From Aminobacterium sp. MB27-C1 (GTDB lineage Bacteria > Synergistota > Synergistia > Synergistales > Aminobacteriaceae), in assembly GCF_030908405.1 (NCBI RefSeq), contig NZ_CP133089.1, positions 1,798,001 through 1,862,000 on the forward strand: a stretch of DNA of 64,000 nucleotides. Reading direction: 5' to 3'. Below, one piece after another: positions 1 to 64,000 of this stretch. The notes below the pieces were generated by a model, which was not told the DNA's origin, made no database searches, and saw nothing but the letters and a program-made list of their open reading frames with translations. The position numbers were made by a program, and so were the translations under genes. The stretch's first letter is position 1; each line of letters begins with the position of its first letter.

Positions 1-1
1 C

Positions 2-592
2 GTCTATGACGGACTTAAATATACAAGTTTTGGCAATCTTCCTGACGTGGAAGATAGAGTTATTATCGTTGATTCCGTGTCAAAACGCTATAGCGCATGT
101 GGAGCTCGCATCGGTTGTATAGCTTCGAAAAACGAAGCTCTTATGAAAGAAATTCTCAAGCTTTGCCAGGGTCGTCTCTGTGTTCCTACCATTGAGCAGG
201 TAGGAGCTACTGCCCTGTATAGCACCCCCGTTTCATATCTTGAAGATGTAAATAAGGAGTATCAGACACGCAGAGACACTCTTTACAATGCACTGAAAGA
301 AATACCCGGTGTCATTTGCGAACAGCCTAAAGGCGCTTTCTACGTTGTAGTCAAAATGCCCGTTGACGATGCCGAAAAGTTTGTCATCTGGATGCTTCTG
401 AATTATGACATCAACGGAGAAACAATGATGGCTGCTCCAGCTGAAGGCTTCTACGGCACTCCAGGCCTGGGCAAAAACGAAGCTCGCCTTGCCTACGTAC
501 TCAACAATGAAGATCTTGTAAAAGCCATGAAAATTCTTAAAGGTGCTCTTGAAGCCTATCCAGGACGTGTAGAGCCTGTATCAGCTCAGTAA
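2..592 (+). CDS. PLP-dependent class I/II aminotransferase (C-terminal part, 5' end outside window)
   Basis: The frame is open from the first bases, so this is the C-terminal portion of a longer gene. The PLP-lysine loop is visible as SVSKRYSACGARIG, the fold-type I pattern in which the Lys forms the Schiff base and the later Arg contacts phosphate. The C-terminal small domain follows (FYVVVKMPVDD) and ends with the conserved ARLAYVL segment, whose Arg normally binds the substrate carboxylate. An aspartate/alanine aminotransferase type is the best guess; the substrate cannot be read. A GTG at 47 is an internal codon, not the start. The gene is followed at once by a strong intrinsic terminator. 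Confidence 0.9.
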   Translation, partial: VYDGLKYTSFGNLPDVEDRVIIVDSVSKRYSACGARIGCIASKNEALMKEILKLCQGRLCVPTIEQVGATALYSTPVSYLEDVNKEYQTRRDTLYNALKEIPGVICEQPKGAFYVVVKMPVDDAEKFVIWMLLNYDINGETMMAAPAEGFYGTPGLGKNEARLAYVLNNEDLVKAMKILKGALEAYPGRVEPVSAQ

Positions 593-627
593 AAATCGGT
601 AATTAAAAGACTAATAGAAACTTCTTT

Positions 628-666
628 AAGGCCCTTTCCGGAAGATTCACCGGGAAGGGCCTTTGT
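628..666 (+). terminator. Intrinsic terminator after the aminotransferase
   Basis: A 14-bp stem (628-641 with 650-663, one mismatch, built around GGCCCTTTCC and GGGAAGGGCC) with a short loop and a short T run. It separates the aminotransferase from the downstream AAA+ gene. Confidence 0.8.
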
Positions 667-711
667 GGTAGCATATACTCTGGTTGATTTTTTAGAAGGG
701 AGCGCTTTTGA

Positions 712-2832
712 ATGCCACTACGAGTCAAAGAAGCTCTATCGAAAGATGTGGGAAGGTGTATTGCACGAATAGACCCAGAAGATATTAAAAGATATGGACT
801 GTCTGAAGGTCAAATCATAGAAATTGCAGGCAAAAGAAAGACTCCAGCCAGAGTATTGGCTTGCGATTCTGGCGATATGGGACAAAAAACGATACAAATC
901 GATGGAATAACCCGAGAAAACGCTCGCGTAGGTCTCGACGAAAAGATTTCTATACGGAAGACTGACCATCACTTTGCGGGCAGCATTACTCTCCGCCCTC
1001 TGACGTCTACCCCTCTTCTCGAAAAAGAACGGGATTCCGTCTATCTTAGTTCTCTTCTTGAAGGTCTGCCTGTTGTAGAAGGAGATCGCATACGAACCAA
1101 CCTTTACGGTACGAGGACATGTGATTTTCTTGTTGTTGACACTACGCCTAAGAATATTGTTCTTATCAGCAGTGCTACCTATATAAACGTTGAAAAACAA
1201 ATGACAAAAGAACAAAAAGCTACACGTATCTCTTATGAAGACATCGGCGGTCTTGGGCCTCAAATACAGCGCGTTCGAGAAATGATTGAGCTTCCCCTGC
1301 GTTTTCCTCAAGTTTTTGACAGACTCGGCGTTCAACCACCCAAAGGAGTACTTTTATATGGCCCGCCAGGAACAGGTAAAACTGTTATTGCCAGAGCTGT
1401 CGCAAACGAAACAGATGTATATTTCACTCATATTTCAGGGCCTGAAATTATAGGAAAATTTTATGGAGAAAGCGAAGAGCGCCTTCGTAATGTCTTTGAT
1501 GAAGCACAGGCACATGCTCCAGCTATTATTTTTATAGATGAAATAGATGCAATTGCTCCCAAACGAGAAGAAATGGGCGGGGAAAAGCAGGTGGAACGAC
1601 GTGTCGTTGCGCAACTTCTCGCTCTGATGGACGGACTTGAATCTAGAGGACAAGTTATCGTTATAGGTGCCACCAATATTCCCAACACTTTAGATCCAGC
1701 ACTTCGTCGTCCCGGACGATTCGACAGGGAAATTTCTGTTCCTATTCCCGACCGCAATGGACGTTTTGAAATTTTACAAATTCATACACGGGGAATGCCG
1801 TTGGCAGAAGACGTTGATTTAATGCGTCTCGCCGAAATTACCCACGGTTTCGTAGGTGCAGATATTGAAGCATTGGCCAAAGAAGCAGCCATGTCTTCCC
1901 TTAGACGTATTCTTCCCAGTATCGATTATGAAAAAGCCGATATTCCTTACGATGAACTCCTTTCAATGAATGTCTCTATGGGGAATTTTCTTGACGCATT
2001 GAAAGAGGTCGAACCATCTGCAATACGCGAAGTATTTGTTGAGGTACCTGACGTAACATGGAATGATATTGGAGGACTTGAATCAATAAAGCAAGAGCTT
2101 ATAGAAGCTGTTCAATGGCCTCTTGAACACAGTAATGTTTATGAAAAATTTGGAATAACTCCACCACAAGGTATCTTGTTATACGGACCTTCCGGAACAG
2201 GAAAGACGTTGCTTGTTCGCGCATTGGCACACGAAAGCGGCGTTAACTTCATTCCTGTAAAAGGTCCTGCCCTTATGTCTAAATATGTTGGAGAAAGTGA
2301 AAGAGCCATTCGTGAAGTCTTCAAAAAAGCTAAGCAAGCTTCTCCTTCTATTCTTTATTTCGACGAAATAGAATCCCTCGTTCCTATTCGTGGACGAGAT
2401 AGTGGATCTGGGGCCAGCTTCACAGAGCGTGTCATAAGTCAGTTTCTCGCAGAAATGAGTGGAATTGAAGAGCTTAAGGGAGTGACAGTCCTGGCAACAA
2501 CCAACAGAATAGATCTTATTGATCCCGCTCTTCTGAGCAGCGGTCGATTTGATGTTGTTCTTGAACTTCCCATGCCTGATGCAAAAGCTCGACTTGAGAT
2601 TTTCCAGATACATTTGCAGAAAAAGCCTCTAGCGGAAGACATTCATATCGAAGATCTGGTCTCTGTCACAGAAGGTCGAAGCGGTGGCGATATAGATTTT
2701 ATATGTCGAAAAGCATCAGCTCTCGCTATTCGAGACTATCTTAAAAATGGGAAAAGCGATATTCCTCGTATTGAGAAAGAACATTTTGAAACAGCCTTAT
2801 CCTTTTTAAAAAGCAATCTTCAAAAAGGATAA
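712..2832 (+). CDS. CDC48/VCP-like AAA+ ATPase with two ATPase domains
   Basis: A 706-residue protein with the full CDC48 layout. An N-terminal double-psi barrel region (about 1-85) is followed by a second N subdomain (about 90-165). D1 has Walker A GPPGTGKT at 217-224 and Walker [10 protein letters not shown]2 has Walker A GPSGTGKT at 492-499 and Walker B ILYFDEIE. Each AAA domain is preceded by the typical DIGGL segment. Family members are hexameric unfoldases that extract or unfold proteins. This domain order is standard in archaea and eukaryotes and scattered in bacteria, so old transfer is plausible. The ATG at 712 has an AGAAGGGAG site 8-10 bases upstream. It is transcribed alone between two terminators. 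Confidence 0.93.
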
Positions 2833-2850
2833 AAATCCATACTATACTAA

Positions 2851-2896
2851 AAAAGTAAGAGGGATCTTTCGTTAACGAAAGATCCCTCTTACTTTT
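2851..2896. terminator. Perfect 46-bp palindrome, bidirectional terminator
   Basis: 2851-2873 and 2874-2896 are exact reverse complements centred on GTTAAC. The arms begin and end with A and T runs, so it can end transcripts from both the AAA+ gene (plus) and the convergent lytic transglycosylase (minus). Confidence 0.9.
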
Positions 2897-2931
2897 TAAA
2901 AACACAGTTAAGCATATATGATCCGAAAGCC

Positions 2932-4893
2932 CTAATAAAGCATGCGATAAATAAAGAGATTTCCCATTACCTTCCGCACATAATTCCTCGTTTCATTATA
3001 GGGAATATCTTCCATCCATTCATCGAAAGGACGTTCCTCACCCTCTTTAATCCAACGTCCTACTGCACCACTTCCAGCATTATAGGCCGCAACAGCCCAC
3101 TCCAAGCGACGGAAACGCTTCTGAAGTCTTGCCAAATGAGAGGCACCGAGCAGAATATTTGTATTTGGATTCCATAAATCAGCGTTTTCCATACCAACAA
3201 GACGAGCTTCTTCCTTCCCTGTCGCAGGCATAAGTTGCATCAGACCTATGGCGCCAACCCAACTATTTACTTCTGCATCAAAAGCACTCTCCTGGCGCAT
3301 TACAGACCAAATGAGGTTTGCTTCAACACCAAATCGGGTTGTAGCCTGCTGCACAAACCCCCCAAAGGGACGTGGGTATAAAAAGCGAATCCCCTCTTTG
3401 GGCAAGGGCTGAAATTTTAAAAACAAAGACATTAAGGAAGAAGCCGCACTATAGGCCCCTGGTTCATCTTCGAGCCATTTGGAAAGCACTGCGGCTCGAT
3501 AAAGTGCCGCTGGACTTCCTTCCCGTAGGAGTCTTAATCTCGCATAAAAAATGAATCCCCAATCTTCGAGAATATCCGGTCTTTTTTGCAGCTCCTCGGG
3601 TGTGTCTGAAGTAAAAGATGGCCCTCCTGGCGAAGCTAAAAAGCTATAGATCGAAAGAGGATATTCTGAGAGTAGTGTATGAAATACCTCTTCTGCTTTT
3701 TCTTTTCTTTCCAATTTTTCATACCCTCTGGCCGTCCAATATAAGAGACGTTCTCTCCAAATTCCGCTACTCTGTGAAAGAAGTTTTTCCCATATGCCGA
3801 GAGCCTCGCTTATCTGTCCTTTTTTCCAGGCACGCCAGGCATCATCCCAAAGGATAGATTGAGCGCCTTCCGAAGTAGAATACTTCTCTATAAGTTCTCG
3901 CTTAAAGAGTTCCTTTTTCTCTTCCTCCACAAGCGTATAAAGAGAATATAGAGCCCTGGCTCGAACAGTCTCATTTCCCTCTCTGACTATATGTTCCAAA
4001 GCAGAAAGAGATTTCTCTTTTTCGTTTCGACCGGCAAGTATTCCAATACGACGCACAGAAGACTCTGCATAGCCTTTACCATGTAACGCCAGCCACTCCC
4101 AAAGATCTAGCGCCTCTTCATACTGTTCAAGTCGATAAAGAGAAACAGCCCTGTAATAACGAGATTTAAGTCCTTCCTTTGAATTCAGCGGAACAGCCAA
4201 AAAGAGAGGAATAGCCTGAGAGTAGTTTCCATTAAGATAGGCACCATATCCCAACGCGTTGGAAATCGGGGCACTAAATGGTTTTTTACTCTTTTGCAAA
4301 ACAGCTAAAGCCCGTTTATTCATCGGCTCGAATTGCAACAATTGCAGCGCATACGCCATATTATCTCCAGAAGTTTCAAGCAGTTCGCCTAACGTTTGTG
4401 TAGTTTGAGATCGATTGGAAGCTTTTTGAAGCATTATTTCTAGCCAATGCCGGTGAAGAGCCGGGTCCGAAGAGAGTCGAGCAAGAGCATAAGCCACATA
4501 ATAACTTAACTCTTCAGGGGCCTTGGGTAAAAGAATTTCTGCCGCTTCATATGCCTTTTGTTTCTCGCCGGTTCTTTCATATGCAAGAAGAGTCATCATA
4601 TCTCTATAAGGAGAGATCAAAGATGGAAGTTGTTCATCATCCATAGATTCCATAAGGGAAAGAGCCTCTCCCCAGCGACCTTGTAGCCAGAGAGCATTTG
4701 CAGCCAAAGACTGCTCTTTTGAAGAGAGAGAAGAACCTTCTTTTAGAAGAAGCATGTCTACTGTCTCCCAATCTCTGTTCAAAAAAGCCTCTTCCATAGA
4801 GAGCGCATTTGGCAAAGCTGAACTATGAGCTACTCCTTCTCCTATGAAGACAAAAAGAAACACTATCACCAGAACATGAAGTTTTTTTATCAT
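2932..4893 (-). CDS. Soluble lytic murein transglycosylase (Slt70-like)
   Basis: Secreted enzyme that cleaves peptidoglycan glycan strands to 1,6-anhydro-muropeptides. An N-terminal hydrophobic signal segment (LHVLVIVFLFVFIGEG) is followed by a long alpha-helical, TPR-like superhelix (about 40-490), then a C-terminal SLT domain. The catalytic Glu is in MRQESAF (about residue 535); GLMQLMP and AAYNAG motifs follow. A GTG at 4902 also fits the frame, but it overlaps the AAGGAG site at 4902-4907, while the ATG at 4893 sits 8 bases from it; I use the ATG. It lies 92 bases downstream of carB on the same strand with no clear terminator between, so it could be co-transcribed. Confidence 0.9.
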   Translation of the reverse strand: MIKKLHVLVIVFLFVFIGEGVAHSSALPNALSMEEAFLNRDWETVDMLLLKEGSSLSSKEQSLAANALWLQGRWGEALSLMESMDDEQLPSLISPYRDMMTLLAYERTGEKQKAYEAAEILLPKAPEELSYYVAYALARLSSDPALHRHWLEIMLQKASNRSQTTQTLGELLETSGDNMAYALQLLQFEPMNKRALAVLQKSKKPFSAPISNALGYGAYLNGNYSQAIPLFLAVPLNSKEGLKSRYYRAVSLYRLEQYEEALDLWEWLALHGKGYAESSVRRIGILAGRNEKEKSLSALEHIVREGNETVRARALYSLYTLVEEEKKELFKRELIEKYSTSEGAQSILWDDAWRAWKKGQISEALGIWEKLLSQSSGIWRERLLYWTARGYEKLERKEKAEEVFHTLLSEYPLSIYSFLASPGGPSFTSDTPEELQKRPDILEDWGFIFYARLRLLREGSPAALYRAAVLSKWLEDEPGAYSAASSLMSLFLKFQPLPKEGIRFLYPRPFGGFVQQATTRFGVEANLIWSVMRQESAFDAEVNSWVGAIGLMQLMPATGKEEARLVGMENADLWNPNTNILLGASHLARLQKRFRRLEWAVAAYNAGSGAVGRWIKEGEERPFDEWMEDIPYNETRNYVRKVMGNLFIYRMLY

Positions 4894-4985
4894 CCATATC
4901 ACTCCTTCTTCCGCTCTGGGTCGTGGTTTCCCATTATAGATGATGAACGAACTTCTATCGAAGTAATTTTACTTATTTCATACCT

Positions 4986-7900
4986 TTACTTTTTCCTGGC
5001 AATAGCCGCCGAAGCAACAGCAGCTGCTGTTTCAAGGGAATGGAGACACACTATAGATCCGTCGAGCGCTGCTTTACGAATTTTTGCACCATCCGTCAAA
5101 GGCTCTATGAATAAGCCAGGAATATTGACAATCAACTGCCACCGACCGTTCCGCACTCCTTCAAAAAGGGAATCATCTTTTTTAATGGGGTTCACTGGCA
5201 AGCCCCATCGTTTCAAAAGTGTAGCTGTTCCAGGAGTAGCATCTATATCCCATCCTAACGCTGATAACATGGAAGCTACAGGATAGACTCTGTCTTTAAC
5301 ATCATCACGAACGGAGAAAAGGACTCGACCCTTTTCTGGTATGGAAAGATCAGCACCTTGTAATGCATCGAAAAGAGCATCTGAAACCGTATCGGCTACG
5401 CCTAAAGATTCTCCTGTGGATTGCATCTGTGGGCCAAGTCGTGAATCTATTCCCGGAAGTTTTTCGGTGGAAAAGACTGGGGCTTTAACACCAAAAGGCC
5501 CTGTATAAAGATATAGGCCTGTCCCCCATGAAGAGTTTACAAGTCGTTCTCCCAAAGCAACTCCCACGGATAAGTCAACCAAAGGAATACCTGTTAATTT
5601 GCTGCCAATAGGTACAGTTCTGCTGGCACGCGGATTTGCTTCAATAACGTAAAGAGTTCCTGAGGAAAGCACAAATTGGATATTGAGCAAGCCATGTACG
5701 TCAAGGGCTTCTGAAAGTTTTCTGGTTATATCAACTATTTCTTGTCGCTGTCGCTGATTCAAAGAGATATCGGGAAAGATGCTGATTGAATCTCCCGAGT
5801 GTATTCCGGCAGGATCAAGGTGTTCAAAGATACCAGGAATCAAAATGTCTTTCCCGTCGCAAACGGCATCAACCTCAAATTCTTTGCCCGGAAGGAATCT
5901 ATCGATCATGACAGACTGATCGGGTTCCGCTGAAAAGGCCATCTCCAAAATTTTTACACAATCTTCAAATCGTGTTGCTACATGCATGGCAACGCCACCT
6001 ATAACAAAGCTTGGCCGCACCATAAGAGGGAAACCAAGTTTTTCTATTAAAGCAATTCCTTCTTCCAAGGATGTAACAGCATCGCCTTCAGGATAGTGAA
6101 TTTTAAGCTGGCGAAGGAGTTTGGCAAAGGCTCCCCTATCTTCGGCCATATTAATTGAATTGAAAGACGTACCAATAATAGGAGCTCCCTGAGAAGCTAA
6201 AATTTGTCCTAAACGCAGAGACGTCTGACCACCATAAGAAGCCAGAATTCCTTCCGCTCCCTCTTGGGATAAGATATGATCCACATCTTCTTCGGTAAGG
6301 GGTTCAAGATAGAGAGCATCGGAGATATCGTAATCGGTACTTACTGTTTCAGGATTATTGTTGATCATAACGGCTCGAATTCCTCGACGGCGAAGTGCTT
6401 CTACAGCTTTCACGCAACAATAGTCAAACTCCACTCCCTGAGCTATACGGATAGCACCTGAACCAAGAACGGCAATTGTTCGTTCTGACGCCTCTTTGTG
6501 CTGAACCTCTGCCTGATCGTAATATCCAAAGTAGTATCCAGATTCTGCCGGCTCATCTGTGGCACAACCATCTATTTCCCTATAAATCATATTTATTTTC
6601 TGACGGTTTTCTTCTTCTCTTATTTCTTTTATCGCGTGCTTCGTTAAAGTGGCAATAACGCGGTCAGAAAAACCTAGCTTTTTGGCTTCTGCCAAAATGG
6701 AAAGACCTTCGTCTCTCAACTTTTTCTCCATTGCTACAATATGACTCATAATTTCTATAAAATAAGGAACAAAAGCGCTTCGCTGTGCAATCTCAGAAAC
6801 AGAAAAACCTTTTCGCAATAAGTCGAACATGGCAGGGATTCTCTGAGATGTTGGAGTTGTAACGTGGTCCCAGAGATCTTCATTCGCCAATTCTTTCAGA
6901 TCATCACCAAAAAGCTGGTCTCGACCATCAATAGAACGGAAGGCCTTGAGAAGAGCCTGAGGAAGGGTTTTCCCTACAGCGACTACCTCTCCTGTAGCTT
7001 TCATTTTCGTTCCAAGTTCCATATTGGCTGTTGGGAAGGCATCAAATGGCCAACGAGGTAACTTGAGAACTATATAGTCAAGGTCAGGTTCAACCATGGC
7101 ATTTCCATTGCCCGTCATTGGGTTGGGAATTTCTGGCAAGGTCTTCCCTAATGCTATTTTCGCCGCAATACGAGCAATGGGGTATCCTGTAGCCTTACTT
7201 GCCAGAGCACTGGAACGGCTGGCACGAGGATTGACTTCTATTACGGCATATTCTTCACCATCGGGGGAGAGAGCAAACTGAACGTTACAAGCCCCTTCAA
7301 CTTCAAGGCTTTCCACTATATCAAGAGCAGCTTTTTTTAATCTTAGCCACTGATCGTCCGTCAATGTTAAAACGGGAGAAACAACAACTGAATCACCGGT
7401 ATGAACTCCCATGGGGTCAATATTTTCCATACCGCAAACACAAATTTTATTACCAGCTTCATCTCTGATAACTTCCGCTTCTATTTCATGCCATCCCTCT
7501 AAATATCTTTCGAGGAGTACCCTATGAACAGGGGATGCACGTAATCCTTCTTCAAGGCGCTCACTTAGTTCCTTCATGGTGTAAGCAACACCACCGCCCG
7601 TTCCACCCAATGTATAATCTGGACGAATAATCAAAGGGAATGACGTCTCTTCGGCAAAAACTACTCCCTCATCAATAGAAGAAACGTAAACGCTCTCGAT
7701 GATGGGCTGCTCTGTTTTTATCATGAGCTCTCTAAAAGCCTGTCGCCCTTCTGCCTCACGTATTGACGTAACGGAGGTTCCCAAAACTTTGGTACCATAT
7801 TTTTGCCAAATTCCACGTTCTTCACATTCTACACATAGATTCAAACCAGTTTGCCCTCCCAGAGTTGCTATAACTCCATCGGGAGAATGAACCTGAAGAA

Positions 7901-8114
7901 TCTGTTCTACTGTTTCCACTGTAAGAGGTTTGATGTACACATAATCTGCAAGTTCAACATCTGTCTGTATTGTTGCAGGGTTACTATTGAGCAATATAAC
8001 TTCGCATCCCTCTTCTTTTAATGCTCTACATGCCTGGCTTCCAGAATAATCAAACTCTGCTGCTTGTCCAATACGAATGGGGCCCGAACCTAAAATAAGA
8101 ACCTTCTTATACAT
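4986..8114 (-). CDS. carB: Carbamoyl-phosphate synthase large subunit
   Basis: 1042 residues, close to the usual length of about 1070. The internal duplication is plain: LGSGPIRIGQAAEFDYSG opens the first half and LGSGAIRIAQGVEFDYCC the second. Each half carries an ATP-grasp synthetase unit (N half makes carboxyphosphate, C half phosphorylates carbamate), with the oligomerisation region between and an MGS-like allosteric domain at the C terminus (about 930-1042), the site where UMP or ornithine act in known enzymes. It needs the glutaminase subunit CarA, not in this window. The ATG at 8114 has GAGG 8 bases upstream. The gene sits behind a leader with a small ORF and terminator, so pyrimidine-controlled attenuation is likely. 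Confidence 0.97.
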   Translation of the reverse strand: MYKKVLILGSGPIRIGQAAEFDYSGSQACRALKEEGCEVILLNSNPATIQTDVELADYVYIKPLTVETVEQILQVHSPDGVIATLGGQTGLNLCVECEERGIWQKYGTKVLGTSVTSIREAEGRQAFRELMIKTEQPIIESVYVSSIDEGVVFAEETSFPLIIRPDYTLGGTGGGVAYTMKELSERLEEGLRASPVHRVLLERYLEGWHEIEAEVIRDEAGNKICVCGMENIDPMGVHTGDSVVVSPVLTLTDDQWLRLKKAALDIVESLEVEGACNVQFALSPDGEEYAVIEVNPRASRSSALASKATGYPIARIAAKIALGKTLPEIPNPMTGNGNAMVEPDLDYIVLKLPRWPFDAFPTANMELGTKMKATGEVVAVGKTLPQALLKAFRSIDGRDQLFGDDLKELANEDLWDHVTTPTSQRIPAMFDLLRKGFSVSEIAQRSAFVPYFIEIMSHIVAMEKKLRDEGLSILAEAKKLGFSDRVIATLTKHAIKEIREEENRQKINMIYREIDGCATDEPAESGYYFGYYDQAEVQHKEASERTIAVLGSGAIRIAQGVEFDYCCVKAVEALRRRGIRAVMINNNPETVSTDYDISDALYLEPLTEEDVDHILSQEGAEGILASYGGQTSLRLGQILASQGAPIIGTSFNSINMAEDRGAFAKLLRQLKIHYPEGDAVTSLEEGIALIEKLGFPLMVRPSFVIGGVAMHVATRFEDCVKILEMAFSAEPDQSVMIDRFLPGKEFEVDAVCDGKDILIPGIFEHLDPAGIHSGDSISIFPDISLNQRQRQEIVDITRKLSEALDVHGLLNIQFVLSSGTLYVIEANPRASRTVPIGSKLTGIPLVDLSVGVALGERLVNSSWGTGLYLYTGPFGVKAPVFSTEKLPGIDSRLGPQMQSTGESLGVADTVSDALFDALQGADLSIPEKGRVLFSVRDDVKDRVYPVASMLSALGWDIDATPGTATLLKRWGLPVNPIKKDDSLFEGVRNGRWQLIVNIPGLFIEPLTDGAKIRKAALDGSIVCLHSLETAAAVASAAIARKK

Positions 8115-8141
8115 AATAAAAGCCTCACTTTCAATGAATAT

Positions 8142-8178
8142 AAAAAAAAGGCCTCAAAGCCTAACGCTTTGAAGCCTT
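8142..8178 (-). terminator. Intrinsic terminator in the carB leader (attenuator)
   Basis: Read on the minus strand: a 13-bp stem (8178-8166 with 8160-8148, one G-U pair), a 5-base loop and a run of eight T at 8149-8142. It ends 28 bases before the carB ATG. No other minus-strand gene lies upstream up to 8441, so it must act on the carB leader itself. The stop codon of the leader ORF lies in its loop. Confidence 0.85.
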
Positions 8179-8268
8179 ATTTCCAAAAAAGAAAACACCA
8201 ATTCCTTCTCCCATTATATTTTCTTTATTTGTCGAAAGAAGAACATCAGGTTTCTTGTATACAAACAT
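8161..8268 (-). CDS. 35-aa leader ORF upstream of carB
   Basis: ATG at 8268 with GAGG 8 bases upstream (8280-8277); TAG at 8163-8161. It starts MFVYKKPDVLL and ends FFFGNKASKR. The codons just before the terminator stem are U-rich (minus strand of 8181-8199: GUUUUCUUUUUU), and the ORF runs through the whole 5' arm of the terminator. A ribosome finishing it would cover that arm and block hairpin formation. This is the geometry known for the E. coli pyrBI leader, where UTP-dependent polymerase pausing couples translation to attenuation. The peptide itself may have no function. Alternative: an ordinary small protein gene. Confidence 0.6.
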   Translation of the reverse strand: MFVYKKPDVLLSTNKENIMGEGIGVFFFGNKASKR

Positions 8269-8322
8269 TTTATCATCCTCGGAATATAAAGTAAAGGTCA
8301 ATAGAATCTGATCCGAAGAGGT

Positions 8323-8351
8323 TTTATACCACGTAACGTTATTTTCGTCAA
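8323..8351 (-). promoter_or_regulatory. Sigma-70 type promoter of the carB leader
   Basis: Minus strand -35 TTGACG (8351-8346), 17-base spacer, -10 TATAAA (8328-8323). The predicted start near 8316 gives a leader of about 200 bases containing the small ORF and attenuator. Confidence 0.65.
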
Positions 8352-8441
8352 TTCCTTAATATAAAAAATCTACAATTTTACCTATTGGAGAGCAGAACTA
8401 TTCTATGATAGCATTGAAAAATAGAGGAAGAGGGTGAGAAT

Positions 8442-9071
8442 ATGAAAAAACACCTTACAGTAACCACTGTGTTGATAACCGTTGTGCTTTGCCTGTTTGC
8501 AGAAGCTGCCCAGGCTGCGCTCTCCCCGCAACAGCTTGAGCGAGCATGGAAACGAATTTCAGAGGCTGCTGGCATAGAGACAACGTCGATAACAATAGAA
8601 GATAAAAAGGAGCCTAATGCATGGGTTCGCTTTTCAGGAAGCGATCACGCTGTTTATGTCACGACTGGCTTATTAAAAATTCTCAATAAGGAAGACGAAA
8701 TAGCCGGTATACTTGGTCATGAAACAGGACATATACAGCTTAACCACTATGGAAGCACTATAGGTAGAAATTTGCTATGGGCTCTCCTCTTTAAAAATGT
8801 TAAGGGAGATCGCAACTCTGAGCTTTTGGCAAGTCTCGGAGTCGGCCTAGCAGAATCTGGTTTCAGCAGGGAACAGGAAGTTGAAGCCGACGATTACGGA
8901 ATTAAACTTTCCGTAAAGGCTGGCTATAGCGCTTGGGGACTCGTCAATGCTCTTGAAAAAATGAGAGATGCCGGATATGAAACATCTCCAAGCGGCTTCA
9001 ACTCACACCCACCAACAGAACGTCGCTTACAACATATACGTGCTACGGCACGAACATATAGTCAGCAATAG
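8442..9071 (+). CDS. Secreted M48-family zinc metalloprotease
   Basis: 209 residues with an N-terminal signal peptide (hydrophobic LITVVLCLFAEAAQAA, likely cleaved after AQA). The zinc motif is HETGH at about residues 93-97 (gluzincin HExxH), and the third ligand Glu is in EVEADDYG. This resembles the short, non-membrane M48 proteases of the BepA/LoiP type without the TPR part; known members act in envelope protein quality control. The ATG has a purine-rich site (GAGGAAGAGGGTGAG) just upstream. It diverges from the carB leader and precedes the aminotransferase pair after a 184-base gap. Confidence 0.88.
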   Translation: MKKHLTVTTVLITVVLCLFAEAAQAALSPQQLERAWKRISEAAGIETTSITIEDKKEPNAWVRFSGSDHAVYVTTGLLKILNKEDEIAGILGHETGHIQLNHYGSTIGRNLLWALLFKNVKGDRNSELLASLGVGLAESGFSREQEVEADDYGIKLSVKAGYSAWGLVNALEKMRDAGYETSPSGFNSHPPTERRLQHIRATARTYSQQ

Positions 9072-9127
9072 GCTCTCTCTGTATACTTTATCCTTTCTTC
9101 TAAAAGCATTTATTTTCTTTTTTCAAT

Positions 9128-9135
9128 GCTATAAT
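9128..9135 (+). promoter_or_regulatory. Extended -10 promoter for the aminotransferase pair
   Basis: TGCTATAAT (TGC at 9127-9129, TATAAT at 9130-9135) matches an extended -10 element; no good -35 is visible. It would give a leader of about 110 bases before the GTG at 9256. Nothing else is evident in 9072-9255. Confidence 0.4.
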
Positions 9136-9255
9136 TGTCGTGTACTGTCTTGTCTTTTCTTATTTATATCAATGTAGTCTACAATTTACTGCCTTTTACT
9201 TCATCGTTTTCAGAATTGATGTATTTTATTAAAAGCTGATGGGGAGGCGATATGC

Positions 9256-10479
9256 GTGAGTAAGGTTTGGGAAGGGAATTTTAGCTACAATGCTAAGAAT
9301 GTCAGGCCTTCACCAATAAGAGAAATGCTGGCTGTTATTAAACAACCGGGAATGATTTCTTTTGCCGGTGGCATGCCTGCACCAGAAGTATTTCCTGTGG
9401 ACGAATTTTACGAAGGGGTACATATTCTTAAAGAGGATGGGAAAAATATTCTTCAGTATGGAACAACAGAAGGATACCCTCCCTTAAAAGAATTCCTTGC
9501 CGAGTGGACAGCCCCTCGTATGGGGAAAGTTGCAACCCTAGAAGAAATGTTGATCACTACAGGATCACAGCAAGCTTTAGACCTTTTCTCGTGGGCAATG
9601 ATCGATAGAGGTGATTATGTCATCACCGAAGATCCCACGTATCTTGCAGCTCTCACCACTTTTTATAACCATGGAGCTAAGTTTTTAGGAGTCCCTATGG
9701 ACAAAGATGGTATGCAGGTTGATCTTCTTCCTGAAATCATCGAAAAAGCTCGTAAAGAGGGTAAAAACGTAAAGTTTATCTATACCATCGTCAACTTCCA
9801 AAACCCAGGCGGCGCTACAATGACCTTAGAACGGCGCAAAAAACTTGTTGAGATTTCACACAAATATTCTATTCCAATTTTTGAAGACGACCCTTATGGC
9901 TATGTTCGCTATGATGGAGAACATTTGCCGTCTATCTTCTCTCTTGACGATAATGATGGCGTTATTTACGCTGGTTCATTTTCGAAGATTCTTTCTCCTG
10001 GAAGCCGCATAGGATGGGTTACCGGATCTAAAGAAATCATCAGAAAGATGACTGTGTTCAAACAGGCTACTGACTTGTGCACCAGTACCATCACACAAGC
10101 TCTTGTCGCTGAATATTGCCGTAACGGATATCTTGATAAACATCTTCCTGTCATAATTGATAACTACCGCGTAAAACGTGACGCTATGCAAGAAAGCTTT
10201 AAACGCCATCTGGAACCACTTGGCGTAACATGGGTTAAACCTGAAGGCGGGTTCTTCTACTGGCTGCACTTCCCTGAGGTCAATACCAAGGATCTTTTCA
10301 ATAAAGCTATTGAAAAGAAAGTTGCATTTGTCATTGGTGAACCCTTCTGTACTAATCCTGGTAGCGGAGCTCACAATGCTCGACTTTGCTACACTTTCCC
10401 GACGCCGGAAGTCACAGAGGAAGGAGTCAAACGTTTGGCAGAAGCCATACAAGAACTTGCACAAACCGTTACCGCATAG
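9256..10479 (+). CDS. PLP-dependent aminotransferase, 2-aminoadipate/LysN-like (paralog 1)
   Basis: 407 residues of the fold-type I family that includes 2-aminoadipate and multi-substrate amino acid transaminases related to the MocR catalytic domain. Visible are SFAGGMPAPEVFP near the N terminus, QYGTTEGYPPLKEFL, the NFQNPGG loop, the EDDPYGY aspartate loop, and the PLP lysine in YAGSFSKILSPGSRIGW. The GTG start has GGGGAGG 8 bases upstream. An ATG at 9252 lies closer to the same site but runs into a stop after MRE. A collinear paralog follows, pointing to tandem duplication. The likely role is amino acid catabolism; substrate unknown. Confidence 0.9.
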   Translation: MSKVWEGNFSYNAKNVRPSPIREMLAVIKQPGMISFAGGMPAPEVFPVDEFYEGVHILKEDGKNILQYGTTEGYPPLKEFLAEWTAPRMGKVATLEEMLITTGSQQALDLFSWAMIDRGDYVITEDPTYLAALTTFYNHGAKFLGVPMDKDGMQVDLLPEIIEKARKEGKNVKFIYTIVNFQNPGGATMTLERRKKLVEISHKYSIPIFEDDPYGYVRYDGEHLPSIFSLDDNDGVIYAGSFSKILSPGSRIGWVTGSKEIIRKMTVFKQATDLCTSTITQALVAEYCRNGYLDKHLPVIIDNYRVKRDAMQESFKRHLEPLGVTWVKPEGGFFYWLHFPEVNTKDLFNKAIEKKVAFVIGEPFCTNPGSGAHNARLCYTFPTPEVTEEGVKRLAEAIQELAQTVTA

Positions 10480-10487
10480 ATATTCCA

Positions 10488-10513
10488 GGGGCCTTTTCAA
10501 AAGGCCCCTTATT
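10488..10513 (+). terminator. Hairpin between the two aminotransferase genes
   Basis: GGGGCCTTTT (10488-10497) pairs with AAAAGGCCCC (10499-10508). The T tail is weak (TTATTCTAT), so it probably terminates partially or stabilises the upstream mRNA, allowing read-through into the second gene. Confidence 0.55.
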
Positions 10514-10538
10514 CTATAAGGGAGGGAAATCAGAACTA

Positions 10539-11744
10539 GTGAATACCTATTGGGATGCTTTGTATAGTCATTCAGCATTACAAATCAAACCTTCTCCCAT
10601 TAGAGATATTTTCCACGTTATACGCAAACCAGGCATGATTTCTTTTGCAGGAGGTATGCCTGATCCTGACATCTTTCCTATTGAGCAATTCTACGAAGCA
10701 ACCTCAATCATCAAAAGAGAAGGACGAGATATTCTTCAATATGGCATTACGGAGGGGTACCCTCCACTTAAAGAATTTCTAATAGAATGGCTGAAACCAC
10801 GACTTGGGCACAAGGTAGAGATGGATGAGATGCTTATAACCTCAGGGTCTATTCAGGCAGCAGATCTTCTTACCCTCTCTACAATAGACAAGGACGATTA
10901 TGTTATTACTGAGGAACCTACATTCTTGGGCACAACCATTGATATGTATAACCACGGAGCGCGTTTTATCTGCGTTCCATGTGACTCCGAAGGCATGCAA
11001 GTAGAGCAACTTCCAGAGCTTATAGAAAAAGCTCGTTCTGAAGGCAAAAAAATAAAGTATATCTACACTATCCCTAACTTCAACAATCCCTCTGGCGCCA
11101 CTATGAGCCTTCTGAGGAGAAAAAAACTTATTTCTATAGCCAATCAGTACGGCATTGCTATTTTGGAAGATGACCCTTATGGATATATTCGATTTGAAGG
11201 AGAGCATTTACCTTCACTCTTCTCTCTTGATACATCAGGACTCGTTATTTATGCAGGATCTTTTTCCAAAATTTTAGCGCCTGGAACCAGAGTAGCCTGG
11301 TGTTGTGGAAATAAAGATATTATAAGAAAAATGGCTGTTTTCAAGCAGGGAGTCGATACGTGTACAAGTGTTGTAGCCCAGGCCTTAGTTTACGAATATT
11401 GTCGCCTAGGTCACCTTGATAACTTTCTACCACGCATAGTCGAGCATTACCGTCAAAAACGAAATCATATGAAAGATGCTCTTCAATTTCATATTCCCCA
11501 AAAAACTGCTTCTTACAACATTCCATCAGGTGGTTTTTTCTTTTGGGTAAAAACTCCTGACATTTTGGCAGAGGATCTTTTTGAAAAAGCTCTCGAAAAA
11601 AATGTAGCCTTTGTTAAAGGAGCGCCCTTTTTCCCCAATGGAGGTGGAGAACATCATTTTAGGCTTTGTTATACTTTTGCATCGCCTGAAATGATTGATG
11701 AAGGAATTCGACGACTAGCAGAATCGATGGAAGAGCTTCTTTAA
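10539..11744 (+). CDS. PLP-dependent aminotransferase, 2-aminoadipate/LysN-like (paralog 2)
   Basis: 401 residues, collinear with the preceding gene: SFAGGMPDPDIFP, QYGITEGYPPLKEFL, NFNNPSG, EDDPYGYIRFEGEHLPS, and the PLP lysine in YAGSFSKILAPGTRVAW. The start is chosen as GTG at 10539, because homology to paralog 1 begins there; the GGAGG at 10521-10525 is 13 bases away, longer than ideal. The open frame reaches back to 10386, but that extension only reads through the end of paralog 1 and the hairpin. Substitutions near the active site (for example WCCGNKD against WVTGSKE) suggest a shifted substrate range. A strong terminator follows. Confidence 0.9.
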   Translation: MNTYWDALYSHSALQIKPSPIRDIFHVIRKPGMISFAGGMPDPDIFPIEQFYEATSIIKREGRDILQYGITEGYPPLKEFLIEWLKPRLGHKVEMDEMLITSGSIQAADLLTLSTIDKDDYVITEEPTFLGTTIDMYNHGARFICVPCDSEGMQVEQLPELIEKARSEGKKIKYIYTIPNFNNPSGATMSLLRRKKLISIANQYGIAILEDDPYGYIRFEGEHLPSLFSLDTSGLVIYAGSFSKILAPGTRVAWCCGNKDIIRKMAVFKQGVDTCTSVVAQALVYEYCRLGHLDNFLPRIVEHYRQKRNHMKDALQFHIPQKTASYNIPSGGFFFWVKTPDILAEDLFEKALEKNVAFVKGAPFFPNGGGEHHFRLCYTFASPEMIDEGIRRLAESMEELL

Positions 11745-11762
11745 ATTTGTTTTATTCAATTC

Positions 11763-11793
11763 AAGGGCCGCTTTCCAGAAGCGGTCCTTTTTG
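11763..11793 (+). terminator. Intrinsic terminator after aminotransferase paralog 2
   Basis: AAGGGCCGCTTTC (11763-11775) pairs with GAAGCGGTCCTT (11778-11789) with a G-U pair, followed by five to six T. Confidence 0.8.
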
Positions 11794-11851
11794 TTATAAG
11801 ATACTGGCATGGAGAAACAAATATAAACCCGAAGATGGGGAGGAGACATTC

Positions 11852-13219
11852 ATGTCAGAAGAAACAATAGCTGCTATATCTACAGCCTGGGGAGAAGCAG
11901 GAATTGCAATTATAAGACTTTCAGGACCAGCTTCCCGGCAATTGGCTGACGAAGTGGTTCAAGGAGTCCGCCCATTAGCAGAAACCTCTCCTCGTTTTTT
12001 GCGAAATGGTTTTTTGCTTGATGAAAATAAAGAACCAATTGATCAGGTTCTTTTTTCATGGTTTAAAGCTCCTAAAAGCTACACCGGTGAAGATATGGTC
12101 GAGATATCCACCCATGGAGGAACATTAGTCGCTCAAAAATGTCTTGAACGACTTATCAGCAAGGGAGCCGTTTTGGCAGAACCAGGGGAATTTACAAAAC
12201 GAGCCTTCCTAAACGGGAAAATTGACCTTTCTCAGGCAGAGGCAGTATTAGGAATAATACGATCAAAAAGTGAAGAAGCCCTTCGCGCCGCCACTCGTAC
12301 GTTACGGGGAGAACTTTCCAGCTTTGCTCGTGATATTTACAACGAAATTATGGAAATTTCTGCATCTATAGAAGTCGGCCTTGATTTTCCTGAAGAAGAT
12401 ATTCCCTATATGGATAGCAGTGACGTTGAAGCATCTTTATCCACTCTCAAACAAAGTCTTGAAGATTTGCTTGATCGTTGCAATACGGGATTCCTTCTTC
12501 GTGAAGGTATCAGAGTAGCTCTTGTTGGCCGCCCAAATGTGGGGAAATCATCTCTGCTTAACGCATTACTTAAAGAATCACGGGCTATCGTTACTTCTGT
12601 ACCAGGAACAACGCGAGATGTAATAGAAGAAGTGCTTACATATCGCGGAATACCTATTCGTCTTATTGACACTGCCGGAATTGATGCCCCTTCTGATGAA
12701 ATTGAAGCTATAGGCATTGCCCGAGCTGAAAAAGCTATGGCAGAAGCTGATATTCGTGTCTGGGTAATAGATGGGAGTGAACCCTTCACACCTGCAGATC
12801 TAGCTTTCATTCCTAAACTATCATCAACAAACCATATAGTTGCAATCAATAAGTCAGATCTTCCACTCGTCATAAGTGAGGAAATGGTGAGCGGCCTTTT
12901 ACCCCAAAGCCTGATTTGCAATATTTCAGCAGAAAAAAGAGAAGGCATAGAGACATTAAAAGATACCATTGTGGCAAATATTGCTGGTGGAGGAACGCTA
13001 ACTTCCGGTTTAAATGCTTCATCTCGACAAGTTGAGGAAATTAGACGAGCTATTCAATCATTAGCTCAAGGCGTAACAGCTCTTGAAGAAGGTCTTGGGC
13101 AAGATATTGTAGCAACCTGTTTATACGACGCGCGAGGATGTATGGAGCGTCTTCTAGGGCTTTCCATTGATGATGCTTTGCTTGATACAATTTTCAGCCA
13201 ATTTTGCGTAGGCAAATAA
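11852..13219 (+). CDS. mnmE: tRNA uridine-5-carboxymethylaminomethyl modification GTPase MnmE
   Basis: 455 residues. The N-terminal tetrahydrofolate-binding domain starts TIAAISTAWGEAGIAIIR; a helical domain flanks the inserted G domain. G1 GRPNVGKS is at 226-233, with DTAG and NKSD further on. The C-terminal FCVGK carries the conserved CxGK catalytic Cys. With MnmG it forms the cmnm5 modification on wobble uridine of several tRNAs, using a K+-dependent GTPase. The frame is open upstream to 11747, but the ATG at 11852 has GGGGAGGAG 7 bases before it and matches the family N terminus. The nitroreductase gene follows after 23 bases and is probably in the same transcript. Confidence 0.96.
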   Translation: MSEETIAAISTAWGEAGIAIIRLSGPASRQLADEVVQGVRPLAETSPRFLRNGFLLDENKEPIDQVLFSWFKAPKSYTGEDMVEISTHGGTLVAQKCLERLISKGAVLAEPGEFTKRAFLNGKIDLSQAEAVLGIIRSKSEEALRAATRTLRGELSSFARDIYNEIMEISASIEVGLDFPEEDIPYMDSSDVEASLSTLKQSLEDLLDRCNTGFLLREGIRVALVGRPNVGKSSLLNALLKESRAIVTSVPGTTRDVIEEVLTYRGIPIRLIDTAGIDAPSDEIEAIGIARAEKAMAEADIRVWVIDGSEPFTPADLAFIPKLSSTNHIVAINKSDLPLVISEEMVSGLLPQSLICNISAEKREGIETLKDTIVANIAGGGTLTSGLNASSRQVEEIRRAIQSLAQGVTALEEGLGQDIVATCLYDARGCMERLLGLSIDDALLDTIFSQFCVGK

Positions 13220-13242
13220 CAAGAATATGAGGAGGCCTAAAA

Positions 13243-13842
13243 ATGGAAAAAAGCGCAGATAGTGCATATCTTATTCACGAACTCATCCGAAACAGATGGA
13301 GTCCGCGATCCTTCACAGACATGATGCCAAGTCAAAGCCAACTTCTTTCCCTTTTTGAAGCAGCACGTTGGGCTCCTTCATGTTATAACGATCAACCGTG
13401 GTTTTTTATTGTCGCCACAAAAGAAAACCCAAAGGAATACGAAAAAATGCTATCCTGTCTTGTTGAGCAAAACAGGATATGGGCTCGACAAGCACCTGTA
13501 CTCGTTATATCTGTGGCAAGAATAACATTCTCTCTTAACGGCAAACCCAACGCTCATGCATTTCATGACCTTGGAATGTCCATACAAAACATTGCCCTTC
13601 AGGCAACAGGAATGGGATTGGCGATACATCCGATGGCCGGTTTTTCAAAAAAGTGTACTCGGGAAACGTATAACATTCCCGAGGGATACGATCCTGTAAC
13701 AGCTCTTGCCATAGGATTTCCAGGAGATCCGAACACTCTTCCCGCTGCTCTTAGAGAAAAGGAAATGGAGCCACGACAAAGAAAAAGTCTAAAAGATTTT
13801 ATTTTCGCTTGCACATGGGGCGAAAACTTTATATCAGAATAA
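13243..13842 (+). CDS. Nitroreductase-family FMN-dependent oxidoreductase
   Basis: 199 residues. RNRWSPRSFTD at the N terminus and the WAPSCYNDQPW segment are typical of the nitroreductase family, where they bind FMN phosphate and line the active site. The C-terminal GFPGDP segment also fits. Family members reduce nitro compounds, quinones, enals or flavin; the substrate cannot be deduced. The ATG is behind GAGGAGG. It lies 23 bases after mnmE and before a bidirectional terminator. Confidence 0.87.
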   Translation: MEKSADSAYLIHELIRNRWSPRSFTDMMPSQSQLLSLFEAARWAPSCYNDQPWFFIVATKENPKEYEKMLSCLVEQNRIWARQAPVLVISVARITFSLNGKPNAHAFHDLGMSIQNIALQATGMGLAIHPMAGFSKKCTRETYNIPEGYDPVTALAIGFPGDPNTLPAALREKEMEPRQRKSLKDFIFACTWGENFISE

Positions 13843-13851
13843 AGCATAAAA

Positions 13852-13888
13852 AAAGGGGGAGCAAAGTTATTTAGCTCCTCCTTTTTTA
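13852..13888. terminator. Bidirectional terminator
   Basis: AAAGGGGGAGC (13852-13862) pairs with GCTCCTCCTTT (13874-13884), with T runs on both strands. It separates the nitroreductase (plus) from the convergent ABC operon (minus). Confidence 0.85.
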
Positions 13889-13917
13889 TAACTATATAAC
13901 AGTCTTTTTAAACGCTA

Positions 13918-14295
13918 CTATCTTTTCTGAATCCACTGCGAAACATCTGATCCGAGGGCAGGGATACTAAGAAGATCCCCCGACTGTCGTGTCAGCTTGA
14001 ATTTCTTTTCGATCTTCTTGATAACGTTTTTTTGTTCATCCATGATTTCTACATGAATCTGATGAGATTTTCCGATGACAAAAACAACGTCTCGTCCGCC
14101 AGCTTTCAATAGAACTGGCTTTTTAGATGTGCTCACATCCACATTGACCCAAGCATAGGGCTGTAGTTCCTGCCCATCAATCGTAATAGCCTTATTATCT
14201 ACAAGTAAGTTATATCCTTTTCCTGCGTTATAAAGAAATACGGAAATAATCACAAAAAATATGATTATCCCCACATTAACCGTTGATCGTCTCAT
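13918..14295 (-). CDS. Small membrane-anchored protein, last gene of the DUF3798 ABC operon
   Basis: 125 residues with one N-terminal membrane segment (VGIIIFFVIISVFLYNAG) and a beta-rich extracytoplasmic part (VDNKAITIDGQELQPYAWVNVDVS...). I do not recognise a characterised function. A match to a small domain of unknown function often seen beside these transporters (possibly DUF6672) is from memory and unverified. Position as the last gene, 26 bases after the second permease, suggests an accessory role in the transporter, such as assembly or ligand handling. It has no Cys, so it is not a lipoprotein. Confidence 0.75.
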   Translation of the reverse strand: MRRSTVNVGIIIFFVIISVFLYNAGKGYNLLVDNKAITIDGQELQPYAWVNVDVSTSKKPVLLKAGGRDVVFVIGKSHQIHVEIMDEQKNVIKKIEKKFKLTRQSGDLLSIPALGSDVSQWIQKR

Positions 14296-14321
14296 ATCCT
14301 ATGCCTCCTGTCTATGCCTTG

Positions 14322-15428
14322 TCAGGCATTCCCACGTAAGGCTCGCCGCGCTCTATCTTTATCTTGCTGACGACGCCACGCATGCAAAACAAGAGCTATG
14401 GCTATAATTCCATACGAGACAAAGACTCTGAAGTATTCTCCTAATTGCGCCTGTCCAATGAGATATTTCCCTGCCATAGGAGAAACAACAAACATAAGGT
14501 GGAAAAGGATAACACCTATAAACACATTGGGAATAGTCGCTTTAGTAACACTGGCGCCACCAACGAGAAGAGCAGCTATAGCAAACATCCCTGCCTGCTC
14601 GTGACTATTATATGTATTCATAGTACCAATGTTCTGCAAGAAAATAATCTGGCCGTAGCATGCGAGTACCGTTGAAATTACGATAGAAATAATACGAGTT
14701 CTTTCTACCGGAATACCTGCTGCTTCGGCTACATCCATATCTTGTCCCACAGCTCGCATATCTTGCCCTAACTTTGTCTTGCGGAACCATACGACAAAGA
14801 CGCAAAAAGCAGCGATAACAAGAAATGTCGCAATAGGAATAGCTACGCCACCAATTGAAAGAGGAATAAGGTTATCGAGACATTTTCTGATATTCTCAAG
14901 GTTCGTTACATTTCGAATACCAAAACCTCTCGATAAAACAAGATCTGGACTCTTTATCGGAAATACACTTCCAAAACCATAAAGAACGATAAGCTGATAT
15001 ACACCATTCATAAAGAAGCCCAATATAAAGGATGTAACCATCTCCCGCCCTTTGGCTCTGTTCAAGATAACTCCGCACATCCAGCCTAACAAGACAGCAA
15101 GAGGAGTAGAGATGATCATTGCCAGAACCATTCCAGGAATACCAACAATGTTCCAGTCAGTAATGAGAATAAGCCCGATCTCTCCTGCCATTGCTCCCAG
15201 CACCATTCCAAAATTAAGGCCCATTCCTGCCATGATAGGGATAAGCAGGGAAAGGACAAGGAAAGAGTCTCGCGCCAGACGAACAAGCATTTCCTGTACT
15301 AGATACTGAGTCGAAAAGCGAGAAATAGGGATAGCCACTGCGCTTAGCGCCAAAAAGATAATTGGCACCGCGTTACTAACAAAGAAATGGGATAAATTAT
15401 CCTGAAAAGACGATTTTTTAGTCATCAT
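14322..15428 (-). CDS. ABC transporter permease (BPD_transp_2 type), second permease
   Basis: 368 residues, about ten hydrophobic segments. It has the glycine-rich signature region GGASVTKATIPNVFIG near the C terminus and VAEAAGIPVERTRIISIVIS before it, as in sugar and nucleoside ABC permeases of the BMP/branched-chain class. The start overlaps the stop of the upstream permease by 4 bases (ATGA), so translation is probably coupled. It pairs with the 15425-16471 permease as a heterodimer; the two proteins are visibly paralogous (both begin with IIFLALSAVAIP- or VIIALFLLGLFV-like helices and share the GGAS motif). Confidence 0.9.
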   Translation of the reverse strand: MMTKKSSFQDNLSHFFVSNAVPIIFLALSAVAIPISRFSTQYLVQEMLVRLARDSFLVLSLLIPIMAGMGLNFGMVLGAMAGEIGLILITDWNIVGIPGMVLAMIISTPLAVLLGWMCGVILNRAKGREMVTSFILGFFMNGVYQLIVLYGFGSVFPIKSPDLVLSRGFGIRNVTNLENIRKCLDNLIPLSIGGVAIPIATFLVIAAFCVFVVWFRKTKLGQDMRAVGQDMDVAEAAGIPVERTRIISIVISTVLACYGQIIFLQNIGTMNTYNSHEQAGMFAIAALLVGGASVTKATIPNVFIGVILFHLMFVVSPMAGKYLIGQAQLGEYFRVFVSYGIIAIALVLHAWRRQQDKDRARRALRGNA

Positions 15429-16471
15429 GATTTCACTTTCACCACCCTCGTGAGAGCATACAGAATCATACCGTTAGAAACGATGATTCGTATAACTTCT
15501 GACATGTCAGTCTCAATGAGACTATTGATAACGGATGGAGTCATTGTCAGGATTCCCTGAAAGAGAATCGTACCAATAACAACATTGAGTATAGACGCTT
15601 TATTTACTGATGCGCCCCCGATGAGGATAGCTGCTACTGCAGGGAAAGCCATATAAAAAGGCCCCATATACAGCTGTATGAATCCGAAACTCTGCTCGTA
15701 CATTATGATACCTATAGCACCAAGAACTGTTGACAAAACAACGGAGAGAGTTCTCATTCTATCGACATTTACTCCTGCTGCTTTTGCATATTCAGGATTC
15801 GACCCCACTGTCGTCATAGCCGTGCCTATTTTTGTCTTCATAAACATCCACATTGCAAAGCAAAGAAAAGCGAAGAAGAGCATCATCCCTGTGGGACAAT
15901 AAAAGAAATCGCCTATATTAAAGGCCAAAATGTCACTAATAGCCCTACTCCAGTACCCATCTACCGAAATAGTCGTACGTAAGCCTGCTCCGGCATATCC
16001 CCAAACCATATTAGGACTTTTGTACGGAAGAACCAGCCACATAATGCACATAAAAGCAACAGAGGAAAAGCCTACATAGGTAGCAATCATCATTTCGCCA
16101 CCTTTTACTCTGTTTAGAAGCTGGCCGTACAACCATCCTAGAACAATCGCTATGGGAGTAGCGATGAGCATGGCTGTAAAAATCCCGGGAAGACCTGTTA
16201 CTCCTAATTCAATACTAGTTACCGCGCCAAGCAAGCCGGCGATAATACCCAAAGGCAAACCGAAGTTAAGACCACATCCTGCCTGTATCATAGGTACCAT
16301 AGCAAGGACCATGACTCCGTTCATGCCAAAACGAACGAGAGTATCGCTAATTGAAGTGTCTACCCGAACCCTAACAAAGGGGGCCATGACAAAAAGTCCG
16401 AGAAGAAAAAGGGCTATAATAACCCTTGGCCAGCCGGCTTTTTCAATAAAACTGCGTATGTTGTTCATCAT
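15425..16471 (-). CDS. ABC transporter permease (BPD_transp_2 type), first permease
   Basis: 348 residues with about ten membrane helices. YAKAAGVNVDRMRTLSVVLS and GGASVNKASILNVVIG correspond to the cytoplasmic coupling region and the conserved GGAS segment of the family. The ATG at 16471 overlaps the stop of the ATPase gene (ATGATG junction). It likely forms the transmembrane channel with the downstream permease. Confidence 0.9.
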   Translation of the reverse strand: MMNNIRSFIEKAGWPRVIIALFLLGLFVMAPFVRVRVDTSISDTLVRFGMNGVMVLAMVPMIQAGCGLNFGLPLGIIAGLLGAVTSIELGVTGLPGIFTAMLIATPIAIVLGWLYGQLLNRVKGGEMMIATYVGFSSVAFMCIMWLVLPYKSPNMVWGYAGAGLRTTISVDGYWSRAISDILAFNIGDFFYCPTGMMLFFAFLCFAMWMFMKTKIGTAMTTVGSNPEYAKAAGVNVDRMRTLSVVLSTVLGAIGIIMYEQSFGFIQLYMGPFYMAFPAVAAILIGGASVNKASILNVVIGTILFQGILTMTPSVINSLIETDMSEVIRIIVSNGMILYALTRVVKVKS

Positions 16472-18078
16472 ACACCCACCTTCTCCACACCATTTTTAAT
16501 TTCACCAAGCATAAGAAGTCCAAACTCAGTTGATGGGCATGTAGCAGGACGTGTGCCACCGATTCTGCCTTCATTGACAATAGCTATCTGGTCACAAATA
16601 GACCGTAATTCTTCAAGTTCTGAAGAGATCATGACGATTGTTGTGCCTCTCTTCTGGTTGTATTCTCTCAATGTATCGAGTACAACTCTCTTTGCTCCCA
16701 CGTCAATACCTCGTGTAGGTTCTGAAACAAAGAGTAATTTAGGGTGAAGCGCAAAGGCTTTCGCCAGACAAACCTTCTGCTGGTTACCACCTGAGAGCTC
16801 CTGCACGCGCTGATGCTCACCTGTGCACTTGATTTCAAGAGCCTCGATATACTTTTGTGTAGCTTCTCTTATGGCTTCTTCATCACGAATTTTAAACAAA
16901 CCGCCAAAAACTGGTTTCAAAAATCTACTTTGCATCTGAAGGGTTGTAAAAATAATGTTCCATGAAATGGGCTCTTCTAGTAGTAAACCAACACCACGAC
17001 GATCCTCGGAAACAGACGCAATTCCCATAGAGAGAGGGGAACGAGGATCATTTAAAACAACTTCTTTTCCATCAAAAACAACACTGCCGCCTGAAGGGTA
17101 CATTCCCATTATGCCATTAGCAATTCCAAGTTTACCTTGACCCGCCAATCCCCCGATACCAAATATTTCTCCCTCTTTTACTGAAAAAGAAACATCTCGC
17201 ACCGTTTCACCTGGCATATCTACCCAAAGGTGCTCTACTTTGAGAATGTCTTTAGCAAATGATCTTACTGTTTCTTCCCTAGCAAAAGCAGACTCAATAT
17301 TCCGTCCCACCATATGAGTGGCTATTTCCATTACGTTTGTTTGTGCCGGAGTCGTTTCATGAACAACTTGTCCATCACGTAAAACAACAATCTTATCGCA
17401 CACATCAATGATTTCATGTAATCGGTGAGATATAAAGATGATGGCAATTCCCATAGCTGCTAATTTTCGCATGGAAGCCAAAAGTATCTCTGCTTCTGAT
17501 TCTGTCAACACCGCCGTAGGCTCATCAAGGACAAGAAGTTGGGTCTTTTCTTTATCAATTTCCCTTGCTATCTCGGTAAATTGTTTGTGTCCTACAGGCA
17601 TTTCTGAAACGAGAGTATCAGAGTCAATAACAACGTTAAGTTTCTCTATTGCAGTTTTTCCACGAAGTTCCATTTCATCTGTGTTAAGAGTGCGAAGACG
17701 ATCGCCAAAAGATTCTACGAGGACGTTATATTGTGTAGGCTCTCTGTTCAATACAATATTTTCTGCAGCGGTAAAACCAGGGATCAAAGAGAACTCCTGG
17801 TGCACCATTCCGATACCAGCATCCAGAGCATCAAGAGGATTCTTAAACTGAGCTTCCTCCCCATTAATGAAGAATTTACCTTCATACCCTCCAGTTTCCT
17901 GGATTACAGACATTCCGAAAAGGATATTCATTAATGTAGATTTCCCCGCACCATTTTCTCCAACAAGCCCGAGAATCTGGCCTTTCTCGAGGGTAAAGCT
18001 CACATCCTTCAAGACTCTGTTGCCAAAATACGCCTTGCCTATCTTTTCCATCTTTAATAAGGGCTCAGATAAAGCCAT
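16468..18078 (-). CDS. ABC transporter ATPase with two nucleotide-binding domains (sugar/nucleoside type)
   Basis: About 536 residues, two fused NBDs as in ribose/galactose and BMP-type importers. NBD1 has Walker A GENGAGKS, Walker B LLVLDEPTA and a degenerate signature (MPVGHKQ). NBD2 has a degenerate Walker A (GLAGQGK) but a canonical signature LSGGNQQK and Walker B LLFVSEPTRGID, where Ser replaces the usual Asp. This asymmetry is usual for the class. A GTG at 18087 is possible, but the ATG at 18078 has GAGAGG 8 bases upstream. A 15-base palindrome (18096-18110) lies just before the ribosome site and could form a small hairpin there. Confidence 0.92.
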   Translation of the reverse strand: MALSEPLLKMEKIGKAYFGNRVLKDVSFTLEKGQILGLVGENGAGKSTLMNILFGMSVIQETGGYEGKFFINGEEAQFKNPLDALDAGIGMVHQEFSLIPGFTAAENIVLNREPTQYNVLVESFGDRLRTLNTDEMELRGKTAIEKLNVVIDSDTLVSEMPVGHKQFTEIAREIDKEKTQLLVLDEPTAVLTESEAEILLASMRKLAAMGIAIIFISHRLHEIIDVCDKIVVLRDGQVVHETTPAQTNVMEIATHMVGRNIESAFAREETVRSFAKDILKVEHLWVDMPGETVRDVSFSVKEGEIFGIGGLAGQGKLGIANGIMGMYPSGGSVVFDGKEVVLNDPRSPLSMGIASVSEDRRGVGLLLEEPISWNIIFTTLQMQSRFLKPVFGGLFKIRDEEAIREATQKYIEALEIKCTGEHQRVQELSGGNQQKVCLAKAFALHPKLLFVSEPTRGIDVGAKRVVLDTLREYNQKRGTTIVMISSELEELRSICDQIAIVNEGRIGGTRPATCPSTEFGLLMLGEIKNGVEKVGV

Positions 18079-18143
18079 TGTTGTCACCTCTCCACTTCCA
18101 AGCCTTGGAAAAATTCTCCTGGAAAATTAGGAGCAGAAATAAA

Positions 18144-18167
18144 GGGGAGGAAAGGATTTTCCTCCCC
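18144..18167 (-). terminator. Intercistronic hairpin between binding protein and ATPase genes
   Basis: 10-bp stem GGGGAGGAAA/TTTCCTCCCC with a 4-base loop, then TTTATTT on the minus strand. In binding-protein transport operons such hairpins reduce transcription into the ATPase and permease genes and protect the abundant binding-protein mRNA. Confidence 0.65.
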
Positions 18168-18215
18168 TAAGAAAAGGCTCGTTTTTAGGTCGCTATTTCT
18201 ATGGGGCCTATTTGA

Positions 18216-19514
18216 CTATTTAATAGAGAAATACTTTTCAGGAACCGTAACATCGGTCATGCCAAGGTAGCCAAGGCCAAATATATAGGTATCCTGATAA
18301 ACGAGAACGTGATTCTTCTTGACAACGCCAGTAGCGATATCTGTGTAGAGACTTCCGTTCCATTTTGCGCCAGGCGTATATTTTCCGTAGCATTCAAAGA
18401 GAGCATCAGAATCTTCGAGTTCAACAGACCCTTCAACAACCCGTTTGGCAAATTCGCCAAGAGCTGCTGTTGTGGTGTAACCATAAGAGTAGGCCCATGT
18501 TCCCATTCTCTTGGATCCGCCCTTAGCAGCAACTGCTTCTTCTACTCTCTTAAGTATTGCAGGCCAATCGCCTTTAACGTCAGAGAGTTCTATCCCCAAA
18601 GCTCCGGGATATCCCATAAGAGGAGAAGGAAGGTCTGCTTCTACAAAATATCCACCCTCTTCAGCAATACGCTTCAGCAATGGCTCTGTATGAGCGTCAT
18701 TCGTACAGAAGAATGCTGTGTCTTTACCATACTTTTCAAGCCAGGCAGGAACTTTCTCAAGAATAAACTGCTGAGCTCCGGCAACTCCCACGTCACTTGT
18801 TGGGTCTGGAGCTGTTTCAAAATGGAATCCCATACCCAGATCCTGACATGCAACTTCCATAATGTTTCTACGGCGAGAAAGAAGTTCGTAGCTCATATGT
18901 CTCGGGAAGGAAATGTGAACAAATTCCTTGGCACCCATTTTCTGGGCAGCCGCTACGATCAGATAACCACGGGCGATATTATCGCAGTTAATTACAAGAT
19001 CAGCAGCAGACTCGATAACACCTGGGTCCTCATGAGCTTCTCCGGCAAAGAGAAGGATGTCAGGGCGTTTTTCCCGAACTCTTCTGAAAGCCTCGGTTGT
19101 TCCCGGAATAGCCTGGTTAACGATAATGGCTTTCATCATGGGATCATCGGCCAAACCAGCTATCTGAGCAATAGTGGTTTCCATTTCAACCATGAAATTA
19201 TCCGGATAAGTAATATGCTGAATCATTCCGCCGTCACTTACACTGCCGTACTCTTCAATAAGCCGTTCTGCACCACGAAGGTCATCTTCAGATTGAGAAA
19301 CGGTACCGGTGCAAATACCAATATGGAAAGCCGCTTTTTCCACTGAAGTTTCAGCCGGCTTCTCCGCCGGGGCTTCAGCTGTTTTCTCAGCTGGCTGCTC
19401 AGCCTGCTGTTGAGGAGCTGGAGCCTGTTCCTGGGGTTTGTTCCCCACCATCATCCAACCACCAAGTGCTACTAAAATAACGATAACTAAAATGACAAGT
19501 TTCTGTTTCTTCAT
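18216..19514 (-). CDS. DUF3798-type periplasmic substrate-binding protein of the ABC operon
   Basis: 432 residues. The N terminus is MKKQKLVILVIVILVALGGW, a signal or anchor helix without a lipobox Cys, followed by a Pro/Ala/Glu/Gln-rich linker (about 30-60, PAEKTAEAPAEKPAE repeats). The remainder is a two-lobed periplasmic-binding-like domain beginning FHIGICTGTVSQSEDDLRGAERL, as in DUF3798 proteins. Ligand unknown. The ATG at 19514 follows AGGTGGGGGG by 7 bases; a GTG at 19529 lies inside that site. The gene heads the operon and a hairpin follows, consistent with a higher expression level than the membrane genes. The lack of a lipobox in a two-membrane cell means a free or uncleaved-anchor periplasmic protein. 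Confidence 0.85.
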   Translation of the reverse strand: MKKQKLVILVIVILVALGGWMMVGNKPQEQAPAPQQQAEQPAEKTAEAPAEKPAETSVEKAAFHIGICTGTVSQSEDDLRGAERLIEEYGSVSDGGMIQHITYPDNFMVEMETTIAQIAGLADDPMMKAIIVNQAIPGTTEAFRRVREKRPDILLFAGEAHEDPGVIESAADLVINCDNIARGYLIVAAAQKMGAKEFVHISFPRHMSYELLSRRRNIMEVACQDLGMGFHFETAPDPTSDVGVAGAQQFILEKVPAWLEKYGKDTAFFCTNDAHTEPLLKRIAEEGGYFVEADLPSPLMGYPGALGIELSDVKGDWPAILKRVEEAVAAKGGSKRMGTWAYSYGYTTTAALGEFAKRVVEGSVELEDSDALFECYGKYTPGAKWNGSLYTDIATGVVKKNHVLVYQDTYIFGLGYLGMTDVTVPEKYFSIK

Positions 19515-19530
19515 TACCCTACCCCCCACC

Positions 19531-19574
19531 TATAGTATAGATCTATACACATGATTGAAGAGTCTACTATAGTA
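19531..19574 (-). promoter_or_regulatory. Cluster of short palindromes before the binding-protein gene (candidate operator)
   Basis: GTATAGATCTATAC (19535-19548) is a perfect 14-base palindrome directly upstream of the ribosome site, and TACTATAGTA (19565-19574) is a perfect 10-base palindrome at the expected transcription start. TATAG units recur. They could be operators for the divergent CdaR-like regulator. Confidence 0.35.
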
Positions 19575-19602
19575 TTTTATTGTCAAAGCATAGAAAAGAC
19601 AA
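19574..19602 (-). promoter_or_regulatory. Probable promoter of the DUF3798 ABC operon
   Basis: Minus strand TTGTCT (19602-19597), 17-base spacer, TAAAAT (19579-19574). The start would be near 19567. Confidence 0.4.
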
Positions 19603-19663
19603 GAGAATTGTTATTTTAACTATTTATTTCTTTACCAAAGTAAACAAATTTAAGAAAAAATAA

Positions 19664-19689
19664 ACGGGAGGACACTTTTGTCCTCCCGT
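19664..19689 (-). terminator. Intrinsic terminator of the 28-aa peptide gene
   Basis: 11-bp perfect stem ACGGGAGGACA (19664-19674) / TGTCCTCCCGT (19679-19689) with a 4-base loop; on the minus strand it is followed by TTTATTTTTTC. Its direction shows that a minus-strand transcript begins between here and the regulator gene at 20015. Confidence 0.8.
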
Positions 19690-19758
19690 GGGAAAGGGGA
19701 ATATATTTTTAATGGCACGGCCAGGCCATTCATAAAGAACCAATCCTCTACCTTATAG

Positions 19759-19845
19759 TTATATAACCTCTGCTAAACCTGCCATAAATACGACGCACAG
19801 AAAGGCTATTCCGGCACAGGCTGACAGAACAAATCTGTCATTCAT
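19759..19845 (-). CDS. 28-aa single-helix membrane peptide
   Basis: ATG at 19845 with a near-perfect AAGGAGG site (9 bases before it), stop TAA at 19761-19759. The product starts MNDRFVLSACAGIAF and ends FMAGLAEVI: one hydrophobic helix with short charged ends. A consensus TATAAT lies upstream and an 11-bp terminator downstream, so it looks like a complete independent small gene. No known family is recognised. It sits between the CdaR-like regulator and the DUF3798 transporter, so an accessory subunit of that transporter is possible. It is too short for ordinary ORF thresholds and probably unannotated. Confidence 0.65.
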   Translation of the reverse strand: MNDRFVLSACAGIAFLCVVFMAGLAEVI

Positions 19846-19893
19846 GGTTATTGCCTCCTTAGTAACAAGTTGTCTTTTTTATTGCTTAGTTAT

Positions 19894-19899
19894 ATTATA
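19894..19899 (-). promoter_or_regulatory. -10 element for the 28-aa peptide gene
   Basis: Perfect TATAAT on the minus strand about 50 bases upstream of the peptide ATG; no clear -35. The remainder of 19900-20014 holds AT-rich DNA and an inverted repeat CACA-N6-TGTG at 19954-19967 in front of the plus-strand regulator, a possible operator. Confidence 0.4.
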
Positions 19900-20014
19900 C
19901 ACAAGAAAGACACGAAGACATGAGACAAATGAACAGTTATTATGTATTATAAACACATATATTTGTGCTTTTGAACAATATTTTTCCACAACAAACTAAA
20001 AGGAGCAGCTACCA

Positions 20015-21214
20015 ATGCTTGATAAAATTGCGCAAAAAATAGCATCTTCTACAGCAGAACTCATTAACATCGACATTATCATTACAAACGAAAAAGGAAT
20101 TATTATTGGAGCCAGCGATCCTAGCCGAAAAGGAAGTCTTCACAAACCCTCTCTTGATGTTATAAGAACGGGAATAAATTCAATACAGGAAGAAAATGAA
20201 ACGTTACTTCTAGACGGAATAAGACCAGGAGTCACTTTACCTATAGAATTCGCAGGAAAAAGAATTGGAACAATAGCTCTTGCTGGGATGCCCTCAAAAG
20301 TTACCCAATTTGGTTTGCTTGTAAAAAAACACACAGAACTTATTTTGAGTGAAAAAATGTTTTCTGAAGCTTTTTTTCTTCGAAGTCGGGCTATACAAAC
20401 TCTTATGGAACAAATTGCCGCTTTCGACCCTGAAAAAGATGATGAAACATCACTTTTTGTTTCCGCTCGCGGATTAGGTTTTGAACTTCAAATTCCTCGG
20501 ATTGCTATTGCGGCAGAACTGCTCTATTCTCGAGCGACCGACGACGAAATTGGCGTTGGTTCTACTCCATATACACAAATGGATGTTCTGATGGCTATAC
20601 GAACAGCTTTTAACAGACCACAGGATATTTCAACAATGATTGATCCCGACCGTTACGAAATACTTCGAGCGGCAAATGCTTTGCTCAACGAGAAACAAGT
20701 GGTGGAAAGAACGCGAAAGGAATGTGAAACGTTACAAAATCTTTTAAACGAAAAAGGATTGGAAATTGTTATCGGCATAGGAACTCTTGCTCACGATACA
20801 TCAAGACTTCCTGCTTCACATCGAGATGCATGGAAAGCTGTCACTATTGGCAAAAATATTTATCAAAAACCAGGAATCTACTCTATTAACGAAATGATGT
20901 TGGAAGATCTTCTGACAACTGCCAGCCGAGATGTTGCTGAACGTTTTAGGGCATCTCATCTGACCCCTCTGAAAAAAGCCTCTGATGGTGAAGAACTTAT
21001 ACACACCTTCAGAGTTTGGTGTGAGCATCGTTTCAGCCCCAGTGCTGCGGCCCGCACGCTCAATATTCATAAAAATACCCTAAACTATCGAATCAATAAA
21101 ATCGAATCCATATGTGGACTTGACTCTCAAAATTTCAAAGAGATACTTTCTCTCTATACAGCCATTCTCATCAATGAACTTTTCAATAGGAGTGACCATC
21201 AATTTTTCTTGTGA
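20015..21214 (+). CDS. CdaR/PucR-type transcriptional regulator (sugar-diacid recognition N-domain)
   Basis: 399 residues. The N-terminal domain (about 1-130, MLDKIAQKIASSTAELINIDI, NEKGIIIGASDPSRKG) matches the putative sugar-diacid recognition domain of CdaR proteins. A GGDEF-like degenerate middle follows, and the C terminus has the PucR helix-turn-helix (FSPSAAARTLNIHKNTLNYRINKIE, about 345-370). CdaR homologues activate uptake and catabolism genes for glycerate or sugar acids. It is divergent from the 28-aa gene and the DUF3798 ABC operon and probably controls them. AAGGAG lies before the ATG. Its 3' end overlaps the convergent DMT gene by 16 bases. Confidence 0.88.
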   Translation: MLDKIAQKIASSTAELINIDIIITNEKGIIIGASDPSRKGSLHKPSLDVIRTGINSIQEENETLLLDGIRPGVTLPIEFAGKRIGTIALAGMPSKVTQFGLLVKKHTELILSEKMFSEAFFLRSRAIQTLMEQIAAFDPEKDDETSLFVSARGLGFELQIPRIAIAAELLYSRATDDEIGVGSTPYTQMDVLMAIRTAFNRPQDISTMIDPDRYEILRAANALLNEKQVVERTRKECETLQNLLNEKGLEIVIGIGTLAHDTSRLPASHRDAWKAVTIGKNIYQKPGIYSINEMMLEDLLTTASRDVAERFRASHLTPLKKASDGEELIHTFRVWCEHRFSPSAAARTLNIHKNTLNYRINKIESICGLDSQNFKEILSLYTAILINELFNRSDHQFFL

Positions 21215-22092
21215 TAATTGACAATTCCTACACCCACTAAAACTAGCAATCCTCCCAAAAGACTGGAAAAAAGAAGGGGTTCTCCAAGAAATAACCATGC
21301 AACTGATACTGCAACTATAGGATTGAGATAAAGAAAAACTCCGACTTCTGACGCGGGAAGAGCCTTGAGGGCATCGTACCAAAATACATAAGCGACAGCA
21401 GAACAAAGAACGCCCAAAAAGGCCACACTTCCCCATCCTGCAACATCAAGATAGGAAATATCGTGTAAACCATGAACAAATAAAGGTATAGAACAAAAAA
21501 TCCACCCAGAGGCAATAACAAAAAACATGGACAAAGCAGGTGGAAGAGTTTGCACAGTTTTTCTCGATAGAACTGAAAAAAGCGCCCATGTAAAAGCTGA
21601 GCAAACAACAAGTAATTCTCCGAAATTATAGTTAGCCTTCGTAAAAAAGTGTATATTCCCCTTCGAAAGAATCACCAAAACCCCAAAAGCAGCTAAGATA
21701 ATTCCATAAGATTGTCTCTTTGTAATTCTTTCCTTAAGAAAAAAACTACCAAGTAAAGCAATAAGAATGGGAGTCCCGGCAATGATCAATCCAGAAATCC
21801 CTGCAGCAGCCGTTCGAAGTCCAGCAGACTGTATATAGCTATGTAAAAAGACTCCCAAAAAACCTAAGCCACACAGTTCAACAAGCTGACGTGGCGGAAG
21901 ATGTATAAATGATTTTTTAATGTAAAGGATGCCACCTAAGACAAAAGTCCCGATTCCGAAACGAAGCCACAACAAGGTTGTTGGCGATATTTGTGATACC
22001 GCAACTTTGATGGCAGTAAAGGAACCGCCCCAAAAAAGTACAGCCAGAAGGGCTTCTATTCGAGCTCGTACATTAGGATTACATGTCACCAT
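21199..22092 (-). CDS. EamA/DMT-family transporter
   Basis: About 297 residues with ten hydrophobic helices in two EamA repeats. WGGSFTAIKVAVSQISP and LRFGIGTFVLG open the first repeat, and FTWALFSVLSRKTVQ the second. Family members are mostly exporters of amino acids or metabolites. The ATG at 22092 has AAGG 5 bases upstream; GTG at 22098 or 22089 are alternatives. The start lies inside the end of the upstream SLT gene, so translation is probably coupled. Confidence 0.88.
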   Translation of the reverse strand: MVTCNPNVRARIEALLAVLFWGGSFTAIKVAVSQISPTTLLWLRFGIGTFVLGGILYIKKSFIHLPPRQLVELCGLGFLGVFLHSYIQSAGLRTAAAGISGLIIAGTPILIALLGSFFLKERITKRQSYGIILAAFGVLVILSKGNIHFFTKANYNFGELLVVCSAFTWALFSVLSRKTVQTLPPALSMFFVIASGWIFCSIPLFVHGLHDISYLDVAGWGSVAFLGVLCSAVAYVFWYDALKALPASEVGVFLYLNPIVAVSVAWLFLGEPLLFSSLLGGLLVLVGVGIVNYHKKN

Positions 22093-22774
22093 AGGCACCT
22101 TCGATAAGCAAGTTTATTTTTTGAGCGAAACGATTATCCAATTCCTGACGGTAAGAAAAAATTCCTCTCACGTACCTTTCACTCTTCCCACCATAGTACC
22201 TTGATAAAGCACGGATAATATCACCTTCTGAAGAGTTTAAATAACACGAAAAAATATATGTTCCTACCATAATGTTATTTTTGGGTTTCATCATATCTGA
22301 AAGAGTTTTTATATGGGAGAAGGCTTTCGCTATATTTTGTTTATGAACACGCCAGTTGATCTGCATCAAACCATAAGCGACTCTAGAACGAGCGCTGTGA
22401 CGGGCTTTTGACTCTTTTATAATAATGGCAGCGATAATAAAGGGATCGACACCAAATTGACTTCCTGCTTCTAATACATAGTGTGCATAATTTTCTGCAC
22501 GATCTACTTCGAGATTTTTATTTTTTTCTCTAAAAAATTCGGCAATGGCTTCTTTTCGTACTTGAGTCTCCATCTCTTTTTGTTGCCGCTTCTCTTCTAT
22601 TTCTTTTTCTTTGCTGAGTTCTTTATCTCTCTCTTGTTGTGCGTACATCTCCGAGGGAAGAGTTAAACACTGCCCCTCTGCCCAAACTGGAGAAGACAAG
22701 AAAAATCCTACGAAAAGAAGTGAAATGATAAGTGAAATGTTCTTGACATTTATTTTTGAAGTCAAACTACTCAT
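22079..22774 (-). CDS. Secreted lytic transglycosylase (SLT domain)
   Basis: 231 residues. Signal peptide ISLIISLLFVGFFLSSPVWA, then a Glu/Lys/Gln-rich coiled-coil stretch (about 40-90), then an SLT domain. The catalytic Glu is in IIIKESKARHSARS, followed by YGLMQINW and the SRYYGG segment in place of the usual AYNAG. It should cleave peptidoglycan in the periplasm. The ATG overlaps the dsdA stop as TAATG, and the 3' end overlaps the DMT gene: the three genes form a tight unit. Confidence 0.88.
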   Translation of the reverse strand: MSSLTSKINVKNISLIISLLFVGFFLSSPVWAEGQCLTLPSEMYAQQERDKELSKEKEIEEKRQQKEMETQVRKEAIAEFFREKNKNLEVDRAENYAHYVLEAGSQFGVDPFIIAAIIIKESKARHSARSRVAYGLMQINWRVHKQNIAKAFSHIKTLSDMMKPKNNIMVGTYIFSCYLNSSEGDIIRALSRYYGGKSERYVRGIFSYRQELDNRFAQKINLLIEGAYGDM

Positions 22775-24039
22775 TACCTGAGCCCCTTCCCTTTAGCATA
22801 CATTTTATTAAAAAGATCGTCTGGCAAAAAAAGCCCTCCTGTAAGCCAGGCTATGTGCGTTCCTTCTGCTGGAATTTCTGGTGTAACCAACGGCCCTTTT
22901 ATACTCGCAGCTCCAGAAGGTTCTATTTTTTTCTCTTCCGTATCATAAAGAAGGGCGAGAAGACGATAAAGTTCTTTATCTTCTATTGTATAGATTCCTT
23001 CTATCAAATTTCTTTCAAGCTTCATTACTAGTTTAGAGGGAGAACCAACAGCCAGACCATCAGCTTCAGTTACTCCATCAATACCACAATCTGAAACTCG
23101 AATAGAATCATCATTCTTAAGCATTCCAAGAAGCATACAGGGAGCATGAGTCGGCTCCACAAAATAGCAACGTACAGCATCGCCAAAAAGATGCTTCAAC
23201 CCAAAAGCTATTCCACCTGGCGCACCCCCAACACCACACGGTAAATAAACCTGAAGAGGGTGAAGATCGTCTACGACAATTCCATATTTCTTAAGCTGTT
23301 TTTCAAGTCGAAAAGCCGCTACAGCATATCCTAAGAAGAGATCCACCGAGTTTTCATCATCTACAAAGTAAGCTCTAGGATCTTTTGCGCACTCTTTTCT
23401 CCCTTCTTCCACGGCTTTCGAGTAATCGTCATCATATTCCTTGACTATAACTCCATGATTCCTCAAAAAGGACTTCTTCCATTCTTTCGCATCTCGAGAC
23501 ATATGCACTGTTACCTGAAAGCCAAGGGTGGCCGAAATAATTCCAATGCTCATTCCAAGATTCCCTGTCGAACCAACCGCCACTTTATATTGAGAAAAAA
23601 AGTGACGGAATCGTGGTTCATAAAAAACAGAATAATCGTCATCAGGAGAAAGTAATTTTTCTTCCAGAGCTAACTCTTCCGCATGTTTCAACACTTCATA
23701 AATGCCGCCCCGTGCCTTTATTGAACCAGCAACTTGAAGTTCACTATCGCACTTAACAAAAAATCGGCCATTTATTTTATGTTTGTAAAGAGTCTCCATC
23801 GCTTCTTTAAGATTGGGGGTTTCACACAGGGGAGATTCGATTATGCCATCTTCCGTTTCTGGAAAGGCTTTTTTTAAGAATGGAGCAAACCGTTGTAAAC
23901 GATCGCCTGCATCCTTTATTTGCATAAATGAAATGGGAAGCGTTTCAAGAAGTTTTACTGCGTCCTCTTTTTGATTGTTAACCCATGATACAGGCTCCAT
24001 TTTCAAGACACGCTGAAGCACAGTATTCGTCTTCTCCAT
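22774..24039 (-). CDS. dsdA: D-serine ammonia-lyase (D-serine dehydratase)
   Basis: 421 residues, near the 440 of E. coli DsdA. The PLP lysine is in AGSIKARGG (about K108), and the glycine-rich phosphate loop is CGVGGAPGG. The enzyme converts D-serine to pyruvate and ammonia. GAGGTG lies 8 bases before the ATG. It overlaps the downstream lytic transglycosylase gene by one base; no dsdC regulator or dsdX permease is nearby. In an amino-acid fermenter it can serve catabolism as well as detoxification. Confidence 0.92.
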   Translation of the reverse strand: MEKTNTVLQRVLKMEPVSWVNNQKEDAVKLLETLPISFMQIKDAGDRLQRFAPFLKKAFPETEDGIIESPLCETPNLKEAMETLYKHKINGRFFVKCDSELQVAGSIKARGGIYEVLKHAEELALEEKLLSPDDDYSVFYEPRFRHFFSQYKVAVGSTGNLGMSIGIISATLGFQVTVHMSRDAKEWKKSFLRNHGVIVKEYDDDYSKAVEEGRKECAKDPRAYFVDDENSVDLFLGYAVAAFRLEKQLKKYGIVVDDLHPLQVYLPCGVGGAPGGIAFGLKHLFGDAVRCYFVEPTHAPCMLLGMLKNDDSIRVSDCGIDGVTEADGLAVGSPSKLVMKLERNLIEGIYTIEDKELYRLLALLYDTEEKKIEPSGAASIKGPLVTPEIPAEGTHIAWLTGGLFLPDDLFNKMYAKGKGLR

Positions 24040-24103
24040 AAAATCAACACCTCTTTTTCTTTGGAAAGAGTGTCGCCATAAAGTTTAATTAACAATAGGA
24101 GGT

Positions 24104-24116
24104 ATTCTAATAGAAT
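24104..24116. promoter_or_regulatory. 13-base palindrome upstream of dsdA
   Basis: ATTCTA-A-TAGAAT is a perfect inverted repeat in the 99-base gap between the RND gene and dsdA. It may be an operator, but no promoter could be assigned with confidence and no terminator for the RND operon was seen. Confidence 0.25.
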
Positions 24117-24138
24117 ATTGAATCTTCATCAACCGCTA

Positions 24139-27100
24139 TTATACCGAAGTCCTTCTATGAAGAATGGTGTAAATAGGTGGAATAGCAAAAAGTGCTAGTG
24201 TCCCCCCCGCTATAAGACCTCCTATAACCACTATGGCCATGGGAGCTCGATACGGTCCACCTGCACCTAGCCCGAGCGCTAATGGAATCATGGCAATAAT
24301 GGATGTTAAATCAGCCATAATAATAGGACGTAATCTGACAAGACAGGCCTGACGGATAGCCTCGCGGGGTGCAAGACCTCCTTTTCTGCTTTTTTCTGCA
24401 TAGTCAATAATAACGATTGCATTATTAACAACAAGTCCCACAAGCATAACGACACCAAGCAAGCCGTAAAGGGAGACAGCCGTTCTTGTAAAATATAAGA
24501 AGGGTATAACTCCAATAGCTGAGAGAGGAAGAGTAATCATAATAACGAAGGCATAGAGATATGATTCAAGAATAGCAGCAATCATTAAAAATGTGAGAAT
24601 TATAGCCATGCCAAAAGCAACGTATAGATAATAAAAGTTTTCTTGAATATCCTCCACTTCTCCTGCAAAAGAAAAGCGATAGCCAGTGGGCAAAGAAATT
24701 TCGTGGATTTTATCTTGTATTTCTTCAAAAGCACTTCCAACGCTACGTCCATTTACATCAGCTTCAATAGTTATGGCACGTATCCGATCAGATCGAAGAA
24801 TACTCGTCGGACCAACACCATAGGTAAATTCAGCTAAAGAAGAAAGGGGGACAAAACCTGAAGGTGTAGCAATAGGGAATTCTTCAATTTTATTAAGAGA
24901 AGATCTACGCTGGAAATCAAGAAGTGAGACAATATCATACTCTTTCCCTTCAACTCTGAACACACCTGCTTTTTTCCCGGTAATATAGTTTCGAACCGTC
25001 TCTGTAACATCCCGAACAGAAATTCCTAAAAGCCCGAGCTTCCATGGTATTGGAAGAATTTGAAATTCAGGACGCCCCAACCGCCAATTCGTATCGACAT
25101 CCACAACGCCTTGAGTCTGGCGCATCTTTTCCATAACTTGACCGGCAATTTTATTCAATTCACCTATATTTTCGCCTGAAATGAGAATCTGTATAGGTTT
25201 ACCAGGTGATCCCCCTCCACTTACGGAGGCACTTATGCTTGCTGTAACATCTGGTATAACTGCAAAATATTCACGAAGACGTTCTGCTAATTCAAAGGAA
25301 GAAGGTCGCTTCGGATCGTCGGTCAAAACCACTTTGAGCCTGCTTCTATTCACGCCAACTTCTGAACGACTGCCGCCAACGGCAATTTCTATAGCCTTCA
25401 CTCCCGACAAAGAACGAACGTATTTTTCAACTTTTTCTGTAACTTCCTCTGTATAGGCAAGGGATGAAGCAGATGGAAGTTCAAGAGATATTTCCATCAA
25501 ACCTCTATCCACTCGCGGAATAAATTCAACACCTAAAAAAGGAACTAAAAAAAGCGAAGCCAAAAATGCAAGTGCAAAAAGGCCAAGAGTCAGATAGTTA
25601 TGGTCAAGAGCTTTATCAACAAGAACATCGTGGGCTTTATCAAATTTAGAATAAAGCCAAGACCACCATGCTGTCGCCTTTCGACTGAAGTCAGATGGTT
25701 CAGTACCATAGGGCACTCTGGCAGCAACCATGGGTGTCAATGTCATAGCAACCCATAGAGAAAAAATAGTAGCAAAAACAATAGTGAGGGCAAAATCCTG
25801 TAAAAATTGTCCAGCTATCCCTTTCATAAAAGCTACTGGGATAAAGACCCCTAAATTTGTAGCCGTAGTGGAAAAAACAGAAAGAGCAATATCTGCCGTT
25901 CCTTTCTCTGATGCTACAAATGCTTCCTCTCCCAAGTCTCTGAATCTGTAAATATTTTCAAGAACCAAAATAGAATTATTAACGAGAATTCCAACGGAAA
26001 TAGCTAAACCAAGAGTACTCATCATATTCATAGTTATATCTGAAATATACATAGGAATAAATGTTGAGATAACAGCTGTAGGCATGGCAGCCGCCACAAC
26101 GAAAGTCAGGGAAAAACGCTGCAAAAATAGAAAAAGGACGAGGCCTGTCAAAAGAATTCCAATTAGCATATCTCGGAAAACATTGCGTATCGCCTCTCGT
26201 ATAAAGGTGGAGATATCATCAGTAATGGTAACTTCAAATCCTGTCGGCAAAAAGGGGATAATATCTTCCAATTCTGATCTGATCCTATCGCTAACCTCAA
26301 CAACGTTACTCCCGGGAGTAGCTATGCAATCGATAAGTATGGCTTCTTTTCCCTCATATTTGGCATATCCTCGTGGTTCTTCTGTCGTATCAACAATCTG
26401 TCCTACGTCTCCAAGACGAATAGAGGTGGTTCCTTCAAGAGAGATTCTGATATCTTCGAGTTCATCCGGATCCTTCACTTCTCCTAACACACGAACGGAA
26501 CGTTCTTTTCTACCCTGAATAATATGTCCAGAGGGATCGTTAACGTTATTCGCATTCAGAACCTGAATAATTTTCTCTGGGGATATTTTATATTGATAGA
26601 GTTTTACAGGATCTAGGTACACGTGAATTTCGCGCTGTAATCCACCAAGAATTTCAGCACTGGCAACTCCCTGTATCTGTGTCAATCTGCGCTGAACCTT
26701 ATCTTCTACAATGTCATAAGCATATTCAGGAGGAAGATTTGACGAAATGGCAATGGTCATGAAGGGAAAGGCATTGATATCGAATTTTTCAGTAACAGGA
26801 TCTTCCGAATCATCTGGCAGTGTGGCGCTTATAGCTTTGACACGGTTAGAAATATCCATAGTTGCTTCTGAAATATTCACGTTATACTCAAATTCAACAA
26901 CAACAAAAGAAACACCTTCCAAGGAATAACTACGAATACGCTTCACTCCTTCGACCTTGGAAACCGCATCTTCAATAGGCTTACTCACCAAAAGTTCAAT
27001 TTCAGAAGGGCCTGCTCCACTATAAGCCGTCATAACAGAGACAACGGGGATATCCACATCGGGAACGAGGGCTACACCAATATTAAAATAGCTATAGAGA

Positions 27101-27174
27101 CCAAGAACAACTGCCAGTAAGACTGTTACGCTAGTAAAAACGGGACGTTCTATAAAGACTCTCAAGAATTTCAT
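24139..27174 (-). CDS. Efflux RND transporter permease subunit
   Basis: 1011 residues with the RND plan: one N-terminal helix (FTSVTVLLAVVLGLYSYF), a large periplasmic loop, six helices, then a repeat of that pattern. FIERPVF at the N terminus is family-typical. In TM4, where AcrB has the Asp-Asp proton relay, this protein has ILVNNSILVLEN (N399-N400); the second half has LVVNNAIVIIDYA. It therefore lacks the canonical Asp pair. The 5' end overlaps the adaptor gene by 4 bases. With the adaptor and TolC it should form a tripartite pump; substrate unknown. Confidence 0.93.
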   Translation of the reverse strand: MKFLRVFIERPVFTSVTVLLAVVLGLYSYFNIGVALVPDVDIPVVSVMTAYSGAGPSEIELLVSKPIEDAVSKVEGVKRIRSYSLEGVSFVVVEFEYNVNISEATMDISNRVKAISATLPDDSEDPVTEKFDINAFPFMTIAISSNLPPEYAYDIVEDKVQRRLTQIQGVASAEILGGLQREIHVYLDPVKLYQYKISPEKIIQVLNANNVNDPSGHIIQGRKERSVRVLGEVKDPDELEDIRISLEGTTSIRLGDVGQIVDTTEEPRGYAKYEGKEAILIDCIATPGSNVVEVSDRIRSELEDIIPFLPTGFEVTITDDISTFIREAIRNVFRDMLIGILLTGLVLFLFLQRFSLTFVVAAAMPTAVISTFIPMYISDITMNMMSTLGLAISVGILVNNSILVLENIYRFRDLGEEAFVASEKGTADIALSVFSTTATNLGVFIPVAFMKGIAGQFLQDFALTIVFATIFSLWVAMTLTPMVAARVPYGTEPSDFSRKATAWWSWLYSKFDKAHDVLVDKALDHNYLTLGLFALAFLASLFLVPFLGVEFIPRVDRGLMEISLELPSASSLAYTEEVTEKVEKYVRSLSGVKAIEIAVGGSRSEVGVNRSRLKVVLTDDPKRPSSFELAERLREYFAVIPDVTASISASVSGGGSPGKPIQILISGENIGELNKIAGQVMEKMRQTQGVVDVDTNWRLGRPEFQILPIPWKLGLLGISVRDVTETVRNYITGKKAGVFRVEGKEYDIVSLLDFQRRSSLNKIEEFPIATPSGFVPLSSLAEFTYGVGPTSILRSDRIRAITIEADVNGRSVGSAFEEIQDKIHEISLPTGYRFSFAGEVEDIQENFYYLYVAFGMAIILTFLMIAAILESYLYAFVIMITLPLSAIGVIPFLYFTRTAVSLYGLLGVVMLVGLVVNNAIVIIDYAEKSRKGGLAPREAIRQACLVRLRPIIMADLTSIIAMIPLALGLGAGGPYRAPMAIVVIGGLIAGGTLALFAIPPIYTILHRRTSV

Positions 27175-28232
27175 GGAGACACCTCTTCAAGAATGGGAGC
27201 CCCATCATAAACTTGATCTACACCTCGCCTGACTAAAATTTCTCCTTCTTCAAGCTCGCTTCTTACTTCTAAAAGACCATCTTGTGCACGACCTGGAACA
27301 ATCTTCCTCTTAAATGCCTGATTCTCCTTAATTATAAAAACATAGACCTCATTACGTTCTCTCCTCAATAAATCATCTGGGATAACTATTGTATTCTTCC
27401 TCGAATCTAAACGTATCTGGATTTCCACAAACGTTCCGGGATAAAGATTAACCGGCCGCTCAAGAGAGATTACGGTTTTATACATACCTGTTTCAGACTG
27501 CGCTTCAGGATCAATTCTCTTAACAGATCCACGAGTTATGGTATTTCTGCATAAAATACGGCAGGGACTACCTACATCAAGAGTAACTGCATCGGAAGAA
27601 GCCAACATAACCTCTACTTCAAGCTTGTTTAAATCTGCTAAGCGAAAAAGTTCTATTCCCGGCTCTGCGACCTCTCCGACATCTATATCTTTAGAAATAA
27701 CGACCCCTTCCATTGAAGACCGTATAGCTGTTCTGTGCATTGTTGTCTGAGCTTCCTGTAATCGAGCCCTCCTTTCATTAAGAAGAGCCAAAGCTTGCTC
27801 AACTTCCTTTTTTGAAATTCCACCAGCATCATAAAGACGCTTTTTTCGCTCTAAATCACGTTTTGCATTTTGAAAGTCTGTTAATTGAGATGCCAGTTCC
27901 GTCGTTTGAGTAATCTTTTCAAGCTCGCAAAGCACTTGACCAGCAGAAACTTTATCCCCCACATCTACATAGACCGCAGATACAAATTCTCGAACATAGG
28001 CAGTTATTGATTGCTCTGATACAGATCGAATTTTTCCGTAATATGTTTTCCAATAATCCCAATAGGAACGCTCAACAACATACGATGTAACTGGAATAGC
28101 CTGTATGCCAGCTACCGTTTTAATCTCTTCAGAATCTAGCTTTTTATTGTTTTTTTTATACGTGATCATAATCAATACAGAGAAAATTAATATGATAAGA
28201 AACAACATAAAACGTTTATTTGTCTTCATCAT
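27171..28232 (-). CDS. RND efflux periplasmic adaptor (membrane fusion protein)
   Basis: About 353 residues. An N-terminal membrane segment (FMLFLIILIFSVLIMITY) is followed by a lipoyl/biotinyl half-motif (VYVDVGDKVSAGQVLCELE), an alpha-hairpin (FQNAKRDLERKKRLYDAGGISKKEVEQ) and beta-barrel domains, the normal MFP order. Two ATGs (28232, 28229) and a GTG (28238) are possible starts after AAGG; I use 28232. It overlaps the RND gene and follows the TolC gene closely. Confidence 0.9.
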   Translation of the reverse strand: MMKTNKRFMLFLIILIFSVLIMITYKKNNKKLDSEEIKTVAGIQAIPVTSYVVERSYWDYWKTYYGKIRSVSEQSITAYVREFVSAVYVDVGDKVSAGQVLCELEKITQTTELASQLTDFQNAKRDLERKKRLYDAGGISKKEVEQALALLNERRARLQEAQTTMHRTAIRSSMEGVVISKDIDVGEVAEPGIELFRLADLNKLEVEVMLASSDAVTLDVGSPCRILCRNTITRGSVKRIDPEAQSETGMYKTVISLERPVNLYPGTFVEIQIRLDSRKNTIVIPDDLLRRERNEVYVFIIKENQAFKRKIVPGRAQDGLLEVRSELEEGEILVRRGVDQVYDGAPILEEVSP

Positions 28233-28243
28233 AGACACCTTTT

Positions 28244-29554
28244 CTAACTTTCTTTGTCTGGTCCGCTTTCAGGATGACTATACCCTCCAGCAACTCTTTT
28301 TAATTCCGCTAAGGATTTATACACATCCCGAATGGCTGCCAAATATTCCGTCTGGACTCTCTGGTTCTCTACTTGAGCACGTAAAAGATCAAGTTGATTA
28401 CCCATTCCCTCTTGGTACATCAACCTTGTAATAGCCAACTCTCGGGTACTCTGATCCAATTGCTGTTTTCTGCTTTTTTCCAAAGCTAGCGATTTTTCCC
28501 AATCATTTTGAGCTTCTACCACTTCTTGATATATAGAGGTTTCTTTAGCTTGTATATTGTAATGAGTCGATTGTATTAACTCTTCATATTGCTTCTGTTG
28601 CAATTTCGATTTTTGTCCATCAATAATAGGCACTGTCATTACTAACGAGAGACGGATATCACCTTCCAAAGACTCTTTTTGCTCGCTATCGGTAAGGGCT
28701 ACATATCCTAAACTAGCTTCAAGCATTGGAGAAAGTCCTTTGGCTGCAAGAATGCGCGAGAGTTCCAGTTGTCTTAACGTCAAATTGAGTATGTTCAAAT
28801 CATCTCTGTTGGCTAAAATTAGTTCAATAGTTGATGAATTTACAGATAGAACAAACGAGGTTGATATGCTCAACGAAGAAAGGGCTGTTTCTGGAATCAT
28901 ATTCAAATGTTGATTTGTCGCAAGAACATTCATGGAGGTCAAAGCATTTTGGAAAAAAGCTTCAGCTTCAGTCAAAAAGCTTCGGCTTTCTTCTACTTGT
29001 GTAGATGCTCTAATAACATCAAGTTCTGGAACCATTCCCTGCTTATATTTTTCTTGAGCTACTTTTAATAGTTCAAGTCTCTCATAAAGAATATTTTTTT
29101 GTAACTCTACATTTTCTTTAGCCCACGCAGCTTCCCAAAAGGCCTTTTCGGCCTGCGCAAGAATTTTATTTTTTTCATCTTTATATTGGAAAATAGATTT
29201 CTCATATTCAATAAGATAGTATTCTTCTTCAGGAAGATATTTTCCAGCAATATCTATTTTTTGAAGTACGTTTAAAGATAATGTCTGTTCATTTTTATTG
29301 CTTCCAGTAAAAACGATATTCTCTGTTTGAAGATTTATGGCAAGCCTCTGATGGGCAACTAAGGACTGAACTTCTGAGAATTTAGCTTTTGCTTGTTTCA
29401 CAAGAGCTAAAAGAGTAGGATTCTGAGTATCCACTATTCTGAGATACTCCTCTCTATTTATGAGAGTAGAAGATAGAACAGGATTCGGCTGTAAAAAAAG
29501 ACATAGGCATAAAAACGACAAAAGAAATATACATTTCCATCCTTTATTTTTCAC
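28244..29554 (-). CDS. TolC-family outer membrane efflux protein
   Basis: About 436 residues. Signal peptide (CIFLLSFLCLCLFLQPNPVLS) then two helical hairpin repeats rich in coiled coil, including YKQGMVPELDVIRASTQVEESR and YQEGMGNQLDLLRAQVENQR, the paired repeat motifs of the outer membrane factor family. The ATG at 29560 is directly against GAGGAG, so the in-frame GTG at 29554, 6 bases from that site, is the more likely start. It is the first gene of the tripartite efflux operon. Confidence 0.88.
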   Translation of the reverse strand: MKNKGWKCIFLLSFLCLCLFLQPNPVLSSTLINREEYLRIVDTQNPTLLALVKQAKAKFSEVQSLVAHQRLAINLQTENIVFTGSNKNEQTLSLNVLQKIDIAGKYLPEEEYYLIEYEKSIFQYKDEKNKILAQAEKAFWEAAWAKENVELQKNILYERLELLKVAQEKYKQGMVPELDVIRASTQVEESRSFLTEAEAFFQNALTSMNVLATNQHLNMIPETALSSLSISTSFVLSVNSSTIELILANRDDLNILNLTLRQLELSRILAAKGLSPMLEASLGYVALTDSEQKESLEGDIRLSLVMTVPIIDGQKSKLQQKQYEELIQSTHYNIQAKETSIYQEVVEAQNDWEKSLALEKSRKQQLDQSTRELAITRLMYQEGMGNQLDLLRAQVENQRVQTEYLAAIRDVYKSLAELKRVAGGYSHPESGPDKES

Positions 29555-29677
29555 TTTCATCTCCTCTTTATAAAACTCTAATTTTAAAAGTATAATATTC
29601 TAACAATTTCATTACTGTCAAGTCGCAGAGAGGTCTGGAAAGTAAACAAACTATAATAAGACTATTTTTGAATTTAG

Positions 29678-29706
29678 TTGACAAAGTTCAAAACTTCTGC
29701 ATAATA
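29678..29706 (+). promoter_or_regulatory. Promoter of the DEAD-box helicase gene
   Basis: TTGACA (29678-29683), then CATAAT with a 16-base spacer or ATAATA with 17. The start near 29712 gives a leader of about 90 bases. Confidence 0.65.
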
Positions 29707-29734
29707 GGAGAACACAAGAACGGGTATTTTAGAT

Positions 29735-29766
29735 AGTGGCCCCCTCTTGAGGGTGGCCACTTTTTT
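29735..29766 (+). terminator. Intrinsic terminator inside the helicase leader (attenuator)
   Basis: AGTGGCC-CCCT pairs with AGGG-T-GGCCACT (11 bp, one bulged T, 4-base loop), followed by TTTTTT. It lies between the promoter and the Shine-Dalgarno site. The upstream neighbour is on the other strand, so there is no upstream plus-strand gene to terminate; read-through must control the helicase. Confidence 0.75.
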
Positions 29767-29801
29767 ATGCCCAATGAGAAACAGGAGGCATTTTTGTATT
29801 C

Positions 29802-31472
29802 ATGAAACAAAACAACTTTGAGCAATACGAACTTCGGCCAGAACTTCTTAAAGCCCTTTCAGAGAGAGGTTTTTCTTCTCCAACCCCAGTGCAGGACCGA
29901 GTTCTTTCTGAAAATATCTGGGAGAAAGATGTTCTTGTCAGAGCAGAAACAGGTTCTGGTAAAACATTGGCGTTTCTTCTCCCTTTACTACAGAGAGTTA
30001 CCCCTGGTGATAGAAAATCAAAAACGTTAATACTCTCACCTACCCGAGAGCTCTCTCAACAAATATGGAAAGAAGCCGATTGGCTCGGGAGATATCTTAA
30101 TATCTCTACAGCATCTCTCGTCGGTGGAATGGACATGTCAAGGCAAATTCGTTCTCTGCGAGATGGTTCTTGCGTAGTAACGGGAACGCCTGGACGAGTT
30201 TTAGACCATATCAGAAGAGGAACTCTCGACACGTCAGGAATAGAGACTGTTGTTCTTGATGAAGGAGACCATATGCTTGATCTCGGCTTCAAAGAGGAAC
30301 TAGAAGCCATTCTTGATAGTTTTCCAGATCGAAAGCAAATATGGCTTTTTTCTGCAACTATGCCTGCAGAAATCAAGAACCTTACAAAAAGATACCTTAC
30401 AACTCCTCTCTTTATCGCTTTGAATAAAGAGGGCGAGGCCAATGAGGACATTGTTCATGAAGTATACCTGGTGCCATCTCGCCACAAAGAAGAAGGGCTT
30501 GTCAATACCCTTTTGTGGGAAAAACCAACGAGGGGAATTCTTTTCTGCCATACACGTGCGGAAACAGTAGAACTGGCACGAAAACTTCATGATGAGAATT
30601 TTCAGGCTGTCTGCCTTCATGGTGAAATGAGCCAGAGGGAAAGAAATATGGCTCTTTCTCAATTTAGAAGTGGACGTGTTCCTCTTCTTGTTGCTACAAA
30701 CGTAGCTGCTCGAGGGCTGGATATTCAGGGAGTTTCTCACGTTATTCAGATGGGCTTGCCCGATAACAGAGAAACATTTGTACATAGAAGCGGAAGAACA
30801 GGACGAGCTGGTCATGAAGGACGAGATCTACTTGTACTTTCTCCCAAAGAAGCCGCAGCCTTCAAGAGTATGGTACGAACTTCGAATATCTCCATAACAT
30901 GGAAAAATGTTCCCGACCCCAAGGATATCCGTAAGAAACAACGTATTCTTTATGAAGAAAAAATTTTTGCTGCTGAACATTATGAAACACAGGAGAATCT
31001 CGAGTGGGCAGACTCTCTTCTCGAGTGTCACGAAAGTCGTGCTCTAGCTTCGCGGCTACTTGGCCTTCTTTTTTCTCGTAAAAATGCTGGCTATGAACTC
31101 TCAGCAGACCTTGATCAAGAAATGAAACAAGGACGGACATCTAGAAGAAACAGGAAAAAAGAAAGCTTTGGCTCTGGTCACTCTCATAAAACCGTCATAC
31201 GAATAGAGAGAGGCACTGATCACGGTTGGGATGTAGGGAAAATATTAAGAGTCATATGCTCAACTTTGAACATTAATAAGTCCGGAGTTGGCGCTATTCG
31301 CCTTAAAAATGATCATGCCCATGTAGAACTGTTACCAGCAGCAGAAAAAGACTTTGAACGATTGGGAAATCGCCTTATCGAGCGAGGTTTACTTGCCGAA
31401 GAAAAGAAACCACAACGTAAATCCAGTGAGAAATGGGGACATAAGGCCCCAAGACAACGTAAAAAACGATAG
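29802..31472 (+). CDS. DEAD-box RNA helicase with DbpA-like RNA-binding C-terminal domain
   Basis: 556 residues. Q motif region FSSPTPVQ, Walker A AETGSGKT (48-55), PTRELS, then DEGD (153-156) in place of the usual DEAD, SAT, and the C-terminal HRSGRTGRAG motif. The tail (about 465-530, HSHKTVIRIERGTDHGWDVG) resembles the DbpA RNA-binding fold, found in helicases that act in ribosome assembly. It ends in a basic tail. The GGAGG lies 13 bases before the ATG, a long spacing. A cold-shock gene is next to it on the other strand, in keeping with a cold or RNA-structure response. Confidence 0.93.
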   Translation: MKQNNFEQYELRPELLKALSERGFSSPTPVQDRVLSENIWEKDVLVRAETGSGKTLAFLLPLLQRVTPGDRKSKTLILSPTRELSQQIWKEADWLGRYLNISTASLVGGMDMSRQIRSLRDGSCVVTGTPGRVLDHIRRGTLDTSGIETVVLDEGDHMLDLGFKEELEAILDSFPDRKQIWLFSATMPAEIKNLTKRYLTTPLFIALNKEGEANEDIVHEVYLVPSRHKEEGLVNTLLWEKPTRGILFCHTRAETVELARKLHDENFQAVCLHGEMSQRERNMALSQFRSGRVPLLVATNVAARGLDIQGVSHVIQMGLPDNRETFVHRSGRTGRAGHEGRDLLVLSPKEAAAFKSMVRTSNISITWKNVPDPKDIRKKQRILYEEKIFAAEHYETQENLEWADSLLECHESRALASRLLGLLFSRKNAGYELSADLDQEMKQGRTSRRNRKKESFGSGHSHKTVIRIERGTDHGWDVGKILRVICSTLNINKSGVGAIRLKNDHAHVELLPAAEKDFERLGNRLIERGLLAEEKKPQRKSSEKWGHKAPRQRKKR

Positions 31473-31486
31473 GAACATTAAATATA

Positions 31487-31514
31487 AAAGAGAGGAGCCT
31501 AGGCTCCTCTCTTT
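31487..31514. terminator. Perfect 28-bp palindromic bidirectional terminator
   Basis: AAAGAGAGGAGCCT (31487-31500) and its exact reverse complement (31501-31514), with AT tails on both sides, between the helicase (plus) and csp (minus) genes. Confidence 0.85.
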
Positions 31515-31559
31515 ATTTTGACTAATGTCTATTTCAACGAATGTAAAGTATGATCGTAA

Positions 31560-31760
31560 TTACATTTTCTGAACGTTAGCAGCCTGGGGCCCCTTATCCC
31601 CCTGAGTAACGTCAAAAGACACTCTCTGATTTTCACTTAGGGTCTTGAATCCGTCACCCATAATTGCACTATAATGCACGAAAACATCTTTACCCTCATC
31701 TGTTGTTATAAAACCGTAACCCTTGCTATCGTTAAACCATTTCACTGTGCCCTGAGCCAT
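31560..31760 (-). CDS. Cold-shock protein (CspA family)
   Basis: 66 residues, single cold-shock domain: [17 protein letters not shown] contains RNP1 (KGYGFI), and DVFVHYS is RNP2. It is an RNA chaperone that melts secondary structure. AGGAGG lies 8 bases before the ATG. The leader is about 60 bases and holds a GCCGT/ACGGC hairpin, typical of csp mRNAs with structured leaders. Confidence 0.96.
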
Positions 31761-31821
31761 AAAAATGAATCCTCCTAATGCAGAATATAGAGCCGTTTAT
31801 ACACATTAATACGGCCATTAA

Positions 31822-31850
31822 ACGATACCTGATCGAGTAAATACTGTCAA
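31822..31850 (-). promoter_or_regulatory. Promoter of the cold-shock gene
   Basis: Minus strand TTGACA (31850-31845), 17-base spacer, TATCGT (31827-31822). Confidence 0.65.
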
Positions 31851-31868
31851 GCAATATTTAAGGTTTTA

Positions 31869-33185
31869 TCATCCTGCACAATTCTTTTCATAAATATTTA
31901 TACATTTTGTCTCGGGAATAAAAAATATACAAATAAAACTTAAGACTACCGCAACAAAACATGGAAGCAATGCCCGTTGGAAAAGGGGAATACTATCAAG
32001 AATACCAGCGTAACGATCAAGAATTTTCCCAATGAGTGTCGTAAAAAGCCCTATAGATAAAAAACAACCTGTATTCATTAAGGATATGGCAATACCTGTA
32101 AAGCGTGAGGGAGCCAACTCACGCGCAAGAGCCCATGACATTACATACGCAGTAGTTGACACCCCCATCACGAAATAGAGGGGTTTTAACAACCAAATCG
32201 GCGGATGTCCTCCATTATAGAAAACTAAAATACCCCATGTTGCAATGTTTAAAGAAACGAGCAAAAACATAGGCCATCTTCTTCGCCCCACTTTATCTGA
32301 AAACCAACCTGAAAAGAGGCTGCCAAGCATTAATCCCACCAATATAATTGCTATATACGAAGAAGCCACAGATGTAGGAAGAGCATAGACAGATTCCATA
32401 AAGGCAACGCCCCAAGCGCTGGTAAAAGAGAGACTTGCTCCCTGATTTAATGCGAAGAAGAGGATCACAGGCCATAAACGCCGAACTCGAAGAACCTGTT
32501 TAAACCCTTCTTTTAGGCTCTCTTTCTTCTCTATCTCTTTTTTTAGAACATCACTATTTGATATATCAACTTCGTTAATGGGAGGGAATCCCAAATCTTG
32601 AGGAGTATTACGAATTAAGAGATAGCATGCAACAGCTAAAAAGATGGAAAATATGCCTATTGCCAAAAAGGTGTTTCTCCATGTAAGAAGAGCAACAGCC
32701 CAGGCAAGAGGTGTTTGAGCCAAGAGGCCCCCTCCATTACCAATAAGAGACGTCATGCCAGAAACCGTAGCAAATTCACGTTCCCTAAACCATTTTGATT
32801 GTACCTTCAGTATAGATACAAAAACTGTGGCTACGCCTATTCCGACAAAAAAACGGCCTGAAAAAAGAACAAAAGTGGTAGGGGCAGACCCAAAAAGAAG
32901 AGCTCCTATTCCAGCTATAAAAATACCAACAGAAACTGTGATCCTTGCTCCCAGAGAATCAACTAAAAGACCAACAGGAATTTGCATAATCATATATGCA
33001 TAAAAATAGAGAGAAGCTAATGTACCAAAAGCTGCGCCGCTCAAACCAAAGGAATCTACAAGATCACTGCGAACAACTCCCGCTGCAAGACGATGGAAAA
33101 AAACAACCATGTAGACTAGAACCATAATTCCCCAAACAACCCAGCGATAATGTAATCCTTTGCTCATTCCATCCTTACTTTGCAT
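31869..33185 (-). CDS. MFS transporter
   Basis: 438 residues, twelve hydrophobic helices with a central hydrophilic loop (about 205-230). The loop-2 motif appears as DSLGARITVSVG, and its repeat in the second half as GWFSDKVGRRRWP. It resembles MFS members of the anion/organic acid or nitrate-type groups, but the substrate is not readable. GGAGGG lies 7 bases before the ATG. An extended -10 (TGCTATGAT, hexamer 33237-33242) upstream on the minus strand is the likely promoter. Confidence 0.88.
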   Translation of the reverse strand: MQSKDGMSKGLHYRWVVWGIMVLVYMVVFFHRLAAGVVRSDLVDSFGLSGAAFGTLASLYFYAYMIMQIPVGLLVDSLGARITVSVGIFIAGIGALLFGSAPTTFVLFSGRFFVGIGVATVFVSILKVQSKWFREREFATVSGMTSLIGNGGGLLAQTPLAWAVALLTWRNTFLAIGIFSIFLAVACYLLIRNTPQDLGFPPINEVDISNSDVLKKEIEKKESLKEGFKQVLRVRRLWPVILFFALNQGASLSFTSAWGVAFMESVYALPTSVASSYIAIILVGLMLGSLFSGWFSDKVGRRRWPMFLLVSLNIATWGILVFYNGGHPPIWLLKPLYFVMGVSTTAYVMSWALARELAPSRFTGIAISLMNTGCFLSIGLFTTLIGKILDRYAGILDSIPLFQRALLPCFVAVVLSFICIFFIPETKCINIYEKNCAG

Positions 33186-33282
33186 TACAAATCCCTCCGA
33201 TAAACGGTCAACTCTCTACAATCATCAGAAAATAGTATCATAGCATACACAAGAGGACTCTTCTTCTTTTATGTTTACATGG

Positions 33283-33288
33283 TATAAT
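33283..33288 (+). promoter_or_regulatory. Extended -10 promoter for the ABC-F gene
   Basis: TGGTATAAT (TATAAT at 33283-33288) 35 bases before the ATG; no good -35. It is divergent from the MFS promoter in a 137-base gap. Confidence 0.5.
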
Positions 33289-33322
33289 TCCTGCCGCAGA
33301 ATAGGGATAAAAGGTGAGAAGA

Positions 33323-35293
33323 ATGATTCAATTAATAAATATTACGCATTTCTTTGGGGAACAACAACTCTATAGCAATCTTAACTGGGCCATCAATATG
33401 GGCAGTAAAGTTGGGCTCGTAGGAAATAACGGAAGTGGGAAAACAACCCTTCTTAAAATCTTAATGGGGCTGATTGAGCCCAAAGAAGGAAATATAACCT
33501 TTCCCAGAAATTCGCGTATCGGATATCTTCCGCAAGATCTGGTAGAGATAGAAAATATCCCCCTTCTCAACTATCTGAAAAAACAGGCTGGAATAGATTC
33601 TTTGGAAAAAGAGCTCCGAATCATTGAAGAAAACGTTGCTCAAACAGCTCAAAACCAAGGGGAAGGATACAAAACTCTTTTAAAAAGACACGATCTTCTC
33701 GTTCACCAATATGAGCAACTGGGTGGATATGAATTTACGGCAATGGCACAAAAAGTACTGAAGGGGCTTGGTTTCGCAGAAGAAGATGGACAACGATATA
33801 CAGGGGAGTTTTCTGGAGGATGGAAAATGCGAATCTCTCTGGCTGCCATTCTGCTCTCTTCCCCTAACGTTCTTCTTCTTGATGAACCTACGAACCATCT
33901 TGACACTGAAAGTATGGAATGGCTTGAAGACTGGCTCTCTCATTTTAGCGGAACGCTTATAACGATCTCACATGATAGACATTTTCTTGATAAAATCTGT
34001 TCTTCAATCGCAGAACTCTCTCATGAAAACATTACTGTATATAAAGGGAATTTTACATGGTATCTGGAAGAAAAAGCACGACGAGAAGAGGAGCTAGAAC
34101 GAATAGCTCGCAAACAACGCTCTGAAATAGAGAAAGAAATGGCTTTTATAGAACGTTTTCGCTATAAAGCCACAAAGGCAACTCAAGTCCAAAGCAGAAT
34201 AAAGAGACTTGAAAAGATGAATATTGTTGAAATCGATGACTCTCAAAAAGTTATTGGCATTCATTTTCCTCAATCTCCCCGTAGCGGGCATGAAGTTCTA
34301 TCTGTAAAAGACGTGCAAAAGGATTACGGGAATCACACCGTTTTTCAACACATCTCCTTTACTGTTCATCGCGGGGAAAAAATTGCCCTTGTTGGTGTCA
34401 ATGGCGCGGGGAAATCCACTCTATCTCGCCTTATTAGCTTGTCGGAACAACCTACATACGGAGAAGTATCTCTTGGTTACAATGTAAAAATGGGGTTCTT
34501 TTCTCAGGAAAGTGCTAAAAACCTAACCTATTCCCGTACAATCTGGGAAGAAATTTCACATACAGGATATCTTGGAACAGATATGGAAAAAAGAAGCCTT
34601 CTCGGGGCCTTCCTTTTTTCTGGGGATGATATATATAAATCTATCTCCGTTCTTTCCGGTGGCGAGAAATCGCGAGTAGCTCTGTTGAAACTTCTTTTAG
34701 AAGAAACCAATCTTCTTATCCTAGACGAACCTACAAACCATCTCGATATGCAAACTCGTGATGTTTTTCAACAAGCACTAACTGAATATGGAGGGACTGT
34801 CATTATCGTCTCTCACGACAGGTATTTTCTTGATAATCTTGTAACGAGAGTTATAGAAATTCGAGATGGGGAAATATTTGATTACCCCGGAAATTATTCA
34901 TATTTCATAGAAAAAAGAGCTGAACGGCTTAACCAGCAAAAAGATATAGAAGCTAGCAAAGAAAAAGAAAACGTATCAAGCAAAAATGACGAAAAAGAAA
35001 GAAAACGCAAAGAAGCAGAACAAAGAAATCTGCTTTACAGGGAGAAGCAAAAAATCATGAAACATCTTTCTCCTCTTGAAGAAAAAATTGAGAAGACAGA
35101 AGAAGAAAAACAAGAGATTGAATCAATGCTCTGCGACCCCACTTTCTTGGAAAATTCTCAGGAAGTGCAAAAAATCATGGTTCGATATAACGAAATTAAT
35201 GCTTTGTTGAGTCAATATATGAAAGAATGGGAAAGTCTTATGGAACAGATAGACTTCGTTGAAAAAGAAGTGATGCAAGAGACTTCATCATGA
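33323..35293 (+). CDS. ABC-F family ATPase (Uup/EttA-like)
   Basis: 656 residues, two NBDs without membrane helices. NBD1: GNNGSGKTT, signature FSGGWKMR, LLLDEPTNHLD. NBD2: GVNGAGKST, signature LSGGEKSR, LLILDEPTNHLD. A charged linker (about 235-300, ERFRYKATKATQVQSR) matches the P-site tRNA interaction region, and the C terminus is a coiled coil (about 550-650), as in Uup. Members act on the ribosome in elongation or assembly. The ATG at 33323 is preferred over GTG at 33314, which overlaps the AAAGG site. The stop overlaps the methyltransferase start by 4 bases. Confidence 0.92.
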   Translation: MIQLINITHFFGEQQLYSNLNWAINMGSKVGLVGNNGSGKTTLLKILMGLIEPKEGNITFPRNSRIGYLPQDLVEIENIPLLNYLKKQAGIDSLEKELRIIEENVAQTAQNQGEGYKTLLKRHDLLVHQYEQLGGYEFTAMAQKVLKGLGFAEEDGQRYTGEFSGGWKMRISLAAILLSSPNVLLLDEPTNHLDTESMEWLEDWLSHFSGTLITISHDRHFLDKICSSIAELSHENITVYKGNFTWYLEEKARREEELERIARKQRSEIEKEMAFIERFRYKATKATQVQSRIKRLEKMNIVEIDDSQKVIGIHFPQSPRSGHEVLSVKDVQKDYGNHTVFQHISFTVHRGEKIALVGVNGAGKSTLSRLISLSEQPTYGEVSLGYNVKMGFFSQESAKNLTYSRTIWEEISHTGYLGTDMEKRSLLGAFLFSGDDIYKSISVLSGGEKSRVALLKLLLEETNLLILDEPTNHLDMQTRDVFQQALTEYGGTVIIVSHDRYFLDNLVTRVIEIRDGEIFDYPGNYSYFIEKRAERLNQQKDIEASKEKENVSSKNDEKERKRKEAEQRNLLYREKQKIMKHLSPLEEKIEKTEEEKQEIESMLCDPTFLENSQEVQKIMVRYNEINALLSQYMKEWESLMEQIDFVEKEVMQETSS

Positions 35294-35886
35294 AAAAAGT
35301 TCAGGATCCTTTCAAAAGATTTGCTCATTTTTACGATTTTTTCATGATCGTCACAGGCCTTTATAAAACTAAACATATTTTAAAATTAGCCCCACTCAAG
35401 GCTAATCAACGCATTCTTGACATAGGAGGAGGAACCGGTTATCTGGCTCGCAAGCTCCTTGGAGAACAGCGAGAAATACATGTTATAGACACGAGTCCAG
35501 ATATGATCCGTTATTTAGACGATTCCCCTGTAATAACTACTATTGGTGACGGCAAATCTACTCCATATAAAGATAACTATTTTCATGGAATAATCCTCTC
35601 TGACGCATATCATCATATAGAACAACAAGACGCTCTTCTTGAAGAAATTGACCGTATTCTCTCTCCTGATGGATTTTTACTCATTTACGAATTTAACAAA
35701 AGCTCTCTTCTTGCCACAATGATAGGCTGGCTTGAAGAAAAATTCATCTCTCCTGTTTTTTACGTTACTCCCCAAAAACTAAAAGAAAAAGTCTCTCAAC
35801 GAAATTATATTTTGCAAAAAGAAATTAACAAAGGATATTGGTTTATCCATCTCTATCAAAAAAAGAATCTATTAATGATAAAATGA
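35290..35886 (+). CDS. Class I SAM-dependent methyltransferase
   Basis: 198 residues with motif I LDIGGGTGYLA, the acidic loop VIDTSPDM and motif HGIILSDAYHH, in the Methyltransf_11 style of ubiquinone/menaquinone-type small-molecule methylases. The target is unknown. ATGA overlap with the ABC-F gene indicates coupled translation. Confidence 0.87.
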   Translation: MKKVQDPFKRFAHFYDFFMIVTGLYKTKHILKLAPLKANQRILDIGGGTGYLARKLLGEQREIHVIDTSPDMIRYLDDSPVITTIGDGKSTPYKDNYFHGIILSDAYHHIEQQDALLEEIDRILSPDGFLLIYEFNKSSLLATMIGWLEEKFISPVFYVTPQKLKEKVSQRNYILQKEINKGYWFIHLYQKKNLLMIK

Positions 35887-35926
35887 CTTTAGGTCTATTT
35901 TATTTAATTCCTTAGGAGGGTATACA

Positions 35927-36724
35927 ATGAGGCGAAACTCTCTTCTGTGCTTGCTTTCCATTATCCTCATATTTCATTCCGCTCCTCTTTGGGGGCAAGA
36001 AATATCAGCGCTGACTACAGGTCAACGTCTTCAACATCATTTCATTAAAGAACTTGATCCCGAAAAGATGACTATTGTTTTTGATGAAGAACCCAACGAA
36101 AATGGATATATTCGTGATATGTACATGGATATACAGGGGGCTATTATTGGTGGAGTTCGTATCAAAAGTCTTTCGCTTAGAGCCATGGGAGTACAACTCT
36201 CCCCCATAACTACATGGGGCGAAGAAGGCCCTCAAGTTAACTATATTATGAATATCCATGCTAAAGGTGTCATCTGTGAAGATGACATAAACAGAAACTT
36301 ACTCCAAAAAGAATTTGGAGATGATGATCATTGGCATAATATACAATTAGATATTAGTCCCGATGGAATTTATGCTAAGGGATATTACCTTGTTCGTCTG
36401 CTTCTGAAACTCGACATCCTTATAGAAATTGAAAGCCGCCTAAAAATAGTAAACCAACAACAAATCTGGCTTGACGATTATAAAGTTCGGGTCAATCGAG
36501 TCGATGTTCCTGATTTTGTTACAGAAAAAGCTGTATCACAAATTCAACCTCTTCTAGATTTAAGCAAATTTGTTTTTCCGTTAAAGCTTACTTCTATAGC
36601 GTATGATGACACGTCTATTACGCTTTCCAGTGCAAAAGAACCTGAACCTTTTGACGGCATTATTTACCGTTATGAAAAAGAATCATTAAAACCAATTATG
36701 TGTTCAGCACCAGAGAGACACTGA
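35927..36724 (+). CDS. Secreted LmeA-like (DUF2993) lipid-binding protein
   Basis: 265 residues with a signal peptide (LCLLSIILIFHSAPLWGQ). The rest is beta-rich, with the IDILIEIESRL- and VNRVDVPDFVTEKA-like strands of LmeA/DUF2993 proteins, which bind phospholipid and in mycobacteria act in lipomannan elongation. AGGAGGG lies before the ATG. The 3' end overlaps the convergent glucokinase gene by 55 bases, so no terminator is present between them. Confidence 0.75.
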   Translation: MRRNSLLCLLSIILIFHSAPLWGQEISALTTGQRLQHHFIKELDPEKMTIVFDEEPNENGYIRDMYMDIQGAIIGGVRIKSLSLRAMGVQLSPITTWGEEGPQVNYIMNIHAKGVICEDDINRNLLQKEFGDDDHWHNIQLDISPDGIYAKGYYLVRLLLKLDILIEIESRLKIVNQQQIWLDDYKVRVNRVDVPDFVTEKAVSQIQPLLDLSKFVFPLKLTSIAYDDTSITLSSAKEPEPFDGIIYRYEKESLKPIMCSAPERH

Positions 36725-37653
36725 AGAAAATAATAGATAGCGCCCCACAAGCCATTGGCCTCATTTCTGAGAAGATACACAGGGATCTGACCCAAAAGCT
36801 GGCTGTGTGAAAAGGAAAAATTAAACTCTTTTCTAAACATATTGTTATCTATGATCCACGGGTTGGAAATGGCTATGCCTCCTGTAATGAAAAGTCCTCT
36901 TGTGGGCAAAGTGTAGAGACATAAATCTCTGCATGCCCGCGCATAAAACGAAGAGAAAAGCATTGTAGTAAGTGAAGAACCGACAGTATTCGAAACAACT
37001 TCTGGCGGAGAAAGGTAGCGCCCCGTTAAAAATTCATGTAAAAGAGAAAGTCCCTTTCCAGAAACAACAATCTCTTTCGTTATATATGAAAGAGAAAGTC
37101 TTTTTTTTAAAAAAGACTCATATGAATGTTCTTCTTGAAGAAAAGAAAACGTCGAATGTCCTCCTTCTGATGGAAGGGGAATATATTTTTGAGAAGGTAA
37201 AGGAATTGCTGCACCATGCCCTAATCCAGTTCCTGCGCCAATGGCCGCAAGAACTCCGCCAGGATCAGGTTTCCCTTTCTGAATAATAATGCAATCCTCC
37301 TCTTTAAGAGCAAGACAACCGTATACTTGAGCAATAAAATCGTTAACGACATAAAAAGAAGTTTTGTTATATTGCTGCCGAAGGGCCCGTATAGGAACGG
37401 ACCATGAAACATTTGTTAAAACAACGTCATTTTTACTGTTTACCGGACCAGGCAGCGCAAGAACACCACTCGATACACTGTCAAAAGAAAAGCTGGAATC
37501 TTCACTAGCAATCTCTTCCAAAATCTCAAAAAAAGATGCATACTCCTTTGTCTTTTTTTGTATTATTTTTTCGAGAGAAAGTTTCCCTTTCAATATGGAA
37601 AAAAGGGCAAAACGACTTGATGTTCCTCCAATATCAGCTGCTAATATCAGCAT
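36670..37653 (-). CDS. glk: Glucokinase (Glk family)
   Basis: 327 residues. The N-terminal phosphate-1 motif LAADIGGTSSRFALF and the later IGAGTGLGHG are those of bacterial hexokinase-type glucokinase (not ROK: the zinc-binding Cys cluster is missing). NDFIA holds the catalytic Asp, and SEGGH the sugar-binding residues. It phosphorylates glucose at the 6-position with ATP. The frame is open upstream, but GAGGAGG 6 bases before the ATG at 37653 fixes the start. Third gene of a tight minus-strand cluster. Confidence 0.87.
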   Translation of the reverse strand: MLILAADIGGTSSRFALFSILKGKLSLEKIIQKKTKEYASFFEILEEIASEDSSFSFDSVSSGVLALPGPVNSKNDVVLTNVSWSVPIRALRQQYNKTSFYVVNDFIAQVYGCLALKEEDCIIIQKGKPDPGGVLAAIGAGTGLGHGAAIPLPSQKYIPLPSEGGHSTFSFLQEEHSYESFLKKRLSLSYITKEIVVSGKGLSLLHEFLTGRYLSPPEVVSNTVGSSLTTMLFSSFYARACRDLCLYTLPTRGLFITGGIAISNPWIIDNNMFRKEFNFSFSHSQLLGQIPVYLLRNEANGLWGAIYYFLQCLSGAEHIIGFNDSFS

Positions 37654-37664
37654 TATTTGCCTCC

Positions 37665-37760
37665 TCAGTTCGAAAAAAGACGAGCCAAGAAAATCTGAAG
37701 CCACGCAATACACGCTATAAAAAGGAGAATGAAACAAAGTCGCATTATTTTTTCTTTCAT
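37665..37760 (-). CDS. 31-aa single-helix membrane peptide
   Basis: ATG at 37760, stop TGA at 37667-37665. AAGGAG (37773-37768) lies 7 bases upstream and overlaps the stop codon of the MBL gene; the stop is followed within 11 bases by glk, whose GAGGAGG abuts it. The product starts MKEKIMRLCFILLFIACIAW and ends with ARLFSN: one hydrophobic helix with a basic N end. The close fit between two genes and a good ribosome site support a real small gene. It belongs to no family I know. Confidence 0.6.
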   Translation of the reverse strand: MKEKIMRLCFILLFIACIAWLQIFLARLFSN

Positions 37761-37771
37761 TCAAAATCTCC

Positions 37772-38722
37772 TTATTCTTTTTTTGAGGCAATTTCTTCTA
37801 CAAAACCTTTGAGACTATTCAAAGTAAAGTATCGTTCTCGTGCCTGCTCTCCTGCTGTCAAAGATGAAAAAGATTTTAAGTTGCTATCTTTTTCTAATAT
37901 TATATCCATTAATTCTTCGAGTGTTCCAGACTCTTTTTCAAGTATGCTTTTCCACAACCTCAACTGCGCTAACGCTCTAGAAAGAAACACTTCTGAATGC
38001 CGAACATATCCATAGTGTGCATAACATAAAAGAGACGATGCTCTTTCCATCAATTTCATAACAGAGCCTTCAGCTTTATCAAAGAAAAATCGAGGGGGCG
38101 TTGCAGGTCTCAAGTAGAAGTTTACTCCCTCTGCATCACCAATATATGTGCCCGCTGCCTCTCCAACAAAAAGCAAAGGAGCCTCCTCTTCAATATCATA
38201 AAAAATTGACTGGTGGTGAGGTGCATGGCCAGGCGTCATCATAAATGATATACCTTCTATCTGTTCCGGATCTATAAAAGCATCTGCAGGAACAGGCCTC
38301 ATCCGTCCATAGGTCTCAGCCATTTCTCGCAATGTCTCTCTACTTGCTCTTTCAAGCCTGGAAGGATCTATAAGGTGCTTAATCCCATTGGAAGGAGCAA
38401 CAATCTTTGCATCTGGGAAGGTTGCTAAGAAATCTCCCATTCCTCCTGCGTGATCCATATGAATATGAGTAAGTAATACATAATCTATGGTAGAAATACC
38501 GAGTTTTTCAAGTGAATCATAAAGCTGAGGCAAAGTTGACGTAGGACCTGGATCTACTAAAAGGATTCTCTTTCTTTTAGTGTCTCTGATTAGCCAGGTC
38601 GAAAGGAAATTTTCAAAGCCAGGGCGTGGCAAAGGCAAGTCGATAAGATGTAAAGAGCCACTAGAAAAGGTGGCTACGAGATGGAATAACGATTTTTTAC
38701 AAAGTGTATGAACGTTCAACAT
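37772..38722 (-). CDS. MBL-fold metallo-hydrolase
   Basis: 316 residues. The metal motif is THIHMDHAGG (HxHxDH); further ligands are in the GHAPHHQS segment and a C-terminal YAHYG His. These are the residues of the metallo-beta-lactamase fold, whose members hydrolyse thioesters, lactones or phosphoesters. The reaction here is not known. An upstream ATG at 38737 overlaps the GGAGGG that serves the ATG at 38722, so I use the latter. First gene of the MBL / 31-aa peptide / glk cluster. Confidence 0.88.
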   Translation of the reverse strand: MLNVHTLCKKSLFHLVATFSSGSLHLIDLPLPRPGFENFLSTWLIRDTKRKRILLVDPGPTSTLPQLYDSLEKLGISTIDYVLLTHIHMDHAGGMGDFLATFPDAKIVAPSNGIKHLIDPSRLERASRETLREMAETYGRMRPVPADAFIDPEQIEGISFMMTPGHAPHHQSIFYDIEEEAPLLFVGEAAGTYIGDAEGVNFYLRPATPPRFFFDKAEGSVMKLMERASSLLCYAHYGYVRHSEVFLSRALAQLRLWKSILEKESGTLEELMDIILEKDSNLKSFSSLTAGEQARERYFTLNSLKGFVEEIASKKE

Positions 38723-38795
38723 TATTTTTCCCTCCATGGTCTATCTTTTTAAAGAAAAATCATGTATCTTCTTATACTTGATGTTTTAGGTTACT

Positions 38796-38825
38796 AGTGT
38801 AAGAAGAGTCTGACGAAGCTGTCAA
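38796..38825 (-). promoter_or_regulatory. Promoter of the MBL-glk cluster
   Basis: Minus strand TTGACA (38825-38820), 18-base spacer, TACACT (38801-38796). Confidence 0.5.
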
Positions 38826-38843
38826 GAATAACACTTTCTTTTC

Positions 38844-38872
38844 TTGTACAAAAAGCATCAAACCGTTACCAT
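38844..38872 (+). promoter_or_regulatory. Possible promoter of the polyamine genes
   Basis: TTGTAC (38844-38849), 17-base spacer, TACCAT (38867-38872), ahead of the decarboxylase GTG at 38912. Confidence 0.35.
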
Positions 38873-38911
38873 AAGTACAGATAAACTAAAATATTTATTG
38901 GAGGTGCTGCA

Positions 38912-40099
38912 GTGGAAACATCCCATCACTACGAATTTGATCTCTCACGATTTATGACGAGAGAACGATTCGAACGTATTAAGGAATTTGCGGCTGATAA
39001 AGAAACGCCGTGCCTTGTCGTTGACCTTGATGTCATCGAAAATCAATACGATTCTCTACAAAAAGGCATGCCTTTTGCAAAAATTTATTATGCCGTCAAA
39101 GCCAATCCGCTCGATGACGTGGTGAAACTGCTCGTAAAAAAGGGCAGCTGTTTTGATATCGCATCAGTCTATGAACTCAATCAAGTTCTAGCTCTGGGAG
39201 CTACACCAGATCGTGTAAGCTACGGCAACACGATAAAAAAAGCTAAAGATATTGCTTATGCCTATGAAAAGGGCGTTCGACTTTTCGCAACAGATTCGGA
39301 AAACGATCTTTACAAACTTTCGAAATATGCCCCTGGCTCGAAAGTTTTCTTCCGAATTCTTACTGATGGAAGTGGGGCAGACTGGCCACTTTCCAGAAAA
39401 TTTGGGGCTCATCCCGACACAATTTACAAACTTATACTTATGGCCAAAGACCTCGGGCTTGATCCGTACGGAGTCTCTTTTCACGTAGGCTCTCAACAAC
39501 GCGATATAGGACAATGGGATCACGCTATTTCTACATGCAAGTATCTTTTTGACTCGGCAGCAGAAAAAGGTATCCATCTCCAGATGATAAATCTCGGAGG
39601 AGGATTTCCTTCCCGTTATATTGACCCTACAGTGGGGCCTGATGTATATGGAACTGAAATCACACGATTCCTGAAAGAAGACTTTGGAGAAAATCTTCCT
39701 GACATTATTCTTGAGCCTGGACGTTATATGGCAGGTGACGCTGGTGTTTTAATCTCTGAAGTTGTTCTTATTTCAAGGAAATCAGAATTTAACCAGTACC
39801 GATGGGTCTATCTCGATGCAGGAAAATTTGGGGGACTTATCGAAACACTTGATGAATCAATAAAATACCCCATTTATGTTGAAAAGAAGGGGCTTGCACA
39901 AGACGTTATCATTGCAGGTCCTACATGTGACAGTATGGACATTCTCTATGAACAGTACAAGTACGAATTGCCATTAACTCTTGAGGAAGGGGACCGAATA
40001 TACGTATTATCTACTGGAGCTTACACACAAAGTTATTCTTCTGTGTATTTTAATGGATTCCCCCCTCTATCGGCATATATTTTGCCACGAGAAAAATAA
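38912..40099 (+). CDS. Type III PLP-dependent decarboxylase, ornithine decarboxylase-like
   Basis: 395 residues, alanine-racemase fold (Orn/DAP/Arg group IV). The PLP Lys is in YYAVKANP (about K63), LGGGFPSRY binds the phosphate, EPGRYM is conserved, and C339 in GPTCDSMD is the catalytic Cys of the eukaryote-type ornithine decarboxylases. The following gene is spermidine synthase, so conversion of ornithine to putrescine fits best; lysine or carboxynorspermidine decarboxylation are alternatives. The GTG start has GGAGG 9 bases upstream. Confidence 0.85.
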   Translation: METSHHYEFDLSRFMTRERFERIKEFAADKETPCLVVDLDVIENQYDSLQKGMPFAKIYYAVKANPLDDVVKLLVKKGSCFDIASVYELNQVLALGATPDRVSYGNTIKKAKDIAYAYEKGVRLFATDSENDLYKLSKYAPGSKVFFRILTDGSGADWPLSRKFGAHPDTIYKLILMAKDLGLDPYGVSFHVGSQQRDIGQWDHAISTCKYLFDSAAEKGIHLQMINLGGGFPSRYIDPTVGPDVYGTEITRFLKEDFGENLPDIILEPGRYMAGDAGVLISEVVLISRKSEFNQYRWVYLDAGKFGGLIETLDESIKYPIYVEKKGLAQDVIIAGPTCDSMDILYEQYKYELPLTLEEGDRIYVLSTGAYTQSYSSVYFNGFPPLSAYILPREK

Positions 40100-40119
40100 G
40101 TCAAAGGAGATGAGAAATA

Positions 40120-40971
40120 TTGGAACGTCGAGCTAAAAGATTCAACGAGCTCTGGGTTACAGAGGAACAAACCCCCAATATGAAGCTCAGTCTTCGTATT
40201 AATCAAGTTCTTGTCAATAAGAAATCTGAGTATCAGGATATTACTCTCGTTGAGACTATGGAATACGGCCGCATGCTTATTCTTGATGGTGCAATACAAA
40301 TTGCCGAACGAGATGAGTTTTGTTACTCGGAAATGATGGCACACACTGTTCTCTGCGCTCATCCAGACCCCAAACGAGTACTTATTGTTGGTGGAGGTGA
40401 TGGCGGAGTTCTGCGAGAGGTATTACGTCATAAAAATGTCGAAAAAGCAACAATGATCGACATTGATAAAGACGTCATTGATGCAGCGAAAAAATATCTC
40501 CCGACACTGAGTTGTGCTATGGACGACCCAAGGGCAGATGTTCGAAGCATGGATGCTTTGGCCTATATTCGTTCAGTTTCTAACGAATTTGACGTAGCCA
40601 TAGTTGATAGTACGGACCCAGTTGAATTCGCCGCAGGACTCTTTGAAGCTAATTTCTATGAAGATGTAAAGAATGCTCTGAAAGAAGACGGCATGATGTT
40701 AGCTCAGACCGAATCTCCTTTTTCCGATGCTAATGTTATGACAGGAGCTTACACGGAGATGAAAAAAGTCTACCCAGTCGTTTCTGTTTGTTGGGGGGCT
40801 ATGCCCACTTACCCCACTGGGATGTGGACATATACTATAGGTTCTAAAAAACTAGATCCGTCTGTTCCCCGAAGCGCTATTCCAGAAGGAACGAAATATT
40901 ATACAGAAGATATACATAGGTCCGCTTTTACATTGCCACCCTTCTTGAAAAATCTTCTCGATAACGCGTAA
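40120..40971 (+). CDS. speE: Polyamine aminopropyltransferase (spermidine synthase)
   Basis: 283 residues. The N-terminal beta domain starts LWVTEEQTPNMKLSLRI, followed by the Rossmann core with VGGGDGGVLREVL (decarboxylated SAM site) and the VDSTDP segment. It transfers the aminopropyl group to putrescine. The start is a TTG 10 bases after AAAGGAG, a weak initiation site; an ATG directly against that site reads a dead-end of eight codons. It lies 20 bases after the decarboxylase and shares its transcript. Confidence 0.95.
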   Translation: MERRAKRFNELWVTEEQTPNMKLSLRINQVLVNKKSEYQDITLVETMEYGRMLILDGAIQIAERDEFCYSEMMAHTVLCAHPDPKRVLIVGGGDGGVLREVLRHKNVEKATMIDIDKDVIDAAKKYLPTLSCAMDDPRADVRSMDALAYIRSVSNEFDVAIVDSTDPVEFAAGLFEANFYEDVKNALKEDGMMLAQTESPFSDANVMTGAYTEMKKVYPVVSVCWGAMPTYPTGMWTYTIGSKKLDPSVPRSAIPEGTKYYTEDIHRSAFTLPPFLKNLLDNA

Positions 40972-40984
40972 ATAATGAATAAAG

Positions 40985-41022
40985 AAGCCCTCACTTTTGA
41001 CAATGAAAAGTGAGGGCTTTTC
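40985..41022. terminator. Terminator after speE
   Basis: 14-bp stem AAGCCCTCACTTTT / AAAAGTGAGGGCTT with a 7-base loop and a T run; it also serves the convergent sodium-dependent transporter gene. Confidence 0.85.
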
Positions 41023-41042
41023 CATTTCTGCTTCGTTATAAA

Positions 41043-42449
41043 CTAAAAAGCAATGACACCGATCGTGTTCAAGAAAATGATGATAAGAAGTGCAGGTGAA
41101 ACATAACGAACAACGAAAGAGAAAAAGGAAATATATGACTCGTTACATAATGTTCCATGATTGGATAATTCGTACTGAATATCGTCTTTCTTTATAAAGT
41201 AACCAACAAAAACAGCTATTAAAAAACCTCCGAGCGGCATAATTATATTAGCGGAAAGATGATCATAAAAATCAAAGAACCCATCTCCAAAGAATTTAAT
41301 GCCACCTAAAAGGCTGGAACTATCAACAGACAGAGTTGCTGTGATTCCAACAAGACCGATAAAAAGGCAATTGAGAAATGTTGCTTTCTTCCTTGACACA
41401 TTAAACTCTTCAGACCAAAAAGCAACGGGGACTTCCATCAAAGAAAGCAACGCTGTCGTTGCTGCAAAAGATGTGAGCAAAAAGAAAGCCGCAAGAAGCA
41501 GTGTTCCCAAAGGCATTTTGGAAAAGACCAAAGGAATGGTCATGAAAAGCAAACCAGGCCCCGCTGTGGGCTCCATGCCAAAAGAAAAGACTGTTGGGAA
41601 TATGGCCAATCCGGCTAACATCGAAACAAGAGTATCAGAAAGAGCAACTTTCCCGGCCGTTTTAAACATGTGAACATCTTCTGTGAAGTATGAACCATAC
41701 GTAATCATAATTCCCATAGCAAGAGACAGTTTGAAGAAAGCAAGTCCTAAAGCACTTAACATAACTGCTGGTGTAATTTTCGAAAAGTCTACATGGAATA
41801 AGAAATGAATACCCTGGCCTGCTCCAGGTAATGTAAGAGCTCTAATATCACAAATAATGATGAGGATGAAGAGTAGAGGCATGAGTGTTTTGGTAATTCG
41901 TTCAATTCCAGCTCGAACACCCATGGAAATACCTGTGCCCACAACACAAAGGACTATAACCTGCCAAAAAATCGGCGAAAGCACTTCTTTGGAGAAGAAA
42001 GACTGACCTGCTGTCCCAACTCCAATAACCTGACCGAAAAGCTCCCCTGCACTACTTGCTGTTACTGCGGCAAAAGCCCCCGTAAATGCCTTAAAGCAGT
42101 AAAAGTAAACCCACCCCGCAACACATGTATAGTAAAACATAATAAGATATGCGGATAAGACCCCCATAAAACCGATACCTTTCCATGGAGTTCCAGGTTT
42201 TAACGTCTCAAAAGCACCAATAGCATTTCGACGAGTACGACGACCTATATACCATTCACAGAGTAAAACAGGTATCCCTACAAACAAAATACATATAAAA
42301 TAAACGAATAAAAAAGCCCCTCCACCATTTGAACCAGTCAAATATGGAAATTTCCAGATATTACCTAACCCTACAGCAGAACCTAAAGCTGCAAAAAAAA
42401 CAGCTAACCCAGACGAAAAACCTTCTCTGGGTTTTGACGAACTTTCCAC
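41043..42449 (-). CDS. Sodium-dependent transporter (NSS/SNF family)
   Basis: 468 residues with about eleven or twelve helices. The N-terminal ALGSAVGLGNIWKFPYLTGSNGGGAF is the sodium and substrate site of the LeuT fold (only this hallmark start is cited: GSAVGLGNIWKFPY). Bacterial members import amino acids. The GTG at 42449 follows AAGGGAG by about 10 bases. No small MetS-type partner gene is visible nearby. Confidence 0.92.
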   Translation of the reverse strand: MESSSKPREGFSSGLAVFFAALGSAVGLGNIWKFPYLTGSNGGGAFLFVYFICILFVGIPVLLCEWYIGRRTRRNAIGAFETLKPGTPWKGIGFMGVLSAYLIMFYYTCVAGWVYFYCFKAFTGAFAAVTASSAGELFGQVIGVGTAGQSFFSKEVLSPIFWQVIVLCVVGTGISMGVRAGIERITKTLMPLLFILIIICDIRALTLPGAGQGIHFLFHVDFSKITPAVMLSALGLAFFKLSLAMGIMITYGSYFTEDVHMFKTAGKVALSDTLVSMLAGLAIFPTVFSFGMEPTAGPGLLFMTIPLVFSKMPLGTLLLAAFFLLTSFAATTALLSLMEVPVAFWSEEFNVSRKKATFLNCLFIGLVGITATLSVDSSSLLGGIKFFGDGFFDFYDHLSANIIMPLGGFLIAVFVGYFIKKDDIQYELSNHGTLCNESYISFFSFVVRYVSPALLIIIFLNTIGVIAF

Positions 42450-42559
42450 TATGAACCACTCCCTTTATATGATAATGTCTGACAAAACGCTAATAGCAAT
42501 GTCTCCAAGAGTTAAAGTCATGTATACTGCGTACTCGGGAGAGAATTAAATTGTATTGA

Positions 42560-42588
42560 ATTTTAAGATAGTTGGACTTTGGAGTCAA
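42560..42588 (-). promoter_or_regulatory. Promoter of the sodium-dependent transporter gene
   Basis: Minus strand TTGACT (42588-42583), 17-base spacer, TAAAAT (42565-42560). The leader would be about 100 bases. Confidence 0.5.
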
Positions 42589-42607
42589 CCGCTGAATTGT
42601 TTTGCTT

Positions 42608-42636
42608 TTGACAATACCTAAGATATTCATCATACT
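42608..42636 (+). promoter_or_regulatory. Promoter of exbB-exbD-tonB
   Basis: TTGACA (42608-42613), 17-base spacer, CATACT (42631-42636), about 35 bases before the exbB ATG. Confidence 0.55.
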
Positions 42637-42671
42637 TTTATGATAACTTTATATTTTAGAGGTGACGTAGT

Positions 42672-43304
42672 ATGGAAATAATGAGAGCCGGCGGCCCAAT
42701 TATGTGGATTATATTTTTCCTCTCTATTATTGCTCTTGCTGTTTTTGTAGAACGACTTTTCTTTTTCCGGCGATCATCGACTGATCCCGAAAAACTTGAA
42801 CTTTCTCTTTGTAAGGCTCTCTATGAAAATAATGCAGAACAGGCCACTAAAATTGTGCGCTCAGGAGATTCGTCTCTTCATCGTCTCTTTATAGCAGCCG
42901 TAACACACTGGCAAGTAGATACGGAAGCTTTTAAACTTTTGCTCGAACAGCAAATAAGAAGAGAACTCTTTCGATGGCTTAAAGGTCTCTCTCTTCTGGC
43001 AACGATTTCACGAGTAGCACCACTACTGGGATTACTGGGGACTGTTCTTGGCATGGTTCAAATCTTTCGAGACTTGCCCCAAGCAAATCAGGCTCCCATG
43101 ATCGCTCTTTCAGGAGGAATTTGGCAAGCACTTTTAACGACTGTTGCGGGATTAAGTATCGCTGTACCTACTGTGTTAGCCTACACCTACCTTTCTGCAA
43201 AAATTGACGACCAGGAAGAGACCCTTTATCGCGGCGCTGACTTTTTGATTCGCGAAAAGCTAATGGGAACAACTGATCCGTCTTTATATAAACAAGGTGA
43301 GTAA
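42672..43304 (+). CDS. exbB: ExbB/TolQ/MotA-family proton channel subunit
   Basis: 210 residues, three membrane helices. The N-terminal helix is IMWIIFFLSIIALAVFVERL, and the conserved core ISRVAPLLGLLGTVLGMVQIF and GGIWQALLTTVAGLSIAVPTVLAY match MotA/TolQ/ExbB. With ExbD it uses the proton gradient to energise TonB. ExbD follows after 2 bases and TonB after that; pairing with btu genes points to ExbB rather than TolQ. Confidence 0.92.
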   Translation: MEIMRAGGPIMWIIFFLSIIALAVFVERLFFFRRSSTDPEKLELSLCKALYENNAEQATKIVRSGDSSLHRLFIAAVTHWQVDTEAFKLLLEQQIRRELFRWLKGLSLLATISRVAPLLGLLGTVLGMVQIFRDLPQANQAPMIALSGGIWQALLTTVAGLSIAVPTVLAYTYLSAKIDDQEETLYRGADFLIREKLMGTTDPSLYKQGE

Positions 43305-43306
43305 TC

Positions 43307-43696
43307 ATGGCATTACGCCCAACAAGAAAACATTTGCCAGAAATAGACATTACACCACTAATTGATATCTTATTTATCTTGATCATTTTTTTTGTTTTGA
43401 CCACCTCTTTTGGTCAAAGTCAGCTGCAAGTGCAACTTCCAGAAGGGAAAGCCGATGCCTTGCGATCAGAAGAAGCTATATATGTTACTCTTCAAATAGA
43501 TGGATCTCTCCTTTGGGATAAGATTCCAGTATCAGAAGAAGAGCTTGCAATCAAAATAATGGAAGCGGAAAAAAGTAACACGCTTGTACTGCTTGCTGCA
43601 GACCGAAACGTTCCTTATGGAAAAGTTGCCACTCTCTTAAGCCGCCTTCACGAAAAGGGACTTGGGCAAATATCTCTTGCTCTTCAGGAGGAATAA
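43307..43696 (+). CDS. exbD: ExbD/TolR-family biopolymer transport protein
   Basis: 129 residues: one N-terminal helix with the conserved Asp in IDITPLIDILFILIIFF, and a periplasmic domain ending AADRNVPYGKVATLLSRL, as in ExbD. Stator partner of ExbB. GGTGAG precedes the ATG. Confidence 0.93.
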   Translation: MALRPTRKHLPEIDITPLIDILFILIIFFVLTTSFGQSQLQVQLPEGKADALRSEEAIYVTLQIDGSLLWDKIPVSEEELAIKIMEAEKSNTLVLLAADRNVPYGKVATLLSRLHEKGLGQISLALQEE

Positions 43697-43699
43697 GAC

Positions 43700-44410
43700 A
43701 TGAAACACTTTAGGCGTCCTTTTCTTTTAAGCCTTATCTTTCATGTCTTTATATTGCTATGTCTTTCTACACTACCCCACGAAGCAAAAACTAATATCGC
43801 TGCTCCCAAAGTAATGACTCTTCGTCTTGTCTCTCTTTCCTCTGAGGGGAAAGGCACATCAGCTTCATCTCCTGTTCCACAAAAAGAAAAGGGTGAAAAC
43901 GCACAAACAGAAAAGAAAAAAGAGGTTCCAGTCACAAAGAAAAAAGATACCACACCGAAAAAAAAAGAGGCACCTGAACCTAAAACTTTCTCTAAAACCC
44001 GCAAAAATAACAAAGTATTGACCGAAGACAAGCAAAGTACGCAAGAAGGGAACATGCAGAGTACCAATATATCAACAAAATCTTCAACAACTTCTTTTAG
44101 TGAGCTATCTGGCGGAAACTCTGGACATGCTAGAAAACAAGCAAATACACTTTTCGATGTTTCTTCCCTTGTGGTGAAAAGGAAGGTTCACCCCCAATAT
44201 CCTCTTTTAAGCCGTCGCAAAGGAGAAGAGGGGAAAATTATCTGCATAGCAGACGTTGAGAATGGGAAAGTTGTAGCGGTAAACACTGAACAAAGCAGCG
44301 GTTTTAATCGGTTGGACCGTGCCGCCACTCAGGCCCTTAAAGCATGGCTTTTTGAAGAGAGTTTTACAGGAAAAGTTAGAGTACCTATATCATTTTCTTT
44401 TAAGGAATAA
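43700..44410 (+). CDS. tonB: TonB energy transducer
   Basis: 236 residues. N-terminal helix (PFLLSLIFHVFILLCL) with the conserved His of TonB anchors (SLIFHVF), a Lys/Pro/Glu/Thr-rich periplasmic linker (about 45-130), and a C-terminal TonB domain with HPQYPLLSRRKGEEGKI and ATQALKAWLF. It transfers energy to outer-membrane receptors such as btuB here. It ends 3 bases from the convergent btuD gene, with no terminator between. Confidence 0.93.
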   Translation: MKHFRRPFLLSLIFHVFILLCLSTLPHEAKTNIAAPKVMTLRLVSLSSEGKGTSASSPVPQKEKGENAQTEKKKEVPVTKKKDTTPKKKEAPEPKTFSKTRKNNKVLTEDKQSTQEGNMQSTNISTKSSTTSFSELSGGNSGHARKQANTLFDVSSLVVKRKVHPQYPLLSRRKGEEGKIICIADVENGKVVAVNTEQSSGFNRLDRAATQALKAWLFEESFTGKVRVPISFSFKE

Positions 44411-44413
44411 TGA

Positions 44414-45436
44414 TTAAAAAGAACGAGATAAAGCAAAAAGCACGTCTTCAATAGAAGGAGCTATGATCTTCTCCCCTGAAGGGAAAGTAATCGACCAATG
44501 AATAGAATTTGATGAAACTTCAATTTCTATTAAGGTACAGCTCCCTTGACTTACAGAAACGAGAGTATATCCCTTCCTCTGCAAAGCTCTGCTTGTCCAA
44601 AAACTAGGAATGGTATCTCCTTCAACACAGACCCTAGCCCCCAAGTTCTCTTTGAGTTTCCACTCTCCTGTATCTTCTGAAAAATGGATTGTATCGGTAG
44701 AAAAAACCTCTCCGATCACACCAGAAAGAGCCAAATCTTCCGGCGTTCCTACAACAAAGGAGCCACTCGGATTCATTACCCACAGGCGATCTGCAAAACG
44801 CAAGGCCAAATCTATATCATGCAACGACATGAGAACCCCCTTACGTTTTTCCCAAGCGTATTGACGTAAGAGAGAGAGAAGCTCTACTTTCCGAGGTAAA
44901 TCGAGAAAAGCCGTCGGTTCATCAAGCAGTAAAATTGGTGTGTCCTGGGCAAGGGCTCGGGCAATGAGCACCCGCTGACTTTCACCATCACTCAGCTCGG
45001 AAAAATCTCGTTCCATCAGATGTTGAACCTTAACATCTGAAAGTGCCTGAAGAACAGTTTTCTTGTCACTCTCTTGAAGCTCTCCTCTCCAATTTGTATA
45101 GGGGTAACGCCCTAAAGATGCAAGCTCAAAAACGGTAAAGCCCTGTACAAAAGGTCGGCCAGACAAAACAAAACTTAATGTTTGTGCTCGCTTGATAGGA
45201 GTAAGAGTCGAAATCTCAGTTTCCATCGCTTTACTCTTTCCTGCAAGAGGTTTTTGAGTTCCAGCAAGAGTTTTTAGGAGTGTTGTTTTACCAGCTCCAT
45301 TTGGACCGACAAGACAGACAAGCTCTCCTTCATAAAGAGTCGCAGAAAGGTTCTGGGCTACAATTCGCCTTTTTCCACCTTTTCCATATCCTATAGAAAG
45401 ATTCTCTGCAGAAAGAAGAAACGATTTTTGCTTCAT
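44414..45436 (-). CDS. btuD: ABC transporter ATPase for cobalamin (BtuD-like) with a C-terminal extension
   Basis: 340 residues. Walker A GPNGAGKTT (44-52), signature LSDGESQRV (Asp in place of the second Gly), Walker B ILLLDEPTAFLD. This NBD is of the FecE/BtuD type and ends near residue 250. About 90 extra residues follow (from VCVEGDTIPSFWTSRALQRK on), ending IEDVLFALSRSF, not present in E. coli BtuD of about 250 residues. The ATG at 45436 overlaps the permease stop by 4 bases with GGAGG 9 bases upstream; an upstream start at 45475 is not favoured. Iron-siderophore ATPase is the alternative, but the riboswitch-linked btuB next door favours cobalamin. Confidence 0.85.
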   Translation of the reverse strand: MKQKSFLLSAENLSIGYGKGGKRRIVAQNLSATLYEGELVCLVGPNGAGKTTLLKTLAGTQKPLAGKSKAMETEISTLTPIKRAQTLSFVLSGRPFVQGFTVFELASLGRYPYTNWRGELQESDKKTVLQALSDVKVQHLMERDFSELSDGESQRVLIARALAQDTPILLLDEPTAFLDLPRKVELLSLLRQYAWEKRKGVLMSLHDIDLALRFADRLWVMNPSGSFVVGTPEDLALSGVIGEVFSTDTIHFSEDTGEWKLKENLGARVCVEGDTIPSFWTSRALQRKGYTLVSVSQGSCTLIEIEVSSNSIHWSITFPSGEKIIAPSIEDVLFALSRSF

Positions 45437-46443
45437 GATACATTTCCTCCACGGCGACTTCGAAGCACTATCCATATCACTACGGGAGCCCCTACAAGAG
45501 ACGTAACTGCATTAAGAGGCAAGACCATCGCGCTTCCTGGCATATGAGCTACAAAATCAGCTGTAAGGGCGAGAACGCCACCTGATAAAGCACATGCTGG
45601 AATTAAAATACGGTGGTCTCCTGTCTTCAAAGCTTGGCGACATAAATGAGGAACAGCAACCCCGAGGAAAGCGACAGGACCGCAAAAAGCAGTAACACTT
45701 CCAGCCAAAAGAGACGTTATTACAATTAAAGCCAGGCGTACTCTATATACAGAAACTCCCATAGTAGAGGCATACGCTTCCCCTAAAAGGAGGGCATTAA
45801 GCTGTTTGGCAAAGAAAAGCATGGCACAAAATCCGACACATGCTGCCGGGACAAGAAATAAAAGCTGACGCCAACTTACAGAAGAGAAGCTGCCAAAACT
45901 CCAAACTATAAATTGTTGAATTCGTTCTGGAGAACTAAAGTGAATTAAAACGTTCACAAAAGCGCTCACTCCATACCCAATCATAAGTCCCAGTATCAAA
46001 AGGGTTGTATTGTTTTTTACTTTGCCCGCCACTCCCATCATCACAATAAGAACGACAGTGCTTCCCAGCCACGAGGAAGTTGCGAGTCCTAAACTTGCCA
46101 AACTTCCCGCTAAAAGCGTTGCCAAGGCAACGCCTAGACTGGCACCTGCGTTAATGCCCAAAACAAAAGGCCCTGCGAGAGGATTTTGAAAAAGAGTCTG
46201 CATTCCAAGACCGGCAACAGAAAGAGCTCCTCCAGCTACTAATGATGTGCAAATTCGGGGCAGACGCAACTCAAAAAGAATTATTTTCCACCCATTTTCC
46301 ACTCCTCCATCCCCCAAAAGTACGCGAATGACATCTCGTAGGGGGATGGATACAGATCCTAAGGAAAGAGAGAGAATAGCAACAATACAACCTGTAAAGA
46401 AGACACTTAAAAAAAAGATAGAAACAAAAGACGAACGTTTCAT
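45433..46443 (-). CDS. btuC: FecCD-family ABC permease, probably cobalamin (BtuC-like)
   Basis: 336 residues and about ten helices. LRLPRICTSLVAGGALSVAGLGMQTLFQNPLAGPF-type N segment (hallmark LVAGGALSVAG), and the C-terminal GPVAFLGVAVPHLCRQ, are those of BtuC/FecD. It overlaps both its neighbours by 4 bases, so the three genes are translationally coupled. It forms the inner-membrane channel dimer. Confidence 0.87.
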   Translation of the reverse strand: MKRSSFVSIFFLSVFFTGCIVAILSLSLGSVSIPLRDVIRVLLGDGGVENGWKIILFELRLPRICTSLVAGGALSVAGLGMQTLFQNPLAGPFVLGINAGASLGVALATLLAGSLASLGLATSSWLGSTVVLIVMMGVAGKVKNNTTLLILGLMIGYGVSAFVNVLIHFSSPERIQQFIVWSFGSFSSVSWRQLLFLVPAACVGFCAMLFFAKQLNALLLGEAYASTMGVSVYRVRLALIVITSLLAGSVTAFCGPVAFLGVAVPHLCRQALKTGDHRILIPACALSGGVLALTADFVAHMPGSAMVLPLNAVTSLVGAPVVIWIVLRSRRGGNVS

Positions 46444-47582
46444 GGGAAAGAACGCTCCTCTAAATGGCGATAAAAATAGAGGCTATGAGTTGGTAAAAGA
46501 TCTGGATGGAAAATAGAAATTAGATCTTTTAGAATTAAATCGGGGCGCATTATACCTTGTTGGTAGTAGTCATTTGCTCCTTCAGATGTAACTCGTGCAT
46601 TATTGTTATATACCCTTTCTTCTTTAAAAGGGCGAAATATCGTATAACGAGAATCTTCATTCTCGCCTTCGGCAAGACTTTGCCATGTAGAAGTATTTAT
46701 CCAGAAATTGCTATTCAGAGCCCTCTCCACCACCTTTTCAAAATCGATAGGAACACTTCCTCTCTTCTCGACTTCAGACCAAAGATAGCATGCTCCAGCA
46801 TCTCGAATAAGATGAGCCGGCCAGCTTTGACCTCCAGAAACATACCACGTTCCACCTATGGCTGCATTAACCATGACAGTCGGCCTATCAGAACTCTGGC
46901 TTGCAAGGGATTTTAACGATATATAACTCTCGGCAATTTCTGAGAAGAAAGATTGAGCTTCTTTTTCTTTTCCCAGAAAAAGAGAGACAAATTTAATCCA
47001 CTCTGCCACCCCAAGAGGTGTTTCTTCCAAATAATCAGAAGCAATAACAATCGGTATTCCTAATTTTCTCAAGCGATCAACCGATTCTTTTTCTGCTGCT
47101 GTATATGTATAGATAAAAACAACGTCAGGCTGAAGAGCTAAAAGTTTTTCTATATCAAGACGCAAACCAGATCCTGCATCTGACGCCACATCAGGAAGAT
47201 CCATATTTCGTATTTTCTCTGAATAAACATAACGTTTACCACCGACAGCAACAAGAGCTTCTTGAGGGGCAAGCTTTTCTATAAAGGGGAGCATCGTCAT
47301 TGATGCAGTAACAATTCGCTCTACTGGAATTTTTATAACGTGTAGATTCTTATACTCTAAGGGAATCGGCTTATCGCGATCTATCAATAGATACGATTCA
47401 GGTTCAACAGAATCTCCCCAGGGACGATATACAGTAACAACATAATAACCATTACCTTCTTCTACATTAAAACCACGTGCATAATCTAATTCAACTTGAG
47501 AAAACTCTGCACACGACACAGTAGCGCAAGAAAATAAAAGCAATACCACTATGAACAACAATTGTTTTATAGTTTTTATCAT
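46440..47582 (-). CDS. btuF: Periplasmic cobalamin/iron-complex binding protein (BtuF-like)
   Basis: 380 residues. Signal peptide IKQLLFIVVLLLFSCATVSC; the C in VSCAE is a possible lipobox Cys, though the pattern is not ideal. The mature part is a two-lobed class III binding protein (VERIVTASMTMLPFIEKLAPQ, DVVFIYTYTAAEKESVDRLRKLGIPIVIA). It is longer than E. coli BtuF (about 266), so a siderophore-type ligand is not excluded. The ATG lacks a strong ribosome site. Its promoter faces and overlaps that of the riboswitch RNA. Confidence 0.8.
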   Translation of the reverse strand: MIKTIKQLLFIVVLLLFSCATVSCAEFSQVELDYARGFNVEEGNGYYVVTVYRPWGDSVEPESYLLIDRDKPIPLEYKNLHVIKIPVERIVTASMTMLPFIEKLAPQEALVAVGGKRYVYSEKIRNMDLPDVASDAGSGLRLDIEKLLALQPDVVFIYTYTAAEKESVDRLRKLGIPIVIASDYLEETPLGVAEWIKFVSLFLGKEKEAQSFFSEIAESYISLKSLASQSSDRPTVMVNAAIGGTWYVSGGQSWPAHLIRDAGACYLWSEVEKRGSVPIDFEKVVERALNSNFWINTSTWQSLAEGENEDSRYTIFRPFKEERVYNNNARVTSEGANDYYQQGIMRPDLILKDLISIFHPDLLPTHSLYFYRHLEERSFP

Positions 47583-47655
47583 ATTTTTTTCACCATATAC
47601 CCCTTTAAAGAGAGAAAGAAAAGCAATTTTTAGAATTTAGTGAGGCTTAAAACTC

Positions 47656-47683
47656 TTGACTGAACATCAATTATCGCTATGAT
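47656..47683 (+). promoter_or_regulatory. Promoter of the cobalamin riboswitch-btuB transcript
   Basis: TTGACT (47656-47661), 16-base spacer, TATGAT (47678-47683). Confidence 0.6.
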
Positions 47684-47698
47684 AACTCATAAAATCAA
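47670..47698 (-). promoter_or_regulatory. Promoter of btuFCD, overlapping the btuB promoter
   Basis: Minus strand TTGATT (47698-47693), 17-base spacer, GATAAT (47675-47670). It lies over the plus-strand promoter, so only one polymerase can bind at a time. Confidence 0.45.
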
Positions 47699-47708
47699 AT
47701 AATAAAGA

Positions 47709-47849
47709 TCGTTTTTTGATGTTGGGAATCTGGTGAAAGACCAGAACGGCCCCGCCACTGTAACAGGGACAATCTCGCTATAGCCACTGGGAAGACTGGG
47801 AAGGCGCGAGAAAGGATGAACTGGAGTCAGGAGACCGATTAAAAAACGA
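47709..47849 (+). ncRNA. Cobalamin riboswitch
   Basis: The conserved cobalamin-box elements appear in order: GGGAATCTGGTG, GCCCCGCCACTGTAACAGGG, AGCCACTGGGAAGACTGGG and GGAGTCAGGAGACC. The closing P1 stem pairs TCGTTTTTT (47709-47717) with AAAAAACGA (47841-47849). It binds adenosylcobalamin and controls the downstream btuB through a terminator platform. Confidence 0.95.
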
Positions 47850-47907
47850 TACATATCATTATCATGCGAGGGCGTGATGTGGTAACTGTCTTTGTCGCCC
47901 TATTTGT

Positions 47908-47957
47908 AGTGGCGAGGAGTGGTTATCGTATCGATCGTGCTCCTCGCCACTTATTTT
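47908..47957 (+). terminator. Riboswitch expression-platform terminator
   Basis: AGTGGCGAGGAG (47908-47919) pairs with CTCCTCGCCACT (47940-47951), then TATTTTTTA. GCGAGG at 47866-47871 could pair with CCTCGC (47943-47948) as a competing antiterminator. It ends 25 bases before btuB, so it should stop transcription when cobalamin is bound. Confidence 0.8.
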
Positions 47958-47981
47958 TTATCTTTATTAGGGGGGACTACA

Positions 47982-49811
47982 GTGATTCACAATAGGAAAC
48001 TCATAGTATGGTGCATGGTTATGTTGCTTGTCTCTTTCGCAACAGCAGCAGGAGCGGAACAAGTCTATACTGTTCCCGAAGAGACCGTTACTGGAAGTCG
48101 TTTGGCAACGAGTCTGGAAGAGGTTCCAGCTCCGACATATGTTATTACCCAAGAGCAAATTGAAAGAAGCGGATCTAGAGATTTAGCAACCATTCTTGAA
48201 CAAAACGTTCCGGGGATGTATGTAAAACAAAAATCAGGTTTTTCCAATTCCTCACAAGTTACTATTAGAGGTTATGTAACAGAAATTCTAGTGCTCGTAG
48301 ATGGTGTTCCATATTACAGATCTTCTCACGCAGCTGGAGCTGCCTCAGTAGATTTCCGAAACTTTCCCATTACAAACATAGAGAGAATAGAAGTTGTAAA
48401 GGGTGCTGGTTCTGCCATCTATGGTTCTATGGCTGCAGGTGGCGTTATTAATATTATTACTAAAAAAGCCACTCAGGGTGGAACAATAGAGGGGGAAATC
48501 GGCTCCAATGACTGGAGAAGATATTATGTTCGTGGAGAAGGTAGTGGAGAAGGTCTTAACGCCGGCATCTGGTACTCTCATAAAGAGGAAGGAGCACATC
48601 GCCTTCTAAAAGATACTTTCTCTAACAAAGATTTTAACGCTCTCAAATATAAAGAAGATGCCTACGGTCTCAATCTTTCTGGAAAAAACTGGTTCTTTAA
48701 AAGTGAAATAGGCGAATATAAAAATGACTATGAAACACCAGGTTGGCTAACCCCAATCGAAATGAACAAAGAAAAAGGAGAGTACCAACGACACACATTT
48801 CGTTTCAACGGAGACAGTTACTATATTTTAATGGGCTATGATGATCAAAAATATTTTATACTGCAAAATGATGACAATTATTACAAAGATCGTGCCTTTA
48901 CAACTGAATTTGCAAAACGAAGCCAATGGGGATCAACCTTAGCTTCTTGGGGGCTTTATTTCAGACGAGAGGAATCAACCTTCCGTTCTTCCTTTTTTGA
49001 TCCAGAAGTTGATCAAAAGCGAACAAACTATGCTCCTTTCGTAGAACTCTCCCGTCCGATAGGGGATATTATCGGAACACTTGGTCTCCGCTATGAAATC
49101 TGGAGACAAGATGATGCCGAAAATTATAATGAATTTATGCCCAAGCTAACCTTTCAATATCCTCTTGACAACGGAAGTATGTGGTATATAGCTGCAGGAC
49201 GTTTCTTCGCCATGCCAAGTATCTACGAGCTGCATGCTCAGGGGCCATGGGGAACAGTTGGCAACCCCAATCTCAAACCAGAAAAAGGATGGAATTATGA
49301 TTTAGGAATAAAGGGATCAGACGCAACGGGAAACTGGAATGTTGGTCTATTTTATTCAGACATGGAAGATAAAATCATCTGGCGTAATAATACCTATGAA
49401 AATGTCGACCAATTTAAGTCATATGGTTTGGAAATCATGAGACAATGGAACATCGCCCGTAATTGGACTTGGGGCCTTAGCGGGACATGGATGAAAGCAC
49501 AAGAAAAGAAAAGTAATGAATGGGTCAACAGTTATGGCTTCCCTGAATGGCTCTTTAAAACATCCATTGAACATCATTCTGGTTCCTGGACATCTGGACT
49601 CGCTCTTTCTTATTTGGCAAATAGAAATGGTTATTCTTCTAGTGACGATTATTTCCAGACAGATATTTTTACGGAATGGAAATCTGGAGATCATACAGTT
49701 CGCTTAAGCTGCTATAACTTGTTTGATAAAGAATTTATCTATAGCTCTAGCACCTGGGACTACTACGGACCCGAACGAAGCATCTACCTTACATGGAGAT
49801 ATAGTTTTTAG
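47982..49811 (+). CDS. btuB: TonB-dependent outer membrane receptor for cobalamin (BtuB-like)
   Basis: 609 residues. Signal peptide LIVWCMVMLLVSFATAAGA, TonB-box-like EETVTGSR, plug domain (PAPTYVITQEQIERSG, VLVDGVPYYRSS, RIEVVKGAGSAIYGSMAAGGVINII), and a 22-strand barrel ending YLTWRYSF with the C-terminal Phe used by BAM. The frame continues upstream to 47919, within the terminator, but the GTG at 47982 has an AGGGGGG site 6 bases upstream. The riboswitch and neighbouring btuFCD genes identify the substrate as cobalamin or a corrinoid. Confidence 0.93.
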   Translation: MIHNRKLIVWCMVMLLVSFATAAGAEQVYTVPEETVTGSRLATSLEEVPAPTYVITQEQIERSGSRDLATILEQNVPGMYVKQKSGFSNSSQVTIRGYVTEILVLVDGVPYYRSSHAAGAASVDFRNFPITNIERIEVVKGAGSAIYGSMAAGGVINIITKKATQGGTIEGEIGSNDWRRYYVRGEGSGEGLNAGIWYSHKEEGAHRLLKDTFSNKDFNALKYKEDAYGLNLSGKNWFFKSEIGEYKNDYETPGWLTPIEMNKEKGEYQRHTFRFNGDSYYILMGYDDQKYFILQNDDNYYKDRAFTTEFAKRSQWGSTLASWGLYFRREESTFRSSFFDPEVDQKRTNYAPFVELSRPIGDIIGTLGLRYEIWRQDDAENYNEFMPKLTFQYPLDNGSMWYIAAGRFFAMPSIYELHAQGPWGTVGNPNLKPEKGWNYDLGIKGSDATGNWNVGLFYSDMEDKIIWRNNTYENVDQFKSYGLEIMRQWNIARNWTWGLSGTWMKAQEKKSNEWVNSYGFPEWLFKTSIEHHSGSWTSGLALSYLANRNGYSSSDDYFQTDIFTEWKSGDHTVRLSCYNLFDKEFIYSSSTWDYYGPERSIYLTWRYSF

Positions 49812-49842
49812 GTCGGCTATAATAAGTAATTTGAAGGAAGCA

Positions 49843-49873
49843 AAAGGGACGGTTTGAAAACCGTCCCTTTTTT
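49843..49873 (+). terminator. Terminator after btuB
   Basis: AAAGGGACGGTTT / AAACCGTCCCTTT stem (49843-49855, 49858-49870) and six T. Confidence 0.85.
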
Positions 49874-49899
49874 CCTACATATCTTCACTAGTGAAAAAT

Positions 49900-50265
49900 T
49901 TATGCCCGTTCGATAAAGATAGGGTCTCCATTCTTCACCTTTTTTAATTCCTGAATATCTCCTTTGACCTTTCCTATAACCGTTACTGCACTAGCAGGTC
50001 GAATCTCATCTCCCTGACTTGCAGGTGTAGGCCCCAGAAAGATGCAAAAAGCGCTTCCTGTAGGCCAAAAAGCAAGATCTCCCGCTTCAACTACTTCTTT
50101 TCCGTCCTCTAAATCTGCAATAAGGGGAATTGTAAAATAAATTTCTTCTCCCCATGTATTAGCTCTACTTTTTATTGGCAATATTTTTGAGATACGAGAA
50201 GCAGTCTTTGTGTTATTGAGTGTTGCATCGATTTCAATTTCTCCTGAGCGTATTCTTATGTCCAT
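49900..50265 (-). CDS. Cyclophilin-like fold protein (TM1367/DUF369 type)
   Basis: 121 residues. GDLAFWPTGSAFCIFLGPTP and the flanking strands match the small cyclophilin-like proteins such as TM1367. Proline isomerase activity is not established for them. It follows pcm by 3 bases on the same strand, so a protein-repair or folding role is a fair but unproven guess. Confidence 0.8.
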   Translation of the reverse strand: MDIRIRSGEIEIDATLNNTKTASRISKILPIKSRANTWGEEIYFTIPLIADLEDGKEVVEAGDLAFWPTGSAFCIFLGPTPASQGDEIRPASAVTVIGKVKGDIQELKKVKNGDPIFIERA

Positions 50266-50268
50266 TAC

Positions 50269-50940
50269 TCATCGGCTCCTTCCATCTTCCATTTCTTCTT
50301 TACTCGTTCCTTCTATTAGAGGTACGAATCGGCAATAATCATACCGAGTATCAATCCAACCTTCTTTTGCTTTCAACAAAACGACTAAACGTTGAATACC
50401 AACGTCAACACTTAATGGAACAACAATACGTCCTCCAGATGAAAGTTGCTCTCTCCAAGTTTCTTCAATTACATCTGCAGCTGCAGTAACAATAATGCCA
50501 TCGTAAGGAGCCTCTTTCTCGTAGCCTTCCCTACCATCAGCAGTAATAACATTAATATCGTAGCCAGAATTACATAACACATTTCTTGCCTTTTGCGCAA
50601 GAGAGGAAATGCGTTCTATAGAAAAAACTATGGCTCCCATCTCTGCTAGTACGGCAGCTTGATACCCCGAGCCTGTTCCTATCTCCAAAATTTTCATTCC
50701 AGGTTCAACACAAAGGAGCTCCGTCATCCTCGCTACCATATATGGCTGCGAGATTGTTTGATTTTCTCCAATAGGGAGAGGTGCGTCAATATATGCCAAA
50801 GCTTGATTTTCAAAAGAAACAAACAGATGTCGTGGAACATTTGCCATCGCTTTCAAAACCCGAACATCTCGTATTCCTCTGCTCTCGATTTGCGTCTTTA
50901 CCATTAACGAAGCAAACTGTTTCCAACTATCGAATTCCAT
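50269..50940 (-). CDS. pcm: Protein-L-isoaspartate O-methyltransferase
   Basis: 223 residues. VPRHLFVSFENQALAYIDAPLPIG and SQPYMVARMTELL are the PCMT substrate loops (shorter quotes: PLPIGENQTISQPYM), and ILEIGTGSGYQAAVLAEMG is the SAM site. It methylates isoaspartyl residues as the first step in repair. GGAGGTG precedes the ATG. It diverges from the thioesterase gene. Confidence 0.95.
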   Translation of the reverse strand: MEFDSWKQFASLMVKTQIESRGIRDVRVLKAMANVPRHLFVSFENQALAYIDAPLPIGENQTISQPYMVARMTELLCVEPGMKILEIGTGSGYQAAVLAEMGAIVFSIERISSLAQKARNVLCNSGYDINVITADGREGYEKEAPYDGIIVTAAADVIEETWREQLSSGGRIVVPLSVDVGIQRLVVLLKAKEGWIDTRYDYCRFVPLIEGTSKEEMEDGRSR

Positions 50941-51024
50941 CGCTATAACACCTCCTCCATCTCTGCAAAAGCCTTATAATAAACAATGCAAAATGTTACA
51001 CTTTCAGCCAGGAGGATAATTACC

Positions 51025-51765
51025 ATGTATGAAGAATCATTACATATACGTTTTTTCGAAGTAGACGGCCATAGTATGCTTAAAATAGGGCCTATCTTTA
51101 ACTACCTTCAGGATATGGCAGATAAAGATGCCTCTCGAATGGAGATGTCGATTCCTCAGCTCATGGAAAAAGGGTATACATGGGTTCTTCATCGTTATCA
51201 TCTCTCTATGATCCGATATCCCAAACTTGATGAAGCTCTCTCAATCAGGACATGGCATTCCCCATACAAAAATCTTTATTCCCTTCGAGCCTTTGAAATG
51301 ACAACTTCTTTCGGCGAGGTTTTAGCAAAAGCAACAACCTCTTGGATAATTATAAATTATTCTACAAAACGTCCTATGCGGCTAGACCGTCATGTAACAT
51401 CCCAATATTATAAAGAAATTATTCCTTTTGAATTTGATTTTTCTTCCTTGTCTCCTTTAGAAAGAATAGACCTTGAAGATATTTACCCCGTTCGAATTAG
51501 AGACTTGGACATTAATAATCATGTGAATAACGCCGTTTATGTCGAATGGGCAGCAGAAACCGTTCCAACAAATATATTACAATCAATGCGTCCTTCTGAA
51601 ATTGATGTCATTTTTAAGGAACAGCTTACATACGGCGAAAAGGCTGTTGTTCAGACACAAAAGGAAAAAACCGCATCTAACGTTTTCGATCACGTAATTT
51701 TAAGGGAGTCTGATGCCCGCGAAATAACGCGGATTCGTACGTCATGGAAAAATATGCCACTATAA
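51025..51765 (+). CDS. Acyl-ACP thioesterase (double hot-dog)
   Basis: 246 residues. The N domain (YEESLHIRFFEVDGHSML, GYTWVLHRYHLSMIRYP) and second hot-dog domain (VRIRDLDINNHVNNAVYVEW, with the Asn/His residues used in catalysis) match the FatA/FatB-like bacterial thioesterases that release fatty acids from acyl-ACP. AGGAGG lies 9 bases before the ATG at 51025; an upstream ATG at 50986 lacks a site. The end overlaps mutY by 22 bases. Confidence 0.88.
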   Translation: MYEESLHIRFFEVDGHSMLKIGPIFNYLQDMADKDASRMEMSIPQLMEKGYTWVLHRYHLSMIRYPKLDEALSIRTWHSPYKNLYSLRAFEMTTSFGEVLAKATTSWIIINYSTKRPMRLDRHVTSQYYKEIIPFEFDFSSLSPLERIDLEDIYPVRIRDLDINNHVNNAVYVEWAAETVPTNILQSMRPSEIDVIFKEQLTYGEKAVVQTQKEKTASNVFDHVILRESDAREITRIRTSWKNMPL

Positions 51766-52829
51766 AAAAAGAACTACTCTTTTGGTTTCAGTATAATAAA
51801 CGAGATTTGCCTTGGCGTAAAACATATGCTCCTTACGACGTCTGGATTTCTGAGATAATGTTGCAACAAACTCAAATGGATCGCGTTGTTCCCTTTTTCA
51901 ACCGCTGGATAGAATATTTTCCTAATCTCGAAGCTCTTTCAAAAGCAACAGAAGAAGAAGTTCTAAAATGCTGGGAAGGGCTTGGTTATTATTCTCGTGC
52001 TCGAAATATATTGAAAGCGGCCAAAGAACTACGAACTATGGGCTTTGAAACAGTACCACCCTATGAAGAGATACTGAAAAAGCTTCCTGGTATCGGGCCA
52101 TACACTTCTGGAGCTATTTTAAGTATCGCCTATAATTTGCCATATACTGCTGTCGATGGGAATGTACGTAGAGTTTTTTCTCGACTATTCAATATAGAGA
52201 GCGCTATCTCAAAAAACAGCAGCCTTCAAAAAATTGAAAATTTTGCAAAAGACATGCTTGCCAAAGACACACCTCGTGATTTTAATCAAGCCCTTATGGA
52301 ATTGGGAGCACTTATCTGCATACCCAAATTTCCACGTTGCAATGAATGTCCTCTTCAAAAAGTATGTAAAGCTTTTCAAGAAGGGGTACAGCATGAACGT
52401 CCCGTACAAAAAAAACGAGTTCGTATTGAAAAAAAGCAAGCGACTGCTGAAGTTCTTTATTATAACGGCAGTATATTAATTCGACAAAGAGATACAAATG
52501 GACCGTGGGCAAGCTTGTGGGAACTGCCATGGAGTTTTAACTCCGAAAACACATCAAAAGATGAACTTTTGATAACTGAAATAAATAACATTATCAATCA
52601 TAAACTCTTAAAATTTAAGGAGATTGGTTCCGTAAATCATACAATAATGAATACACGTATTGACTTGTGCGGATACTTCGTTATTCTGCCCCACTATATT
52701 CATCTCGATTATCCTTACTTATGGGTTTCTTTACAAAATCTTCAAAAATACACCTTTCAAGCTGGAAGCCGAAAACTCTTGAACTTATTTTTATCAGAAA
52801 AAGATATCATCCCCCGAATCGAGGGATGA
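51744..52829 (+). CDS. mutY: A/G-specific adenine glycosylase
   Basis: 361 residues. The HhH-GPD domain has SEIMLQQTQ (catalytic Glu), LPGIGPYTSGAIL and AVDGNVRRV (catalytic Asp). The 4Fe-4S loop is CIPKFPRCNECPLQKVC (C-x6-C-x2-C-x5-C). A Nudix-like C domain (about 235-350) recognises 8-oxoG. It removes A opposite 8-oxoG. The start lies within the thioesterase end, and the last codons form part of the terminator stem. Confidence 0.95.
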   Translation: MEKYATIKKELLFWFQYNKRDLPWRKTYAPYDVWISEIMLQQTQMDRVVPFFNRWIEYFPNLEALSKATEEEVLKCWEGLGYYSRARNILKAAKELRTMGFETVPPYEEILKKLPGIGPYTSGAILSIAYNLPYTAVDGNVRRVFSRLFNIESAISKNSSLQKIENFAKDMLAKDTPRDFNQALMELGALICIPKFPRCNECPLQKVCKAFQEGVQHERPVQKKRVRIEKKQATAEVLYYNGSILIRQRDTNGPWASLWELPWSFNSENTSKDELLITEINNIINHKLLKFKEIGSVNHTIMNTRIDLCGYFVILPHYIHLDYPYLWVSLQNLQKYTFQAGSRKLLNLFLSEKDIIPRIEG

Positions 52830-52838
52830 TATCTTTCG
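52801..52838. terminator. Terminator overlapping the mutY stop codon
   Basis: AAGATATCATCCC (52801-52813) pairs with GGGATGATATCTT (52823-52835). The stem contains the end of mutY including its TGA (52827-52829). It also suits the convergent minus-strand operon. Confidence 0.75.
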
Positions 52839-52858
52839 AAAAATTTTTTAATCTTTGG

Positions 52859-53317
52859 CTAAATATCTATTGAAAAATTTTTTTGATCAAAAAAGATCTT
52901 CTCTCCATTTTCAAAACGAACTTTAGGCCCCTTTAAATGCTCCCCCTTAGCTCCAACTTGCTTCCTTATCTGCTCATTCTGCCAAGACGGTCTGAAGAAA
53001 GCACGCAATATCCCTGCCCAAGATACATTTTTCTCTCCTTTTGGCAGGCGTATCTGGACAAAAAAATGATGCTTATTAACATGTACTTTTATATCTTTTT
53101 TATTCCCTGGTTTACCATCAAATCCCGGGAAATGAAGCGCTAAATGTAACATGGCTCCTTCTGGAAGATCAACATCTCCTCGAATATGGAGTTTATGACC
53201 TTTAATCGCTATTTCTCGAATTTCAAAAATCGAAAAATCTGCTGCATTTCCTACCGTCGCTATACCTAAAACAAACACGGCTAACAATGCAAGGCATGTT
53301 ATGATTTTCTTTTTCAT
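52859..53317 (-). CDS. Small secreted protein of unknown function
   Basis: 152 residues with a signal peptide (IITCLALLAVFVLGIATVGNA, cut after GNA). The mature part is basic and probably all-beta (FEIREIAIKGHKLHIRGDV), without Cys or a known motif. GAGGAGG precedes the ATG. It is 20 bases after the GGDEF regulator and probably shares its transcript; a link to envelope or biofilm output is only inferred from that. Confidence 0.75.
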   Translation of the reverse strand: MKKKIITCLALLAVFVLGIATVGNAADFSIFEIREIAIKGHKLHIRGDVDLPEGAMLHLALHFPGFDGKPGNKKDIKVHVNKHHFFVQIRLPKGEKNVSWAGILRAFFRPSWQNEQIRKQVGAKGEHLKGPKVRFENGEKIFFDQKNFSIDI

Positions 53318-53337
53318 GGCACTCTCCTCCTCTTACT

Positions 53338-54219
53338 CTACGCTCCTACTTGATTACGCCCCCTCTTTTTTGCTTTATAGAGAGCCGTATCGGAAGCAAA
53401 TATAATCTCATCCACTCCTGATATTTTATCGTACTCTGCCACGCCTAAACTAGCAGAAAGCAAAATTTCCTTTTCTCCGAAGGTGGTTTTTACAATATTT
53501 TTTCGAACTCGCTCTGCAATTTTCAAAGCTTCTCCAAGTGCTACGCCTGGAAGAACTATTAAAAATTCTTCTCCTCCATAACGGCCAACTACATCATACT
53601 TACGCAGCTGGTCTTGTATCCGCAACGCCGTTTCTCTAAGTACATCATCCCCCGCGAGATGACCATATGTATCATTAACTTGCTTAAAGTGATCGACATC
53701 TAATATTGCCACACTCAAAGCACGGTTTTCACGCCTTGAACGAGCCATTTCATGATCAAGACGTTCAAATATTGCACGTCGATTTAAAAGCCCAGTAAGT
53801 GGATCGTGATCTGCGTAAAAACGAAGAGCCTCCTGTAAATCGACAATTCTCTTTCCTACACCAACACGCAAACGAAGTTCTTGGGCATCAAATGGCTTTG
53901 TAATATAGTCATCAGCTCCTGCCTCAAGCCCCGCCAAAATGTTCTCTTTCTCATCTCGAACAGTAAGCATTATGACATATGTATATGTAGAGTGCTTTTT
54001 CTCCTCTTCAAGCACCCTTAGCTTTTTACAAATATCCGGCCCTTCTAAGCCTGACATCATCCAATCTACAACAGCAAGTTTAGGAGCGTTTTCCTCGCGT
54101 AAAATATGCCAAGCTTCTTCGCCATTAGAAGCTGTTATAACATCGTACCCCCACTTCTCTAAAAGAGATTTGAGCATAAATCGTGATGTTACATCATCTT
54201 CCGCCACTAAAACTTTCAT
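53338..54219 (-). CDS. Response regulator with GGDEF diguanylate cyclase output
   Basis: 293 residues. REC domain (1-120) with acidic pocket EDD (7-9), phospho-acceptor D52 in VVDWMMSG and the TKPF Lys. GGDEF domain (about 135-293) with GGEEF at 215-219, a functional variant, and an RKYD I-site at 206-209, five residues before it, for feedback inhibition by c-di-GMP. It should make c-di-GMP when phosphorylated, presumably by the kinase 9 bases upstream. Confidence 0.93.
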   Translation of the reverse strand: MKVLVAEDDVTSRFMLKSLLEKWGYDVITASNGEEAWHILREENAPKLAVVDWMMSGLEGPDICKKLRVLEEEKKHSTYTYVIMLTVRDEKENILAGLEAGADDYITKPFDAQELRLRVGVGKRIVDLQEALRFYADHDPLTGLLNRRAIFERLDHEMARSRRENRALSVAILDVDHFKQVNDTYGHLAGDDVLRETALRIQDQLRKYDVVGRYGGEEFLIVLPGVALGEALKIAERVRKNIVKTTFGEKEILLSASLGVAEYDKISGVDEIIFASDTALYKAKKRGRNQVGA

Positions 54220-54228
54220 AGCTCCTCC

Positions 54229-56346
54229 TCATTTGAGTAAATAATCAGGCTCCTCTGTACCTTTCATAAAAATAAGTATCGCCTGATCCACTTCTAACCA
54301 GTTTTTTTTCACATCTTCCATAGAAAGGGATAACGCCTCATTTTTTTCTAATCTTTCAGCTTCATATGCAATTTCATCTGCACCTACATTAAGAGCGGCA
54401 CCTCGCAACGTGTGAGCAACTCGAGAAATTTGCTGGCAATCTTCCTTATCTATAGCTTCTTTCAAAGACTTTTGAAGAGATGGAAGGTCTCTTCTGAACG
54501 ACTTTATTATTTCAACTAACAAATTCTGGTCATTTGCTAGCCGTTCAAGTAACCTTTCTTTATGAAAAACAATCTTATCCTTTTGTCTCAAGTTTTTTCT
54601 CAAAACAGAGGATAACTCATGAAGCATTACTGGTTTAGTAAGATACCCGTCCATAAGCCCATCACGTAGGCAACGCTCTCTTTCACTTGCCTGCGCATTA
54701 GCAGTCATCGCTATTATAGGAATTTTTCTATATGTCCCATCATCAAACCCCATTCGTATTCTCTGAGTTGTCTCTATGCCATCCATTTCTGGCATTTGAA
54801 TATCCATAAGTATTAAATCGTACGTTTTTTGGGAAAGAGCCTCAAGTGCTTCTTTTCCACTTTCTACTGCATCTGCATCACAGCCGATTTTATTTAAAAA
54901 ACCAACTGCAACTCTTCTGTTTGTTTCTGAATCCTCTACGACTAGAATTTTAAACCGCTTGTCTAGCGGTTGCATCGGTAATACTTCGTCCGTAAAATGC
55001 TCCTCTTCTGTTACAAATTCGACACTTCCATCTTCGACCTGCTCAAAAGGTATAGTAAACCAAAATACAGAGCCTTTTCCCACCCGGCTCTCTACTCCGA
55101 TCTCTCCTCCCATAAGCTCAATTAACTCTTTAGCAATTGCAAGCCCCAATCCCGTTCCTCCATATTTTCTGCTTGTAGAAGCATCAATCTGAGTAAAGGA
55201 ATGGAATAGCTTGGAAAATTGATTCTCTGGGATGCCAACGCCGGTATCTTCTATTCTGAAAGCAAGCTTATGTGTAAATCCATTGTCTTCTGGCAAAGAA
55301 ATACTAAGGGCAATATATCCTTTATGGGTAAATTTCAAAGCGTTACTGAGTAAGTTTGAAAGAACTTGACGAATACGACTCGGATCTCCTACACATATAG
55401 GAGGCACATCCTTATCTATAGACAAACGAAGATCGATACATTTTTGTTCCATAAGAGGCTGAATTCCCTTTAAGCTCTCTTTTACAAGTCTATTAACGCT
55501 GAAAGGAACTCGCTCCATCTCTATTTTTCCAGCCTCTATTTTCGAAAAATCAAGAATATCATTTATAAGATGAAGTAAACTCTCTGCTTCCTTAAAGATA
55601 ATACGTGTCATTTCTTGAGGCTCTTCAGCAAGATTTGAATCAAGTAAAAGACGTGCCATGCCAAGAATCGCATTCATTGGGGTTCGAATTTCGTGACTTA
55701 CATTTGCTAAAAAACGGTCTTTAGCGTGAACTGCCAATTCCAATTGCTGTTCAGACTGTTCCAGCTTAGCAACTTTTTGTTTAAGTTCTTCATTTAAATT
55801 TTGAATCAACCGATAATACTCAGCATCACGCAAGATACTTGCAGTGGAATTCAACGCTACCGTTAAGAACGCATATGATATATCTAAAATTTGAGATGGA
55901 TCCTCATCAAGAATTCCAATCAATAAGCCTAAAGAACGCCCTTGGCTCATGATCGTATGAAGCAATATATGTTCTTCATTTTGAGATGACGAAAGTATTA
56001 TGGGCCTGTTTCTGTCAATAGTCCATGCTATTGTATGATCTTCTATCAAAACCTCTTTTTCTCGCTCTATAAAGGGTAAAAATCTATCTGGATCACAATA
56101 ATAACAAGGAAAATCGAGACCATCTTCTGAAAAAAGATAAAAAGCCACTCCCTTAATTCGAATAAAAGAACGAACTCGAGCTGCAGTCTGTTCAAGAATA
56201 GTTTTAATATCAATAGAACGACTTAATCCCGATGTAAAACCAGCAGAACTAACAGCAGCCTCAAGCACCTGCTGAACAGTGTTTCTTTCACTGGTAAGAT
56301 CATTTATCTTCTTCTCTAAAGCTTTTATTTTGTCGTAGGGTGTCAT
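54229..56346 (-). CDS. Hybrid sensor histidine kinase with GAF, REC and HPt domains
   Basis: 705 residues, no membrane helix. GAF-like sensor (about 20-180), coiled coil, HisKA with H218 in [15 protein letters not shown], HATPase ([28 protein letters not shown]), REC with D515 in [11 protein letters not shown], and a C-terminal HPt ([25 protein letters not shown]; only the VAHTLRGAA core matters). A cytosolic multi-step phosphorelay protein. The GGDEF regulator is the likely final target. Confidence 0.93.
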
Positions 56347-56366
56347 TATTATTCCTTTCGTTTCCT

Positions 56367-57611
56367 TTACGCCACCAAAAATATTTTCATAATTTCTGCT
56401 ATTTGTCTCTCTCCTTGTACGAGAATGCTTTCAAGAGATCCTTGCGAAAGTTCTAGTTGCTCCCACACGTCATGAGAAGGCGCAGGAACAACAAAGTTAC
56501 CGCTTGTCCCAAGGCGAACTGCATTAGCCAAAACATCCGCAACACAAATGATAGAAGCCTCCTCTATATTCTCTGCTTCAAGAGGACGGTGATGACTTCC
56601 TACCAGTACACGTATAGGTTCTGGGATATTCCATTGTTGAAGCAACATTCGCCCTAAATCGGCATGGTCAAAGCCAAGATATTTCCTCTCTGTTTCCAGA
56701 AGAGGTATTTTTTTCGCCCTGGCCTCCCTTATGGCAAATGTCATATGCTGCGGCAGTTTTGTATACAAAACAACGCGTCCTATATCATGCAATAATCCTG
56801 CTAGAAAAAAACGCTCTTCAGATGGCACACGCTTCATATAAGCCAATAATCTAGAGAAAATTCCACACATTATAGAGTGCTTCCAAAAAGACTTCATATC
56901 AACAAGATCAGCTGGAATATGTTTAAAAACACTCATGGTAGAGATAGCAAGAGCAAGAGTGGTAAGTTCATTGGTTCCTACAATGGCAACAGCCCGAGAA
57001 ACAGATTGAATCGGAGAAGGGAAACCATAAAAAGAGCTGTTCACCAGCCGTAAAAGTCGAACTGTCAGACTGGGATCTGTACCAACAACTTTAGCTATAT
57101 GAATTGCCGAACTTACAGGAGAGTTAAGAACATCTCTAATTTTAAAATAGATATCGGGAAGAGAAAAAAGCCGAACCTGGCTTGTTAGTAATTCTTGTAG
57201 AGAAGGGCGAGACAAACTTAAATTATCGAAATCAAGGATAACTACTTCTGTCTTTTTTCCATATTCTTTTTCATACTCAGATGGGAAATCAAGTAAAGTA
57301 GATTCTCTGGACACACGTAAGTCAAAAAGCTCTCTCATCTCTGGTGTCCATAAATCTTCTTCAGGAAAATATGAACGGACTTCAAGCTCTGCCCTCTGTT
57401 GTTTTTCTTCTTCTACAACTCGCTTCAGAATAATTTCCTGATCGTCTACCCCATTGATATCTGCTTCGTTAACACCCCATATTTTAAACATCTTAATGTA
57501 TTTAGCTCGGAGAACCGTCCCTTGACCAAGAATAAAACGACCGTTAGGAGCATATACATCATCTTTGAGAACCATTCCCTCTTCGAGATTACCAATACTC
57601 ACGATCCCCAT
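56367..57611 (-). CDS. HDOD-domain signalling protein
   Basis: 414 residues. An N-terminal region (about 1-120) of unknown fold, beginning GIVSIGNLEEGMVLKDDVY, which resembles the start of HD-GYP-type proteins. The HDOD domain (about 135-340) includes RLLRLVNSSFYGF, AVAIVGTNELTTLAL and FLAGLLHDIGRVVL, a full HD pair. HDOD proteins act in signalling, often beside c-di-GMP enzymes. A TATAAT (minus strand, 57653-57648) overlaps the rarD stop and may start this operon. Confidence 0.87.
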   Translation of the reverse strand: MGIVSIGNLEEGMVLKDDVYAPNGRFILGQGTVLRAKYIKMFKIWGVNEADINGVDDQEIILKRVVEEEKQQRAELEVRSYFPEEDLWTPEMRELFDLRVSRESTLLDFPSEYEKEYGKKTEVVILDFDNLSLSRPSLQELLTSQVRLFSLPDIYFKIRDVLNSPVSSAIHIAKVVGTDPSLTVRLLRLVNSSFYGFPSPIQSVSRAVAIVGTNELTTLALAISTMSVFKHIPADLVDMKSFWKHSIMCGIFSRLLAYMKRVPSEERFFLAGLLHDIGRVVLYTKLPQHMTFAIREARAKKIPLLETERKYLGFDHADLGRMLLQQWNIPEPIRVLVGSHHRPLEAENIEEASIICVADVLANAVRLGTSGNFVVPAPSHDVWEQLELSQGSLESILVQGERQIAEIMKIFLVA

Positions 57612-57648
57612 AAAAAAACGCTCCTTTTCTCGTTCTCTTCAATTAATA

Positions 57649-58554
57649 TTATACAACACGTCGATTAGAACGTTGAATTTTCCTCCATTGTCTAACATTA
57701 TCGACTGTAAACATCACTAAAGCAATCCATACACAGATAAAAGTAATGAACTGAGGCATAGTAAAAGGTTCTTTGTAAAGGAAATACCCCAACAAAAACG
57801 ATAGTGTGGGAGGTATATATTGCATAATCCCCAAGAAGCTCAAAGGCAAACGACGCGCACCATAGGCAAAGCCAATAAGAGGTAAAGACGTTATAACGCC
57901 AGTCCCTATAAGCCATATATTCTGCATTGAAGTTTGACCTGCAAGAAAGGGAACATCAGAAAGATACACAAAAAGATAAAATGAAGCTGGCAGAATTAAA
58001 AACAAGGTTTCTATAAAAAGCCCCACCAAAGATTCCACTTCTGCTATTTTGCGTATTAAGCCATAAAAACCGAAGGTAAAGGCAAGACTCAAAGCAGCAA
58101 GAGGAACTACACCGATATGAATAATTTGATAGAGAATGGCAGCTGTTGCAAGAAAAATTGCCATCCATTGAAGACTCCCCAGTTTTTCTTTAAGGAAAAT
58201 TACTCCTAGAAATACGCTCACAAGAGGATTAACGTAATACCCCAAACTTGCTTCAATCACTCTATCAGAATTAACGGCCCAAATATAAACAAACCAATTT
58301 GCTCCAATCGTGAGTCCGCTTATCATAAGTAGCAAAATAAGTTTGGGAGATTTAAAGGTCTTGCGAACAGCTCCCCATTTCTTCTGCATTGTGATTATAA
58401 GCATAACAAAAAGAAGAGACCAGATAATACGATGACACAAAATCTGCAGGGGGGCCAAACCTTCCAACTGTTTCCAATAAATAGGGAGCAATCCCCAAGA
58501 TACAAGGGCTGCAAGTGCAGCTAAAAATCCCCGTTCAAAATCTATACGTCCCAT
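57649..58554 (-). CDS. rarD: RarD-type EamA/DMT transporter
   Basis: 301 residues, ten helices in two EamA repeats. The N-terminal LVSWGLLPIYWKQLEG and HRIIWSLLFV, and later GLTIGANWFVYIWAVNSDRVIEASLGYYVNPL (hallmark NWFVYIWAVN), are those of RarD. Function is not well defined; export of a metabolite is assumed. The ATG at 58554 has a GGGAG about 10 bases upstream; an earlier start at 58593 lacks one. Confidence 0.9.
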   Translation of the reverse strand: MGRIDFERGFLAALAALVSWGLLPIYWKQLEGLAPLQILCHRIIWSLLFVMLIITMQKKWGAVRKTFKSPKLILLLMISGLTIGANWFVYIWAVNSDRVIEASLGYYVNPLVSVFLGVIFLKEKLGSLQWMAIFLATAAILYQIIHIGVVPLAALSLAFTFGFYGLIRKIAEVESLVGLFIETLFLILPASFYLFVYLSDVPFLAGQTSMQNIWLIGTGVITSLPLIGFAYGARRLPLSFLGIMQYIPPTLSFLLGYFLYKEPFTMPQFITFICVWIALVMFTVDNVRQWRKIQRSNRRVV

Positions 58555-58604
58555 TCTATATTCACTCCCTGAACAGATATTATCTCTCATCACTTAGTTT
58601 TATC

Positions 58605-58613
58605 TGCTATACT
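58605..58613 (+). promoter_or_regulatory. Extended -10 promoter just before the radical SAM gene
   Basis: TGCTATACT (TATACT at 58608-58613). The A of the ATG is at 58623, ten bases after the hexamer, so the mRNA would have almost no leader. Confidence 0.5.
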
Positions 58614-58622
58614 CTCTTTGCA

Positions 58623-59912
58623 ATGGAAGACTATAGCAGACTTTTACATAATCTTCACGACAAAACTATTTTAGGAATTAATCCTCCAGTATTCGACTTT
58701 GCTTATTTCGATTTTTGGGCAAAGCCACTGGGGCTTTTGTATATTTTGGAAACCCTCCGCAGACAAGATAATTCAGTCTACCTCATTGACTGTATTTACG
58801 AAGGCCGTCAAACACCTAAAACATACGGCAGATACAAACCTCTGCGAAAACAGGTAAAGAAACCACTTCCTTATGCTCATATACCGAGAAAATACTACCA
58901 TTTTGGCATGACAAAAGAAGCTTTTATTCAGAGATTATCTCAAATCCCCACCCCTGATTTTATCTTTCTCACATCAGGAATGACATATTGGTATCCAGGA
59001 ATTCAATGGTGCTTGAAACACATAAAAGAGATATTTCCACATTCCCCTGTAATACTTGGAGGTATATACGCCCAGCTTTGTTCTGAACACGCGCACTCTC
59101 TTGGAGCAGATGGAGTTCAAACAAAACCACTCCATATTGAATGTTCTTATCCAGCCCTCGACCTATATGACAAGCCTGAATACGGAGTCCTTATGACATC
59201 GTGGGGCTGCCCATTACAGTGTAAATATTGCGCATCGAAAATACTCTGGCCCAAGTACTATCAACGACCGGCAGAAGAGATTATACAGGAGATTTCTTAT
59301 CAGGAAAGAATTCCTTCTGTTCATGATATGGCTTTTTACGACGATGCTCTTCTCATTAACAAAGAAGCTCATTTTTATCCGTTATGCAATGCCTTACGAC
59401 ATCATTTTCCTAACCTCCGTTTTCACACACCCAATGGGCTACACGTAAGAGAAATTGACGAAAAATGCGCAAAAATATTATTTGATACGGGATTTAAAAC
59501 TATACGCTTAAGTCTAGAAAGCACTGACCCTGTTATACAAAAAGCTAGTTCAGGGAAAGTTTCAGAGCATCAATACGTCAAAGCTGTAGAAAACCTACTC
59601 AGGGCAGGATATACTCATGAAGATATTGAAACATATATTCTCATAGGTTTACCTGGACAACATTTTGAAAGTGTTAAAAAAGCCATAGATTTTGTACATT
59701 CCTTTGGGGCTGTTGCTAAAACGGCGGAATTCTCTCCTATTCCTGGAACAGCAATGTTCGAGATCAGCGCCAAAGAGCATCCTGAATTACAAGACGAACC
59801 TCTTTATCAAAATAATACAGCCTACTGCGGATACATTTCTAAGGATATAACTCCAGAGGAGCTTCAAATATTAAAGGACATGGCCCATCGAACACCTCTA
59901 GAGAAAAAATAA
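58623..59912 (+). CDS. Radical SAM protein with B12-binding-like N domain
   Basis: 429 residues. The N part (about 1-180) is a Rossmann-type, B12-binding-like domain (VYLIDCIYEGRQ, VILGGIYAQLCSEHA) without the DxHxxG cobalt-ligand His. The 4Fe-4S motif is CPLQCKYC (C196, C200, C203). The partial TIM barrel follows to about 400. The reaction is unknown. No Shine-Dalgarno precedes the ATG, and the promoter abuts it, so translation is probably leaderless. An upstream frame to 58515 is not supported. The thiamine-binding protein gene lies 16 bases downstream. Confidence 0.85.
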   Translation: MEDYSRLLHNLHDKTILGINPPVFDFAYFDFWAKPLGLLYILETLRRQDNSVYLIDCIYEGRQTPKTYGRYKPLRKQVKKPLPYAHIPRKYYHFGMTKEAFIQRLSQIPTPDFIFLTSGMTYWYPGIQWCLKHIKEIFPHSPVILGGIYAQLCSEHAHSLGADGVQTKPLHIECSYPALDLYDKPEYGVLMTSWGCPLQCKYCASKILWPKYYQRPAEEIIQEISYQERIPSVHDMAFYDDALLINKEAHFYPLCNALRHHFPNLRFHTPNGLHVREIDEKCAKILFDTGFKTIRLSLESTDPVIQKASSGKVSEHQYVKAVENLLRAGYTHEDIETYILIGLPGQHFESVKKAIDFVHSFGAVAKTAEFSPIPGTAMFEISAKEHPELQDEPLYQNNTAYCGYISKDITPEELQILKDMAHRTPLEKK

Positions 59913-59928
59913 GAAAGAAGGTGAAATT

Positions 59929-60234
59929 ATGGGAAAAGTTATTGCAGAACTGGTAGTCGTTCCCTTGGGAACAGGAACCCCCAGCGTAAGTCATTATGTT
60001 GCTGATGTGGAAAAGGTTCTTGCTACATTTAACTTAAAACGCCTTTTGACGCCGATGGGAACTATTCTTGAAGGAGACCTTGATGAGGTACTCAAAGCCG
60101 TACGAGCTGTACATGAAATTCCTTTCAAAAATGGGGCATTACGAGTCTCTACATCATTAAAAATAGATGAACGTCGGGACAAAGAACTCACTATGGAAGG
60201 TAAAATACAATCAGTAGAAGAAAAGTTAAAATAA
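59929..60234 (+). CDS. MTH1187/YkoF-type thiamine-binding protein
   Basis: 101 residues. VIAELVVVPLGTGTPSVSHYVADVEKVL and LTPMGTILEGDLDEVLKAV (hallmarks VVPLGTGTPSVS and TPMGTILEG) match the MTH1187 family, ferredoxin-like tetramers that bind thiamine or related ligands. GAAGGTG precedes the ATG. It lies in a row with the radical SAM and DUF1576 genes. Confidence 0.88.
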   Translation: MGKVIAELVVVPLGTGTPSVSHYVADVEKVLATFNLKRLLTPMGTILEGDLDEVLKAVRAVHEIPFKNGALRVSTSLKIDERRDKELTMEGKIQSVEEKLK

Positions 60235-60299
60235 TCTCCCAAAAGGCAGAGGGAACATGGCTATACCCCCTGCTTTTTGCAGAAAGAGAGGAGAACACA

Positions 60300-61580
60300 T
60301 TGTTCAAATTCGTCAAGAAAAAAGAACCCTTGCAGCACATACGTTATGGCCCATACGTAGGAATGTGCATTTACTGCTTCCTGTTCATTGCTTTTGCTTT
60401 TATCACAACTTCCCCCAGCGACATATTCAAAGGCTTGCTTGCTATCATTCAAGATCCAGACTACCTCATAAGTGACTACATCGGTGTAGGGGGAATAGGC
60501 GCTGCCTTTTTTAACAGCGGTCTATTGACTTTATTCATGGTCGTTCTTCTTTTCTTGTCAGGCACCCAAATAACCGGAATTTCTATTGCTGCACTACTTA
60601 CTGTATCAGGTTTTGCCCTATTCGGGAAAAACATACTGAATGTATGGCCAATATTGGCAGGGGTGTACCTTTTCTCAAAACATCAAAAGGAACCTTTCTC
60701 TAGATATATTTACATAGCGCTTTTTGGAACAGCCTTGGCTCCCCTCGTGAGCCTTCTCTTATTTGGAGACTTGTTCTCAGCATTACCTATTCGTCTTATT
60801 GCAAGTATCTTAATAGGACTCTCCATAGGCATTATTCTCCCTCCTCTTTCCACTGCCTTTCTACGTTTTCACCAGGGGTACAACCTCTATAACGTAGGTT
60901 TTGTGGCAGGTGCTCTCGGAACAGTATATGTTTCTATTTTGCGCTCATATGGTCTTTTAGTTGAATCCCGAATTATATGGACTACTGGCAACAATCTTCT
61001 TTTTGGCAGCTTTCTCATCATACTTTTTTCAACGCTTATTATCTTTTCTTTCTTCTTACCCCGATGGAACAGAATAAAGTGGATTATGGGGTATAGTGGA
61101 AGAGCAGTTTCAGATTTTGTAATCCTAGAAGGATGGGGCTCCGCTCTTTTTAATATGGGCCTTATGGGGATAATAACAACTTTCTACATTATTGCTATCA
61201 GGGGAAATCTTAACGGCCCCACTATTGGGGGGATTCTTACAGTTGTAGGTTTTAGCGCTTTTGGGAAACACCCACGAAATACAATTCCCGTGCTTGCCGG
61301 AATTATTTTGGGTGCAGCAACGAAACATTGGAGCCTTGCTGAACCAGCTATACAACTTGCAGCTCTCTTTGGCACTACTCTTGCACCTATAAGCGGTGAA
61401 TTCGGATGGAAATACGGACTTCTTGCCGGTTTTGTTCATTCATCTGTCGTTTTAAATGTCGGTATACTCCATTCTGGATTTAACCTTTACAATAATGGCT
61501 TTTCAGGTGGACTAGTTGCCGCTGTGCTACTTCCATTAATCGAAACCTTTGCCGGAGGTGAAAATAAAAATGAAACATGA
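60300..61580 (+). CDS. DUF1576 multi-helix membrane protein with duplicated halves
   Basis: 426 residues and about twelve helices. Two homologous halves are visible: AAFFNSGL (68-75) and SALFNMGL (281-288); LLTVSGFALFGK (99-110) and ILTVVGFSAFGK (312-323); ALFGTALAP (140-148) and ALFGTTLAP (355-363); GYNLYNVGF (193-201) and GFNLYNNGF (393-401). Such duplication is typical of secondary transporters. The substrate is unknown. The TTG start has GAGAGGAG 6 bases upstream. It overlaps the next gene by 11 bases, and a PucR regulator follows. Confidence 0.8.
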   Translation: MFKFVKKKEPLQHIRYGPYVGMCIYCFLFIAFAFITTSPSDIFKGLLAIIQDPDYLISDYIGVGGIGAAFFNSGLLTLFMVVLLFLSGTQITGISIAALLTVSGFALFGKNILNVWPILAGVYLFSKHQKEPFSRYIYIALFGTALAPLVSLLLFGDLFSALPIRLIASILIGLSIGIILPPLSTAFLRFHQGYNLYNVGFVAGALGTVYVSILRSYGLLVESRIIWTTGNNLLFGSFLIILFSTLIIFSFFLPRWNRIKWIMGYSGRAVSDFVILEGWGSALFNMGLMGIITTFYIIAIRGNLNGPTIGGILTVVGFSAFGKHPRNTIPVLAGIILGAATKHWSLAEPAIQLAALFGTTLAPISGEFGWKYGLLAGFVHSSVVLNVGILHSGFNLYNNGFSGGLVAAVLLPLIETFAGGENKNET

Positions 61581-61923
61581 ACGGATACGAGTGACGAAGA
61601 TGGCAGGGGAACTGATTAACGATTTTCTTACCTTCCTAAAATGTGAAAAGATTCAACTGGATATTCAAGAAGATCCGGATGCTTTCAGAATTCACATTAC
61701 AGGAACATATCGTTACCTGCCAGATGAACGACTTGAGCGAGTAAAAAACTTGCTTTGCCAACCTCGGAACTACGAACTTGAGGAAATGTACTGGAGTCTA
61801 TCAGGAGAGAGCGATACAGATGCTGAACTTCATCTTGTAGGAATTATGACAGATGAGGTAACAATTGAAAGAGACGTAGAAAACAGGCTTTTATCAATAA
61901 ACTTGGTAAGAAAGAAATCGTAG
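61570..61923 (+). CDS. 117-aa soluble protein coupled to the DUF1576 gene
   Basis: Start ATG at 61570 with GGAGGTG 7-8 bases upstream, within the end of the DUF1576 gene. 117 residues, mixed alpha/beta, no membrane segment, one pair of Cys (C28-like FLKCEKI and NLLCQPR). Not recognised. The overlap implies co-translation, and so perhaps a cytoplasmic partner or regulator of the membrane protein. Confidence 0.7.
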   Translation: MKHERIRVTKMAGELINDFLTFLKCEKIQLDIQEDPDAFRIHITGTYRYLPDERLERVKNLLCQPRNYELEEMYWSLSGESDTDAELHLVGIMTDEVTIERDVENRLLSINLVRKKS

Positions 61924-62020
61924 GGAGATTAAGGGAAAAACTTACCTGGAAGAAAATATGATACTATGCTATTTCGTCTTTTAAAACTACTTGTTTTTAT
62001 GGAAAGAGGTGCTCCATAGA

Positions 62021-63622
62021 TTGTCTTTAACCGTAAGGGAAATATTATTTTTTCCTGAACTTAAGGGCGTTAAGGTTATTGCAGGAGAAAAAGGTCTCAA
62101 TAGAGTCGTCACAAAAGTTACTGTTATGGATGCGCCTGATATCCTAAATTGGCTTCATGGTGGTGAACTGCTGATCACCAGTGGTTACGTTATCCGTGAA
62201 AACCCACTAAAGTTAAAACAACTGATACAAGATATGAATAGCGTAAATGCTGCTGCTTTTGGAATAAAAGTACATCGTTTTCTCAATGAAATTCCTGCAG
62301 AAGTTATTCAAAAAGCAGATGAACTTGACTTTCCGCTACTTCATATACCTGTCCAATTCACTTTTTGCGATGTCTTTAACCCTATAATATCGAAACTATT
62401 TCACAAAGAAGTGGATAATCTGCGCTACTCAGAAACCATACATCGATCATTTTTTGATCTCATCGCCCACGGAGGTGGCGTAGAAGAGATTTTGTCTGCT
62501 CTTGGGTATTTTTTACAAACGGATATTGCGTTTCACGAGGTTTCAGCAGGCATAACGAATATTTTCTCCAAAGATGAAGGTTTCAAACAAAACGTTCTAA
62601 ACTCGTCATTATCGGAATTGCTTCGGATGTTTCCTAATGAAATTGTGGCATCGGAAGATAAAATATACGGATACATCTTACTCAACGCTGAAAAAGAAAA
62701 AATGAATTTTGATAATTATAAAGCTGCAATTGAAGACGCAAGGACAGCCCTTCTTCTCGCTATAAAGAAGAGAATTTCATCTCACGAAACAGAAAAACAA
62801 TATAAAAGTGTATTTGTTCATGACCTTCTTTTTCACAATGTCAAATATGCCCATGAAGTTTGGAATAGAGCTAAAATTTTTGGATGGGACTTTTTGGGCT
62901 TTGTTAAGGTAATAGCGTTTGATATTGATAATTTCAATACTCTTCTAGATACTAAAGGAGAAAGCAAACATGAATCGCTAAGAGAACGTATTTTCAGCAT
63001 TGCAATTGCTATGATGGAATCCAAATTTCCAAAGATTCCGTACGTTACAATGAGTGATTCTGTTGTTTTCTTATTATGCATTGGTGAAGACAAAAAAAGT
63101 TTTAATAAAGAGGAATTCTCTAAATTCCTCTCATCAATCCAAAAAAAGATAACAACCGAAAGCGGTACTACGGTCACCATAGGACTCGGGTCTATAAAAG
63201 AAAGTGTTTTTCAATGTCATGAAAGTTTTGAAGAAGCCCGCAGTGCTGTCCAATTTGCTCGTAGCATTTCCCAGAAGGATAAAATCCTTTTTTGGGAGGA
63301 TACTGGAATATACAGAGTACTTAATCCTATATATGACACTAATCCGGCAGTGGCATTCTATCAATCTCATTTAGGAAAACTTATCGATTATGATTTAAAA
63401 AACAAATCTTATCCCCTTTTACCAACGTTAAATTGTCTCGTAAAAAATAACTGGTCATTGAATAAGGCAGCACAGAAACTTCACATTCACTACAATACAA
63501 TGAAATATCGAGTTGACAAAATACATGAACTTATCGATCTCGACATCGACAATCATGAACAAAGGGTTAATATTCTTTTCTCTTTAATCATTTACTATAT
63601 GAACAATAACTTAAGTATATAA
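62021..63622 (+). CDS. PucR-family transcriptional regulator
   Basis: 533 residues. The N-terminal PucR domain starts SLTVREILFFPELKGVKVIAG and continues HGGELLITSGY; the GGDEF-like middle is degenerate; the C-terminal helix-turn-helix is NWSLNKAAQKLHIHYNTMKYRVDKI (about 485-510; hallmark HIHYNTMKYR). PucR proteins respond to purine or amino-acid metabolites. The TTG at 62021 follows AGAGGTG by about 10 bases and matches the family start; a longer frame to 61991 is not favoured. It probably controls the upstream DUF1576 genes. Confidence 0.87.
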   Translation: MSLTVREILFFPELKGVKVIAGEKGLNRVVTKVTVMDAPDILNWLHGGELLITSGYVIRENPLKLKQLIQDMNSVNAAAFGIKVHRFLNEIPAEVIQKADELDFPLLHIPVQFTFCDVFNPIISKLFHKEVDNLRYSETIHRSFFDLIAHGGGVEEILSALGYFLQTDIAFHEVSAGITNIFSKDEGFKQNVLNSSLSELLRMFPNEIVASEDKIYGYILLNAEKEKMNFDNYKAAIEDARTALLLAIKKRISSHETEKQYKSVFVHDLLFHNVKYAHEVWNRAKIFGWDFLGFVKVIAFDIDNFNTLLDTKGESKHESLRERIFSIAIAMMESKFPKIPYVTMSDSVVFLLCIGEDKKSFNKEEFSKFLSSIQKKITTESGTTVTIGLGSIKESVFQCHESFEEARSAVQFARSISQKDKILFWEDTGIYRVLNPIYDTNPAVAFYQSHLGKLIDYDLKNKSYPLLPTLNCLVKNNWSLNKAAQKLHIHYNTMKYRVDKIHELIDLDIDNHEQRVNILFSLIIYYMNNNLSI

Positions 63623-63641
63623 ATCGAAAATTTAATATTAC

Positions 63642-63683
63642 AAAGGCCTCCTTTATGGAACTTTTTCGAAGGAGGCCTTTAAA
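63642..63683. terminator. Bidirectional terminator
   Basis: AAAGGCCTCCTT (63642-63653) pairs with AAGGAGGCCTTT (63669-63680), between the PucR gene and the convergent membrane-protein gene. Confidence 0.8.
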
Positions 63684-63686
63684 CAT

Positions 63687-64000
63687 TTATAATGCTACTT
63701 TCTTATTTTGAAGCATTATTCCAAATAAAACTGTTCCAAAGACACATAAGGGAATTGTGATCCATATAGGAAACCAACCAAGCTTAAGTGCAATAATACC
63801 TAAAACAAGTGCAATGACTCCAAGCTTAAAATCTCGAATGACAAAGCTTCCAAAAACCCCTCCAAAAATAGCCGGAAGAATATACTTAAATGCCTCTAAT
63901 ACAAGAGGTGGAAAACTAGCAACAAGCTTTGCACCTAAGCCAATTCCAATTGTTAGAATAAAAATGTTTATCAATATGGAAACCCCAATACCCAAGGTAG
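63687..64000 (-). CDS. Membrane protein, C-terminal part (continues beyond the window)
   Basis: The minus-strand frame is open to the window edge, so the TTG at 63995 is not proven to be the start. About 104 residues are visible, with three to four glycine-rich helices (SILINIFILTIGIGLG, KYILPAIFGGVFGSF, VIALVLGIIALKLGW, WITIPLCVFGTVLFGI) and a short basic tail. I do not recognise the family; a transporter fragment is likely. Confidence 0.7.
   Translation of the reverse strand, partial: TLGIGVSILINIFILTIGIGLGAKLVASFPPLVLEAFKYILPAIFGGVFGSFVIRDFKLGVIALVLGIIALKLGWFPIWITIPLCVFGTVLFGIMLQNKKVAL

Follow-up and report, generated by a model that had tools for sequence, protein, structure and literature searches.

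A putative pyrBI-type attenuator in the leader of carB in Aminobacterium sp. MB27-C1

Control of pyrimidine genes through a ribosome coupled to RNA polymerase along a leader peptide has been known mostly from E. coli and related bacteria. The leader of carB, the gene for the large subunit of carbamoyl-phosphate synthase, in Aminobacterium sp. MB27-C1 raises the question of whether a control of this kind also operates in the phylum Synergistota. The locus lies on the minus strand of a stretch of 64,000 nucleotides (contig NZ_CP133089.1, positions 1,798,001 to 1,862,000; "the window", in whose coordinates positions are given) from a genome of 2.43 Mb in a single contig. The host is an amino-acid-fermenting anaerobe.

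Anatomy of the carB leader and its chance levels

The features of the leader, in order of transcription, are the following:

8323..8351, minus: promoter, TTGACG (8351-8346), 17-nt spacer, TATAAA (8328-8323)
8276..8319, minus: possible 5' hairpin, UCUUCGGA (8319-8312) with UCCGAGGA (8283-8276), prediction only
8295-8267, minus: second promoter-like site, TTTACT-17-TAAAAT, overlapping the start of the leader ORF
8277..8280, minus: Shine-Dalgarno sequence (SD) GAGG of the leader ORF, 8-nt spacing to the ATG
8161..8268, minus: leader ORF of 35 codons, ATG 8268, stop TAG 8163-8161, the stop being held in the terminator loop
8185..8196, minus: U-rich run, GTTTTCTTTTTT / GUUUUCUUUUUU, Phe-Phe-Phe codons, candidate UTP-sensitive pause site
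8178-8148, minus: intrinsic terminator, 13-bp stem (13 pairs), 5-nt loop, -20.5 kcal/mol
8149-8142, minus: T tract of the terminator (full terminator feature 8142..8178)
8123..8126, minus: SD GAGG of carB
4986..8114, minus: carB, carbamoyl-phosphate synthase large subunit, ATG 8114, without carA in the genome

The sequence-only reading had listed a promoter, an SD, a 35-codon ORF, a U run and a 13-bp terminator with the ORF stop in its loop, and each of these elements was recovered at its position. The promoter matches the consensus at 10 of 12 positions and carries TGG before the -10 element. The ORF reads MFVYKKPDVLLSTNKENIMGEGIGVFFFGNKASKR (35 codons); its SD is weak, weaker than those of the pyrR leaders described below, and the U-rich run ends 6 nt upstream of the terminator foot. 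Promoter, SD, ORF stop and terminator are mutually in register. The second promoter-like site would bypass the ORF and therefore counts against a pyrBI-type reading: if it were the sole one used, the carB transcript would carry no leader peptide.

Terminator and fold of the leader exceed chance, with three sites in the terminator scan versus 0.5 expected from shuffled sequences and a folding z-score of -3.75. Each alone, the ORF (p=0.07 for a 34-codon open frame in dinucleotide shuffles) and the U run (p=0.14 given composition for the T-rich 8-mer, 7/8 T) are weak. The frame stays open for a further 28 codons upstream of the ATG, giving a 64-aa reading. An origin of the ORF as a gene remnant was considered and rejected, because this longer reading matched nothing in Pfam and had no convincing relative in the 183 genomes searched. 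Comparison of the leader with known RNA families gave sub-threshold matches only.

carB and the pyr leaders of the order

No carbamoyl-phosphate synthase gene other than carB was found in the genome. The small-subunit family (PF00988, carA) is absent from this genome and present in 14/14 control genomes; the enzyme is probably ammonia-dependent or served by another glutaminase. Both congeners lack carB, and at the corresponding locus their genes for the M48 protease and the lytic transglycosylase directly adjoin each other. In the window, these two genes flank carB, and the sequence upstream of the transglycosylase gene is retained. The closest CarB proteins, with approximately 72% identity across the N-terminal 305 residues, belong to other families of the order, and their genes are mostly situated within carAB operons. 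As the congeners have no carB and the carAB leaders of the relatives differ, the carB leader is a single sequence without an alignable counterpart. The combination of ORF and terminator is mostly missing from the relatives' car operons, with the exception of one carAB leader (L005), in which a 9-codon ORF stops at the terminator foot. A likeness between ACAAGAAACCTGATGTTCTTC of the carB leader and L055 was judged to be due to chance.

Several other observations were made at car genes and in the window. The 5' ends upstream of carA or carB in the order (L003-L010, L055-L075, L195-L214) roughly share URAACC-n3-5-GGUnA near the start, followed by a U-rich stretch, and this short motif matches no known family. 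A gene for a YgeW-like third transcarbamylase (L078, G000:C1:2025534-2025968) adjoins a YgeY-like peptidase gene. The window also contains a cobalamin riboswitch (47700-47857, plus strand, 93.9 bits) and a tandem pair of similar aminotransferase genes (9256-11744, plus strand).

The same genome encodes PyrR, together with a full operon pyrR-pyrB-pyrC-pyrK/D-pyrF-pyrE. PyrR is encoded twice, at 344271 and 1003033; a second pyrR paralogue (L115, G000:C1:1003033-1003572) lies downstream of an rnc-like gene in each Aminobacterium genome and has no pyr-type leader. The leader of the genome's own pyrR operon carries an SD and a 32-codon ORF that runs through the terminator. For the pyrR leaders across the order, the start codon was picked by SD strength alone, and the frame was then tested for reaching the terminator. 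In leaders of the operator type, the terminator foot was reached by frame 0 in 43/44 cases (+1 in 9, +2 in 15), and in those of the PyrR-loop type by frame 0 in 7/7 (+1 in 1, +2 in 4). Counted per genus, the ORF with the best SD extends to or across the pyrR terminator in 22/23, compared with approximately 28% for the other frames (binomial p=9e-12). Judged from these counts, the joint arrangement is selected for at pyrR operons, both in this genome and across the order. The stop lies past the terminator in G000 and G001 of the genus and in f1 relatives, inside the terminator loop in several f4 genera, f2 and the congener G002, and exactly at the terminator foot in other f4 genera. The carB stop, 15 nt inside the foot, fits the range of these leaders (7-16 nt in f4 genera, 18 in f2, 21 in G002).

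Three main kinds of pyrR leader were distinguished in the order, along with a smaller group lacking terminator and leader ORF. The first kind comprises classical PyrR attenuators. The second combines the promoter palindrome TGCAACCGsTTGCA with a leader ORF whose stop falls within the terminator or past it. In the third (L107-L109, L125, L133, L137, L153, L154, L156, L159, L161), an evident PyrR loop adjoins or overlaps the SD belonging to an ORF of this sort, which likewise stops within or past the terminator. The palindrome resembles a LacI-family operator and overlaps the pyrR promoter in most genera (L085-L134 and others). The leaders lacking terminator and leader ORF are L095, L097-L099, L103 and L104; in these, GCCUCC just after the -10 element can pair with pyrR's own SD, GGAGGC.

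Proposed mechanism and its alternatives

The leader of E. coli pyrBI (pyrL) was measured identically, as a positive control. The distance from start to terminator foot is 88 nt in pyrL and 90 nt in the carB leader, the best T count is 7/8 in both, and the U run of pyrL gave p=0.08 in the test that gave 0.14 for carB. The leader ORFs of the genus are enriched in U runs (Fisher p ~0.001, post hoc), and T is richer near the terminator foot across genera (0.083 +/- 0.030). For the order as a whole a universal U run was not supported, and A is clustered as well, which counts against a pyrBI-type reading.

We favour, with a probability of about 0.55, the reading that carB is under a translation-coupled transcription attenuator of the pyrL/pyrBI type. 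RNA polymerase would start at the promoter at 8351-8323, and a ribosome would load on the 35-codon leader ORF. A ribosome following closely would reach the end of the ORF and cover the 5' arm of the terminator, since the ORF stop lies in the terminator loop, and carB would be transcribed; with the ribosome lagging or absent, the terminator would form and carB would be off. The signal read by this device is likely to be pyrimidine supply: low UTP would slow the polymerase in the U-rich run and allow the ribosome to catch up. That leader translation disables the carB terminator is likely by analogy with pyrBI (PMC4824070, PMC5021804), being well supported by the conservation at the pyrR leaders and the dimensions shared with pyrL; UTP as the signal acting through the U run is plausible. 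The proposal of a pyrBI-like attenuator was thus upheld for the overlap of ORF and terminator, through the pyrR leaders (22/23 genera) and the match to pyrL, and found weakly supported for UTP sensing. For the latter, the enrichment in the genus speaks in favour, the signal in the order is modest, and the run at carB itself is not significant. The operator-like palindrome of the pyrR promoters is absent from the carB promoter, which counts against the favoured reading.

The closest alternative accepts that a ribosome on the leader ORF disables the terminator and places the gate at access to the leader SD instead of UTP-dependent pausing, the 5' hairpin forming only in RNAs started at upstream pyrimidines or a regulator binding there. 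E. coli pyrC and pyrD are precedents, with start-site switching in which the start nucleotide decides whether a 5' hairpin covers the SD. In the carB leader, a predicted 8-bp hairpin would bury the SD in RNA starting close to the -10 element, and a start 2-5 bases later would leave it exposed; the predicted unpaired fraction of the SD is 0.07 when transcription begins at one of positions 1-4 past the -10 element and 0.71 from position 6 onward. In the pyrR leaders, pairing of the bases right after the -10 element with the SD region exceeds that of swapped partners (genus permutation P=0.011), and other genera place a PyrR-loop hairpin against the leader SD. This pairing signal is, however, heterogeneous and missing in many genera, so a universal 5' SD hairpin is not claimed; the 9-nt segment of carB pairs no better than swapped segments, and the carB leader lacks a PyrR loop. 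On balance, gating of the SD is a possible but rather unlikely explanation. A fixed brake on carB, consisting of an ordinary partial terminator and a chance ORF whose translation is irrelevant, would suit the p values of ORF (0.07) and U run (0.14), the weak SD, the frame open even before the ATG and the relatives' car operons mostly without ORF and terminator. It leaves aside the register of promoter, SD, ORF stop and terminator, as well as the joint arrangement selected for at pyrR operons here and throughout the order, and is considered unlikely. Amino-acid attenuation, or reinitiation from the leader peptide onto carB, could draw on the presence of a leader ORF with a single Arg codon before its stop and on the reinitiation proposed for many leader genes (PMC4833913). 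The ORF has no run of Arg codons (1 Arg codon in 35), no antiterminator was seen, and the leader stop is separated from the carB start by 46 nt and an intervening terminator, against a published peak of 10-16 bp (PMC4833913); either process is very improbable here.

Classical attenuation of the B. subtilis type, in which PyrR on its binding loop prevents an antiterminator, deserves consideration because PyrR is encoded in the genome and the Rfam PyrR model (RF00515) matches the carB leader over its full length, at a sub-threshold 29 bits versus a cut-off of 54. The matching part of the leader is, however, without the binding loop, no UCCNGNGAGG-like loop being present. Other leaders of the order exceed the threshold (L166 with 65 bits, L187 with 57 bits), and the model therefore works in this phylum. 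Control of carB in this manner is accordingly highly doubtful, and the sequence-only reading, which had recognised no PyrR-binding loop in the leader, was borne out in this respect. A perfect hairpin with CAGGGAGG in the pyrR leader of the genome itself was tried as a PyrR loop and rejected; it is not preserved in the congeners, and the element is therefore probably just the SD. A role of PyrR elsewhere in the order is a different matter. The genome that carries carB has PyrR and a complete pyr operon. In other genera, PyrR loops stand beside the SD of leader ORFs, which implies a hybrid of PyrR and leader-peptide control. In leaders of the third kind, PyrR may block leader translation. We tentatively consider a hybrid at the pyrimidine operons of the Synergistales in which PyrR on its loop, or a different 5' hairpin, would shut off the SD of the leader ORF, and of which the carB leader might be a derived form. 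Without a ribosome on the leader ORF, the overlapping terminator would act, and with one it would be disabled; PyrR would target translation of the leader peptide, not an antiterminator, and the gate of the carB leader would be UTP-dependent pausing or start-site choice. No PyrR/leader-peptide hybrid and no Synergistota pyr attenuator was found described in a literature search with most subscription papers outside its reach.

Comparison with known systems

The RF00515 attenuator of B. subtilis shares with the present case the control of pyrimidine genes and an encoded PyrR, and it is clear in some genera of the order; it differs in that a binding loop or an Rfam-level match is missing from both the carB and the pyrR leaders of this genome. 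The terminator of the E. coli pyrE (rph-pyrE) attenuator is disabled when translation stops at it or shortly upstream. Among the pyrR leaders of the order, several similarly stop exactly at the terminator foot; the translated frame in E. coli is a full upstream gene, whereas carB has a 35-codon leader. At P1 of E. coli carAB, UTP-dependent reiterative initiation has been described (PMC6245113). The likeness here is pyrimidine-responsive control of a car gene; P1, however, acts at initiation, with neither terminator nor leader peptide.

The system closest in layout is E. coli pyrBI. Its terminator lies within the 135-bp leader gene and is not repressed at normal UTP, coupling being required (PMC4824070), and ribosomes suppress terminators near a stop codon (PMC5021804). 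Common to both leaders are the promoter, the SD, a short ORF overlapping an intrinsic terminator, Phe-Phe-Phe codons from a U-rich run and a first pyrimidine structural gene just downstream, which is pyrB in E. coli and carB here. The stop codon lies 44 nt beyond the foot in pyrL and inside the terminator loop in the carB leader, and the U run is 20 nt from the foot in pyrL and 6 nt in the carB leader; these differences in spacing and stop position count against a pyrBI-type reading. The carB leader is further set apart by its phylum, by a genome with PyrR and by being known from its sequence alone.

The presence of pyrBI-like parts in the distant Synergistota, with the frame conserved in 22/23 genera, suggests repeated invention or great age, and the order shows transitional forms, with PyrR loops and leader ORFs within one leader. 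The finding bears on transcription-translation coupling outside the proteobacteria and on the tuning of carbamoyl phosphate supply in a genome with carB and without carA. By its architecture, the carB leader seems to resemble pyrBI control, as a close functional look-alike in a distant phylum.
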